Below, piece by piece: positions 1 to 45,171 of a DNA stretch of 45,171 nt. Each line of letters starts with the position of its first letter. Within the stretch, counting starts at the first letter, position 1. Source of the DNA: an uncultured Verrucomicrobia subdivision 3 bacterium (GTDB lineage Bacteria; Verrucomicrobiota; Verrucomicrobiia; Limisphaerales; UBA11358). The notes beneath the pieces were generated by a model. That model did not search any database. It was not told the DNA's origin and saw only the letters and a program-made list of their open reading frames with translations. The stretch covers positions 1-45,171 of the forward strand of contig CAIQEI010000173.1 in NCBI GenBank assembly GCA_903870815.1. The letters are read 5' to 3'. The translations under genes were made by a program, and so were the position numbers.

Positions 1-1983
1 TGCCACCTGATTCCCGCCCCGGGCTGGAGCGATGATCCCGGCACGTTCTGGGGGCAAAAGGCGAACGCCATTTTTGCCGCCGTGAATTGCGCAATGAGGT
101 GGAAGTATACACCGGACACAAACTACGCCGCGAAGATTTATCCCTACCTCAAGGGCGTCGCTGATTTCTGGGACAATTATTTGGTGCTGGAAAACGGCCG
201 GTATGTTGATCATCACGATGCTGTTTCGGAAAATTCCGGCCGCGACACGAACCCGGCCACCACGCTGAGCTTCATCCAGCTGGTTTATCCTTCACTGCTG
301 GAGATGTCGAAGGTCTTGAACGTGGATGCCGACCGCCGCGCGAAATGGGAAGACATTATCGCCCGCCTGACCCCGCTGCCGGTCGTGCCGGCCAGCAGCA
401 TCGACACGCTGAATGCCTTGGGCGCGCCCTACAACGCCCCGGGCGTTAACGTGCTGCGGGACGCCACCGAAGGCACGCCTTTTCCCGCTCCGATGGTCAA
501 GGTTTATCCGGATCATGCCATCCGCAGCAGCAGCGCGGGCATGAGTTCCTGTCAAGCGGTGTTCCCGGCTTGGAACATCGGCTTGGAAAGCGAACCGTCG
601 CTATTGCTGGCGGCCTCCAATACATTTTGGCTGGCCGCGCAATGGTATGACTATAACAACGAGTGCAATTTTTATCCGGGCGCGGCCTGCGTAGGGTATG
701 ATCCCACCGCAATCCTCACCATTTTAGACGGGTTTCTGACGCAATACCGCTACAATAATTTCTTGATCGATGTCGGCGGTGGCGGCACGGAACACTACTC
801 GATTGTGCCAGCGACGTTGGCGGCGATGTTCGTGCAGAGTTATCAGACCAACCTCCATGTGTTTCCCGACTGGCCCAAGGATCAATCCGCCGCGTTCGGC
901 AACTTGAACGCCTGCGGCGGGTTTCTCGTCTCCAGCGCAATTACGCTCGGGCAGCCGGAGTATGTCCGCATCGAAAGCACCGCTGGTAAAATGCTCCGGC
1001 TTGCCAATCCGTGGCTGGGCGAAAAGGTCCGCTGTGTTTCGAGCCTCAACGGGCCGGTCACCCTGTCTGGCGCGGTCCTCAATTATCAAACCAAGGTCGG
1101 CGAAGTTCTGACGCTGGCCGGACCGGCTGCGGCGAGCCAGCCAGCCCCCGGAAATTTGAAAGCGACCCCTTTCGGTCGCACCGTCAAGCTGGACTGGGAT
1201 GCAGTGCCGGATGCGGCTGGCTACAATGTCAAACGCGCGATGTCATCCGGCGGACCTTATTTGAACGTGGCCACCGTTACCACCGGCAACAGTTTCACCG
1301 ATGCCAGTGCCGCGTATGACACGACCTATTCGTACGCGGTTTCGGCCTTGGCACCTGGATCTGAAAGCGCCCACTCCGCCAGCGCCAGCGTCACCATGCC
1401 GCCAGCACCGCCGGTGCCGCAGCCGACTATTTTCAAGCAGCATCTGAACCTCGGCAACGCGAACGAGGGCACTTATGCTGAAACCGGCCCAGCCGCCGTC
1501 GCTTTGAGCATCAATAGCGGGGACATATGGGACACCAGCGATAGCTGTGAATTTGCGTGGCGGGAAGTGGACGGTGATTGCTCGATCACTTGCCGCGTGG
1601 CATCGCTCGAGAACGGCATGGAATGGGCTAAGGCCGGCATCATGATCCGCGAGACGACGGACGGCGGTGCGCGCAATGCCGCGTTCCTGTTGACTCCCGG
1701 TCACGGCGTGACTTTCCAGCACCGTGCCGCCCCCGATGGCGTTTCGGATTACCAGCTCATCGACGGACTGGCCGCGCCCTGCTGGCTGAAACTCGCGCGG
1801 CAGGGCAACAACATTTACGCCGCCGTATCCACCGACGGCTTGATTTGGACCCCAGCCGCCGGCTCGCCATTGACCATCGGCATGGATTCAACCGTCTGCA
1901 TCGGCCTCGCGGCCAGTGCCCACGGCGGCCCGACTTTCACCGCCGGATTCGACCACATCACCGTCACCGGCAAACGCAATTAG
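1..1983 (+). CDS. Secreted (alpha/alpha)6 six-hairpin glycosidase-like protein with FN3 and C-terminal sandwich domain, 5'-truncated
   Basis: The reading frame is open from the first base of the window, so the N-terminus lies outside. About residues 1-370 resemble the C-terminal half of a six-hairpin glycosidase of the GH95/GH78 type: aromatic-rich helices with FWDNYLV, a DHHDAVSENSGRDTNPATT segment and a conserved GGGGTEHYS loop. About residues 381-468 form a fibronectin type III module (KLDWDAVPDAAGYNVKRA). About residues 478-659 form a beta-sandwich of the DUF1349/LamG-like kind (EWAKAGIMIRETTDGG, YAAVSTDGLIWTPA). This is a modular carbohydrate-degrading enzyme, presumably exported. It is convergent with the LamG zinc-ribbon gene, 15 bp away. 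The exact GH family and substrate cannot be given without the missing N-terminal part; a fucosidase-like activity is only a guess. Confidence 0.75.
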   Translation, partial: CHLIPAPGWSDDPGTFWGQKANAIFAAVNCAMRWKYTPDTNYAAKIYPYLKGVADFWDNYLVLENGRYVDHHDAVSENSGRDTNPATTLSFIQLVYPSLLEMSKVLNVDADRRAKWEDIIARLTPLPVVPASSIDTLNALGAPYNAPGVNVLRDATEGTPFPAPMVKVYPDHAIRSSSAGMSSCQAVFPAWNIGLESEPSLLLAASNTFWLAAQWYDYNNECNFYPGAACVGYDPTAILTILDGFLTQYRYNNFLIDVGGGGTEHYSIVPATLAAMFVQSYQTNLHVFPDWPKDQSAAFGNLNACGGFLVSSAITLGQPEYVRIESTAGKMLRLANPWLGEKVRCVSSLNGPVTLSGAVLNYQTKVGEVLTLAGPAAASQPAPGNLKATPFGRTVKLDWDAVPDAAGYNVKRAMSSGGPYLNVATVTTGNSFTDASAAYDTTYSYAVSALAPGSESAHSASASVTMPPAPPVPQPTIFKQHLNLGNANEGTYAETGPAAVALSINSGDIWDTSDSCEFAWREVDGDCSITCRVASLENGMEWAKAGIMIRETTDGGARNAAFLLTPGHGVTFQHRAAPDGVSDYQLIDGLAAPCWLKLARQGNNIYAAVSTDGLIWTPAAGSPLTIGMDSTVCIGLAASAHGGPTFTAGFDHITVTGKRN

Positions 1984-1998
1984 TCAAACCTGGCCACA

Positions 1999-2982
1999 TT
2001 ATTTTTGCCGGTCGTAAATGGCCTGGATTTCCTCAGCCGAAAGCGCCCGGTTGTATATGGCCGGTTCGTCAATCAATCCGTCAAAATATCCTTGATAACA
2101 GCCGTCTTCCGCCCCGCCGCCAATCCGGACCGGCTCGGGTGACGTTATGATGGGACCCGTCACGGCCTTCTGCCCGTCGAGTTTTCCATTCACATAGACT
2201 TTCAGCGAGGTTCCGTCATAAGTCATCGCCGCATGATACCAGGTATTGTTTTCCAGTACGGTTGCACCTTCAAAATAGGGATAGCCGGAAGGCACGCCGA
2301 TATGCACCCGGATCCCGCCCGGCGTGCCGTTGCCGCCGCCCCAGACCAAAAGGTACTGTCTTGCCACCCGGCAGATGCCATCTTTGCTGACTAGGATCTG
2401 GCCATACGAGGGGCTGTATCGGCGGCTATAAGCCCAGCATGCGATTGTGATTCCATTGGTGGGATTCAGGGACGGTTCGTCCGGGATGACGATGTGGCTG
2501 CCACCGTTAAAATTGAAGGCCATCCCCAATTTCCCGGGGGCAAAATCAACTCCATTGACCAGCTGACCGTGATTCCGTCCCGCGCTGTCATTGCCATTGC
2601 CCTCGCCCGACCACAACGCCACCAAACCATAAGATAAATGTCCAAACTTGAATTGGGTGTAACCAAACCAGCCGCCGACGCCGAGGGCGGCGAGCACCAT
2701 CACCGCGCCGATGATGGCCAGCGCCGTTTGCAGGGTGCGCGACTTGGCTGAGACCGCTCGCTGAGCCACGGGGATAATCGGATCTTGTCGTCCAACCGTC
2801 GAAGCCGGGCTTGCGTGCGGCGGATTAACCGTTGCCGGTGGCGCGGCTGGCGCGGCGGCGGGAACTTGCGGCACCACGATGGCCTGCTGACAGGAAGGGC
2901 AGTTGATCGGATGCCCTGAATAGCTGGTCTCGCATTGGATGTGCTGGCCGCATCGTGGGCAGAAGAATTTGATTTCAGCCAT
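1999..2982 (-). CDS. Zinc-ribbon, single-pass membrane protein with LamG/concanavalin-like domain
   Basis: 327 aa. The start at 2982 is chosen because the protein then opens directly with MAEIKFFCPRCGQ and has AGGA about nine bases upstream; codons further upstream look non-coding. Residues 8-33 form a zinc ribbon (CPRC...CPSC). A Pro/Ala-rich linker follows, then one transmembrane helix around residues 85-107. The rest is a LamG-type beta-sandwich ending in the signature GLIDEPAIYNRALSAEEIQ. The ribbon is probably cytoplasmic and the LamG domain periplasmic, possibly carbohydrate-binding. The same N-terminal ribbon type occurs in three other proteins of this window (3296, 6857 and 29104 starts). 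Specific function unknown. Confidence 0.8.
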   Translation of the reverse strand: MAEIKFFCPRCGQHIQCETSYSGHPINCPSCQQAIVVPQVPAAAPAAPPATVNPPHASPASTVGRQDPIIPVAQRAVSAKSRTLQTALAIIGAVMVLAALGVGGWFGYTQFKFGHLSYGLVALWSGEGNGNDSAGRNHGQLVNGVDFAPGKLGMAFNFNGGSHIVIPDEPSLNPTNGITIACWAYSRRYSPSYGQILVSKDGICRVARQYLLVWGGGNGTPGGIRVHIGVPSGYPYFEGATVLENNTWYHAAMTYDGTSLKVYVNGKLDGQKAVTGPIITSPEPVRIGGGAEDGCYQGYFDGLIDEPAIYNRALSAEEIQAIYDRQK

Positions 2983-3295
2983 AATTTGATTCCTGATCAG
3001 TCGTAGACCGTTCCGGCTTACGGATGCGTGTAGGCAACACAAAGCCACGATGAATCAAGGATGTCAACCTGGAAAGCGGAACGAAAAAAGGTCATGGGCG
3101 GATCCCATCGCGGCTGGCGGCCGGAATCTCATGAAACGATTCAACTCCCTTCAGCATGACACGGCAGTGTTGGTATTTTGGATGAAATTTCGAATGATGC
3201 TTTCGTGAAAGTATGGCGGTTAAATTCAAATGATTTTTTTCTGGTTTGACCGGCGCTGCGGACGTAGGCTGGCCAAAATAAATCCCCCAAAAGTT
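2983..3295. other. Divergent intergenic region, 313 bp
   Basis: Lies between the divergent LamG zinc-ribbon gene and the small zinc-ribbon gene, so it must hold both promoters. I see short palindromes such as CTTTCGTGAAAG near 3202-3213 and ATGGGCGGATCCCAT near 3093-3107, but no convincing -35/-10 pair, RNA gene or credible ORF. An open frame crosses it on the minus strand (3092-3919), but it is antisense to real genes. Confidence 0.5.
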
Positions 3296-3802
3296 ATGGA
3301 TATCGTCTTCAACTGTCCCAACTGCGACCAGGAAATGGCAGTGGATCAATCCGGTGCCGGCACCCAGATCGAGTGTCCATCCTGCGGCGAACACATCACC
3401 ATACCCACGAGCGGCAAGGTGACCACCGGTTCGCTGCCGGCGGTTACGCCGCCGCCGTCGGCGCTCGTGAGTCCCATCGCCGCGTCGGCTGCCGCCAAGG
3501 TGCCCCTGCACCTGAAAGTGCCGGTGCGCGACAAGCCGGGCGAATCGCTCATCGACAAGCCGAAGCCGCCGCTCGAATCCATCCAGAAAGGCGCGGACAA
3601 ACGGTTGCGCATCCATACCATCCGGCGCGCCGCGTGCATCGAATCCGGCCATGACCGGTTTGACGAGAAAGTTTCCGCGTTCCTCCGCGAGATTGGCGAG
3701 CCGAACCTCGTCGGTATCCACACCATCAATTATGAGCACTTCGATGTGGGGGTGCAGAAGATCATGACGGACTATGGTGTCCTGATTGTTTTCCGGGGTT
3801 GA
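3296..3802 (+). CDS. Zinc-ribbon domain protein of unknown function
   Basis: 168 aa. The start at 3296 is preferred because the protein then begins MDIVFNCPNCDQEM, matching the zinc-ribbon paralogues in this window; an upstream ATG at 3230 would add 22 unlikely residues. A CPNC...CPSC ribbon occupies residues 8-34, with a hydrophilic Pro-rich linker after it. A compact C-terminal region of about 65 residues (RIHTIRRAACIES ... DYGVLIVFRG) looks like a small folded alpha/beta domain. No signal peptide or membrane helix is seen, so it is likely cytoplasmic. The gene is 44 bp upstream of the BamD-like gene and may be co-transcribed with it. I do not recognise the C-terminal domain. Confidence 0.75.
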   Translation: MDIVFNCPNCDQEMAVDQSGAGTQIECPSCGEHITIPTSGKVTTGSLPAVTPPPSALVSPIAASAAAKVPLHLKVPVRDKPGESLIDKPKPPLESIQKGADKRLRIHTIRRAACIESGHDRFDEKVSAFLREIGEPNLVGIHTINYEHFDVGVQKIMTDYGVLIVFRG

Positions 3803-3846
3803 ATGGTTTTGACTTGGCGGAAAGAGGCCGCTACCGTTGCCCGCAC

Positions 3847-4839
3847 ATGAATCGTCGGTCAGCCTTCTGGATTTTGATTTTCGCCTCGGTGGTGTTGCTG
3901 CCGTTGCGTTCACCCGCACCCCTGATGTACGTGCCGGGCGAAGGCTGGTATTACGAACCCTACGGCGAATCCGCCAAATGGCAGCGTACCCGCGCCAAGG
4001 ACCAGTTGCAGGTCGCCGATGAAGCTTTCGCAGCCAAAGATTATTCCACTACGCGCCGCGCTGCGCGCCGGGTCCTTCGGGTCTGGCCGTTTTCTGATTA
4101 CGCCCCGCGCGCCGAATATCTCATCGGCCGGTGCCTGGAGGTCGATGGCAAGGATGAAGCCGCGTTCAATGCCTACCAGCATATCATCGAGAAATATCCC
4201 AAAAGCTCGCAGTACAACGAGGTGTTGTGGCGACAGTTTGCCATCGCCGGCCGCTTTTTGAACGGCGAATGGTTCCGGCTGTGGAACCTCATCCCGCTTT
4301 ATTCCTCAATGGACGAGACCGCTAAACTCTACGATAAGATCGTCGCCAACGGGCCTTACAGCGAGGTCGCCCCGCATGCCCAGTTGAACATCGGTGCCGC
4401 GCGGGAAAAGGGTAAAAATTATGCGGATGCCGTCAAGGCCTACGACACGGCCGCCGACCGCTACAATGGGCAGCCGCTCATCGCCGCCGACGCCATGTAT
4501 CGCGCCGGCGTGGCCTGGGAAAAGCAGGCCGACACCGCTGAATACGACCAGAGCGCGGCGGCACAGGCCATCGGCGCCTACACGGATTTCATGGTGGTCT
4601 ATCCCGATGACCGGCGCGTGCCCGCCGCCCAGGACGCCGTCACCCGGCTCAAGGCCGAGCAGGTGCGCGGCAGCTTTCAGATTGCCCAGTTTTACGAGAG
4701 CAACCACAAGTGGGCCGGTGCCATTATCTATTACAACGACGTGCTGCAGCTGGACGCGAATTCGCCGCTGGCCGCCCAGGCCCGCCAGCGCATTGAAATC
4801 CTGAAGCCCCGGTTGCAGTCGACGGCGCCGGAAAAGTGA
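3847..4839 (+). CDS. TPR-repeat envelope protein, BamD/YbgF-like
   Basis: 330 aa. The start at 3847 gives a clean signal sequence (MNRRSAFWILIFASVVLLP); an earlier in-frame ATG at 3799 adds a hydrophilic leader. After the signal come several TPR-like helical pairs with the alternating Ala/Tyr pattern (DEAAFNAYQHIIEKYPKSSQ, NYADAVKAYDTAADRY, AGAIIYYNDVLQLDANSPLA), as in the outer-membrane assembly lipoprotein BamD and YbgF/CpoB. A lipobox cysteine like that of classical BamD is not present after the signal sequence. Six bases separate it from the LptE-like gene, so the two are almost certainly one transcript with an envelope-assembly role. Other TPR proteins cannot be excluded. Confidence 0.7.
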   Translation: MNRRSAFWILIFASVVLLPLRSPAPLMYVPGEGWYYEPYGESAKWQRTRAKDQLQVADEAFAAKDYSTTRRAARRVLRVWPFSDYAPRAEYLIGRCLEVDGKDEAAFNAYQHIIEKYPKSSQYNEVLWRQFAIAGRFLNGEWFRLWNLIPLYSSMDETAKLYDKIVANGPYSEVAPHAQLNIGAAREKGKNYADAVKAYDTAADRYNGQPLIAADAMYRAGVAWEKQADTAEYDQSAAAQAIGAYTDFMVVYPDDRRVPAAQDAVTRLKAEQVRGSFQIAQFYESNHKWAGAIIYYNDVLQLDANSPLAAQARQRIEILKPRLQSTAPEK

Positions 4840-4845
4840 GCCGCC

Positions 4846-5358
4846 ATGCGCGTCTTGTATTTATTTCTTCCCGGGCTGGCGGTGTTTTTTCTGGCGGGTT
4901 GTGCCGGCTACCGTCTCGGTCCGGTGAACGATGCCGTGTCCGGCGATAAAACCGTGGAGGTCCAGCCGTTCAACAACCTGACCTTCCAGCCGCGCCTTGG
5001 CGAGGCTGTCACCCAGGGGTTGCGTGAACGACTGCAGGTGGACGGCACATACCGGCTGGCTACGCGTGAGCCCGGCGACCTGGTTATCACCGGCGTCATC
5101 CGCAGTTACGAGCCTGAAGGCTTGGGCTATTTGAACCGGGATTCGGCGACCGTGCAGAATTATCGCGTCAGCGTCACCGCGCATGTCGTGGTCCGCGACC
5201 GCGTCTCCGGGAAATTGGTGCTCGACCGCGATGTGAAGGGCCACACGCTCGTCAATGTGGGCCCCGACCTCGCCAGTTCCGAGCGGCAGGCCGCGCCCCT
5301 GCTGGCGGCGGATCTGGCGCAAAATATTGTCGAATTACTGGCCGAAGGGGCTTGGTGA
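4846..5358 (+). CDS. lptE: LptE-like LPS-assembly lipoprotein
   Basis: 170 aa. A lipoprotein signal peptide ends in the lipobox LAGC (Cys19), followed by the AGYRLGP motif typical of LptE. The rest matches the LptE fold pattern: VEVQPFNNLTFQPRLGEAVTQ, then a strand-rich segment (GDLVITGVIRSYE, YRVSVTAHVVVRDRVSGKLV) and a C-terminal helix. In this family LptE plugs the LptD barrel in the outer membrane and helps insert lipopolysaccharide. Coupling to the BamD-like gene, six bases upstream, supports an outer-membrane biogenesis operon. Assignment rests on motif and size, not on a search. Confidence 0.8.
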   Translation: MRVLYLFLPGLAVFFLAGCAGYRLGPVNDAVSGDKTVEVQPFNNLTFQPRLGEAVTQGLRERLQVDGTYRLATREPGDLVITGVIRSYEPEGLGYLNRDSATVQNYRVSVTAHVVVRDRVSGKLVLDRDVKGHTLVNVGPDLASSERQAAPLLAADLAQNIVELLAEGAW

Positions 5359-5433
5359 TTTTCTTGAAACCTTTCGGCGCGTTTGTCAGTCTGAATAACC
5401 GAACCGCAGTAAACCAACAATTAACTATTAAAC

Positions 5434-5799
5434 ATGAAAAAACACATCGTATTATACGCCATAGCCGCCGCGGCCTTTATCGCTGCTCCCATCTCTAGTC
5501 GCGCCCAGGAAGCGGGATCCACCAATTCCCCGGCCGCGACGGCGCCAGCACCCAAGAAGCATTCTCAGTCGTACCACGGCAAAGTGACGGCGGTTGATTC
5601 TGCGGCCATGACCGTGACCGTCGGTAGCAAGACCTTAACCGTTACCTCTGACACGAAAATCACCAAGGAAGGCAAACCGGCCACCCTTTCTGACATTACC
5701 GCCGGTGAAACCGTGCGCGGCTCCTACAAAAAAGTTGCAGGCGGGAAGCTGGATGCCACGACCATCCACATCGGCGACAAGAAAAAAGAAGGCCAATAA
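5434..5799 (+). CDS. Small secreted protein, DUF5666-like
   Basis: 121 aa. A signal peptide (residues 1-24, ending SSRAQ) is followed by a short Pro/Ala/Thr linker and a domain of about 75 residues in short strands: YHGKVTAVDSAAMTVTVG, then KITKEGKPATLSDITAGETV and ATTIHIG. This pattern matches small periplasmic OB-like proteins of the DUF5666 type, whose role is not known. The C-terminus is Lys-rich. A strong intrinsic terminator follows 24 bp after the stop, so the gene appears to be transcribed alone or as the end of the bamD-lptE unit. Confidence 0.75.
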   Translation: MKKHIVLYAIAAAAFIAAPISSRAQEAGSTNSPAATAPAPKKHSQSYHGKVTAVDSAAMTVTVGSKTLTVTSDTKITKEGKPATLSDITAGETVRGSYKKVAGGKLDATTIHIGDKKKEGQ

Positions 5800-5823
5800 G
5801 AGCGGCCGGAAATTTTTAACCAG

Positions 5824-5850
5824 GGCGGACGGCAACGTCCGCCTTTTTAA
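5824..5850 (+). terminator. Rho-independent terminator
   Basis: Perfect 8-bp stem GGCGGACG/CGTCCGCC with a GCAA loop at 5824-5843, followed directly by five T and then TTAATTTT-like sequence. It terminates plus-strand transcription from the small secreted protein gene just before the convergent kinase gene ends at 5853. The minus strand lacks a T-run after the stem, so it is read as one-directional. Confidence 0.9.
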
Positions 5851-5852
5851 TT

Positions 5853-6857
5853 TTACTGCCGGCGCCACCAGCTCGTCATGCGCTTGGGCTGCTGGGACGG
5901 GTCAGGTGACTGCGACTGCTGGCGCAGCAACAGGCTGCGGGCGGCTTCGAGCGACATGATGAATTCATCGTAGCTCAGGAATCGTTCGCCGGGATTTTTC
6001 GCCAGCGCGCGCCCCAGCGCGTCGCTGGTGGCCTGCGAAATTTCCGGCACCACCAGATTCGGCGGGGTCAGGCGTTCCTGCACCTGCGCGATGACCACCT
6101 CCTCCACCGTCGGCGCGTCAAACGGCACATGGCCGGTGATGGCGTGATACAGCGTCGCCCCGAGGCTGTACATGTCGGAGAGGAAGGTTTCCGGCTCGCG
6201 CTTGATTTTTTCCGGGGCGACGTAATACGGCGTTCCGCGCGTAAACTCCGCGCCTTCGGCTTCCGCATCCGTTTTGCGGGCGAGGCCGAAATCCACCAGC
6301 TTTGGCTCGTGGTCGGCGTTGAACAAAATGTTTCCCGGCTTGATGTCGCAATGCAGCAGGTCGTATTTCAACGCCATGTCGAGCGCGGAGGCGATCTTGA
6401 TGCCGATATCGAGCACCTGCAATTCCTGAAGTGAATGCAGTTTTTCAATCCGCGCATCGAGGCTGCCCTGATCTGCCAGTTCCATCACTAAGTAGCGCTC
6501 GCCTTCCCATTCGTCAAACGTGTAAATGTGGACGATGTTCGTGTGGTTGAGTTTGGCGCAGGCGCGGGCTTCGAGGTAAAAACTTTCCAGCATCTTCGGG
6601 TCGTCGAGCAGTTCCTTTTTCATCAGCTTCACGGCGACCAGCCGTTCAAGCGTTGTGTCCCACGCGCGATAAACCGTGCCCATGCCGCCGGAGGCGATTT
6701 TGCTCCGCAAATCGAATTGCCGAAGCACCAGCGGCATCATGATGGCGTGACCGCATTTCTTGCACGGCTCCGAGGCTAGCGGCGGCAAATCCCCCGGGAT
6801 GAACGTCTTGGTGTCGCACCCCGGACAGGTCACCATTTTTAACGGTCGGTCGCTCAT
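5853..6857 (-). CDS. Serine/threonine protein kinase with N-terminal zinc ribbon
   Basis: 334 aa. Residues 11-35 form a zinc ribbon (CPGC...CKKC). A Hanks-type kinase domain follows: glycine loop SGGMGTVY (57-63), catalytic Lys77 in VAVKLM, catalytic loop HCDIKPGN (169-176), DFG (189-191) and APE (214-216). The catalytic Asp171 is present, but Cys170 replaces the arginine of HRD, making it a non-RD kinase. No transmembrane helix is seen after the kinase domain; the tail is Gln/Ser/Pro-rich, so the protein is probably cytoplasmic. Substrates are unknown. The gene is transcribed divergently from the leader-like unit at 6967, and a small palindrome overlaps its translation start region. Confidence 0.92.
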   Translation of the reverse strand: MSDRPLKMVTCPGCDTKTFIPGDLPPLASEPCKKCGHAIMMPLVLRQFDLRSKIASGGMGTVYRAWDTTLERLVAVKLMKKELLDDPKMLESFYLEARACAKLNHTNIVHIYTFDEWEGERYLVMELADQGSLDARIEKLHSLQELQVLDIGIKIASALDMALKYDLLHCDIKPGNILFNADHEPKLVDFGLARKTDAEAEGAEFTRGTPYYVAPEKIKREPETFLSDMYSLGATLYHAITGHVPFDAPTVEEVVIAQVQERLTPPNLVVPEISQATSDALGRALAKNPGERFLSYDEFIMSLEAARSLLLRQQSQSPDPSQQPKRMTSWWRRQ

Positions 6858-6872
6858 GTTAGTAAGACTAAC
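6858..6872. promoter_or_regulatory. Palindrome abutting the kinase start codon
   Basis: GTTAGTAAGACTAAC (6-bp arms, 3-bp centre) directly precedes the kinase ATG at 6857. It occupies the place where a ribosome-binding site would be, and no standard Shine-Dalgarno is seen there. It could be an operator or an mRNA hairpin limiting translation. Confidence 0.4.
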
Positions 6873-6925
6873 CTACCACGCCCGGCAAATTCGACAAGCG
6901 GGGAAAAACCTCGCGGGGGGAAAAT

Positions 6926-6953
6926 TTGACAAGCCGGCGAAATCTGCTATTTT
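6926..6953 (+). promoter_or_regulatory. Sigma-70-type promoter for the 6967 leader unit
   Basis: TTGACA at 6926-6931, a 16-bp spacer, then TATTTT at 6948-6953. The -35 hexamer sits in the second of two direct repeats (AAATTCGACAAGC at 6887 and AAATTTGACAAGC at 6922, 35 bp apart). The predicted transcription start is about 6960, leaving only about seven bases before the ATG at 6967. Confidence 0.65.
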
Positions 6954-6966
6954 AGGGCGTATTCAA

Positions 6967-7077
6967 ATGAACACCACGTTCACCAAACTGATGCAGACGC
7001 ACGCGCCGGTCAATGGCTATCAGGCCATTTGGCAGCGCTGCTCCCGTCCCTTGGGCGTCGTGGTAACGAAATCTTGA
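6967..7077 (+). CDS. 36-aa leader-like small ORF
   Basis: A 36-codon frame starts about seven bases after the predicted transcription start, so any mRNA would be nearly leaderless; no Shine-Dalgarno is possible. The product (MNTTFTKLMQTHAP ... RPLGVVVTKS) has no signal or known motif. It ends 26 bp before a strong terminator, and another gene begins 31 bp after that terminator. The arrangement promoter, short ORF, terminator, gene is that of a leader peptide/attenuator, but the peptide has no obvious run of one amino acid. The stretch could equally be a non-coding RNA of about 175 nt. Confidence 0.4.
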   Translation: MNTTFTKLMQTHAPVNGYQAIWQRCSRPLGVVVTKS

Positions 7078-7103
7078 TTCACTAATCTAACAATTTTTCA
7101 AAA

Positions 7104-7133
7104 CCCGCGATTGCCCAGGCAATCGCGGGTTTT
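7104..7133 (+). terminator. Intrinsic terminator between leader ORF and 7164 gene
   Basis: Arms CCCGCGATTGCC (7104-7115) and GGCAATCGCGGG (7118-7129) are perfectly complementary, with AAAA before and TTTT after. It lies inside the apparent leader of the 7164 gene, which has no room for its own promoter, so partial read-through or regulated termination is implied. The A/T flanks make it potentially bidirectional. Confidence 0.8.
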
Positions 7134-7163
7134 GTGCTAATTACCACCAACCGAAAGGAAAAT

Positions 7164-7505
7164 ATGAACCAACACGATAATCGAAAAGTAACCGCCCGGT
7201 TCGCCCCGGAAACGCGGTTCACGCTGCCGACGGTGACGAATGCGCCGTTCCGCACCAACCTCGAAAGCGAGTTTGAACGTCTCAAAAGCCGCCTGATCGC
7301 CGAGACCCTCGACGAGGCCGAGCAGCCCGAACTGAACGCCCCGCTCCGCCGCGCCGCCAACGAGGCCGCCGCGCTGGCGTGGGTCACGTTCTATCCGCTG
7401 CTCGTATTTCCCGCGCTATTCGAGGAAAAGCGTGCCGCCGCCGTCCATCAGGTTGCGCGGCAGGCGCGCATCTACGCTAACAGCCGCGAAATTATCGCCG
7501 CATGA
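7164..7505 (+). CDS. Conserved-looking hypothetical protein, 113 aa
   Basis: The start ATG at 7164 follows an AAAGGAAAAT ribosome-binding site; an earlier in-frame start would lie in the terminator. The N-terminal 35 residues are polar (KVTARFAPETRFTLPTVTNA). The rest is predicted mostly helical and rich in Ala, Glu and Arg, with one hydrophobic stretch (AALAWVTFYPLLVFPALF) that may be a buried or membrane-touching helix. No family recognised. Codon use is like its GC-rich neighbours, so it looks genuine. It depends on read-through of the terminator just upstream, and an 18-bp near-perfect hairpin lies about 70 bp after its stop. Confidence 0.65.
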   Translation: MNQHDNRKVTARFAPETRFTLPTVTNAPFRTNLESEFERLKSRLIAETLDEAEQPELNAPLRRAANEAAALAWVTFYPLLVFPALFEEKRAAAVHQVARQARIYANSREIIAA

Positions 7506-7572
7506 ACTGGTCGCGCCAAAGCGAAGCGACGGCGAAAAACCGGACGCTTAAAATGGGGGTGCCAGCCGGCGG

Positions 7573-7621
7573 GAAGTCGTTGGCGCGGGCGAATTAATTT
7601 TGCGCCCGCGCCAACGGCTTC
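7573..7621. repeat. Long inverted repeat / possible terminator
   Basis: 19-bp arms at 7573-7591 and 7603-7621 pair with one mismatch (core CGTTGGCGCGGGCG/CGCCCGCGCCAACG), separated by 11 AT-rich bases. No T-run follows, so it is more like a palindromic intergenic element than a classical terminator. Confidence 0.7.
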
Positions 7622-7657
7622 TCGCCGCGCCCTTTGTTTCCGGGAAATAATCTTCGG

Positions 7658-7719
7658 AGCGCGGACAGTTCCTCGCCGTGGAGTTTCAAGCGTCCGCTTG
7701 ATGCGACACTGTCCGCGCT
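7658..7719. repeat. Nested palindromic repeat element
   Basis: Outer arms AGCGCGGACAGT (7658-7669) and ACTGTCCGCGCT (7708-7719) are perfect complements; an inner hairpin CAAGCG-TC-CGCTTG lies at 7687-7700. The structure is REP-like. The inner hairpin contains the stop codon of the minus-strand ORF ending at 7686, so the element supplies that ORF's last residues. Confidence 0.7.
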
Positions 7720-7982
7720 TCTACGCTTCCAAAAATCTTGGTCAATACTTGGGCTACCCCTTTGAACCACTGTGGGCGCTCAAAAACAATTGCTGAATTA
7801 ATAGCCGGCAATTTTTGAGAAAAGAACTTATCGGATTTGTTTTCGGGGCTGCCGGGGTTGGTGCTTACCATTCCCCAAGCTTCACCGGTTTGGGTGTTAA
7901 GAATAACCGCGTCGGGCACGCCCGCTGCAACTTGGTATTTGCCAACCGGGTTTGATGATGCACCTGCACTGATGGCAATCAT
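7686..7982 (-). pseudogene. Low-GC ORF, probable fragment of a foreign gene
   Basis: 98 codons. The base composition is visibly lower in G+C than murA next door. The sequence looks protein-like (GKYQVAAGVPDAVILNTQTG, SENKSDKFF-type segments), suggesting a real coding past. In-frame codons continue upstream of the ATG as ...GWSSFWDNA until a stop at 8016-8018, so the original 5' end appears lost. The last 14 residues are encoded by the palindromic element at 7658-7719. I read it as the remnant of a transferred gene whose end was replaced by a repeat. A short functional protein remains possible. No family recognised. Confidence 0.35.
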
Positions 7983-8035
7983 GGCGTTATCCCAAAAGCT
8001 AGACCAGCCAGCGCACTATCATCAGTCTAAAGGAC

Positions 8036-9298
8036 TCATTTCTCCTCTACGCGTTGGATCCGCGCGCCGAGTTTTCGCAGCTTCGCGTCCATCTGTTCGT
8101 AGCCGCGATCCAGATGGTAAATGCGATTTACCTGTGTCGTGCCTTTCGCCGCCAGCCCCGCGATAACCAGCGCCGCGCTCGCACGCAAATCGCTCGCCAT
8201 CACCGGCGCGCCGCTCAACGGCTTGCCGCCTTTAACAATCGCGCTCGGCCCTTCGATCTCGATGTCCGCCCCCAGCCGCGCCAGCTCGCTCACGTGCATG
8301 AAGCGCGATTCAAAGATCCGTTCCGTGATGATGCTGAGGCCGGGTGCCAGCGCCAGCAGCGACATCATCTGCGCCTGCACGTCCGTCGGAAAACCGGAAT
8401 ACGGCAGCGTTGTAATGTCCACCGGCTTCAACTTGCCGCTGCGCCGGGCGATGAGATTCGTGCCGCAGCGTTCTACGGCCACGCCAGCCTCGTGCAGTTT
8501 GTCAATCACCGCGCGCAAATGGTCGGCGCGTGCGCCGCGCAAAGTCACTTCTCCGTTTGTTGCGCCGGCGGCAATCAAAAACGTCGCCGCCTCGATGCGG
8601 TCGGGAATCACCTCGTACTCCGCGCCGTGGAGTTTTTTTACGCCGGTGACGGTGATGGTTGGGCTGCCGGCCCCGGCAATCTGCGCGCCCATCGCGTTCA
8701 GGAAATTCGCCACATCCACAACCTCCGGCTCGCACGCCGCGCTTTCGATGACCGTCACGCCGTCCGCCAGCGTCGCGGCCATCATCACATTCGCCGTGCC
8801 CAGCACCGTTGGACCGGCGCGACCGCCGAGGAACATGATGTTGCCGACAAGTTTTTTTACCGTCGCATCAATGTAGCCACCCTCGATTTTGGTTTTCACG
8901 CCCAGCGAGGCAAAGCCTTTCAAATGTAAATTAATCGGCCGCGCGCCGATGATGCAGCCGCCGGGCAGGGAAATCCGCGCCTTCCGCAACCGGGCGAGCA
9001 GCGGTCCAGCGATGCAAATGGAGCCGCGCATTTTGCGGACGAGTTCGTAGTCCGCGTAGCCCTTGATTTTACGGGCGTGGACGGTGACGGTACCGTTTTC
9101 AAACTCGGCCGTGGCGCCAAGCGATTGCAGGATTTGCACCATGAACCGCGTGTCGCTCAAGTCCGGCACGCGGCGGATCACGCACGGCTCGTCCGTGAGC
9201 AGCGTCGCGGCGAGAATGGGCAGCGCGGCGTTTTTGCTGCCGCTGATAGTGACTTCGCCGTGCAACGGCGCGCCGCCTTTGATTAAGAAGCTTTCCAT
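8036..9298 (-). CDS. murA: UDP-N-acetylglucosamine 1-carboxyvinyltransferase
   Basis: 420 aa, full family length. It catalyses the first committed step of peptidoglycan synthesis, transferring enolpyruvate from PEP to UDP-GlcNAc in the cytoplasm. Visible hallmarks: SGSKNAALP (residues 19-27, with Lys22 and Asn23), the catalytic loop PGGCIIGARP with Cys115 (Cys predicts sensitivity to fosfomycin, as opposed to Asp variants), and ALVIAGLAAKGTT near the C-terminus. It starts four bases after the prmC stop, so it is the last gene of a deacetylase-prmC-murA operon. Confidence 0.97.
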   Translation of the reverse strand: MESFLIKGGAPLHGEVTISGSKNAALPILAATLLTDEPCVIRRVPDLSDTRFMVQILQSLGATAEFENGTVTVHARKIKGYADYELVRKMRGSICIAGPLLARLRKARISLPGGCIIGARPINLHLKGFASLGVKTKIEGGYIDATVKKLVGNIMFLGGRAGPTVLGTANVMMAATLADGVTVIESAACEPEVVDVANFLNAMGAQIAGAGSPTITVTGVKKLHGAEYEVIPDRIEAATFLIAAGATNGEVTLRGARADHLRAVIDKLHEAGVAVERCGTNLIARRSGKLKPVDITTLPYSGFPTDVQAQMMSLLALAPGLSIITERIFESRFMHVSELARLGADIEIEGPSAIVKGGKPLSGAPVMASDLRASAALVIAGLAAKGTTQVNRIYHLDRGYEQMDAKLRKLGARIQRVEEK

Positions 9299-9302
9299 GA
9301 AT

Positions 9303-10217
9303 TCATTTGTGGGCGATTAAAATTCGGGCGCGCTGACTGTAATCGTCCTGCACGGCTTCGACAATCCACTTTTCGCCTTCAAAGATTTTTTTAATGTCGT
9401 CCGCCTGGCCGTCGCCGAATTCCAGCATGATTTTCCCGTCGGTTTTCAGGTATGGCTTTGCCTCCGCCGCCAGCCGACGGTAAAAATTCAGTCCATCCGC
9501 GCCGCCGTCGAGCGCGCTGCGTGGGTCAAAATCGCGGACTTCCGGCTCGAGTGTGTCGATTTCGGCGGAGGCGATGTAGGGCGGATTGCTGATAATCAAA
9601 TCGAACTCTCGGAGGGACGCGCCCCGCCTTTCGCCAGCGGGTGATATTTGATTTGGAACTTGTATGATTCGTCCCTCCGATAGCAGTGCGGCAAAACCGT
9701 CGCCGTGCAAAAACTCGATTCGCTCGCCACCCAGGTTTCTCACGGCGTTGCTTCTCGCCAGTGCCAGCGCTTCGACCGAAACGTCAATCGCGGTAATTCT
9801 GGCATCCGGACATTTCGCGGCCAGCGCGATGGCAATACAGCCGGTGCCGGTGCCGAAGTCCAGGGCGGTTGCCGGTCGCCGATTGCCGGCGGCAAGAAAT
9901 TTCCAGCCGAGTTCGGCGAGCAGTTCCGTTTCCGGTCGCGGAATCAGCGCGTGGCGGCTGACGGCGATTTCGTGGCCGCAGAATGAAGTTGAGCCGGTGA
10001 TGTGCTGGAGCGGTTCGCGCTGGCCGCGCCGCCGGATGAACTCGCGTAGGTGGTCGGTTTCCAGCGCGGTCAGTACGCGGTCAAAATTGAGATACAGCTT
10101 CATGCGCGGCATTTTGAGTAGGTGCGCTAGCAGAAGTTCGGTTTGCAGGCGCGGCGATTCCACGCCTTTTTTGGCCAGAAAACCGGTGCTCTTTTGAATG
10201 GCTTCGACGACGATCAT
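9303..10217 (-). CDS. prmC: Peptide chain release factor N5-glutamine methyltransferase, with an internal repeat-derived insertion
   Basis: 304 aa, longer than the usual ~280. PrmC methylates the GGQ glutamine of release factors. It has the N-terminal helical domain, SAM motif I (ALDFGTGTGCIAIALA), and the catalytic NPPY (SNPPYIA). Between the segment GDGFAAL and FDLIISNPPY there are about 24 extra residues encoded exactly by a 72-bp stretch with inverted-repeat ends (9609-9680), so the extension is repeat-derived and in frame. It lies six bases after the deacetylase gene and four before murA. The insertion sits on the loop before the NPPY motif and may be tolerated; activity should be checked. 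Confidence 0.93.
   Translation of the reverse strand: MIVVEAIQKSTGFLAKKGVESPRLQTELLLAHLLKMPRMKLYLNFDRVLTALETDHLREFIRRRGQREPLQHITGSTSFCGHEIAVSRHALIPRPETELLAELGWKFLAAGNRRPATALDFGTGTGCIAIALAAKCPDARITAIDVSVEALALARSNAVRNLGGERIEFLHGDGFAALLSEGRIIQVPNQISPAGERRGASLREFDLIISNPPYIASAEIDTLEPEVRDFDPRSALDGGADGLNFYRRLAAEAKPYLKTDGKIMLEFGDGQADDIKKIFEGEKWIVEAVQDDYSQRARILIAHK
9609..9680. repeat. 72-bp palindromic element inserted in frame in prmC
   Basis: Ends are the perfect 11-bp inverted repeat TCGGAGGGACG (9609-9619) and CGTCCCTCCGA (9670-9680), with an internal CCCGC/GCGGG stem. Its 72-bp length is a multiple of three and it has no stop in the prmC frame. It encodes the extra residues SEGRIIQVPNQ...ASLR that other PrmC proteins lack. 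Confidence 0.75.
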
Positions 10218-10223
10218 GCGAAT

Positions 10224-11090
10224 TTATTTTCCGTCCGCGCCTTTGAGGTAAGCCATAACCAAGTCCGGCAAATCCTCGCTGTAACCGCCTTCGAGCAGGC
10301 TGAAGAACGGCACGTTCAACACGCGCAGCGACTGGCCGAGCCAATGAAAATCCTCCGGCAACAGCGTGCCTTCCGCGAGCGGGTCCTGCGCATAGGCGTC
10401 GAACCCGGCGGACACGGCGATGAGGTCGGGCCGGAAGCTGCGCATATCGTCCAGCGCGCGTCCGAGCTGGGTCCGATACGCCAGGCGCGAAGCGCTGGGG
10501 GCGACGGTATAATTGAAGCAGTTTTGGCCGGCGTTTTCCGTACCGGTCCCGGGATAAGCGGGATGCTGGTGGACCGAAAAAAATTCAACGCCGGGATGGT
10601 TTAACAAAATTTCCTCGGTTCCGTTGCCGTGATGAACATCGAAATCAAAAACCGCAACTCTTTTTGCGCCGGTGGCGCGGGCCTCCAGTACGGCGACGGC
10701 GACGTTGTTGAGGTAGCAGAAGCCCATGGATTTATTCCGCGTGGCGTGGTGACCGGGCGGTCGCATGAGGCTGAAAATCATTTCGCCGTTGCGCGCCAGT
10801 TTCAAAGCGTCAAGCGCGGCGGCGACGGAAGCCCGGGCGTATCCGGATATGTTTTCGAAGCCCGGTGTATCTTCGTCAAAATCTTCCGGTAGGGCGAGGC
10901 GCGCGAGCATTTCCGGCGTATGGGCGCGCAGGATGATTTCATCGGGGACTTTTTCTCCCGGCGTGGCCCACTCCACGGACAGTTGCGTCTGGCTTCGCAA
11001 ATGAGCGACGGTGGCCGCGATGCGCCGGGGACTTTCCGGGTGCCCGGCCCGCGCATAGCCGGTGCAGCGTTCGTCGGTGAGGATTTTCAC
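10224..11090 (-). CDS. Histone deacetylase-family (AcuC-like) amidohydrolase
   Basis: 288 aa from a GTG start at 11090, chosen because family members begin at KILTDERC...GHPESPRR; the upstream extension to 11240 looks non-coding. Zinc-dependent deacetylase motifs are present: RPPGHHA, GFCYLNNVAVA, FDFDVHHGNGT (zinc Asp and His), and SAGFDAYAQDPL (second zinc Asp). Members deacetylate acetyl-lysine of enzymes such as acetyl-CoA synthetase, or acetylpolyamines; the substrate here is not known. It is the first gene of the operon with prmC (six bases downstream) and murA. The GTG has only a weak ribosome site. Confidence 0.9.
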   Translation of the reverse strand: MKILTDERCTGYARAGHPESPRRIAATVAHLRSQTQLSVEWATPGEKVPDEIILRAHTPEMLARLALPEDFDEDTPGFENISGYARASVAAALDALKLARNGEMIFSLMRPPGHHATRNKSMGFCYLNNVAVAVLEARATGAKRVAVFDFDVHHGNGTEEILLNHPGVEFFSVHQHPAYPGTGTENAGQNCFNYTVAPSASRLAYRTQLGRALDDMRSFRPDLIAVSAGFDAYAQDPLAEGTLLPEDFHWLGQSLRVLNVPFFSLLEGGYSEDLPDLVMAYLKGADGK

Positions 11091-11273
11091 AAACGCCAAT
11101 TTCGCGGAAAAAGGCGGAAAAACGCAAAGGAATTCACGTAAATTTTTCAGGCAACCAGACCGGATTCCGGCCACCCGTACCCGCGAACCCGCGTTCAATA
11201 GTTCACCTCTGCATCGGCGGTGGAGCTGAATGTGTTGCACCTAGACCATTCTCAGGTCAAAACGGCCGGACAT

Positions 11274-11289
11274 TGGCAGGAAACTTGCG
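11274..11289 (+). promoter_or_regulatory. Sigma-54 (-24/-12) promoter
   Basis: TGGCAGGAAACTTGCG matches the TGGCAC-N5-TTGC consensus with GG and GC at exact spacing (11274-11289). It reads toward the PEP-CTERM gene, whose TTG start is about 165 bp downstream. PEP-CTERM genes are known to be under RpoN/PrsR control in other phyla. No standard sigma-70 promoter is evident in the 363-bp region 11091-11454. Confidence 0.6.
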
Positions 11290-11454
11290 GCAGATTTTAA
11301 GATGCCAGTCAGAAATCCGCCATCATTTCGTAACAGAATGGGTGTTGCTTTACTTGCCGACCCGTTTTATATTGTCCACGAATGTGACATTAAGATAATT
11401 GGCCCGCATAACTGCCGGACCAGTAATTTTTTGTCATGTGTACGGAGGTCGCAT

Positions 11455-12168
11455 TTGAGCGATTTGGCAAAAATGATGAAAAAATTTGGAATTCTGTTGC
11501 TGCTGCTGGTCTCGCTGACTAGCCGCGCAGATTCCACTAATTTGACGGTGACTGCCACACCTGGCGCTGCGGTTCCCGATGGAAATCCGGTGGGCATGAC
11601 TTCCACGCTCAACGTTAGCGGCATGAGTTATGTCGTCTCCAGCGTCACGGTGCATCTCGATATCACCGGCGGTTTTAATGGCGATTTGTACGCCTACTTG
11701 TTTTCGCCGAATGGTACCTCTGTGGTCTTGTTGAACCGCGTGGGCATGAGTTCGGGCAATGCCGCCGGTTACGGTGACACAGGTTTCAATGTCACGCTGG
11801 ATAGCGCGTCGTTAAACAACATTCACGGCTACCAGAATCCGTCGCTTGGCTATCCGGGTAGTCTCAACGGTTACGGACAAATTACCGGAACTTGGGCACC
11901 CGACGCGCGAACCATTGACCCGCTCTACTCGACCCCTAGCCAGTTTGATGCGGACCCAACCTCAACCGACAATACGCTGGCCAATCTGGTCGGGTTGAAT
12001 CCGAATGGCGACTGGACCTTGTTCATTGCGGACCTTTCCGGCGGTGGAGACTCCACGTTGGTCAGTTGGGGTTTGACGGTCGTCACCGTGCCGGAACCGC
12101 AAACGTGGACGATGCTGGGCGGCGGTTTCGCCGCCTTCTGGTTGCTGTGCCGCCGCCGGCTCAATTAA
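11455..12168 (+). CDS. PEP-CTERM-anchored protein with proprotein-convertase P domain
   Basis: 237 aa. The start is taken as TTG at 11455 because GGAGGT (11444-11449) lies five bases before it; ATG at 11473 has no ribosome site. A signal peptide (MKKFGILLLLLVSLTSRA) leads to a P-domain beta-sandwich: SSVTVHLDITGGFNGDLYAY, FNVTLDSAS, NPNGDWTLFIADLSGGGD, SWGLTV. The C-terminus is a sorting signal: VPEP, a hydrophobic helix (WTMLGGGFAAFWLL) and CRRRLN, processed by an exosortase. The protein is thus exported and cut at the surface. No exosortase gene is in this window. A sigma-54 element precedes it. It is convergent with tsaB. Confidence 0.85.
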   Translation: MSDLAKMMKKFGILLLLLVSLTSRADSTNLTVTATPGAAVPDGNPVGMTSTLNVSGMSYVVSSVTVHLDITGGFNGDLYAYLFSPNGTSVVLLNRVGMSSGNAAGYGDTGFNVTLDSASLNNIHGYQNPSLGYPGSLNGYGQITGTWAPDARTIDPLYSTPSQFDADPTSTDNTLANLVGLNPNGDWTLFIADLSGGGDSTLVSWGLTVVTVPEPQTWTMLGGGFAAFWLLCRRRLN

Positions 12169-12223
12169 ATAACATCAGCGATCGGGGCCAAGGATTCTGA
12201 GTCGTTTCTTCAACCGGTGTTTA

Positions 12224-12856
12224 TCAGTAAGTCCGCATTACCGGTGGGGCCTTGACGAACGCGGTTTCCCGCAGATAAATCGGTTCTAGTTTTTCCCCCG
12301 CCGCATAATTCTTCCGGCTCGCCGCGAGCCGCGCCACCATCGCGGCGGCGGGAAATAAAATCCGCCCGACCACCGGCCCGACGCAGGTTTCCCCCGCCGC
12401 TTTTCGTGCTTCAATTTCCGTCGCGGCCACAATTTTTAGCGGCGAAATCTCCCGGCGTTCCGCCGATGAAATATCCCAGCCGGCCAGGTAATATTCGCCC
12501 CGCTGGGCGTCGATTACCACGTTGACCCGGCCGAAGATTTTTTCCGCCTGCGCCTGCGCCGCAAGACATTCCGAGCTGCTTATGCCGAGCAATTGCACGT
12601 TGCGCGCCAGTTGCCAGCCCTGCGCGAGTGCAATCGCCGCCCGGATACCCGTGTAACTGCCCGGCCCCAGCCCCACCGCGATGACTTCGACTTCCTCGCG
12701 CAAGACTTTTGCATCCGCCAGGGCTTTTTCCACCAGGCCGAAGGCATGCGTCACGCGGTAGCCGCCGGATTCTGCCGCCTCGGCCAGGACCCTCCCCTCG
12801 CGCGCCAGCGCCACGCTCCGCTGCTCCGATGAAAATTCAAAGGCCAGGATTGTCAT
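12224..12856 (-). CDS. tsaB: tRNA t6A biosynthesis protein TsaB
   Basis: 210 aa. TsaB is the non-catalytic ASKHA-fold partner of TsaD in making N6-threonylcarbamoyladenosine at A37 of ANN-decoding tRNAs. Typical features: N-terminal ILAFEFSSEQRSVAL, the GLGPGSYTGIRAAIALAQG motif around residues 63-80, and VVIDAQRGEYYLAGW. Its start overlaps the tsaE end by 20 bp, so the two are translationally coupled. It is the last gene of the CPBP-thiL-tsaE-tsaB operon. No TsaD or TsaC gene is in the window. Confidence 0.93.
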   Translation of the reverse strand: MTILAFEFSSEQRSVALAREGRVLAEAAESGGYRVTHAFGLVEKALADAKVLREEVEVIAVGLGPGSYTGIRAAIALAQGWQLARNVQLLGISSSECLAAQAQAEKIFGRVNVVIDAQRGEYYLAGWDISSAERREISPLKIVAATEIEARKAAGETCVGPVVGRILFPAAAMVARLAASRKNYAAGEKLEPIYLRETAFVKAPPVMRTY

Positions 12857-13256
12857 AAATGATTTTCCGTTCCGTCTCGCTTAAAACCTCAAGTTTCACC
12901 TGGGCAAACTTACTTCCATCTTCCAGTCTTTCCGCCCATTCGATCACGGCCACGCCATCCGGCGACAAAAATTCATCAATCCCGGCCGACCAGACCTGCG
13001 CCGCCGTCTCCAGCCGATACAGATCCAGATGAAACAATTTCAGCCGGCCGCCGCCGTATTCGTTCACCAGTGTGAATGTTGGGGAATGCACCCGGTTGGA
13101 AATCCCCAGTCCGCGCGCCACCCCGCGCACAAACTGTGTCTTGCCCGCGCCCAACTCGCCGCTCAAGGCGATGACCAGTCCGTGGTGCGCCTTGCGACCA
13201 ATCCGTTCCCCGAGCGATTCCGTCTCCGCCGGGCTATGGGAAATGAACGTAGCCAT
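12837..13256 (-). CDS. tsaE: tRNA t6A biosynthesis ATPase TsaE
   Basis: 139 aa, typical size. TsaE is the P-loop ATPase that resets the TsaB-TsaD complex. Walker A GELGAGKT at residues 33-40, then HSPTFTLVNEY, the HLDLYRL motif and VAVIEWAERLED near the C-terminus, all family hallmarks. It overlaps thiL by 23 bp upstream and tsaB by 20 bp downstream. Confidence 0.96.
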   Translation of the reverse strand: MATFISHSPAETESLGERIGRKAHHGLVIALSGELGAGKTQFVRGVARGLGISNRVHSPTFTLVNEYGGGRLKLFHLDLYRLETAAQVWSAGIDEFLSPDGVAVIEWAERLEDGSKFAQVKLEVLSETERKIIYDNPGL

Positions 13257-14166
13257 GGGCTTTGAGTTGATGCGAGCCGGTTTTGTCGCGGATGAAGATG
13301 CCTTCGCCGGAAACGATTTTACCGATGCAGCTTAATTTCACTTTCGGGAATTGTGGCTTCCAAGCGTCCAGCAGTTTGACCGCGTCTTTGCCGGCCACGG
13401 TGAACAGCAGTTCAAAATCCTCGCCGTCCGTCAAGGCGGCGGCAAACGCGGGTTTCGCCGCGGAACCTTCCTTGGCGCGCAGTTTCGCCGCGTGCGAAAT
13501 TGGCACCGCCGATTTAAGAATTTCCGCGCCCACTTGGCTGGCGGCCAGAATGTGACGCAAATCACCGGCCAGGCCGTCACTCAAATCCATCATCGCGTGG
13601 ATGGGAAAATGCTCCGCCAGCCAGCGCGCCTCGGCCAGCCGCGGCTCGAATTCCAGGTGTTTTTCCGCGAGCGACCCGCCCAGTTCGCCGGTCACAAAAA
13701 TGGCATCGCCGATTTTTGCTCCGCTCCGCAAAATCTTTCGGCCGCGCGGCACGGTGCCGAGCAGCGCGATGGAAATCAATATGCGATCGTTGGTCTTCGT
13801 CGTTTCGCCGCCCACCACCGCCACGCCGTTTTTTTTGGCCAGTAAATTCAACCCGTCGTAGATTTTCGAAACTGACTCCGGATCGAAGTTTTCCGGCAGG
13901 GCCACGGTCACCAGCGCTGCTGTCGGGGTTCCGGCCATCGCCGCGATGTCGCTCAAAGCGCGCGCCAGCGCTTTGCGCCCGATTTTTTCGGGCGGGGTCT
14001 CGCGCGAAAAATGAATGCCCTCCACCACCGCGTCCGTCTTAAATAAAATCAACTTGTCCGGTACGCCCAGGTCCAGCACGGCGCAATCATCGCCCGCACC
14101 CACGACCACCGCTTTATTGGATGGCAGTGATGTCGTCAGGCGCGCGATGAGTTCGAATTCATTCAT
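13234..14166 (-). CDS. thiL: Thiamine-monophosphate kinase
   Basis: 310 aa. Phosphorylates thiamine monophosphate to the active diphosphate with ATP. AIRS-like fold motifs: GAGDDCAVLD (metal-binding Asp pair), FKTDAVVEGIHF, DLSDGLAGDLRHIL and the C-terminal DGEDFELLFT. The ATG overlaps the CPBP protease stop by four bases and its end overlaps tsaE by 23 bp, so all four genes share one mRNA. There is no functional link between thiamine and t6A; the grouping looks like simple operon packing. Confidence 0.95.
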   Translation of the reverse strand: MNEFELIARLTTSLPSNKAVVVGAGDDCAVLDLGVPDKLILFKTDAVVEGIHFSRETPPEKIGRKALARALSDIAAMAGTPTAALVTVALPENFDPESVSKIYDGLNLLAKKNGVAVVGGETTKTNDRILISIALLGTVPRGRKILRSGAKIGDAIFVTGELGGSLAEKHLEFEPRLAEARWLAEHFPIHAMMDLSDGLAGDLRHILAASQVGAEILKSAVPISHAAKLRAKEGSAAKPAFAAALTDGEDFELLFTVAGKDAVKLLDAWKPQFPKVKLSCIGKIVSGEGIFIRDKTGSHQLKAHGYVHFP

Positions 14167-14927
14167 GTCGGAGGCAGCAGATGACTCAAATGTTCGAGCA
14201 GTTGGTTCAGCGGCTTTTCAAAATGAAGGATGAGCAGATTCGCCGTGTTGAACAGGCTGTGCGCCGCAATGGGTGCGAGCAGGCAGTCGGTTTTTTCGTA
14301 GAGCCAGGTGAACACCAGCGCCAGCACGAATAGCGGTACGAACGTGGGTGCGTTGACATGGATGATGGCGAACAGAAAGCTCACGCCGATCCAGGCGAGC
14401 TTCGTCCAGCCCAGTTGCTTGATGAACGGAAACAGCACGCCGCGGAATATGAATTCCTCCGCCACCGGCGCCAGCACCATCGCGAAAAAGGCGAGATAGC
14501 CGCGTAGCCAGGACGACTTCGCGTTGACGATCAACTCGACGGCTCGCTGGTCTTCCAACGGCCAGCCGATTTCTTGCAGCACAAACACCGAGATCTGTTC
14601 CAGGCAGAGGACAGTCGGCAATGCCAGCGCCAGCACGCCGGCGGCAATCAGCAGTGATTTTGTTAGATGTGCGTTACGAAATCCGAACCCGTCTCGCCAC
14701 CGAACTTCGTGCTGCTTCAGAAAGTTAATGATCAACAACCAGGTCGCCCCCTGAAAGCTCAAGGTTGCCAGCAGCACATTCGCCAGGCTGTCCGGCGACT
14801 TGAAAGCCGCCAGGCCGGAATTCTGCAGAATCGTCGCCGCCAGCATGCCGGCGAACAGGCAGATAAACACGCCCGCGATCAGTTGGATCACGGCTTCGGC
14901 CCGCCACGGCTTGGGCGATAACATCAA
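14163..14927 (-). CDS. CPBP-family intramembrane glutamic-type protease
   Basis: 254 aa with several hydrophobic helices. The three CPBP/Abi motifs are present: EEFIFRG (EExxxR), FLFAIIHV (FxxxH) and AHSLFNTAN (HxxxN), which form the active site within the membrane. Bacterial members process membrane proteins; the target here is unknown. It heads the operon with thiL, with a four-base overlap. The divergent partner is the DUF255 gene at 15007, leaving 79 bp for both promoters. Confidence 0.9.
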   Translation of the reverse strand: MMLSPKPWRAEAVIQLIAGVFICLFAGMLAATILQNSGLAAFKSPDSLANVLLATLSFQGATWLLIINFLKQHEVRWRDGFGFRNAHLTKSLLIAAGVLALALPTVLCLEQISVFVLQEIGWPLEDQRAVELIVNAKSSWLRGYLAFFAMVLAPVAEEFIFRGVLFPFIKQLGWTKLAWIGVSFLFAIIHVNAPTFVPLFVLALVFTWLYEKTDCLLAPIAAHSLFNTANLLILHFEKPLNQLLEHLSHLLPPT

Positions 14928-15006
14928 TCCAGCCTAGCGCAGCGGCACGCCAGTGACGACGCAAAATTGTTCGCGGCCGGGTCGCATTTAGGGCAGATTC
15001 CCCGCT

Positions 15007-17114
<2,108 letters not shown>

Positions 17115-17118
<4 letters not shown>

Positions 17119-17888
17119 GTGATTATGAAACACGCTTCGGTGGGATTGCGCGGCTTTACGGCCGGCCCGGATTGGAAAAATTGCGCGCGGCTCATGTGTG
17201 CGTCGTCGGTCTCGGCGGCGTGGGCACCTGGGCGGCTGAGGCCCTGGCCCGCTCCGGCATCGGCGCGCTCACGCTCGTGGATTTGGACGAGGTCTGCGTG
17301 TCGAACATCAACCGCCAGCTCCATGCGCTCACCGAAACTGTCGGCCATGCCAAAGTGGAGGCGATGGCCGAACGCATCTGCGCCATCAACCCCGGTTGCC
17401 GCGTGACGGCGGAACAGAAATTCTTCAACGAGGAAACCGCCGCCAGCCTGCTGGCTCCGAAATTTGATTTCGTTCTCGACGCGATTGACAATGTGCCGAA
17501 CAAGGTCCTGCTGCTGGTGCGTTGCCGCGAAAACCATTTTCCAGTGGTGGCCTGTGGTGGCGCGGGCGGACGCCGCGAGTTGACGTCCGTGCGGCTCGGT
17601 GATCTATCCAAGGCCAGCCACGACAAGCTGCTGTCCGAAGTGCGGCGCCGGTTGCGCAAGGAACACGGTTTTCCCGCCGAGCGTTCGGTGATGAATGTGC
17701 CGTGCGTCTATTCGGTGGAGCGCACGGTGTATCCGCAGCCGGACGGCTCGGTGTGCGAACTGCGCTCGCTGGCGGAGGACGGTGCGCGATTGAATTGCAA
17801 TGGCGGTCTCGGCTCGGCGACGTTTGTGACGGGCGCTTTCGGCTTCGCCGCGGCGGGGTTTATCGTGCGGAAAATTGCGGAATTGTAG
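17115..17888 (+). CDS. tcdA: tRNA threonylcarbamoyladenosine dehydratase (CsdL/TcdA)
   Basis: 257 aa, E1-like ThiF/HesA fold. It uses ATP to cyclise t6A37 to ct6A. Nucleotide-binding [19 protein letters not shown] (about residues 31-49), [17 protein letters not shown], and the family-specific [19 protein letters not shown] and [12 protein letters not shown]. It is read together with the DUF255 gene (ATGA overlap). Its substrate is made by TsaB/TsaE, whose genes lie about 4 kb away on the other strand. The stop codon TAG (17886-17888) lies in the left arm of an 18-bp inverted repeat. Confidence 0.93.
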
Positions 17889-17948
17889 CGGCGCGTCGGC
17901 GGACCGCCGCTAATTGCCATGCGGCATTCTGCCGACGCGCCGCTACAA
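17883..17948. repeat. 18-bp perfect inverted repeat carrying two stop codons
   Basis: Arms TTGTAGCGGCGCGTCGGC (17883-17900) and its exact complement at 17931-17948 flank a 30-bp centre. Each arm contains, read outward-in, the TAG stop of one convergent gene: tcdA (17886-17888) and tatD (17943-17945). It may also serve as a bidirectional terminator, though no T-run follows. Confidence 0.85.
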
Positions 17949-18740
17949 GCCGGCGAAGAGGCGCAGAAAATTTTCTTCAACGCGCGGCGTGAGCGATGTC
18001 ACCGTTTCGCCGAGAAATTCCGCGAGGCCGGAATACACGGCGGCGAGATTGGCCGGATGGTTCACCGGCTTGCCGTCCACATCGACGAGGGCGAAACGGT
18101 TCTTATCCTCCGGCAACAGTTGATCCGGAGCATCGGTTTCGACCAGCAACCGGTCGGCGGGAATCTGCCGGAAGGTTTCGCGCTGGCGCCGTTTGCGCTC
18201 ATGTAAAAAGTATCCGGGAAAACTGAAATACGCGCCGAGCTTTGCAAGTGCCGGCACCATCTCCGCCGGGCCGCCGAAACTGTGCAGCACAAAACCGCGC
18301 GGCGGGCGCGGATGATCGCGCAGCAATACATGCAGCCGTCCCCACGCCTGCAAGCAGTGGATGCTCACTGGCAGATTTCGTCCGGCGGCGATTTGAAGCT
18401 GGTCGAGAAAAACTTCCTCCTGACCGGCATATCCTAAACCCGGCTTCCAGCGGTCGAGGCCGATTTCTCCGATGGCGCTCGGAACCTCGTCGAGGAACTT
18501 TCCCAGCGTATGCTTCCAGTCCGGCGTTCGCTCGGGCAGATACCACGGATGATAGCCGAAGCTGGGCAGCACGATTTTATTTTCCCGGGCCAGCGCGAGC
18601 ACCTGCGGCCAGTCGCTTTCGCACGCGCCGTTGACGACCATGCGGGCGACGCCGGATTTTTTGCACGCGGCGATTAGTTCACCCTGACGCCCGGCGAAGC
18701 GTGCGTCCTGCAGATGATTGTGCGCGTCATAGAACTTCAC
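17943..18740 (-). CDS. tatD: TatD-family metal-dependent hydrolase
   Basis: 265 aa, TIM-barrel amidohydrolase of the TatD DNase type. Metal ligands are visible in DAHNHLQD (residues 5-12), the GEIGLD glutamate, the HCLQAWG histidine, LHSFGG histidine and the VETDAPD aspartate. TatD proteins act as 3'-exonucleases or D-aminoacyl-tRNA hydrolase relatives; the exact role here is uncertain, and the gene symbol is a family-level name. It is 36 bp downstream of sufE on the minus strand. Its stop codon lies in the palindrome shared with tcdA. Confidence 0.88.
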   Translation of the reverse strand: MKFYDAHNHLQDARFAGRQGELIAACKKSGVARMVVNGACESDWPQVLALARENKIVLPSFGYHPWYLPERTPDWKHTLGKFLDEVPSAIGEIGLDRWKPGLGYAGQEEVFLDQLQIAAGRNLPVSIHCLQAWGRLHVLLRDHPRPPRGFVLHSFGGPAEMVPALAKLGAYFSFPGYFLHERKRRQRETFRQIPADRLLVETDAPDQLLPEDKNRFALVDVDGKPVNHPANLAAVYSGLAEFLGETVTSLTPRVEENFLRLFAGL

Positions 18741-18776
18741 GGCGAGGATGGAAGATGGAGCATGGTGGACAGCAAA

Positions 18777-19193
18777 TCAACGAGCGGCCGGCACACCGGC
18801 GAAGCGGCGGATGCACTCCCAGACTTTGGACAGCGCGTTGCGGCGGTTCGGTGTTAGGTGCTGCGTGATGCCGAGCGGTGCGAGAAATTTAGGATCGTGT
18901 GCGAGGATATCCGCCGGCGCGTGGCCGCTGTAAAAGTCGCACAGGAGGCCGGCCACGGCTTTGACGACCAGCGAGTCCGAATCACTTTCGAAATAACATT
19001 TACCGTCGCGAAATACCGGAACGAACCAAAGCTTGGCCAGACAGCCGGGAATCAGATTTTGGTCCACGCGGGATTCTGGCCCGAGCGGCCGGCGGGCCCT
19101 GGCTTTTTCCACGAGTAACGCCAGCCGGTCTTGTCCATTTTTCAAAGCGGCGAGCTGCTGGACGAGTTCAACCTGTTTTTCCGCGAGGTTCAC
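18777..19193 (-). CDS. sufE: SufE-family sulfur acceptor
   Basis: 138 aa. SufE accepts persulfide sulfur from the cysteine desulfurase SufS for Fe-S cluster assembly. The conserved active-site loop is IPGCLAKLWF with Cys51, the same position as in the E. coli protein. Other features: SDSDSLVVKAVAGLLCDFYSG, the LAPLGITQHLTPNRRNAL segment. No SufS gene is close by. It follows the disordered-protein gene by 14 bp and precedes tatD by 36 bp. Confidence 0.94.
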   Translation of the reverse strand: MNLAEKQVELVQQLAALKNGQDRLALLVEKARARRPLGPESRVDQNLIPGCLAKLWFVPVFRDGKCYFESDSDSLVVKAVAGLLCDFYSGHAPADILAHDPKFLAPLGITQHLTPNRRNALSKVWECIRRFAGVPAAR

Positions 19194-19207
19194 GGCGCGG
19201 ACATTTT

Positions 19208-19993
19208 TCAGTCCGCTTGGCTTGGCGGCTCTTCCGAAACCGTTGGAGCCGGCGGTTCCCCGGGCGGCTGGACGGGTTGACTTTGGCGCGGTTCATCGCG
19301 GCGCGGCGGGCGGGAAGGAAGTGGTTCGCGGCGCGGCGGCGGCAACTCCCGGCGTGGCGGCTGGATGCGGCGGAGCGCGCGGCGGAGTTCGTCGATCTCG
19401 CGCTCGTCCGCGACTTTCTGGCGCTCGGCGACCTCGACGAGTTCCAGCACTTCGTCGAGCACGTCAATCATGTTCTTCAGCGACTCGGCGATTTCGGTGG
19501 CATGCGCGACGGCCTGGCTGATGGCCGAGGCTTCCGCTGGACGAAAATCGGCGGGTTTGACCCACGGCTTCGGGCGCGCCGGTTCCGGACGGTGATCGGG
19601 ACGCCGCTCGCGGGGAAATTCGCGGGGTGGCCGGGCTTCCTGCGGCGTCGAAATCTCAGCGGCCGAATCGGTCGCCGGTCTTTCCAGCGGCTCGGTTTCA
19701 TGCGAGGCAAAATCGGCGGGCGCTTCGGTGTGCGGTTCGCGGAAATCGCCGGAAGTATCCGCTTCGTGTTCCACGTGCTCAGTGTGCTCAGCGTGCTCAG
19801 CGTGTTCAGGGCCTGATACCGTTGGATCGACCGGTTCCTTGGTGGGCGAAATTTCTTCGGGGCCGGGCGCGCCGGCCTTGGCCAGCAACGGGCGCGGGCC
19901 GCGGCCGCGGCCGCCGCGACGGCCGCGACGGCGATTGGCGCCGGGGCGGCGCGCGGGCGCCGGTGAATTCAGATTGGATTGTTCGTCAGGCAC
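19208..19993 (-). CDS. Intrinsically disordered protein with central coiled coil
   Basis: 261 aa, no recognised family. The N-terminus is basic and Arg/Gly-rich (RRRGRRGGRGRGPRP), reminiscent of RNA- or DNA-binding tails. An acidic His/Glu repeat (EHAEHAEHTEHVEHE) comes from a 9-bp tandem repeat. About residues 160-205 form a heptad-like helix (ATEIAESLKNMIDVLDEVLE...), likely a coiled coil. The C-terminal third is Pro/Arg-rich. The low-complexity makeup makes the exact role unclear. It starts the sufE-tatD segment. Confidence 0.65.
   Translation of the reverse strand: MPDEQSNLNSPAPARRPGANRRRGRRGGRGRGPRPLLAKAGAPGPEEISPTKEPVDPTVSGPEHAEHAEHTEHVEHEADTSGDFREPHTEAPADFASHETEPLERPATDSAAEISTPQEARPPREFPRERRPDHRPEPARPKPWVKPADFRPAEASAISQAVAHATEIAESLKNMIDVLDEVLELVEVAERQKVADEREIDELRRALRRIQPPRRELPPPRREPLPSRPPRRDEPRQSQPVQPPGEPPAPTVSEEPPSQAD
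19775..19810. repeat. 9-bp tandem repeat, four copies
   Basis: GTGCTCAGT, GTGCTCAGC, GTGCTCAGC, GTGTTCAGG in series (19775-19810). On the minus strand each unit encodes three residues of the Ala/Thr/Val-Glu-His run in the disordered protein, so copy-number change keeps the frame. Confidence 0.85.
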
Positions 19994-20047
19994 AAATTAT
20001 AACGTGAGGATGGCCGCTGGCCGCGCAAATGCAATGTCGAAGTGCGC

Positions 20048-21235
20048 TTACTTTTTGACAAAGAGCGCGAGGGAAGCGGTAAAACCGTGCAGAAAATTTT
20101 TCTCGCCGACGGGGCCGAGTTCGCCGTTGCAAAAAAATCCGGCCAGCCCGGTCGGGCCGAAATGCGCCTGCACCAGCTTGGTGTCATGGCTGATGCGCCC
20201 GAACAGATTTTTCCCGCGGCCATTGCAGCAAAACAGGCAGCCGCCGTAAATTTCCCGGCCGGCCAGGCTCGTCTTTGCCCCCGCGAGCAGCTCGTTCAAA
20301 TCCTCGGACGCCGCCGCCGCATCGCGGCGCTGGAACTGGATGGTCTGGCCCATCCGCGGCAGCGCACCGACGGCGAGGACGCCGGAGTTGGGATCGCCGC
20401 CGATCAGGTTGCGGACAAGAAAATCGCCGCGCTGAAAATTCTCCAGATATTCATTCACCACCAGGCCGATGTGCAAATTGCCCTGCACCTTGCGCTGCTC
20501 CTCCGCCGGCAATTGCTGCACGGTCTCGGACAAGACCGCATAGGCCGGCCGGTTGCCGATGTGCTGGATGAGATTTTGCTGCACGCGCGTGAGCGTCCAG
20601 GCCTCGCCAATGGGGGTGCAGCCTTGCGAAATAACGCCGGTGAGCGTCACGTCGCCGCCAACCGCGACGGCTACGCCGCCGTCTTCAAAAACATCCCCGT
20701 CGAGATAAAGCTGTGTGAGCGGCTCCGGAAATTGGCCGCTGGCGAGCCCGCCATAAACCGGCACCCGGGCATAATTTTGATTCCACGAACTCAACCAGCT
20801 TTCACCGTTGAAATGGAACGGATCAATAAACGCCAGCCAGCCGTTGACCTGGTCTGGCGCGACGCCGGTTTCCACCGGCCAGAAATGGTCGCCGTCCGCC
20901 GCCGCCGCCTGTTCCTGGGTGAAGCGGACGCCTTTCAGCGTTGCGCCCGGGAGGGAGTAAAGCGCCAGCACCAGGCCGCCCGCGCTTTCGAGTTCCTCAG
21001 CATTGGCCACCAGGCCGCCGCCGGAGCAGCCTATGAGCAGCGGTATGCGGGCGTGGACGCGGAGAATCTCCAGCACCTGCTCCGCGTGCGGAAAAAATTT
21101 TGGGGACATGAAGATGAGCCCGAGCGAGACCTCCTTCGCCGGCAGCCGCGCGCGCAGACGCCGCGCCCAGTCTGCCAGACCGGCTTCGTCCATGCCGTCC
21201 GACCAGTAGGCCGCTATGGAATTTTCTTCGCTCAC
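20048..21235 (-). CDS. FIST-domain sensory protein
   Basis: 395 aa. The N-terminal FIST domain (residues ~30-225: GLIFMSPKFFPHAEQVLEIL, IPLLIGCSGGGLVAN, YGGLASG) and the C-terminal FIST_C domain (YGGCLFCCNGRGKNLFG, GFFCNGELGP) are both clear. FIST proteins are thought to bind small ligands such as amino acids and often sit near signalling genes; no kinase is adjacent here. No signal peptide, so cytoplasmic. It is four bases downstream of lysA and is probably co-transcribed with it, a possible hint at an amino-acid link. Confidence 0.9.
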   Translation of the reverse strand: MSEENSIAAYWSDGMDEAGLADWARRLRARLPAKEVSLGLIFMSPKFFPHAEQVLEILRVHARIPLLIGCSGGGLVANAEELESAGGLVLALYSLPGATLKGVRFTQEQAAAADGDHFWPVETGVAPDQVNGWLAFIDPFHFNGESWLSSWNQNYARVPVYGGLASGQFPEPLTQLYLDGDVFEDGGVAVAVGGDVTLTGVISQGCTPIGEAWTLTRVQQNLIQHIGNRPAYAVLSETVQQLPAEEQRKVQGNLHIGLVVNEYLENFQRGDFLVRNLIGGDPNSGVLAVGALPRMGQTIQFQRRDAAAASEDLNELLAGAKTSLAGREIYGGCLFCCNGRGKNLFGRISHDTKLVQAHFGPTGLAGFFCNGELGPVGEKNFLHGFTASLALFVKK

Positions 21236-21239
21236 AATT

Positions 21240-22538
21240 TCACTTTAACCATGCCACAACTTTCTCGCCGGCCCAAATATCTTTTACCGGCTGGCGGACG
21301 CGCGCCCCGGCGAACTTTCTGCCGTTCACCAGCACCTCCGCCGCCAGCGGACGCGTGTTGTAATTGCTCGCCATCACAAACCCGTAGGCCCCCGCGCTTA
21401 ACAGCGCCAGTTCGTCGCCTTCGCCGACTTTGGCGAGCGGCCGGTCCTGGCAGAAATAATCGCCCGATTCGCAGATGCCCCCGACGACATCGGAAGCAAT
21501 CAGCGCGCCACTTTTCTTCACTAGCGGAACGATTTCGTGATAGGAATCGTAAAACGCCGGGCGGATGAGGTCGTTCATTGCGGCGTCCACAATCACGAAA
21601 TTCTTTCTGCCCGTGCGCTTCACATACTCGACCCGCGTGATGAGCGCGCCGGCGTTGCCGACGATGAAGCGGCCCGGCTCGATTAGAATCTTCAAGCCCA
21701 GCGGCCGGAGCAGCGGCAGCAATTTTTCCGCGTAGCTTGCGGGCGTCAAAATGCCTTTGGCTGCCGGCGACTTCCACCATGCCGGCGTGCCGCTGGCCAG
21801 CGCCGGGTTGTAGATGATGCCCAGGCCGCCGCCGGGGCTGAAAAATTCCAGCTGGTATTTCGCTGCCAGTTTTTTGACGAGCGGCAGAACTTTTTTCACG
21901 GCCAGTTCGTAAGGCGTGACCGAGGTCAGTTGCGAGCCGATGTGCATCTGTACGCCGCGCAGCCAGATGTTTTTCAATTTGCTCGCGCGGGCGTAAATCG
22001 CCTCGACGTGCTCAAACTGGATGCCGAACTTGTTTTCGTAGGTGCCGGTCGTGATCTTCGAGTGCGTCTTGGCCGAAATATTCGGGTTGATGCGCACGGC
22101 GATGGGCGCGCGTTTTTTCAGCCGGGCGGCCACCTCGTTGATGCGCCGGATTTCCGGTTCGCTTTCGCAGTTGAAGGAATAAATCCCCTTCCGTAGCGCG
22201 AATTCAATTTCCGCCGCCGACTTGGCCACGCCGGCGAAGACACATTTCTTCGGATCGCCGCCCGCCGCGATGACGCGCTGCAACTCGCCCGCGCTCACCA
22301 CGTCAAAGCCACTGCCGAGGTTCGCCAGCACGCGCATGACGGAGAGGTTCGAGTTTGCCTTCATCGCGAAACAGACCAGATGGTCCAGCGGCGCGAGCGC
22401 GGTATCCAGTTTCCGGAAATGATCCTCCAGCGTGTGCTGCGAATAGACGTAGAGCGGCGTGCCAAATTCCTTGGCCAGCGCCGCGAGACTCACCCCTTCG
22501 CAGAACAGCTTGTCTCCCGCAAAATGAAAATCATGCAT
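21240..22538 (-). CDS. lysA: Diaminopimelate decarboxylase
   Basis: 432 aa, PLP-dependent fold III. It makes lysine from meso-diaminopimelate. Visible: CFAMKANSNLSVM with the PLP lysine Lys60, the substrate loop HIGSQL, the phosphate loop SPGGGLGI, IEPGRFIVGNAG, the catalytic Cys in GGICESGDYF, and YGFVMASNYNTRPLAAEVLV. No upstream gene overlaps. The FIST gene follows by four bases. Confidence 0.97.
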   Translation of the reverse strand: MHDFHFAGDKLFCEGVSLAALAKEFGTPLYVYSQHTLEDHFRKLDTALAPLDHLVCFAMKANSNLSVMRVLANLGSGFDVVSAGELQRVIAAGGDPKKCVFAGVAKSAAEIEFALRKGIYSFNCESEPEIRRINEVAARLKKRAPIAVRINPNISAKTHSKITTGTYENKFGIQFEHVEAIYARASKLKNIWLRGVQMHIGSQLTSVTPYELAVKKVLPLVKKLAAKYQLEFFSPGGGLGIIYNPALASGTPAWWKSPAAKGILTPASYAEKLLPLLRPLGLKILIEPGRFIVGNAGALITRVEYVKRTGRKNFVIVDAAMNDLIRPAFYDSYHEIVPLVKKSGALIASDVVGGICESGDYFCQDRPLAKVGEGDELALLSAGAYGFVMASNYNTRPLAAEVLVNGRKFAGARVRQPVKDIWAGEKVVAWLK

Positions 22539-22580
22539 GGCGCGAGAGTTTAATGTTCAGGGCGCAAAGTTCAAGGTCGG

Positions 22581-22614
22581 GAAAACAAAAACCCGCCGGA
22601 AATATCCGGCGGGT
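22581..22614 (-). terminator. Rho-independent terminator for the SHOCT-tail gene
   Basis: Stem of ACCCGCCGGA (22591-22600) and TCCGGCGGGT (22605-22614) with a 4-base loop. Read on the minus strand it is followed by TTTTTGTTTT (22590-22581). It lies 17 bp after the stop of the 22632-23561 gene. Confidence 0.9.
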
Positions 22615-22631
22615 CGCGGAAAACAATTTGT

Positions 22632-23561
22632 TCAAGGCTCGGCCAGAATGGCCGCCCGCTGTTCATGATATTGTTCCGGGGTCAATAGATCGTTTTTGTA
22701 AAGGGCCAGGATCCGATCCAGCTTTTGTTCCTTGGTCATGCTGACGGGCAGTGCCGGGGCGGTGATCGGTTGTGCAAGCAGGACCTTGGGCGGAGCCGTG
22801 GTCGTGACGGGCGCTTGGGGGGTGGTTGCCGGACTGCCTTCCAGTTCCTGCATCTTTTGTTGCATCGCCATCCGGGCGGCGGACTGTGCGGGAGTATCCC
22901 CGGCCGGCAGAGTCTCGGCGGCAGCGGGCGCCGATGTCGTGGTTGCGACGGGAGCGGCGGCGGGGGGAGTTTCGGTTGTGGTGGATGCGGCGTTGGTTGC
23001 GTCCGGAGCCATGGTAACTGCGGCGGGAGTTGCTGCGGCGGGCGCAGTATCTGCGGAGGCAGGGGGTTCGGTGGTGGCGGGCGCGTTGTTCGTTGTGTCC
23101 GCCGCCGTTGTTGCAGTAGTTGTTGCGGCCGCTGGCGTTTCGGTTGTTGGTGCCGGAGTCCCCGCTTCCGCCGGTGCAGTGGTCGCGGGCGCGCTGTTTG
23201 CGGGTGCGGTAGTTTCGGTTGCCGCAGGTGCGGTGTTGGTCGCGTCTGGAGCCGCAGTGTCTGCGGCGGGAGTTGCGGTCGTTTGGGTTTCAGCGGCTGG
23301 TGCGGGAGTTGCGGCTGCGGCCGAAGCAGTGGCTGCCGGAGCCGCCGTCACGGGGGCGGTGTCAGCGGGCGCGGGCTTAGTCGGTGCGGCTGTCGGAGCG
23401 GCTGTCGGAGCGGTTGCCGCTGAAGGGTTATCAAGTTGCTGCATTTTCTCGGCCAAGGCCGCCCGCGCGGCGGCTTGGGCGGCGGTGTCCTGGGCGTGGA
23501 GAGTTATGCTGCCGCCCAAGGCCAAGGCGCAAAGCCAGAGGGGGAATTTTGGAATCTGCAT
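22632..23561 (-). CDS. Secreted Ala/Thr/Pro-rich protein with C-terminal SHOCT-like motif
   Basis: 309 aa. A signal peptide ends near ITLHAQ (residue ~24). Two similar helical segments (AAQAAARAALAEKMQQLDN and PAQSAARMAMQQKMQELEG) flank an Ala/Thr/Pro-rich linker of about 180 residues that is probably disordered and wall- or envelope-spanning. The last 35 residues (KEQKLDRILALYKNDLLTPE ... ) resemble the SHOCT oligomerisation motif. A terminator follows. No function can be assigned. The plus-strand open frame over the same DNA is a composition artefact. Confidence 0.7.
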   Translation of the reverse strand: MQIPKFPLWLCALALGGSITLHAQDTAAQAAARAALAEKMQQLDNPSAATAPTAAPTAAPTKPAPADTAPVTAAPAATASAAAATPAPAAETQTTATPAADTAAPDATNTAPAATETTAPANSAPATTAPAEAGTPAPTTETPAAATTTATTAADTTNNAPATTEPPASADTAPAAATPAAVTMAPDATNAASTTTETPPAAAPVATTTSAPAAAETLPAGDTPAQSAARMAMQQKMQELEGSPATTPQAPVTTTAPPKVLLAQPITAPALPVSMTKEQKLDRILALYKNDLLTPEQYHEQRAAILAEP

Positions 23562-23570
23562 GACGCCTTC

Positions 23571-24599
23571 TTACGCCAATTCGCCGCCGGAATCAACTGC
23601 TTTTACGGCCGGCAAATATAATTGCCGCCACGCCGGCGCAAACGGGCTCCGCGCCAGCGAACGGAAAATAATCTGCCGCACCTCGCTGCGCGACACTTTC
23701 ACCCGCTGCTGCAATTCGATCACATTTGCCGCGCGCAGCTTTTGGATCGTCTTCACGCCGATCAGCACCGGCCATGCGCACGCCAGCCGCAGGCGAAACT
23801 GGCCGAACGGCAGCGTGTTGGTGTAGCGCCAGCCCGCTGCCAGATGCGACTCCGCCTTGTCGAGGTATTCGTGGAACAGCGGCAGGAACCTCGCCGCCGT
23901 GGCCGGCGATAAAAGCACTTCCGGCAGCAGCTTCGCCTCGTCCAGCCGCTGGCGCGGCAGATAGCAGCGGCCGGCCTTAATGTCCGCCGGGAGGTCGCGC
24001 AAAATGTTCACCAGTTGCAGACCTTTGCCGAATCGGATGCCGTCCGTGATGAACTGCTTCTCATCCTCCAGCCGCACTTTGGGAAAAAGATGCGCCCGGC
24101 AGAGCTTCGTCCAAAACTCACCCACGCAGCCCGCCACGCGATAAGTGTAATCATGCAGTTGCGCCGCCGTCTCCAGCGCCACCACATTTTCCGCGGACGC
24201 TCCGGCGAACCGCCGCAGGTCCAGCTCCTGCCCGCTGGTGATGGTGGTCAGCACCTCGCGAACGAGTTTGAGGTCTTCGGGTGAAAGCGTTTGTAAAAGG
24301 GCCAGACCGGCCTCGGTCTTTTCCAGCAACAATTTTTCCGCCGGCGAACCCTGCTGCTGCGCGAGCGCGCCGAAATGCAGCGGCGCGGACGACTGCCCCA
24401 GGATCCGCTCGCGCAGTTTGTGCAGCGCCTCGAGCCGTTGCGCCACTGGGACGAGCTCCGTGTCCGCGATGGTGTCCGTCGTGCGCGCGAGCAGGTAGGC
24501 CAGGCCGATCTGCGGGCGCACCGCCGCCGGCAACACGCGCAACGTCAGATAAAACGAGCGGGACGTCGCCTTGAGCAGATCATTTACATTGCCAGCCAT
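23571..24599 (-). CDS. Squalene/phytoene synthase family protein
   Basis: 342 aa. It joins two prenyl diphosphates head-to-head. Both Asp-rich signatures are seen: DTIAD (within ARTTDTIADT, near residue 42) and NILRDLPADIKAGRCYLP (near residues 198-215), plus SRSFYLTLRVLP and DYTYRVAGCVGEFW. The pattern is closer to squalene synthase than to phytoene synthase. Partner genes of hopanoid or carotenoid synthesis are not in the window. The gene is divergent from the HTH gene at 25026, and the 42-bp array lies in the shared upstream region. Confidence 0.9.
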   Translation of the reverse strand: MAGNVNDLLKATSRSFYLTLRVLPAAVRPQIGLAYLLARTTDTIADTELVPVAQRLEALHKLRERILGQSSAPLHFGALAQQQGSPAEKLLLEKTEAGLALLQTLSPEDLKLVREVLTTITSGQELDLRRFAGASAENVVALETAAQLHDYTYRVAGCVGEFWTKLCRAHLFPKVRLEDEKQFITDGIRFGKGLQLVNILRDLPADIKAGRCYLPRQRLDEAKLLPEVLLSPATAARFLPLFHEYLDKAESHLAAGWRYTNTLPFGQFRLRLACAWPVLIGVKTIQKLRAANVIELQQRVKVSRSEVRQIIFRSLARSPFAPAWRQLYLPAVKAVDSGGELA

Positions 24600-24752
24600 C
24601 TGTGGCCGTAGAATAAAACTTTCCGCCGGCCAAGCCAGCTAAAGTCATCACCCGACGACGCCCGGTCCGGCGTTGACGCCGTGTTTGCCGCCAACGACGC
24701 TGCCAACCTGCGCCCGGACTTGATTTCATGACCCAAAAAATTGGACTCTTTT

Positions 24753-25005
24753 AGAAATCAATTACTCTCTCGGAAGGACTTTTTAGGCCCATTGAAGATC
24801 TAATTAGTTCTTCAATCTCACTTTTAACGTGCAATACAGAACAAATAAGTTCTTTAAAAGCCATTTTTATGGCAAATAAAGAACTAAAAAGTTCTTAAAA
24901 AGTGCATTTTCGATTATATATAGAACTAATTAGTTCTTCAAAAACACCTTTTACACTCGATACCAAACTAATTACTACTGGATTCAGCTTGCATCGCGGT
25001 GGAAA
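24753..25005. repeat. AT-rich array of six 42-bp units with a 16-bp palindrome
   Basis: Units start at 24753 (43 bp, degenerate), 24796, 24838, 24880, 24922 and 24964 (only its first 16 bp similar). Each begins with a version of the palindrome AGAACTAATTAGTTCT, perfect at 24922; all units except the last also keep a T-tract 28-31 bases in. The remaining ~20 bases vary but are AT-rich. The spacing is exactly 42 bp for the last five units, four turns of B-DNA. G+C is roughly 30%, against ~60% around it. Likely an operator array for the adjacent HTH protein; an iteron-like role is an alternative. See findings. Confidence 0.9.
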
Positions 25006-25025
25006 TTGCCCAATTTGTTGAGGAA

Positions 25026-25379
25026 ATGAGCGATTCCATTCCCGAAACATCCGGCGGCGGGGCTTCCGGCTCCGCCGAAAACCTGCCGAAGCTCAACCCC
25101 GTGGCGGTGCTGCTCGCCCTGGGCAGCGACGTGCGGCTCGCCATCATGAAACAGCTCGCCGCCGGCCGGACCCTGAACGTCAGGGAGGCCACCGCGCTGT
25201 TCAAGCAGACGCCCGAAAGTGTCGGCAAGCATCTGAAAGTGTTGCGCGCCGCCGGCGTGGTGGATTGGAACCCGGGAGCCGACCGGCGACAATCGGTGTT
25301 CAGCATTCCCGCCGCGCGCCGGCCCGCGCCGGGCCTCCTTGACTACGGCTTCTGTGTGATTGATCTGAACAAGCTGTGA
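25026..25379 (+). CDS. ArsR-like winged helix-turn-helix regulator
   Basis: 117 aa from ATG 25026; a GTG at 24999 is an in-frame alternative. Residues ~25-95 form a winged HTH: DVRLAIMKQLAAG (helix), EATALFKQTPESVGKHLKVL (recognition helix), RAAGVVDWNPGADRRQSVFSI (wing). There is no metal-binding CxC motif of classical ArsR sensors, so the inducer is unknown. The tail PGLLDYGFCVIDL is distinctive. GAGG lies only two bases from the ATG, so translation may be inefficient. The gene lies at the end of the 42-bp palindrome array and is the natural candidate to bind it. Confidence 0.8.
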   Translation: MSDSIPETSGGGASGSAENLPKLNPVAVLLALGSDVRLAIMKQLAAGRTLNVREATALFKQTPESVGKHLKVLRAAGVVDWNPGADRRQSVFSIPAARRPAPGLLDYGFCVIDLNKL

Positions 25380-25496
25380 ACGTAGCGCGACGGGAGCAAA
25401 GCAGTAAATGCCGCTGGCAATTATAAGACCGAAGGAACCGGATTTTCAGAATTCAATTTGCGCCGCCAGTTCGATTTTTAATTTCGTCCGTTCTTT

Positions 25497-26612
25497 TTAC
25501 TGTGGCCATTCGCTGATACGCATCCAAGATTTCCGCAACCAGCGCATGTAATCTCGCGGTTTTGGCATTCGATTGGCCACAGTTAGACTGCCGAGAGACT
25601 TGTCCGGCCACAAATGGAGTCGGTCGGCAATGCCGATTTCTTCAGCCAAACTCTCAACTGTTTGCAACGCGTTGACTGCGTAATCCTGCCACTGCTCACG
25701 CGTTTCAAAAACATCCGTTTTCAATTCCAAACCAAGTTCATCAGCGTGCGATTGGATGCGTTCGACATTTTCAGCGCGGATATTGATTGGCTCGTGAAAA
25801 ATGGTGACGGGATTAACTTCCGCGATGGCTTCAAGCGTTGCGCGCAAATCAGCTTCGTTGCATTCCGGGTAGGTTGGAGCAACCGCCACAAAAACATTCA
25901 GGCCGGCTTCATTGGCAGCCCGGAGCGTGGCGAGACGTTGCGAGGGTGCGGGTGCTTTGGGTTCGTAAATCTTCGAGAGATCGTTTCGCAAAGTCGGCAA
26001 ACTCATGCCAAACAACAGACGCGGACCAAAAGTTTTATACAAATCAAAATCCGCCCGTGCTAGCGGACTGCGGGTGAGGATGCGGACATTGAGCGTCGAA
26101 TGGTCGCGAATCAGTTCCAGCGAACGGCGCACCAGCCGGCGGGCGTGTTGTGACAGCATCCGTTGCCGCTCCGGGTCTGGATGATGAATGACCTGGTAGG
26201 CATCGGTGGTGGTGCAATACATCACCGCGCGATTGCCGTCCCGCTTCAATTCCGAGCGCGGGGTGTTTTCCGCCGCGCGCAACGAGGACAAAAACTTTTC
26301 CTCTTCCCATGGACGCAGCAAAACGTAATCGCCCCATTCGGCATCCGGGTCTTTGACGCCGTATTCCGCCAGCTTCGGCCCTTGTTTGATGGTTGCCGCG
26401 CTGGGCACATAACAGAACCGGCATGCGTGCGAACAGCCGACCGCGACGTTGAACGACCAATTCGAGAGGCTTTTATAAATGAAATTATTCTCTGCAATGA
26501 CGGCGGGCGCATGCCACATGCCGACGCGGTTGTCATGTCGCAGGGAAGCACGCCTGGGCGCTGGCTTGGCGACTTCTAAAGTTGCTCCGGTTGTATCGAG
26601 GAATGCGTTCAC
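25497..26612 (-). CDS. Radical SAM protein, SPL/Rv2578c-like
   Basis: 371 aa. Three-cysteine [4Fe-4S] motif CSHACRFC (about residues 59-66) in NVAVGCSHACRFCYVPSAA, followed by a TIM-barrel pattern: MYCTTTDAYQ, LNVRILTRSPLA, FGMSLPT, VFVAVAPTYP. It resembles spore-photoproduct-lyase-like radical SAM proteins; the substrate is unknown. Its ATG overlaps the TcmP stop by four bases, so the two act together. Base composition is lower in G+C than flanking housekeeping genes, which fits acquisition by transfer. Confidence 0.87.
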   Translation of the reverse strand: MNAFLDTTGATLEVAKPAPRRASLRHDNRVGMWHAPAVIAENNFIYKSLSNWSFNVAVGCSHACRFCYVPSAATIKQGPKLAEYGVKDPDAEWGDYVLLRPWEEEKFLSSLRAAENTPRSELKRDGNRAVMYCTTTDAYQVIHHPDPERQRMLSQHARRLVRRSLELIRDHSTLNVRILTRSPLARADFDLYKTFGPRLLFGMSLPTLRNDLSKIYEPKAPAPSQRLATLRAANEAGLNVFVAVAPTYPECNEADLRATLEAIAEVNPVTIFHEPINIRAENVERIQSHADELGLELKTDVFETREQWQDYAVNALQTVESLAEEIGIADRLHLWPDKSLGSLTVANRMPKPRDYMRWLRKSWMRISEWPQ

Positions 26613-27499
26613 GGCTTCAATATATGCTCGGCGATACGTTTAGCAATTTTTCCTCCCTTTTGATTTCCGGCCGCAAAACAAAGCAAGTAAAGCGGACAGT
26701 TTAATGAATTAAAAAGTGGCAATGGATTTTCGGCAACGTGCGGGAAAATAGTTTTCAGTCTTTTCACAAAATAGCTGCTGATGGCAGACGAGTCTGCACG
26801 TTTCACCGCAATTTCTTCGGCATCACCGAACAAAGACGGAGATGAGTGAGTTTCGTAGAACGCGGAATACCAGTCTGGTTCTCCAAACATTGAATCCAAC
26901 CGTTTCCGCCATCCCGGCGGAAACTGACCGCTTTTAGGAAGCATCCGATTGACGCCAATGCCAAGAGGAAAGAGCAGCCACAAATCAATGGCTTGGGTTT
27001 GTGCTATGGCTTGAATCGTTGTCCATGAAACTTGCATTCCGAACGGATCAAGAAATACAACGGCGCGGCGACCTTCACGATGCCAATTGAAACTATTACA
27101 AAGCGATGTGAGGTAGCTATTCGCTTCATCATTTATCGGTTTGATACGTGAAGCCAGCGCAGGAAATTTCGTCTTTAACTTTGAGAGTTCTGCGCAGCGT
27201 TCGGCATCTTGTTCGACGAAAATATATTCATCAAACGGCCTTGGAGTTTGGAGCGCTATCCGGGCAGAGCCATCTAAAAACTGTCGAGTATCTTTTGCGG
27301 CAAGATCATCGAAAAGCGGTGATTGATAGTCAGGCAGTGCTTTAGGCGTGTTATATCCTGTGCCAGCGAACGCATCAATATAGGTTAGTTTGAATGGCGA
27401 ATTCTTCAACGCATTGTGGTAGGCAATGAGGTATTCCCGAAGCCGTTGAAGCTTCTGGTCAGTCCAATTTCCACCAAATTGTTGAAGTGGTTCACTCAT
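26609..27499 (-). CDS. tcmP: Three-Cys-motif partner protein TcmP
   Basis: 296 aa from ATG 27499, with AGGGGTGG just upstream; a GTG at 27505 is less likely. TcmP proteins are found next to three-cysteine radical-SAM-like proteins, often in phage or mobile contexts. The N-terminal YIDAFAGTGYNTPK resembles SAM-methyltransferase motif I, and VVFLDPFGMQVSW is a motif IV-like DPFG. FGGNWTDQKLQRLREYLIAYH is a family start. It is 10 bp downstream of argH and overlaps the radical SAM gene by four bases. Function unproven; a nucleic-acid or cofactor modification is a reasonable inference. Confidence 0.85.
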   Translation of the reverse strand: MSEPLQQFGGNWTDQKLQRLREYLIAYHNALKNSPFKLTYIDAFAGTGYNTPKALPDYQSPLFDDLAAKDTRQFLDGSARIALQTPRPFDEYIFVEQDAERCAELSKLKTKFPALASRIKPINDEANSYLTSLCNSFNWHREGRRAVVFLDPFGMQVSWTTIQAIAQTQAIDLWLLFPLGIGVNRMLPKSGQFPPGWRKRLDSMFGEPDWYSAFYETHSSPSLFGDAEEIAVKRADSSAISSYFVKRLKTIFPHVAENPLPLFNSLNCPLYLLCFAAGNQKGGKIAKRIAEHILKP

Positions 27500-27509
27500 T
27501 TCCACCCCT

Positions 27510-28925
27510 TCAGGAAAGCTGTTCCCGCCAGCGGGCCAGTTGCTTTGAGACTTCCTTCGTGCCTGGGGCGCCGGTCAGGTTCCTTTTCGCCATCGCCGTT
27601 TTCAGGTTGAACACGCCCAGCGCGTCGCGGCCAAAATATTTGGTGCCGGTCACCGGCTCCACCCCCTGCAATTCGGCGAGCGTGAGTTGGTTCAGCGGTT
27701 TGCCGGTCTTTTCCGCCAGCGCCACCACCGCGCCCACCACATGATGAGCGGGCCGGAACGCCATGCCTTTGCGCACGAGATAATCCGCGAGGTCGGTCGC
27801 TAGCAACGCCGGGTCGCTAGCGGCGGCGGCGCAGGCGGCTTTGTTCACCCTGGTGTTGTTCAACATCGCGGCCATGAGGCGCGTGGTGGCGCGCACGGTG
27901 TCGGCGGTGTCGAACAGCCGTTCCTTGTCCTCCTGCAAATCGCGGTTGTAGGTCATCGGCAATCCCTTCAGCAGCGTGAGCAGCGATATCAGGTTGCCGA
28001 AGACGCGGCCGGTCTTGCCGCGCGCCAGCTCGGCGATGTCGGGATTCTTCTTCTGCGGCATGAGCGACGAGCCGGTGGTGTAGGCGTCGGCAATCTTGAT
28101 GTAATTGAATTCCGCGCTGACCCAGAGGATGACATCTTCCGCGAGCCGCGAGATGTGAACCGCCAGTAAGGCGGCGGCGGCGGCGAATTCAATCATGAAA
28201 TCCCGGTCGCTCACGGCATCCATGGAATTTTGCGTGAGCTGGATCTGCCCGCTGGCATTCACAAAGCCGAGCAGCTTGGCAACGAGTTCGCGTTTGAGCG
28301 GGAGCGTGCTGCCGGCAATCGCGCCGCTGCCGAGCGGGCAGACGTTGACGCGCGAATGGCAGTCCCAAAGCCGCTCGCAATCCCGTTCCAGCATCTCGAC
28401 GTAAGCGAGCAAGTGGTGCGCGAGATAGACGGGCTGGGCGCGTTGTAAATGCGTGTAGCCGGGGATGATGACGTCGGCATTCTTTTCGCCGAGCGAGACC
28501 AGCGCACGTTGCAGGCCGGCGATTTCGCCGAGCAGCGCGGTAATCTCGTCACGCACCCAAAGCCGCACGTCGAGGGCGACTTGGTCGTTGCGCGAGCGGG
28601 CGGTGTGCAATTTGGCGCCGGCAGGCACGCGCTGGGTTAGCTCGGCCTCGATGTTCATGTGGACGTCTTCAAGCTCGGCCTTCCACTTGAACTGGCCGGC
28701 GGCGATTTCTTTGTGGATTTGATTCAGTCCTTTGCTGATCGCGACCAGTTCGGTTTTTTTCAGAACGCCGATTTTATGAAGCATCGCGGCGTGCGCTAGC
28801 GAGCCAAGAATGTCGTGTTTCCAGAGCCGCCAGTCGAACGAGATGGACTCGGTGAATTTGGCGACCTCGGCGGCCGGACCGCCGGTGAACCGGCCGCTGC
28901 GGGAAACGGGTGATTTTTTGCTCAT
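27510..28925 (-). CDS. argH: Argininosuccinate lyase
   Basis: 471 aa, fumarase/aspartase superfamily. Releases arginine and fumarate from argininosuccinate. Family signatures: SGRFTGGPAAEVAKFTESI, TARSRNDQVALDVRLW, YTHLQRAQPVYLAHHLLAY and the catalytic serine loop GSSLMPQKKNPD. Its stop is 10 bp before the TcmP start, so the accessory cassette may ride on its transcript. Confidence 0.97.
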   Translation of the reverse strand: MSKKSPVSRSGRFTGGPAAEVAKFTESISFDWRLWKHDILGSLAHAAMLHKIGVLKKTELVAISKGLNQIHKEIAAGQFKWKAELEDVHMNIEAELTQRVPAGAKLHTARSRNDQVALDVRLWVRDEITALLGEIAGLQRALVSLGEKNADVIIPGYTHLQRAQPVYLAHHLLAYVEMLERDCERLWDCHSRVNVCPLGSGAIAGSTLPLKRELVAKLLGFVNASGQIQLTQNSMDAVSDRDFMIEFAAAAALLAVHISRLAEDVILWVSAEFNYIKIADAYTTGSSLMPQKKNPDIAELARGKTGRVFGNLISLLTLLKGLPMTYNRDLQEDKERLFDTADTVRATTRLMAAMLNNTRVNKAACAAAASDPALLATDLADYLVRKGMAFRPAHHVVGAVVALAEKTGKPLNQLTLAELQGVEPVTGTKYFGRDALGVFNLKTAMAKRNLTGAPGTKEVSKQLARWREQLS

Positions 28926-29103
28926 AAATTCTGCACCATTAAAACCACAGATGGACTCGGAAAGACACTGTTTTTTGTCACCCGAAGGACGCTGCTAAGG
29001 CGAAGTGGAAAATTTCAATTTCGCAACGGTTGCGGATTTTTCGTAAAACTGAAAATGTGCATTGCCGAAACCGCGGTTCTATGAAATGTTTTCCCCCGCA
29101 GCA

Positions 29104-30024
29104 ATGAGCGAATTTAAATTTGCCTGTCCCGTGTGCGGCCAGCACATGAAGTGTGACGTGTCGGACGCCGGCTCCGTGATGGAGTGCCCGACGTGTTTCC
29201 AGAAGATCGTCGCCCCCCAGGCGCCCACGGCGGATTCAAAATTCATCTTCACTGGCACGAAGGTTTCCGAGAAAAAGATTCCCGTGCGCGGCGCGGACCC
29301 GGCCGCAACGATTGCTCCGCCGGAAAAAGAGTCCGCCACGAGAAATTTCATCATCGTATTGGCGGTTTGTCTCGCCGCCGGCACGGCTTTTCTCATTTTC
29401 CACCTCCATAAAAAAACGGCGCAAACCAAGCCGCTGTCACCACCGAAAGCAACGGCGGCTACCAACGCTGCCGCCCCGCCCAACCCGGCGGTCGCATCAC
29501 CGCCCAAACCCAAGCCGCCGCCGGGCCCGCCGCCCGCCAGCGACAAGAACTGGACCTTAAACCTGGATGACGTGACGACGCCTAACGCTACGGTTGTCGG
29601 CCGGATTCATGGCCGGGATTTCATCCTCAACTGGTCGTGGTATCAGAACGGCGAGTTGATGCTGCGCAGTGGGACGAACTCGCCGATTGAATTCGGAGCG
29701 CGTATCAATTTCAGCGGCGCGGCGCCCGAGGCGTTGGCCAACAAGACCATCAACGTTAGCACCAATGTGGATCAAGCGGCGGTGCTGACTTTGTTCTGGC
29801 GGGAAGACGCCGGCGTGCAAAAACAGATTTTCAAGGAAAGCTATGCGCTCCGGCTGGAATTTGGCGCGCTGACGACTAACCGGCTGCCGGGGAAGATTTA
29901 TCTCTGCACGCCGGATCAGGAGAAAAGCTATCTGATGGGAAAATTCAACGCCGCCATTTACAAACCCAAGCCCAAGCCCAAGGCACCAGCACAAACCACC
30001 AACTCCCCGGCGAAGAAAAAATAA
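29104..30024 (+). CDS. Zinc-ribbon, single-pass membrane protein
   Basis: 306 aa from ATG 29104, chosen because the protein then opens MSEFKFACPVCGQHMKC like its paralogues in this window. A CPVC...CPTC ribbon is followed by a linker, a transmembrane helix (FIIVLAVCLAAGTAFLIF, near residue 80-97), a Pro/Ala/Lys-rich stretch, and a C-terminal domain (WTLNLDDVTTPNATVVGRI, ILNWSWYQNGELMLRSG, INFSGAAPE). The C-terminal domain is probably periplasmic; I do not recognise it. A Lys/Pro-rich tail ends the protein. cinA follows by 51 bp. Confidence 0.75.
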   Translation: MSEFKFACPVCGQHMKCDVSDAGSVMECPTCFQKIVAPQAPTADSKFIFTGTKVSEKKIPVRGADPAATIAPPEKESATRNFIIVLAVCLAAGTAFLIFHLHKKTAQTKPLSPPKATAATNAAAPPNPAVASPPKPKPPPGPPPASDKNWTLNLDDVTTPNATVVGRIHGRDFILNWSWYQNGELMLRSGTNSPIEFGARINFSGAAPEALANKTINVSTNVDQAAVLTLFWREDAGVQKQIFKESYALRLEFGALTTNRLPGKIYLCTPDQEKSYLMGKFNAAIYKPKPKPKAPAQTTNSPAKKK

Positions 30025-30075
30025 ACGGGTGGCGGGCAGGGAATCCGGGCTCCGCTTTCCGATTCCGGGAATTTT

Positions 30076-31446
30076 ATGCAAGTCGAGATCATCAACACCG
30101 GCAGCGAACTCATGCTGGGCCGCGTGTTGAACACGCACCAGCAATGGCTTTGCCGCCGGCTCGCCGACCTCGGCCACATCGTCACGCGGCAGGTGGCGAT
30201 TGCGGACACCGCCGGCGAAATCCAGGGCGCCGTGCGTGAGGCTCTGAACCGCGCTGATCTGGTCATCACCACCGGCGGCCTCGGCCCGACTTCCGACGAC
30301 CTCACACGGGAACTCATCGCGGAACTGCTCGGCAGGAAGCTGGTGAAAAATCCGGCCGTGCTGGCGCACATTGAAAACTTTTTCTCCCAGCGCGGCCGGC
30401 CGCGTCCGCCAAAGACGGAGGTGGAGACGTTCGTTCCCGAAGGCGCTGAAGTTTTTCTCAATCCCACCGGCACTGCGCCGGGGCTGGCGATCAAAGTCGA
30501 AGCTGACGGCGGGAAGATAGAAGATTGCAATGAGGCGGCGCGCGTTAATTCTCCCCCCTCTCCGCGTTGCGCGTCGGCGAGCAATGGGGAGAGAGTTGGG
30601 GTGAGGTGCCTGCCCGCTTCTATCTTCCCTCCTCCCTCCTCCCGCTGGCTGGTAATGCTGCCCGGTCCGCCGCGTGAGTTGCGGCCCATGTTTGATCAAT
30701 TTGTCGTGCCGCTGTTGAGCCGGGAATTTGTCCGCGAACCGTTTGTCTGCCGCACCTTGTTGACCACCGGCATCGGTGAATCAAGGGTGCAGGAGTTTAT
30801 CGAGGCGGATTTGGAATCGCTGGTGAAACGCGGCTTGGGCTTGGGTTATTGCGCCCGTCCCGGCGCGGTGGACGTGCGGCTCACAGCCTTCGGCGATGGT
30901 GCGGCAAATCTGGTCCGCGAAGGCGAAGCGGTGGTGCAGCGCATCCTGGGCGCAAACCTCTTTGGCTTTGACGATGATGAATTGGAATCCGTCGTGGTTG
31001 GGCTGTTGCGTTCAAAGCACAAGACGCTGGCGCTGGCGGAATCCTGCACGGGCGGATTGCTGGCGCACCGTGTGACCAATGTGCCGGGGGCTTCGGAGAT
31101 TTTCCTCGGTGGCGTGGTGAGCTACGCCAATGAGGTGAAAGCGAAATTCCTCGGCGTGCGCGTGGAAACTTTGGCGCGGCACGGCGCGGTGAGTGAGGCG
31201 GCGGCGCGTGAAATGGCGCTCGGCGCGCAGCGGCAATTTGGCTCGGACTTTGCCTTGTCGGTGACGGGCATTGCCGGGCTGGGTGGCGGCACACCGGAGA
31301 AGCCGGTGGGCACCGTGTTTATCGCGCTGGCTTCCGCGGCGGGCGTGGAGGTGAAAAAGTTCTTGAATGTCTGGGAGCGCGAGACGTTCAAGCAGGTGAC
31401 GACCACTCAGGCGCTGGAGTGGCTGCGCCAGCAGGTTTCTGCTTGA
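30076..31446 (+). CDS. cinA: CinA (competence/damage-inducible, NMN amidohydrolase), with an internal repeat-derived insertion
   Basis: 456 aa, longer than the usual ~415. N-terminal MoCF-like domain: EIINTGSELMLGRVLNTHQ, TTGGLGPTSDDLTRE. C-terminal PncC-like amidase: LALAESCTGGLLAHRVTNVPG, GIAGLGGGTPEKPVGTVFI. In bacteria CinA hydrolyses nicotinamide mononucleotide and ADP-ribose derivatives. Between VEADGG and WLVMLPGPPRELRPM about 40 extra residues (KIEDCNEAARVNSPPSPRC...) are encoded by a stretch bounded by a 13-bp inverted repeat. The insert sits within the N-terminal domain and keeps the frame. Confidence 0.94.
   Translation: MQVEIINTGSELMLGRVLNTHQQWLCRRLADLGHIVTRQVAIADTAGEIQGAVREALNRADLVITTGGLGPTSDDLTRELIAELLGRKLVKNPAVLAHIENFFSQRGRPRPPKTEVETFVPEGAEVFLNPTGTAPGLAIKVEADGGKIEDCNEAARVNSPPSPRCASASNGERVGVRCLPASIFPPPSSRWLVMLPGPPRELRPMFDQFVVPLLSREFVREPFVCRTLLTTGIGESRVQEFIEADLESLVKRGLGLGYCARPGAVDVRLTAFGDGAANLVREGEAVVQRILGANLFGFDDDELESVVVGLLRSKHKTLALAESCTGGLLAHRVTNVPGASEIFLGGVVSYANEVKAKFLGVRVETLARHGAVSEAAAREMALGAQRQFGSDFALSVTGIAGLGGGTPEKPVGTVFIALASAAGVEVKKFLNVWERETFKQVTTTQALEWLRQQVSA
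30511..30629. repeat. Inverted-repeat element inserted in frame in cinA
   Basis: Ends GGGAAGATAGAAG (30511-30523) and its exact complement (30617-30629); inside, CTCTCC...TTGC...GCAA...GGAGAG pairs near 30558-30595. Encodes the extra ~40 residues of CinA. Confidence 0.75.
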
Positions 31447-31479
31447 GCCGGTTTTTTTTTGCGCTAGTGTCACCAGATT

Positions 31480-32763
31480 ATGTCCGCCACTGATCGCATT
31501 GACCCCGCTGGTTTGCCGCCCGTCGATCCGAACGCTGCCCCGAAGCGGCGTGGGAAGTTGCTGATTGTGGACGATGAAGAGGGGCCGCGCATGTCGCTGC
31601 GGGTGATATTCAAGGACAAATACGATCTGCTGATGGCGGAGGACGGGCCGACGGCGATTGAGTTGGCGCAGCAAAACGACGTGGACGTGGCGATTCTGGA
31701 CATCCGCATGGCCGGAATGTCCGGCATTGAGGTGCTGGAACGGTTGCGGTTTGTGCGGCCGGAGATTGAAGCGATCATGATGACGGCGTTTGAGACGACG
31801 GACACCATCCGGCAGGCGTTGCGGCTCCGCGCATGTGACTACATCAACAAGCCGTTTGATATCGCCACCATTCGCTCCGCCGTGGATCAGGCCATGCAGC
31901 GCCGTCTGCTTGAAAGCGAAATCCACACCAGCGCGGAAAAAGTCCGCGAGCTGATCACGGAATTGCAGAACCGCACCGTCGAGCAGCAGATCACCAAGAC
32001 GCATAACGACATTTACGCGAGCATCCTTCACGATATCAACGGCCCGCTCACGGTCATCTACGGATTTATCCAGTTGCTCATCAAGAAACTCAACCGGGAG
32101 TCGGGATTTGAGGTCGAAGATTTGGAATTCGTCCTTGAGCGGTTGCGCCTGATGGAACGCCAGGCGGCCAACTGCATCGAAATCCAGCGGCGCTATCTCA
32201 GCTTTCTGCGGCGGCGCACCGGTGAAACGACGCCGGTGGGCGTCAATCAGCTCCTGCGGGATCTCGAGCAGTTGGTGCGCGTTCATCCGAGCTTCCAGGA
32301 AAACGAATTTGCCATTAAGCCCCTCGGCGGCGATGTCGCGGTGAAGATCAATGGCACGGATGTCATCCAGATTTTGCTGAATCTTACGGTGAACGCGTTT
32401 CAATGCTCGCCGACGCCGCATCGCGTCGAGATGGGCGGCGAAGTTCTGGGTGTGCCGCTGGACCTCACGCAGTTCAAGGACGGCCCGAACGACCGCTTGC
32501 TCAATGTTGAAAGCCTGGAAAATACCGTGCCCTTGGTGAAGTTGTGGGTGCGCGACTCCGGCCCGGGCATCCCGACGGAAGTGCTGCCGAAAATTTTCCA
32601 GCCCTACTTCACCACCAAGGGCCCGCGCCAGGGCACCGGCCTCGGGCTCAATATCGTCCAGCGGCTCATCAAGGAAGGCAACGGCGCGTTGCACTGCCAC
32701 ACGCTACCCGGCCAGGGCACGACCTTCACGGTCTATCTGCCGGGGGCGGGCCTGGCAAAATAG
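31480..32763 (+). CDS. Receiver-histidine kinase hybrid
   Basis: 427 aa. Residues 26-140 are a receiver domain (acidic pocket Asp31/Asp32, phospho-acceptor Asp74 in AILDIRM, Thr102, Lys124 in INKPFD). A coiled linker leads to a dimerisation helix with His184 in ILHDINGPLT, then an ATPase domain: ILLNLTVNAFQ, DSGPGIP, FQPYFTTKG and GTGLGLNIVQRL. The receiver comes first, unlike the usual sensor-kinase order, so the kinase is probably controlled by phosphorylation of its own N-terminus. No membrane helices; cytoplasmic. No dedicated response regulator is adjacent. It is 33 bp after cinA. Confidence 0.9.
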   Translation: MSATDRIDPAGLPPVDPNAAPKRRGKLLIVDDEEGPRMSLRVIFKDKYDLLMAEDGPTAIELAQQNDVDVAILDIRMAGMSGIEVLERLRFVRPEIEAIMMTAFETTDTIRQALRLRACDYINKPFDIATIRSAVDQAMQRRLLESEIHTSAEKVRELITELQNRTVEQQITKTHNDIYASILHDINGPLTVIYGFIQLLIKKLNRESGFEVEDLEFVLERLRLMERQAANCIEIQRRYLSFLRRRTGETTPVGVNQLLRDLEQLVRVHPSFQENEFAIKPLGGDVAVKINGTDVIQILLNLTVNAFQCSPTPHRVEMGGEVLGVPLDLTQFKDGPNDRLLNVESLENTVPLVKLWVRDSGPGIPTEVLPKIFQPYFTTKGPRQGTGLGLNIVQRLIKEGNGALHCHTLPGQGTTFTVYLPGAGLAK

Positions 32764-33030
32764 TGTTTATAAGGTTTACATTAGGCTTTTAACGCTTTGC
32801 ATTAGGGAAAAATCGACCGGCTTTATTTGGTTTTTGAATTTTCGATTCTTTTCATGGGCAGCCGATCCAGCGGCGGTTTACCCGGACAGTATTTGAAGAA
32901 TCAAAAAGTGCAGGTCGGCAATAGCTCGCCGGTCGAGGACAGGAAAAATCCGTTGCCATTCGCTTTTTAGAAAATGATTGATTTGGCGATTAGTTTAGCT
33001 AAGGTGAATTCGCTGCAAGTGAAGGGATTT

Positions 33031-33441
33031 ATGAGTTTTGCAAAAAAAACATCATGGGTGACTGCAGTGTTTGTGTTTTTTCTTGCCGTTGGCTTTTCGG
33101 CACAGAGTCAATTACGTATCCTTCCCGGGGCCGAGACCGAATTGTCTTTGATTTTGAAACAATGCGGTTTCAAGCTTGCCGATGGCGGCTCCACGGATAA
33201 GCCGGACATTGAAATCTCGGGGGAAGCCTTCAGCGCCTACGGTCTGCAAAAAGGAAACCTCATTTCCTGCAAGTCCCGGGTGGAAATCAAAGTGCGTGAG
33301 GTTGCCACCGCAAACATTCTGGTTTCCGAGCGCCAGACCAGTGTGGCCGTGGATTTGGCCGAACATATCGCCGGAAAAAGTGCCCTGCAAAACGGGGCTG
33401 GCGAATTGGCCGAACGCTTGATCCCAAAACTTGGGAAATGA
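33031..33441 (+). CDS. Small secreted protein, partner of the CsgG-like protein
   Basis: 136 aa from ATG 33031 (AAGGGA upstream). A signal peptide (residues ~1-27, WVTAVFVFFLAVGFSAQSQ) is followed by a single domain with strand-helix alternation: ETELSLILKQCGFKLADGG, PDIEISGEAFSAYGLQ, GNLISCKSRVEIKVRE, ILVSERQTSVAVDLAEHIAG. This resembles the lipid-free beta-rich domain found in CsgG/FlgO-type surface proteins. It is followed after 76 bp by the 1138-aa gene, and the two probably work together at the envelope. No family name is certain. Confidence 0.65.
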   Translation: MSFAKKTSWVTAVFVFFLAVGFSAQSQLRILPGAETELSLILKQCGFKLADGGSTDKPDIEISGEAFSAYGLQKGNLISCKSRVEIKVREVATANILVSERQTSVAVDLAEHIAGKSALQNGAGELAERLIPKLGK

Positions 33442-33517
33442 AATCTAAATAAGCGTGGCTGGGGATGTTTGCGCAGCTAGATGAGTTTGAAAAAATTAAT
33501 GAGAAAGCAGGGCAAAA

Positions 33518-36500
33518 ATGAAACGTAAAATCATCACAATTAACTGGTGCTGGATCTTTATTTGTTGCGTCCTGCTGTTATGGGGGGCGAGCGGCGATGC
33601 TGCTGAGACAAACATGCTCCGTCTCGCGATCGGCCCGATTTTTGCCCCCGCCGGAAATGCCGCGCTGGAAAAGGCCGCCACCACCCTGCCGGACATGATC
33701 ACCGCCGCCTTGTCTTCAGAAAGCCGGTTCCAAATGGTCGAACGCGACAAGGTGAATGCCATCTGGAGCGAAATACACCTAGCCGAAGGCGGACGGATGT
33801 CAGCCAATGCCGTGATTAAGATGGGCCATTTTTTATCCTGCGACTGGCTGGTCAGCGGATCGTTTGCCCAGACCGACACCGGCCCGCAAATATGGGTCAA
33901 GGTCATCAATATACAAGACAGCGTCGTCGTGGATTTACAATGCGTGCCCTTTAATCAAACCAACTATTCCGCCACCGCCAAAGCCATCGCCGATTTTCTG
34001 GTCCAGGCGCGCGCGCGCTCGAAACCCAGCGAATTCATTGCGCTGGGAAAATTCCAGGACATGAGCATTACCGCCAACAAGGAGAACTGGGCTCCGCGGC
34101 TGGTGGCCCTGCTGGAAAAGCATCTGCTGGCGGCCGGTTACGGTGTGGTTGAGCGCGCGGCGATCGGGCCGATTTATACTGAATTCGAATTTCAGAACGC
34201 CGGGCTCACCAGCACCTCCAGCAATCGGGTGAGGCTAAAACCCGCCTTTTGGATCATCGACGGCGGCTGCAAATGGTTTCACGACACGCAGGACAAATTG
34301 AGCGTGACCGTCCGCATCCAAAAAATGGGGGGCGGCGAAGAGCTGTTCAGTTTCTCCAAACCGCCGGGCAAGGAATTGGAAAAGGAGGTGCTGAACACCG
34401 TGCAAAAGGCGCTCGCCACTTCCGGTTCGCCGACGCTGGCCCAGGCGCTCGCCGGCGAGATAAAAATGCTCACGGCCCGGATGGCTGAATTGGAGCAAGG
34501 CCGGGACGGACCGATGCCGCCGGTGGTTTCGACAAACAACCCAAAGTTCATAACGGTCACCAACCCTGATGGCGGAAAACGGAAGCTCCAGGTGGATCCG
34601 GTGATGCTGGCCCAGAAGGAACAACATTCCACCGAAGTGCACCGAACCATGATGCAATCCATCCTCCTATTTATGGGCAAGGACATGGAATCAAAGTGGA
34701 AGATGGGCAGGGCGTTGTATAAATCGCAAAATGACGCCGACAGCATACGCGGGGAGAAGTTGCTGGAAGAGGTGGCGGCCTCCGGCGATCCCAAATATGC
34801 GATTATGGCCAAAAACTGGCTGGAGGATTTCCGGACGGGGCGATTGTCGATCAAGCGACTCCCGATCGGGGCGGAAATCGTCGAACACCCCGAGCTTGGT
34901 GAGGCGAAGTCGTTGCCGAGCAAAGCAAGCAGAGATGCCGCTTCGGAAACCTGGCTTGCCAAGCAGGCAAGGCTGCAAATAATAACAAATATCGTGCCCC
35001 GGGCCGCCACGGTTGCAACTATTCGAGCGTCATGGGAATGGGGAGCAACTTTAGGCCACATAAAGGCCACCAAAGCGTGGAAGAATAAAATCTTTTTCGC
35101 CACCGACACATCAGTGCAATGTTACGACAGCGAAACCAGAGAGCTGACGTTCGTGAGGCTGCCCAGCCCGTGGAAACATCCCATCAGGGCCATCGAAGTC
35201 GATGAGAATGGCCTTTGGCTTGGAACGAGCGACAGCCTGTTTCGCATCACCGGGGGAGGTGCAGCAGTCCGAGAATACGGGGTCAAGGATGGCTTACCCC
35301 AAGGCGGCATTTCCGCACTGCGGTTGGCGGGCGGAAAATTGTTCATCGGGGCCGGCACGATCCGGGAAGGCAAGTTTGGATGGTTGGACCTGGCCACGGA
35401 CAAATTCACCGGCATTGTGTCACCCCACCTGCCTCTATCCATCGTAATGCTGGATGCCAAGACCCTCTGGGTTGGTTCCATGATCATGCAGCAAGTTGAT
35501 ATGGCGTCCCGCTCCTGGAAAAACGAAGTGCCGGAAGGTTATATGGAACGCGCTGTCACCCATGTGCTAAATGACCGGGCGGTAGCCATGAACTCAAAAT
35601 ATTTTGCCATCGTAATGCCACAACGGTGTGTGGGGATTTACCAACTGGCCACCAAAAAATGGCAATGCGTGAATATTTCCAGTAATGAAATGGCAAACAC
35701 GGGCGAAGCACTGGCCTTCGATCCAACCAACCCCGACTGGCTTTGGATAGGCTGCATGACAGGAAAATTGGTCTTGCTCAATGTTGCCACTTCACAGCTC
35801 CTGGGCGAAGTGATCACCCTGAATAATAATCCGATTCAAGGAATCTTCCCCACCCCAAACAGGATCATCTTTCTGGCGCAGCAAATTCCGAGCAACCAAG
35901 GCGACCTGTTTTGCATTGATAAATCGGGTTTTCTTAAACAGCTACCGGAATCCAGTCGTTCGGGAATCAAAGTGGTAGATGAAGTGGCAGAGCGACGCGC
36001 TTTTTTGCAGCAAAACTTTTCAAAGTTCGTGCCAGTCCAATTTCAAAAGGGTGCCAATGGCGAGGCGGCGATCCAACAGTTACCGGTCCAGCAGAACCTG
36101 ATGGAATATAAGGGTAAATATTATTCCGGTTTTCGGTTCACCGCCCCCGAGTGGATAGACGGCGACTTTGAATGGATTTTCAACATGGCAAAAACGGAAG
36201 CGCAAAAGGATTATATGATCCCAGGTGGCACAATGGAATGGTATATCGTTCCGGAAACAGGCAATTCAGACGGATTCAGGGATTACTCCACCGTGGACCT
36301 GGCGGATTTCCCTTCACTCCAGTCGCGATTCCCATACGTCGAAACTCTATTTGTGCAATCATTAGATCGGGGTTGTTTGCAACCCGGCAAATCGTATGGC
36401 ATCTGGTTCAGCTTTAAGCAAAAAGACATACCCAATTTTGGCTTTGCCATGACGATAAAATCAAAGCGCGGACAAGAAGAAATCGGCAGACTGCCGCTTA

Positions 36501-36934
36501 GTTTTAAACCGCCGCAGTCACGGGCACAAATCTCAGAAAGCCCCAAAGCCCCTCCCGCTTCAGCTGAAGAATTGCGCAGCGCATTTGAAGCCGCCTTAAA
36601 GGCAAACGATGCCAATGCATTGTATGGGCTTTATTGTTATCAAGATGTTACTGAAGAACGAAAAGTTCGGCAGTATAACGAAATCGTTCCATCCTTTCTG
36701 GGGAATGGCGATCGCAAGATTTCATTATCTGGTTTGTTTCGCGGGGAAAAACTTACCAATGTGGTGAATGGAATACTTTACAGGCCAAACATCACCGTTT
36801 TAGGCAATATTAAAATATCCCCCCTCAACCAATGGAGAGCAGGAACTTTGCTTTCTTACGGAAAACTTGGCGACGCATATTATATTGCCATCGTGATAAC
36901 TGAATCCGTAAAAAAATTGGACGCTGGTAGATAG
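33518..36934 (+). CDS. Large secreted protein: CsgG/FlgO-like N-terminus, beta-propeller, C-terminal unknown domain
   Basis: 1138 aa. A signal peptide (CWIFICCVLLLWGASGDAA) precedes a CsgG/FlgO-like domain (residues ~30-320: RLAIGPIFAPAGNAALEKAA, ITAALSSESRFQMVERDKV, LSCDWLVSGSF, and a second copy-like segment KPSEFIALGKFQDMSITA). About residues 500-830 have repeated strand motifs such as LWLGTSDSLFRITGGG and KLFIGAGTI, typical of a two-component-regulator type propeller. A C-terminal region near residues 1010-1138 is alpha/beta and unknown. Base composition is lower than that of neighbours. Likely periplasmic or outer-membrane; function unknown. Confidence 0.7.
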   Translation: MKRKIITINWCWIFICCVLLLWGASGDAAETNMLRLAIGPIFAPAGNAALEKAATTLPDMITAALSSESRFQMVERDKVNAIWSEIHLAEGGRMSANAVIKMGHFLSCDWLVSGSFAQTDTGPQIWVKVINIQDSVVVDLQCVPFNQTNYSATAKAIADFLVQARARSKPSEFIALGKFQDMSITANKENWAPRLVALLEKHLLAAGYGVVERAAIGPIYTEFEFQNAGLTSTSSNRVRLKPAFWIIDGGCKWFHDTQDKLSVTVRIQKMGGGEELFSFSKPPGKELEKEVLNTVQKALATSGSPTLAQALAGEIKMLTARMAELEQGRDGPMPPVVSTNNPKFITVTNPDGGKRKLQVDPVMLAQKEQHSTEVHRTMMQSILLFMGKDMESKWKMGRALYKSQNDADSIRGEKLLEEVAASGDPKYAIMAKNWLEDFRTGRLSIKRLPIGAEIVEHPELGEAKSLPSKASRDAASETWLAKQARLQIITNIVPRAATVATIRASWEWGATLGHIKATKAWKNKIFFATDTSVQCYDSETRELTFVRLPSPWKHPIRAIEVDENGLWLGTSDSLFRITGGGAAVREYGVKDGLPQGGISALRLAGGKLFIGAGTIREGKFGWLDLATDKFTGIVSPHLPLSIVMLDAKTLWVGSMIMQQVDMASRSWKNEVPEGYMERAVTHVLNDRAVAMNSKYFAIVMPQRCVGIYQLATKKWQCVNISSNEMANTGEALAFDPTNPDWLWIGCMTGKLVLLNVATSQLLGEVITLNNNPIQGIFPTPNRIIFLAQQIPSNQGDLFCIDKSGFLKQLPESSRSGIKVVDEVAERRAFLQQNFSKFVPVQFQKGANGEAAIQQLPVQQNLMEYKGKYYSGFRFTAPEWIDGDFEWIFNMAKTEAQKDYMIPGGTMEWYIVPETGNSDGFRDYSTVDLADFPSLQSRFPYVETLFVQSLDRGCLQPGKSYGIWFSFKQKDIPNFGFAMTIKSKRGQEEIGRLPLSFKPPQSRAQISESPKAPPASAEELRSAFEAALKANDANALYGLYCYQDVTEERKVRQYNEIVPSFLGNGDRKISLSGLFRGEKLTNVVNGILYRPNITVLGNIKISPLNQWRAGTLLSYGKLGDAYYIAIVITESVKKLDAGR

Positions 36935-37160
36935 CTAGAAATTTGGAGTCTTGCCACTTTCTCCAAAACACTAATTCAACTCCAAAACCATGACCAAGCC
37001 ATGAACATTCGATCGCAGATATGGCATGCAGCGGCATTGCATTGTTGCCGGCCATCATGCTCATCGGCGAACTGGAAGGTTTCAGCCGGCGTTATAACAA
37101 TCACCGCATGTGCGTCGCTGCCGCGACCTCACCAGCGGTGAAGGTTTGATTCAAGCCGGA

Positions 37161-38534
37161 TTAATTCCCCAAATACTCGCGCGGGTCGGTGACCTTGCCG
37201 GTCAGCGCGCTCGCCGCCACCGTCGCCGGGGACGCGAGGAATACTTTCGATTCCTTGTCACCCATGCGGCCCGGGAAATTGCGGTTCGTCGCGCTGATGC
37301 AATTGATGCCGGATTTGTTGATGCGGCCGAAGGTGTCCACCGGACCGCCGAGGCAGGCGGCGCAACCGGCGTTTTCGGTCATCTGCACCCCCGCATCCAC
37401 CAGGATCTGCCAGATGGTCGAGTTGCCCCAGTAGGTTGTCTGCAAGTCGTTTACGATATCCGGCGTCGCCGGCACTCCAAAGGTGTCGATGACCACCTTC
37501 TTGCCGCGCAGCACGCGGGCGAATTCCACGAAGTCGCTCGTCTTGCCGCCGGTGCAGGAGCCAACGTAGGCGCGGTCGAGTTTCTGGTTCATTTCCTTGG
37601 CCTTCTTGCGCTGGCCCGGATCGGGATGGCACGCGACCGTTGGTTCCAGCTGGCTCAAGTCCACGACGAGTTCGTAAACAAACTTCTCGTTCGGGTCGCG
37701 GGTCACCGGCGTATAACTGGCTTTCGTGCCGTTCAATTTCACGCGGGCATCCACATATTCGGCGGTGCGCGCGTCATATTCGAAGATGGCGTTCTTGCCG
37801 CCGGCTTCAATGGCCATGTTGGCAATCGTCATGCGGTCATCCATGGACAGCGTCGCGATGCCCGCGCCGTCGAACTGCATCGCGCGGTAGGTCGCGCCGT
37901 CGAAGCCGATCTCGCCGATGCAATGGAGGATGATGTCCTTTGCCATGACGCCGGGTTGCAATTTGCCTTCCAGGCGGAAGTGCATCGTCTCGGGCACCTT
38001 GATGAGCAATTTGCCCGTGCCCATCACAAAGCCCGCGTCCGTGTTGCCGATGCCGGTGGCGAACTGGTTGAACGCGCCCGCCATGCAGGTGTGCGAGTCG
38101 GTGCCGAATAGCACTTCGCCGGGGCGCGTGTGGCCCTTCGCGGGCAGCGCCGCATGGCAGACGCCCGCGTAGCGCGAACCGTATTGCCGCTTCATGTTGC
38201 CCTTGACCGCGTCATAGACCCAGTGGCCTTTCGGGTCGTCTATGACGTCGTAAAAATACGGCAATCCCTGTTCGCCGGCGAACTCGCGGAGGATGTCCAC
38301 GTTGCGGTTCGACTTCGAATCGGCGGTGAAAATATAGTGGTCGGGGATGATGACGATTTTTTGCTTGTCCCAGACCTTCGCGGTTTTGCCGAACTCGCGC
38401 TTGAACACGCCGATGGTGCCCGGCCCGCACACGTCGTGCGTCATGAGCATGTCGGCGCTTACCCAGATATTGTCGCCGGCCTGCACGCTGGCCTTGCCGG
38501 ATGCGCGGGCGAGAAGTTTTTCTGTCAACGTCAT
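37161..38534 (-). CDS. leuC: Aconitase-family large subunit, 3-isopropylmalate dehydratase LeuC-like
   Basis: 457 aa. It would isomerise 2- to 3-isopropylmalate in leucine synthesis. Iron-sulfur cysteines: VGSCTGGK (residues ~300) and NAGCAACLGG (~355), the third in FGTDSHTCMAG (~145). Other aconitase features: MTHDVCGPGTIGVF, PDHYIFTADSKSNRN. The small-subunit gene leuD is not next to it, so a homoaconitase or other hydrolyase of the family cannot be excluded. It is divergent from the GH78-like gene. Confidence 0.88.
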   Translation of the reverse strand: MTLTEKLLARASGKASVQAGDNIWVSADMLMTHDVCGPGTIGVFKREFGKTAKVWDKQKIVIIPDHYIFTADSKSNRNVDILREFAGEQGLPYFYDVIDDPKGHWVYDAVKGNMKRQYGSRYAGVCHAALPAKGHTRPGEVLFGTDSHTCMAGAFNQFATGIGNTDAGFVMGTGKLLIKVPETMHFRLEGKLQPGVMAKDIILHCIGEIGFDGATYRAMQFDGAGIATLSMDDRMTIANMAIEAGGKNAIFEYDARTAEYVDARVKLNGTKASYTPVTRDPNEKFVYELVVDLSQLEPTVACHPDPGQRKKAKEMNQKLDRAYVGSCTGGKTSDFVEFARVLRGKKVVIDTFGVPATPDIVNDLQTTYWGNSTIWQILVDAGVQMTENAGCAACLGGPVDTFGRINKSGINCISATNRNFPGRMGDKESKVFLASPATVAASALTGKVTDPREYLGN

Positions 38535-38676
38535 AGAACCAAGAAAATAGCCGATGTGCCAGGCAAGTTCAACTGCGCAAACAGCCGGTTAAGGAAACAA
38601 GACGGATGGATTTTTAACAAACTTGAGCGATAAACAAATCTGGTTTCAGACAAGTCTATGAGATTAACCGCATAAC

Positions 38677-38704
38677 TTGACCTTTTGGGGTCGCGCCATA
38701 ATAT
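38677..38704 (+). promoter_or_regulatory. Candidate sigma-70 promoter of the GH78-like gene
   Basis: TTGACC (38677-38682), 16-bp spacer, TAATAT (38699-38704), 72 bp before the ATG at 38777. Inferred by eye; the -10 is good, the -35 fair. Confidence 0.45.
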
Positions 38705-38776
38705 GCGGGGCACCAAACAGCAATTTTGCCGTCCTTCATGATGGCCACAATGAAACCCCGACTTGTTGATTGAAGT

Positions 38777-41254
38777 ATGAAAGTTTACCTGAAATTCCAC
38801 CTGAGTCTGGTCATCGCCTCGATGATGTTATCTGCTGGCGCGGCCGAAAATTTCCCCGTGGTTCAAAAAGTATTTCTGCCCCCGCGATTTCACCTTGGGA
38901 ACACCGGGATTCTCCAGCTCCAGCCCATTGACGAGGCCGCCTGGATCTGGCATCCGGAATTCATGCCGGCCGCGAAGGCGGCGCGCGCCGATGTTTTTGC
39001 CGGCGGCTGGCGCGAGCCGGCTTTGTTGCGTTTTCGGCGGTCGTTTGAGGCCACGGCTGCGCCGGTGCGCATCCATGTCAGCGCCGACGAACGGTTTGAA
39101 TTGTTTTTGGACGGCAACCGCATCGCGCGGGGGCCGGACCGGTCGGATGTCGAACATTGGTCCTATGCCACCTATGACCTGCGGCTGGCGCCGGGCAGCC
39201 ATCGCTTGGAGGCTTTGGTGTGGAGCATCGGGCCCTACGCCCCGGTGGCACAGATGTCGTGGCGGGGCGGGTTCATTCTTAAGGCCGAGTCGGATTACGA
39301 CCGGTCGTTGACCACCGGCAAGGCCGCGTGGGAGGTTGCCAAACTTGCCGGCTACGAGTTCACGCCGGGCATTTTCTTTGTGGGCGCCCAATTGACCGCG
39401 CACGACTGCGGCCCGCAATGGAAGGAAGGCAATTATCTTAAGGCGCAAGTCATCCGGGCTCCGGTCAACAGTAATCCGTATGGCGAAAGCGCTCCGGGTT
39501 GGAAGCTTTTCCCCACAATTCTGCCTGATCAGTTGGATCGCGAAATCACCGTCGGCCGCGCCGTGGCGCTGGGCAGCGGCGCGCTGGGAAAGGACGAGGT
39601 CGTGAAGGCGGAGCAAGCGCGGCATCCCGACCTGCCGCAATGGCAATCGCTCATTGATGGCCGGAAGCAATTGGTTGTCCCCGCGAATACCGAGCAGTTT
39701 CTGCTTTGGGATCTTGATAATTATTACTGCGCCTATCCGGAATGCGAAGTCAGCGGCGGCGCGGGGGCGAAACTGGCATGGGGCTGGGCAGAATCGCTTT
39801 ACCTGCCCAAGTCCGAGGCCAAAGGCCGGCGTGACGAGTTCATCGGCAAGACCTTCCGCGGGATGACCGATACCTTTCTGCCGGGCGGAAAGCCGCACCA
39901 GAAATTTTCCACCCTTTGGTGGCGGGCTGGCCGTTGGTGTCTGCTGTCCATCAAGACGGGGGCGGAACCGCTGACCATTCACCGCCTGGCCTTGGACGAA
40001 AGCCGCTATCCTATTGATAACGAAAGCCGGTTTGATGACGGCGATAAACTGCTCCCCGATGTGATCGCGTTGGCGACCCGCGGGATTCAGATGTGCGCGC
40101 ACGAAACCTACATGGACTGCCCGTTTTACGAGCAGCTCATGTATGACGGCGATACGCGCCTGGAAATGCTCACCACGTATGCGATGACCCGCGATGATCG
40201 CTTGCCCCGGCGCGCTCTGGAGCTGTTTGATTTCTCGCGCCGGAACTGGGGCTTTGTCAATGAGCGCTATCCTGCCTATTTAGCCCAGCACTCGCCGACC
40301 TTCTCGTTGATCTGGGCGCTGATGCTCAATGACTATGCTTTCTGGCGGAATGATCCGGAGTTCGTGCGTGCGCGAGCGATTGGCCTGCGTTCGATGCTGG
40401 AGCATTTTGAGCCTTATGTGAACGGCGATGGCTTGCTGGAGAATCTGCCCGGCTGGCCCTTCATGGATTGGGTGCCGCAGTGGACGACCGGCAATGCGCC
40501 CGATGCTGTGAACGGCGTTTCGGCCCTCAACAACCTGCTCTACGTCTATGCCCTGCAAAAATCCGCCGCCGTGGAGGATTCTTTGGGCGAACCGTTGCTG
40601 GCGCAACGCCTGCGACTAAAGGCCGCCCGCACCGCCGCTGCCGCGCGCGCAAAATTCTGGGACGAATCACGCGGCCTCATGGCCGACAATCTGGCTCACA
40701 CCGAGTTCAGCGAACACGGCCAGTGTCTGGCGCTGCTCAGCGATACTTTGACCGGAGATTCGGCGCAGCGCTGCTTCGGACAATTGTTGACGGCGCCGGA
40801 TCTCAAGCGCACAACCATTTACTTCAGTTTTTATCTGATGGAAACCTGGCAAAAATTCGGGCGCGGCGATCTTATCCTGGAGCGTTTGGGTTTCTGGAAA
40901 GATTTGGTCAAACAAGGACTCAAGACACCGGTGGAACAACCGGGGAATACGCGCTCGGATTGTCATGCCTGGGGCAGTCACCCACTTTTCCATCTGCACG
41001 CCAGCATCGCCGGCATCCGCCCCGCTTCGCCGGGATTTCGCACTGTCCGGATTGCGCCCGAGCCGGGTGAATTGCCCAAGATTCAATGTCGAACGCCGCA
41101 TCCCGATGGCTACATCACGCTGGATCTGACGTTTAAAGCGGGTCGCTGCCGCGGAGTGATTGAATTACCGGCACAAATCACCGGCGTGTTTGTCTGGCAG
41201 GGGCGGGAACAAAAATTGAACGGCGGGGTCAATCCGATTGATCTCGGCCCGTAG
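38777..41254 (+). CDS. Alpha-L-rhamnosidase-like glycoside hydrolase (GH78-type)
   Basis: 825 aa with a signal peptide (residues 1-23, MLSAGAA cut). An N-terminal jelly-roll (RIHVSADERFELFLDGNRIARGPDR) and sandwich domains precede an (alpha/alpha)6 barrel with DCPFYEQLMYDGD (residues 447-459), matching the DCPxRE/GD catalytic region of GH78, and WGSHPLFHL near the C-terminus, followed by a C-terminal beta-sandwich. It would cleave terminal L-rhamnose or a related sugar. With ROK kinase and sulfatase downstream on the other strand, it suggests a polysaccharide-use region. Confidence 0.88.
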   Translation: MKVYLKFHLSLVIASMMLSAGAAENFPVVQKVFLPPRFHLGNTGILQLQPIDEAAWIWHPEFMPAAKAARADVFAGGWREPALLRFRRSFEATAAPVRIHVSADERFELFLDGNRIARGPDRSDVEHWSYATYDLRLAPGSHRLEALVWSIGPYAPVAQMSWRGGFILKAESDYDRSLTTGKAAWEVAKLAGYEFTPGIFFVGAQLTAHDCGPQWKEGNYLKAQVIRAPVNSNPYGESAPGWKLFPTILPDQLDREITVGRAVALGSGALGKDEVVKAEQARHPDLPQWQSLIDGRKQLVVPANTEQFLLWDLDNYYCAYPECEVSGGAGAKLAWGWAESLYLPKSEAKGRRDEFIGKTFRGMTDTFLPGGKPHQKFSTLWWRAGRWCLLSIKTGAEPLTIHRLALDESRYPIDNESRFDDGDKLLPDVIALATRGIQMCAHETYMDCPFYEQLMYDGDTRLEMLTTYAMTRDDRLPRRALELFDFSRRNWGFVNERYPAYLAQHSPTFSLIWALMLNDYAFWRNDPEFVRARAIGLRSMLEHFEPYVNGDGLLENLPGWPFMDWVPQWTTGNAPDAVNGVSALNNLLYVYALQKSAAVEDSLGEPLLAQRLRLKAARTAAAARAKFWDESRGLMADNLAHTEFSEHGQCLALLSDTLTGDSAQRCFGQLLTAPDLKRTTIYFSFYLMETWQKFGRGDLILERLGFWKDLVKQGLKTPVEQPGNTRSDCHAWGSHPLFHLHASIAGIRPASPGFRTVRIAPEPGELPKIQCRTPHPDGYITLDLTFKAGRCRGVIELPAQITGVFVWQGREQKLNGGVNPIDLGP

Positions 41255-41291
41255 GCGAATTCAAATCTAAATCCGAACACCGCCGTGTTGT

Positions 41292-42332
41292 TCAAGCCTT
41301 TTGGCTATGATACATCGCGACGACCGCCGCGCCGATGGCTTGCGAGAGTTCGCCCAGTTCCGCCGCCACCACCTTGACGGTGTCGCGCTGCGGCGCCCAG
41401 AGATAGGGCCGGGCGTTTTCGCGGATGATGCGCATGTAACGCTCGCGAAATTCCGGTGTTGTGGCCTCGTGATCCATCAGCCCGCCGCCGATGACGACAA
41501 TGCTGGTATCCAAAGCCATGACGAGATTGGCCACATGGACGCCCATGACGCGGGCTTGAAAATCGAAAATCTCCAAGGCCAGGGCGTCGCCTTTTTGCGC
41601 GCGGGTGCGTAGGGAAAGAACCTTTTCCTTGGTGGACGCGGTGGAGGTGGCGAGTTCGTGGCCGGGATGCCGTTTGAGGAATTCCGCGAGCAATTGCGGC
41701 AGGCCGGAAATGGTGGTGTAAGCCTCCACGCAGCCCCAGTCGCGGCCGCAGCCGCAGGTGAAGGGCTTGCCGGTCAGGCCGAACAGTTGCAGTGGCGCGG
41801 GCATGTGGCCGGCTTCCATGCCGGCGAGGGTGTCGCCGTCGAGGCTGAGTCCGTCGGCACCGATGAACGCCGCCCCGAGGCCGGAGCCGGGCATGAGCAT
41901 CAGGACGGTGGCTTTGCTGTTGCCGCGTGCCAGTCGCGCTTCGGCCACGCCGCCGAAATTGCCGTCGTTGCCGCAGACCAGGGGCAGGGGACGCCCGGCT
42001 ATTTTGGCGAGGGCGTCGCGGTAATCGGAATAAACATCCCAGCCGGAGAAGCTGGCGGGCAGGTTCGACGTGATGCTGAAAACGCCGTAGCGTTCGTAGG
42101 GTCCGGGGATCGAGAGGCCCACGCCGGCGACATCCGACCATTGTAATTGATTCTGCGCCAGAAAATCGCTGGCGCCGGCGATCCATGAGGTGATGACCGC
42201 TTCGCGGCCTTTTTCCGTATGGGTCGGGCGCTGCAACACTTTGCTCGAGACCGGCTCGCCATTTTCCCAGACGGCGCACATTTTGGTGGTGGTCGCGCCG
42301 CTGTCCGTGCCGATGAAAACTTTTTTGCTCAT
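41292..42332 (-). CDS. ROK-family sugar kinase
   Basis: 346 aa. N-terminal ATP site DSGATTTKM (residues 10-18), the ROK catalytic Asp in GNDGN (Asp123), the zinc-binding signature CGCGRDWGCVE (Cys193, Cys195, Cys201), and VVIGGGLMD near residue 285. ROK kinases phosphorylate glucose, N-acetylhexosamines or related sugars; this one has no HTH, so it is an enzyme rather than a repressor. Its upstream sequence shares a conserved element with the sulfatase gene. Confidence 0.9.
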   Translation of the reverse strand: MSKKVFIGTDSGATTTKMCAVWENGEPVSSKVLQRPTHTEKGREAVITSWIAGASDFLAQNQLQWSDVAGVGLSIPGPYERYGVFSITSNLPASFSGWDVYSDYRDALAKIAGRPLPLVCGNDGNFGGVAEARLARGNSKATVLMLMPGSGLGAAFIGADGLSLDGDTLAGMEAGHMPAPLQLFGLTGKPFTCGCGRDWGCVEAYTTISGLPQLLAEFLKRHPGHELATSTASTKEKVLSLRTRAQKGDALALEIFDFQARVMGVHVANLVMALDTSIVVIGGGLMDHEATTPEFRERYMRIIRENARPYLWAPQRDTVKVVAAELGELSQAIGAAVVAMYHSQKA

Positions 42333-42339
42333 GATGAGG

Positions 42340-42375
42340 CGTTAAAATGCGGGGAATGGCCCTAAAGGCAAGAAT
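42340..42375 (-). promoter_or_regulatory. Upstream element shared with the sulfatase gene (ROK copy)
   Basis: Read on the minus strand: ATTCTTGCCTTTA (42375-42363) then TTAACG (42345-42340), beginning 43 bp before the start codon. The same two blocks occur at the same offsets before the sulfatase gene. TTGCCT-N17-ATTTTA fits a weak sigma-70 promoter. Confidence 0.55.
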
Positions 42376-42425
42376 TATTCGCGTCGGCCCGGCCCGCCGC
42401 GTTGGCTAGTGCGCTGCGGCACTCG

Positions 42426-43832
42426 TCACGGCTCGGCCAATTGTTTCGGGTTTTTCGGATGCGCCGTGTGTCCGGCCAAACCGGAAAAGGCCGGCGGCAC
42501 GAGCTGCTTGTTCCAGTCATTCACGGCGGCGTTCAGTGTCTTCAATTTATTGGTCTGCCCATCTGCCAGGTTTTTGCTTTCGCCCAAGTCGGTGCCGAGG
42601 TTGTAAAGTTCATCCGGCTGATTTTGGATGCGAACCAGTTTGGAATCGTTTTCATGGATGGCGAACTGCTTGCCTCCGCCCATGCGCCAGAATAGTTGCG
42701 AATGCGGGGTGTTGGTGTTTGCACCGGTGAGAAATGGCAGCAGATTCACGCCGTCATGGATCGTGTTCGTTGGCATCGACACTCCCGCCAGCGCCAGGGC
42801 GGTGGGAAAGACATCCAGCGAACTCACCGGCAAATCATACCCGCGACCAGCGGGTAATTTCCCCGGCCAGCTCATGAGGAACGGCACGTGGATGCCGCCT
42901 TCATAAACCGTGCCCTTGCCCGCGCGCAGCGGCAGATTGCTCGACCCGTTGCCGGCGGCTCCCAGCGGGCCGCCGTTGTCGCTGAAAAAGAAAACCAGCG
43001 TGCGTCCTGTCTGGCCGGATTCGCGGAGCGCGGCGAGCACGTTGCCGATGGCGTCGTCCATCAGGCTTACTTGCGCGGCGTATTTCCGGCGCTTGGGATC
43101 GGCGATGGATTTGAACTGCGCCAACCGCTCCGGGGTCGGCTCCAGCGGATTGTGCGGCGCATTGAAGGCAAGGTAGAGAAACCATGGATCGCTTTTGTGC
43201 CGGCGCACAAAGGCGGCTCCTTCATCGCCAAAGGCCTGCGTGAGATGATTAGTCACGTCCACCGGCTGGCCGTTCCGCAAAATCGGCTCGTTGTATTCCG
43301 GCCCAGGTCCAACCAGGGTCGGCTTCCAATTGAGGTAATGATGGCCACCGCCAAGAAAGCCAAAGGTCTCCACGAAACCGCGGTTTTCCGGACGAAATTC
43401 CGGGGCCGCCCCCAGATGCCATTTGCCGATCCAGCCGGTGACATAGCCGGCCTCGCGCAGAAATTGTGGCAGCAGTTTCTCGGTCGTGGGCAAACCCTCG
43501 CGATGGTCGTTCACATCATACCAGGGGTTCTGTTCATGACCGAAACGCTGCTGATAACGTCCCGTCAGCAGCGCGGCGCGGCTGGGGCTGCAAAACGCAT
43601 GCGTAACATAGCCATTGCTGAAACGAAGGCCTTCGCCCGCCAGCCGGTCCAGATGCGGCGTGGGGATGTCCTTGCAGCCCTGAAAGCCGATATCCGCATA
43701 ACCCTGATCGTCCGAGACGATGATGAGGATGTTGGGTTGATCGGCGGGTTTTGGCGTGTCGGCAGCCGCCTGGGTGGCCAGCGCGAACAGGATGAACAGG
43801 CTGCCAATTCGGGCGCAAATTTTCTGGTTCAT
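42426..43832 (-). CDS. Secreted sulfatase (formylglycine type)
   Basis: 468 aa. A signal peptide ends near residue 24 (ATQAAAD). The sulfatase signature AFCSPSRAALLTGR carries Cys81, which would be oxidised to formylglycine. Metal ligands SDDQGYAD (Asp41/Asp42), GWIGKWHLG and FFSDNGGP are present. It removes sulfate esters from glycans in the periplasm; the maturation enzyme is not in the window. It shares its upstream element with the ROK kinase gene, 93 bp downstream. Confidence 0.95.
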   Translation of the reverse strand: MNQKICARIGSLFILFALATQAAADTPKPADQPNILIIVSDDQGYADIGFQGCKDIPTPHLDRLAGEGLRFSNGYVTHAFCSPSRAALLTGRYQQRFGHEQNPWYDVNDHREGLPTTEKLLPQFLREAGYVTGWIGKWHLGAAPEFRPENRGFVETFGFLGGGHHYLNWKPTLVGPGPEYNEPILRNGQPVDVTNHLTQAFGDEGAAFVRRHKSDPWFLYLAFNAPHNPLEPTPERLAQFKSIADPKRRKYAAQVSLMDDAIGNVLAALRESGQTGRTLVFFFSDNGGPLGAAGNGSSNLPLRAGKGTVYEGGIHVPFLMSWPGKLPAGRGYDLPVSSLDVFPTALALAGVSMPTNTIHDGVNLLPFLTGANTNTPHSQLFWRMGGGKQFAIHENDSKLVRIQNQPDELYNLGTDLGESKNLADGQTNKLKTLNAAVNDWNKQLVPPAFSGLAGHTAHPKNPKQLAEP

Positions 43833-43839
43833 GGGCTGC

Positions 43840-43875
43840 CGTTAATTTGTGGACCTGCGCCTTAAAGGCAAGAAT
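43840..43875 (-). promoter_or_regulatory. Upstream element shared with the ROK kinase gene (sulfatase copy)
   Basis: Read on the minus strand: ATTCTTGCCTTTA (43875-43863) and TTAACG (43845-43840), at identical distance from the start codon as in the ROK copy. TTGCCT-N17-AAATTA as possible -35/-10. Confidence 0.55.
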
Positions 43876-43931
43876 CAAAAGTGAGAATTATTCGTGTTTC
43901 CCCGTTTTAACCCGTTTAACTTGTCGCCCGC

Positions 43932-44936
43932 ATGCATCTGTCTGAAACCTTTTCCGCCCTGCTCCGTAGCGATGCGCTTTTGCTGGCGCTCGCGCCGATG
44001 CAGGACGTGACGACGCTGGAATTCATGCGCGTCATCGATCGCTACGGTGGGCCGGAGGTCTATTGGACGGAATATTTCCGCGTGCATGGTGATTCGCGAC
44101 CGGAGAAATGGATTCTCCAATCCATCACCGAAAACCCCACCGGCAAACCCGTCGTTGCCCAGATCATCGGCAACGACATTCCCGCGCTCGTCCGCACGGC
44201 CAAGCTGCTGCAAAAATTTCCCGTCGCCGCAATCGACCTGAACCTCGGCTGCCCCGCGCCCATCGTCTATCGCAAATGCGCGGGCGGCGGCCTGCTGCGG
44301 GAGCCGAAAAAGATTGATGCCATTCTCGGCGCCTTGCGCGACGCGGTTACGATTCCGTTCACGGTCAAGACGCGCATTGGTTTCGAGTCGGCGGCGGAGT
44401 TCGACGCATTGCTGCCGTTGTTTGCGAAGCATCCGATTGATCTGCTTACCGTCCATGCCCGCACCGTCACGCAGATGTATCGGCCCGGTGTGCGCTATGA
44501 TTTGATCGCCCACGCGGCGAAGGAAATGCGCTGCCCGGTTCTGTTGAATGGGAATGTCTTCAGCGCCACGCAGGCGAAACAATTGCTCACGGAAACCAAA
44601 GTTCGCGGCCTGATGATCGGGCGGGGCGCCATCCGCAACCCGTGGCTGTTCGAGCAGATCCGTGCGGAGTTGCGTGGCGAGCCGGTGAAATCACCGACGG
44701 GCCGCGAGGTGCTGGCTTACCTCCGCGAATTGTGGGACAACGAAATTACGCCCGGCGTGAAAGAATCCGCACAGGTGCAGCGGATGAAGAAGTTCACAAA
44801 CTTCATCGGCGAAGGCATTGGCGCGGAATTCCTGCACGATATTCGCCGCGTTCCGGCGACGGCGGATTTTTGGCGTGTGTGCGGGCATTTCCTGAACCAC
44901 GACCGACCGCTGTCGCTGGAATCAGTGGAAAAGTGA
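43932..44936 (+). CDS. dus: tRNA-dihydrouridine synthase
   Basis: 334 aa. FMN-dependent TIM barrel reducing uridines in tRNA. It has LALAPMQDVTTLEF, VVAQIIGNDI, DLNLGCPAPIVYRKCAGGGLL with catalytic Cys116, TVHARTVTQMY, NGNVFSATQAKQLL, GLMIGRGAIRNPWLF. The exact Dus class (A, B or C) cannot be settled by eye; DusB/C-like. The upstream 99 bp are shared with the divergent sulfatase gene. Confidence 0.94.
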   Translation: MHLSETFSALLRSDALLLALAPMQDVTTLEFMRVIDRYGGPEVYWTEYFRVHGDSRPEKWILQSITENPTGKPVVAQIIGNDIPALVRTAKLLQKFPVAAIDLNLGCPAPIVYRKCAGGGLLREPKKIDAILGALRDAVTIPFTVKTRIGFESAAEFDALLPLFAKHPIDLLTVHARTVTQMYRPGVRYDLIAHAAKEMRCPVLLNGNVFSATQAKQLLTETKVRGLMIGRGAIRNPWLFEQIRAELRGEPVKSPTGREVLAYLRELWDNEITPGVKESAQVQRMKKFTNFIGEGIGAEFLHDIRRVPATADFWRVCGHFLNHDRPLSLESVEK

Positions 44937-45051
44937 CGGCGGATTTGTGGTGGCGCGCCGGGGATTCTTATCTGGAACCCGCCTGAAGGTAGCGAAGCTA
45001 ATGGACCAGTCTCCGTTTGACCGGCGTAGGTTCCGGCTCTAGTTTTAAGGC

Positions 45052-45171
45052 GTGTATCTCGGCCAAAAACGTCTCCTTAAAACGGCGACCGAAAATCACC
45101 CAATAACTTTTCGTCACCTGACTTTCATCACGCTGCTGGTGCTGATTGGGGTGCTTTCCCGAAGCGGAGCA
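45052..45171 (+). CDS. Start of a probable secreted or membrane protein, cut by the window end
   Basis: A GTG-initiated frame runs open to the last base (40 codons). After about 19 polar residues it has a hydrophobic segment (FRHLTFITLLVLIGVLSRSG) like a signal peptide or first membrane helix. AAGG lies just before the GTG but very close, so the start is uncertain. Nothing more can be said without the following sequence. Confidence 0.35.
   Translation, partial: MYLGQKRLLKTATENHPITFRHLTFITLLVLIGVLSRSGA

Follow-up and report, generated by a model that had tools for sequence, protein, structure and literature searches.

Several described systems resemble parts of the locus studied here. ArsR proteins in many cases recognise a palindromic site in the promoter of their own gene, and plasmid replication iterons are direct repeats about two helical turns apart that are bound by winged-helix initiators; the omega repressor is a ribbon-helix-helix protein. 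The type III partition system TubRC of Bacillus plasmids combines a small winged-helix protein with direct repeats 5' of its own operon, autorepression and a filament, and in omega/parS of pSM19035 a small regulator is bound to 7 to 10 short repeats that overlap promoters, the number of repeats setting the affinity (PMC5016525). IMEs and CIMEs reside at the 3' ends of housekeeping genes (including guaA), where they form direct repeats with the gene end and where several elements accrete per site (PMC5704250). Prokaryotic satellites and REP arrays are described as tandem non-coding intergenic repeats (PMC6749651; PMC3733652), and a text search of the satellite survey PMC6749651 returned no mention of Verrucomicrobia or "21 bp". 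By analogy, TubRC and omega/parS would come closest to our locus in working, and IMEs at gene 3' ends in mobility. The open-access literature that we searched contained no description of a phased array coupled to a winged-helix gene in this layout.

The window, i.e. the whole stretch of 45,171 nucleotides that was analysed, encodes a winged-helix protein with the same Pfam family and fold as the ArsR/SmtB autorepressors CzrA, SmtB, HlyU and RexT. Those autorepressors have one or two operators, whereas the family described here has 4 to 12 or more units per array in strict helical phase, and the window protein, unlike them, has no CxC metal motif and carries a conserved C-terminal D[YF]G[FH]C strand. 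It differs from TubRC in that the family is chromosomal with many different paralogues, has a period of 21/42 bp and lacks TubZ; Pfam found no tubulin domain in five window proteins, including those of both flanking genes. Omega/parS is plasmid-borne with one sequence for all arrays, whereas here each gene has an array sequence of its own. Compared with iteron origins there is neither origin nor Rep at the locus, only a 117-aa regulator with no plasmid match. Satellites and REP arrays are largely sequence families, while the present arrays differ in sequence and have only the period in common, and type III toxin-antitoxin systems (ToxIN-like) are unlike them in that our arrays have no general RNA fold signal, a promoter below the array and no Rfam match.

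The core array (24796..24937) consists of four 16-bp palindromes, AGAACTAATTAGTTCT or close variants, starting at 24796, 24838, 24880 and 24922 and thus spaced by 42 bp; neither this feature nor the repeat elements that follow are assigned to a strand. The array is thus real, as an earlier note on this DNA had described it. That note had also listed a unit at 24964 in the same series and a degenerate one at 24753; at 24964 and about 24754 units are present but degenerate: a weak, AGAAATCAATTACTCT-like one at 24754..24769, where the periodicity z remains high (24676-25054), and a promoter-proximal one, CAAACTAATTACTACT, at 24964..24979. At up to 3 mismatches AGAACTAATTAGTTCT has 4 matches in the window, all within the array (0.05 expected from dinucleotide shuffles), and at up to 2 mismatches it has none outside the array in the whole 3.17-Mb MAG. 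The autocorrelation of the upstream 400 bp is maximal at lag 42 (z 9.7), a height that no block shuffle reached. The T-tract and the halved G+C reported earlier were both borne out, with TTTT at 24822, 24864, 24907 and 24949 (24822..24952) and a G+C of 0.24-0.29 across the array against ~0.59 in the surroundings. Since palindrome centre and T-tract are ~21 bp apart, the 42-bp unit can be described as two elements at 21-bp distance, and the column information of 42-bp arrays in the family has a 21-bp harmonic as well (z 5.4). Tandem Repeats Finder missed the array because its units are too diverged.

The adjoining ArsR-like gene (25026..25379, + strand) encodes 117 aa, MSDSIPETS...LLDYGFCVIDLNKL, and most likely starts at ATG 25026 rather than at GTG 24999, as its relatives align at 25026. 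The product matches Pfam HTH_20/HTH_5 above the gathering scores, and its predicted model (mean pLDDT 83) has a fold similar to CzrA, HlyU and RexT (Z ~11). Against the NCBI HTH_metalloreg model it scores 36.4 bits, which is below the cut-off of 55. TubR is absent among the listed fold matches, an absence that proves nothing. A -35-like TTGCAT lies 37 bp 5' of the ATG (24989..24994, + strand), forming with a weak -10 a candidate leaderless promoter. Family-wide, TTG occurs at -36 from the ATG in 20 of 58 loci, compared with an average of 2.4 expected per position; a -35 box at this distance places the transcript start at the ATG, and the messages of the family are therefore probably leaderless, with an array that abuts the promoter and ends where it begins. 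The array had been thought to run up to the start of the gene; it stops ~45 bp before ATG 25026, just upstream of TTGCAT. Such a position fits upstream activation and equally repression by filament extension. Array and start codon have no fixed phase to each other between loci (Rayleigh p 0.83 and 0.2).

Homologues were collected at the genus, order and phylum levels, giving 80 loci, 75 of them scorable; the named records are MAGs of Limisphaerales / Verrucomicrobia subdivision 3. These genomes are mostly fragmented, neighbour calls based on ORFs are heuristic, and homologue start codons were assigned by rule, not on evidence. The earlier note had named a lack of arrays at homologous HTH genes as what would refute it, and this check came out in its favour: upstream of 60 of the 75 scorable homologues a tandem array was found, with a period of 21, 42 or 63 bp and its own sequence in each case. 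The period statistic was based on local shuffles and, 21 and 42 being multiples of three, coding stretches were checked via open frames; periods of 41, 43 or 44 occur at four loci of other lineages. No array is present at seven LDLGCC-type relatives, which form one clade on the protein tree, or at a few further homologues (L128, L135, L166). Array architecture tracks protein clade: in a clade of 31 short-wing proteins (GRGRLYQIP...GHCLLRL) the arrays are essentially 21-bp and head-to-tail, and most homologues outside it have 42-bp arrays. In the array registers the cores are retained and the other columns vary; a 10.5-bp contact pattern is weak in the columns of 21-bp arrays (z 2.5) and absent from those of 42-bp arrays.

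The sequences of the arrays also follow those of the proteins. Similarity between arrays correlates with similarity between recognition helices (Mantel p = 0.0002), and does so after scaffold similarity is removed (p 0.0002); the partial correlation is modest (r 0.165), and among pairs of distant proteins the correlation is almost gone (0.08). Two proteins of different families, L188 and L191, share the helix DFDGVSK at a scaffold similarity of 0.42 and have related arrays (similarity 0.48). In 7 of 8 pairs of orthologous arrays the high-information columns are the better conserved ones (e.g. 0.77 vs 0.40), and paralogous arrays of one genome are as dissimilar as arrays from different genomes. 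One 42-bp motif of a relative, G018, is confined to its own array at 0-1 mismatches. Also in this genome, two convergent genes enclose an orphan array of 42-bp period, TTGCAACGGTTGCAA (L303:2000-2376, G018:C28), which resembles the array of the paralogous HTH gene L161 and is a candidate relic or second target of L161; array privacy is accordingly not absolute.

The earlier note had also proposed a control region of a mobile element, and this has partial support in that array and gene appear to behave as a small mobile cassette in at least six loci. At L124, L138, L145, L146, L121 and L195 the 3' end of the upstream gene is repeated behind the HTH gene, at L138 including its terminator, in likeness to the direct repeats that IMEs and CIMEs form with the target gene end. 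L145 and L146 are near relatives in one genome that lie behind different genes, one of metallo-beta-lactamase fold and one with a PurQ-like C-terminus, and their DNA similarity extends from the upstream stop codon to just past the HTH gene. In G017 and G063 a gap of 77 to 102 bp separates the metallo-beta-lactamase-fold gene from yajQ, and in G003 and G016 the two genes have the array+HTH unit between them, which amounts to presence and absence at one locus. L146 has three copies of the purQ-like end, with a HigBA-like pair between the second and the third. An extra truncated purQ-like 3' end, 580-830 bp downstream, was present in 8 of the 36 genus genomes with the sequence (L293-L299 and L146; G001, G026, G061, G027, G017, G035, G005 and G025), which makes this gene end a hotspot. 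HicAB-like, HigBA-like or DUF4160/DUF2442-like pairs, names given by eye and not by family search, lie between the copies, which indicates an insertion site common to array+HTH units and to such toxin-antitoxin-like pairs. In contrast to IMEs and CIMEs the cassettes are ~0.7-kb units with a single gene, the HTH gene beside its array, and no recombinase or integrase of their own. At the window's own locus no flanking duplication of a gene 3' end was found. Squalene synthase and the radical-SAM gene were not adjacent in any of 29 relatives, and without such an empty site the insertion could not be dated.

The idea that arrays are tied exclusively to the HTH family was disproved by control sampling of G018. 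In 400 kb of that genome ~30 periodic stretches were found, ~25 of which are 21/41/42-bp arrays without an adjoining gene of the HTH family (L324-L343); nearly all differ in sequence, most lie 5' of genes, and 1 of 20 is between convergent genes, compared with 17% of gene pairs. No more than 13 further periodic stretches, counting every kind, were seen in the 515 kb flanking HTH loci, ~5 of them 21/41/42-like. In 459 kb (14%) of the window's genome there are three non-coding arrays, namely the studied one, a phased array 5' of a small orphan gene, MPFDPTKPVEDSPL..., with no Pfam match (L344:3130-3487), and another with no clear partner gene (L346:8632-9157). One shared family of G+C-rich, CCGCTTTTGCAAAAAGCGGAC-like palindromic 21-bp arrays occupies intergenic DNA of two genomes with no HTH gene nearby (L198:2100-2380, L199:1440-1760, L200:1820-2090). 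Arrays at unrelated genes and orphan arrays imply that an array does not need an HTH protein beside it. Thus the arrays are a wider phenomenon of which the HTH family is the most regular case, and the private arrays at unrelated genes had been overlooked in the earlier note.

With moderate confidence, we interpret the array as a private, cooperative autoregulatory operator of the adjoining winged-helix protein, with array and gene co-evolving and handed on as a cassette. Protein dimers would bind every 21 bp, palindrome and T-tract elements alternating to give the 42-bp unit, with every dimer on the same DNA face and binding probably cooperative, and the bound array would control the gene's own leaderless promoter, which begins at the array end. 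Changes in the recognition helix would be followed by changes in the array, with its spacing staying at two or four helical turns, and the array+gene unit would be passed on as a small cassette able to settle behind the stop codons of unrelated genes. The arrays with their period and family-wide occurrence, the covariation with the protein, the lack of a coding or RNA signal, the promoter position and, in some loci, the flanking duplications are what the sequences show, while binding, cooperativity, autoregulation and its sign, and the mechanism of movement are what we infer; the earlier suggestions of one-face dimer binding and of a role beyond simple autoregulation are plausible but unproven.

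The arrays could instead be 21-bp minisatellites, now degenerate, that build up in intergenic DNA with promoters; the helical period would persist because changes close to a promoter are tolerated only in whole turns, and the adjoining protein would be irrelevant. This explanation would account for arrays with their own sequences 5' of unrelated genes in G018 and the window's genome, as well as for the variable phase to the gene start. We nevertheless hold it to be unlikely, as the link to the HTH family, at 80%, greatly exceeds the background elsewhere, arrays go with the protein both in type and in sequence, columns are conserved between species, and a sister clade is without arrays. Less probable still is a silencing platform from which the protein polymerises over its neighbours like a xenogeneic-silencer filament, here including the divergent squalene/phytoene synthase gene. 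Its appeal lies in the studied locus, where a long phased array of low G+C is placed between divergent promoters; yet many arrays of the family are not AT-rich, upstream of many homologues lies the end of a co-directional gene instead of a divergent promoter, and the neighbours are not conserved: no neighbour gene recurs generally, and no neighbour family is common to most HTH loci.

It has also been considered that the array is an accessory site for recombination and the protein an excision or integration factor for the cassette. Cassettes do sit between duplicated gene 3' ends, and winged-helix directionality factors such as RdfS are described as oligomerising on DNA (PMC11963761); however, the unit has no integrase, and array-free toxin-antitoxin-like pairs between the same purQ copies indicate that arrays are not needed for insertion there, which makes this role improbable. 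A TubRC-like centromere, in which the winged-helix protein and iterons partition DNA, is in our view very improbable, and the partition role suggested in the earlier note was not sustained: no TubZ/ParA-type gene lies immediately beside the HTH gene, one chromosome carries several paralogues with different arrays, and no relative of the window protein was found in plasmid and phage records, nor in viral contigs searched with sub-family alignment A2. We give least credence to repeats that function at the RNA level (type III toxin-antitoxin or CRISPR-like) or belong to a coding repeat. The studied array does fold well (z -3.9), as would any inverted repeat, and 42-bp arrays have a mean fold z of -1.4 to -1.5, as expected of inverted repeats, but 21-bp arrays have no fold signal (mean z ~ -0.5), Rfam returned nothing at gathering thresholds (one sub-threshold chance match), and the promoter is downstream of the array. 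Similarly, an open frame is present in 25 of the 60 arrays, but the other 35 have none in any of the six frames, and periods of 41, 43 and 44 occur too; the arrays are neither coding nor RNA-structured.

If the private-operator reading is true, these loci constitute a large natural library of regulator-operator pairs with one fold and one geometry, in which the recognition code of ArsR-type helices would be directly testable. It would also mean that a single small gene is served by 4 to 12 or more exactly phased operators, a layout that ordinary autoregulation does not need, and that this layout is tied to tiny cassettes trafficking at the 3' ends of genes, a traffic that carries toxin-antitoxin-like pairs as well. 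More tentatively, these genomes may contain arrays of a general class, each private to its locus and helically phased, with conservation of the two-turn period and not of the sequence. Winged-helix genes would then be the best-resolved case, mobile modules of one regulator and one private array that diversify by co-evolution, and the other arrays would serve further small cassette genes or cognate regulators encoded elsewhere. The wider question is why private two-turn arrays are so numerous in some Verrucomicrobiota genomes, up to a couple of hundred if the sampled stretches are extrapolated. Periodic DNA of other kinds was also seen. The window's genome has a run of 7-bp repeats, TTCGATG (L307:1240-1555, G000:C13), and positions 22632-23561 of the window encode an Ala/Thr/Pro-rich, low-complexity and probably exported protein whose DNA has a periodicity of 15 bp.
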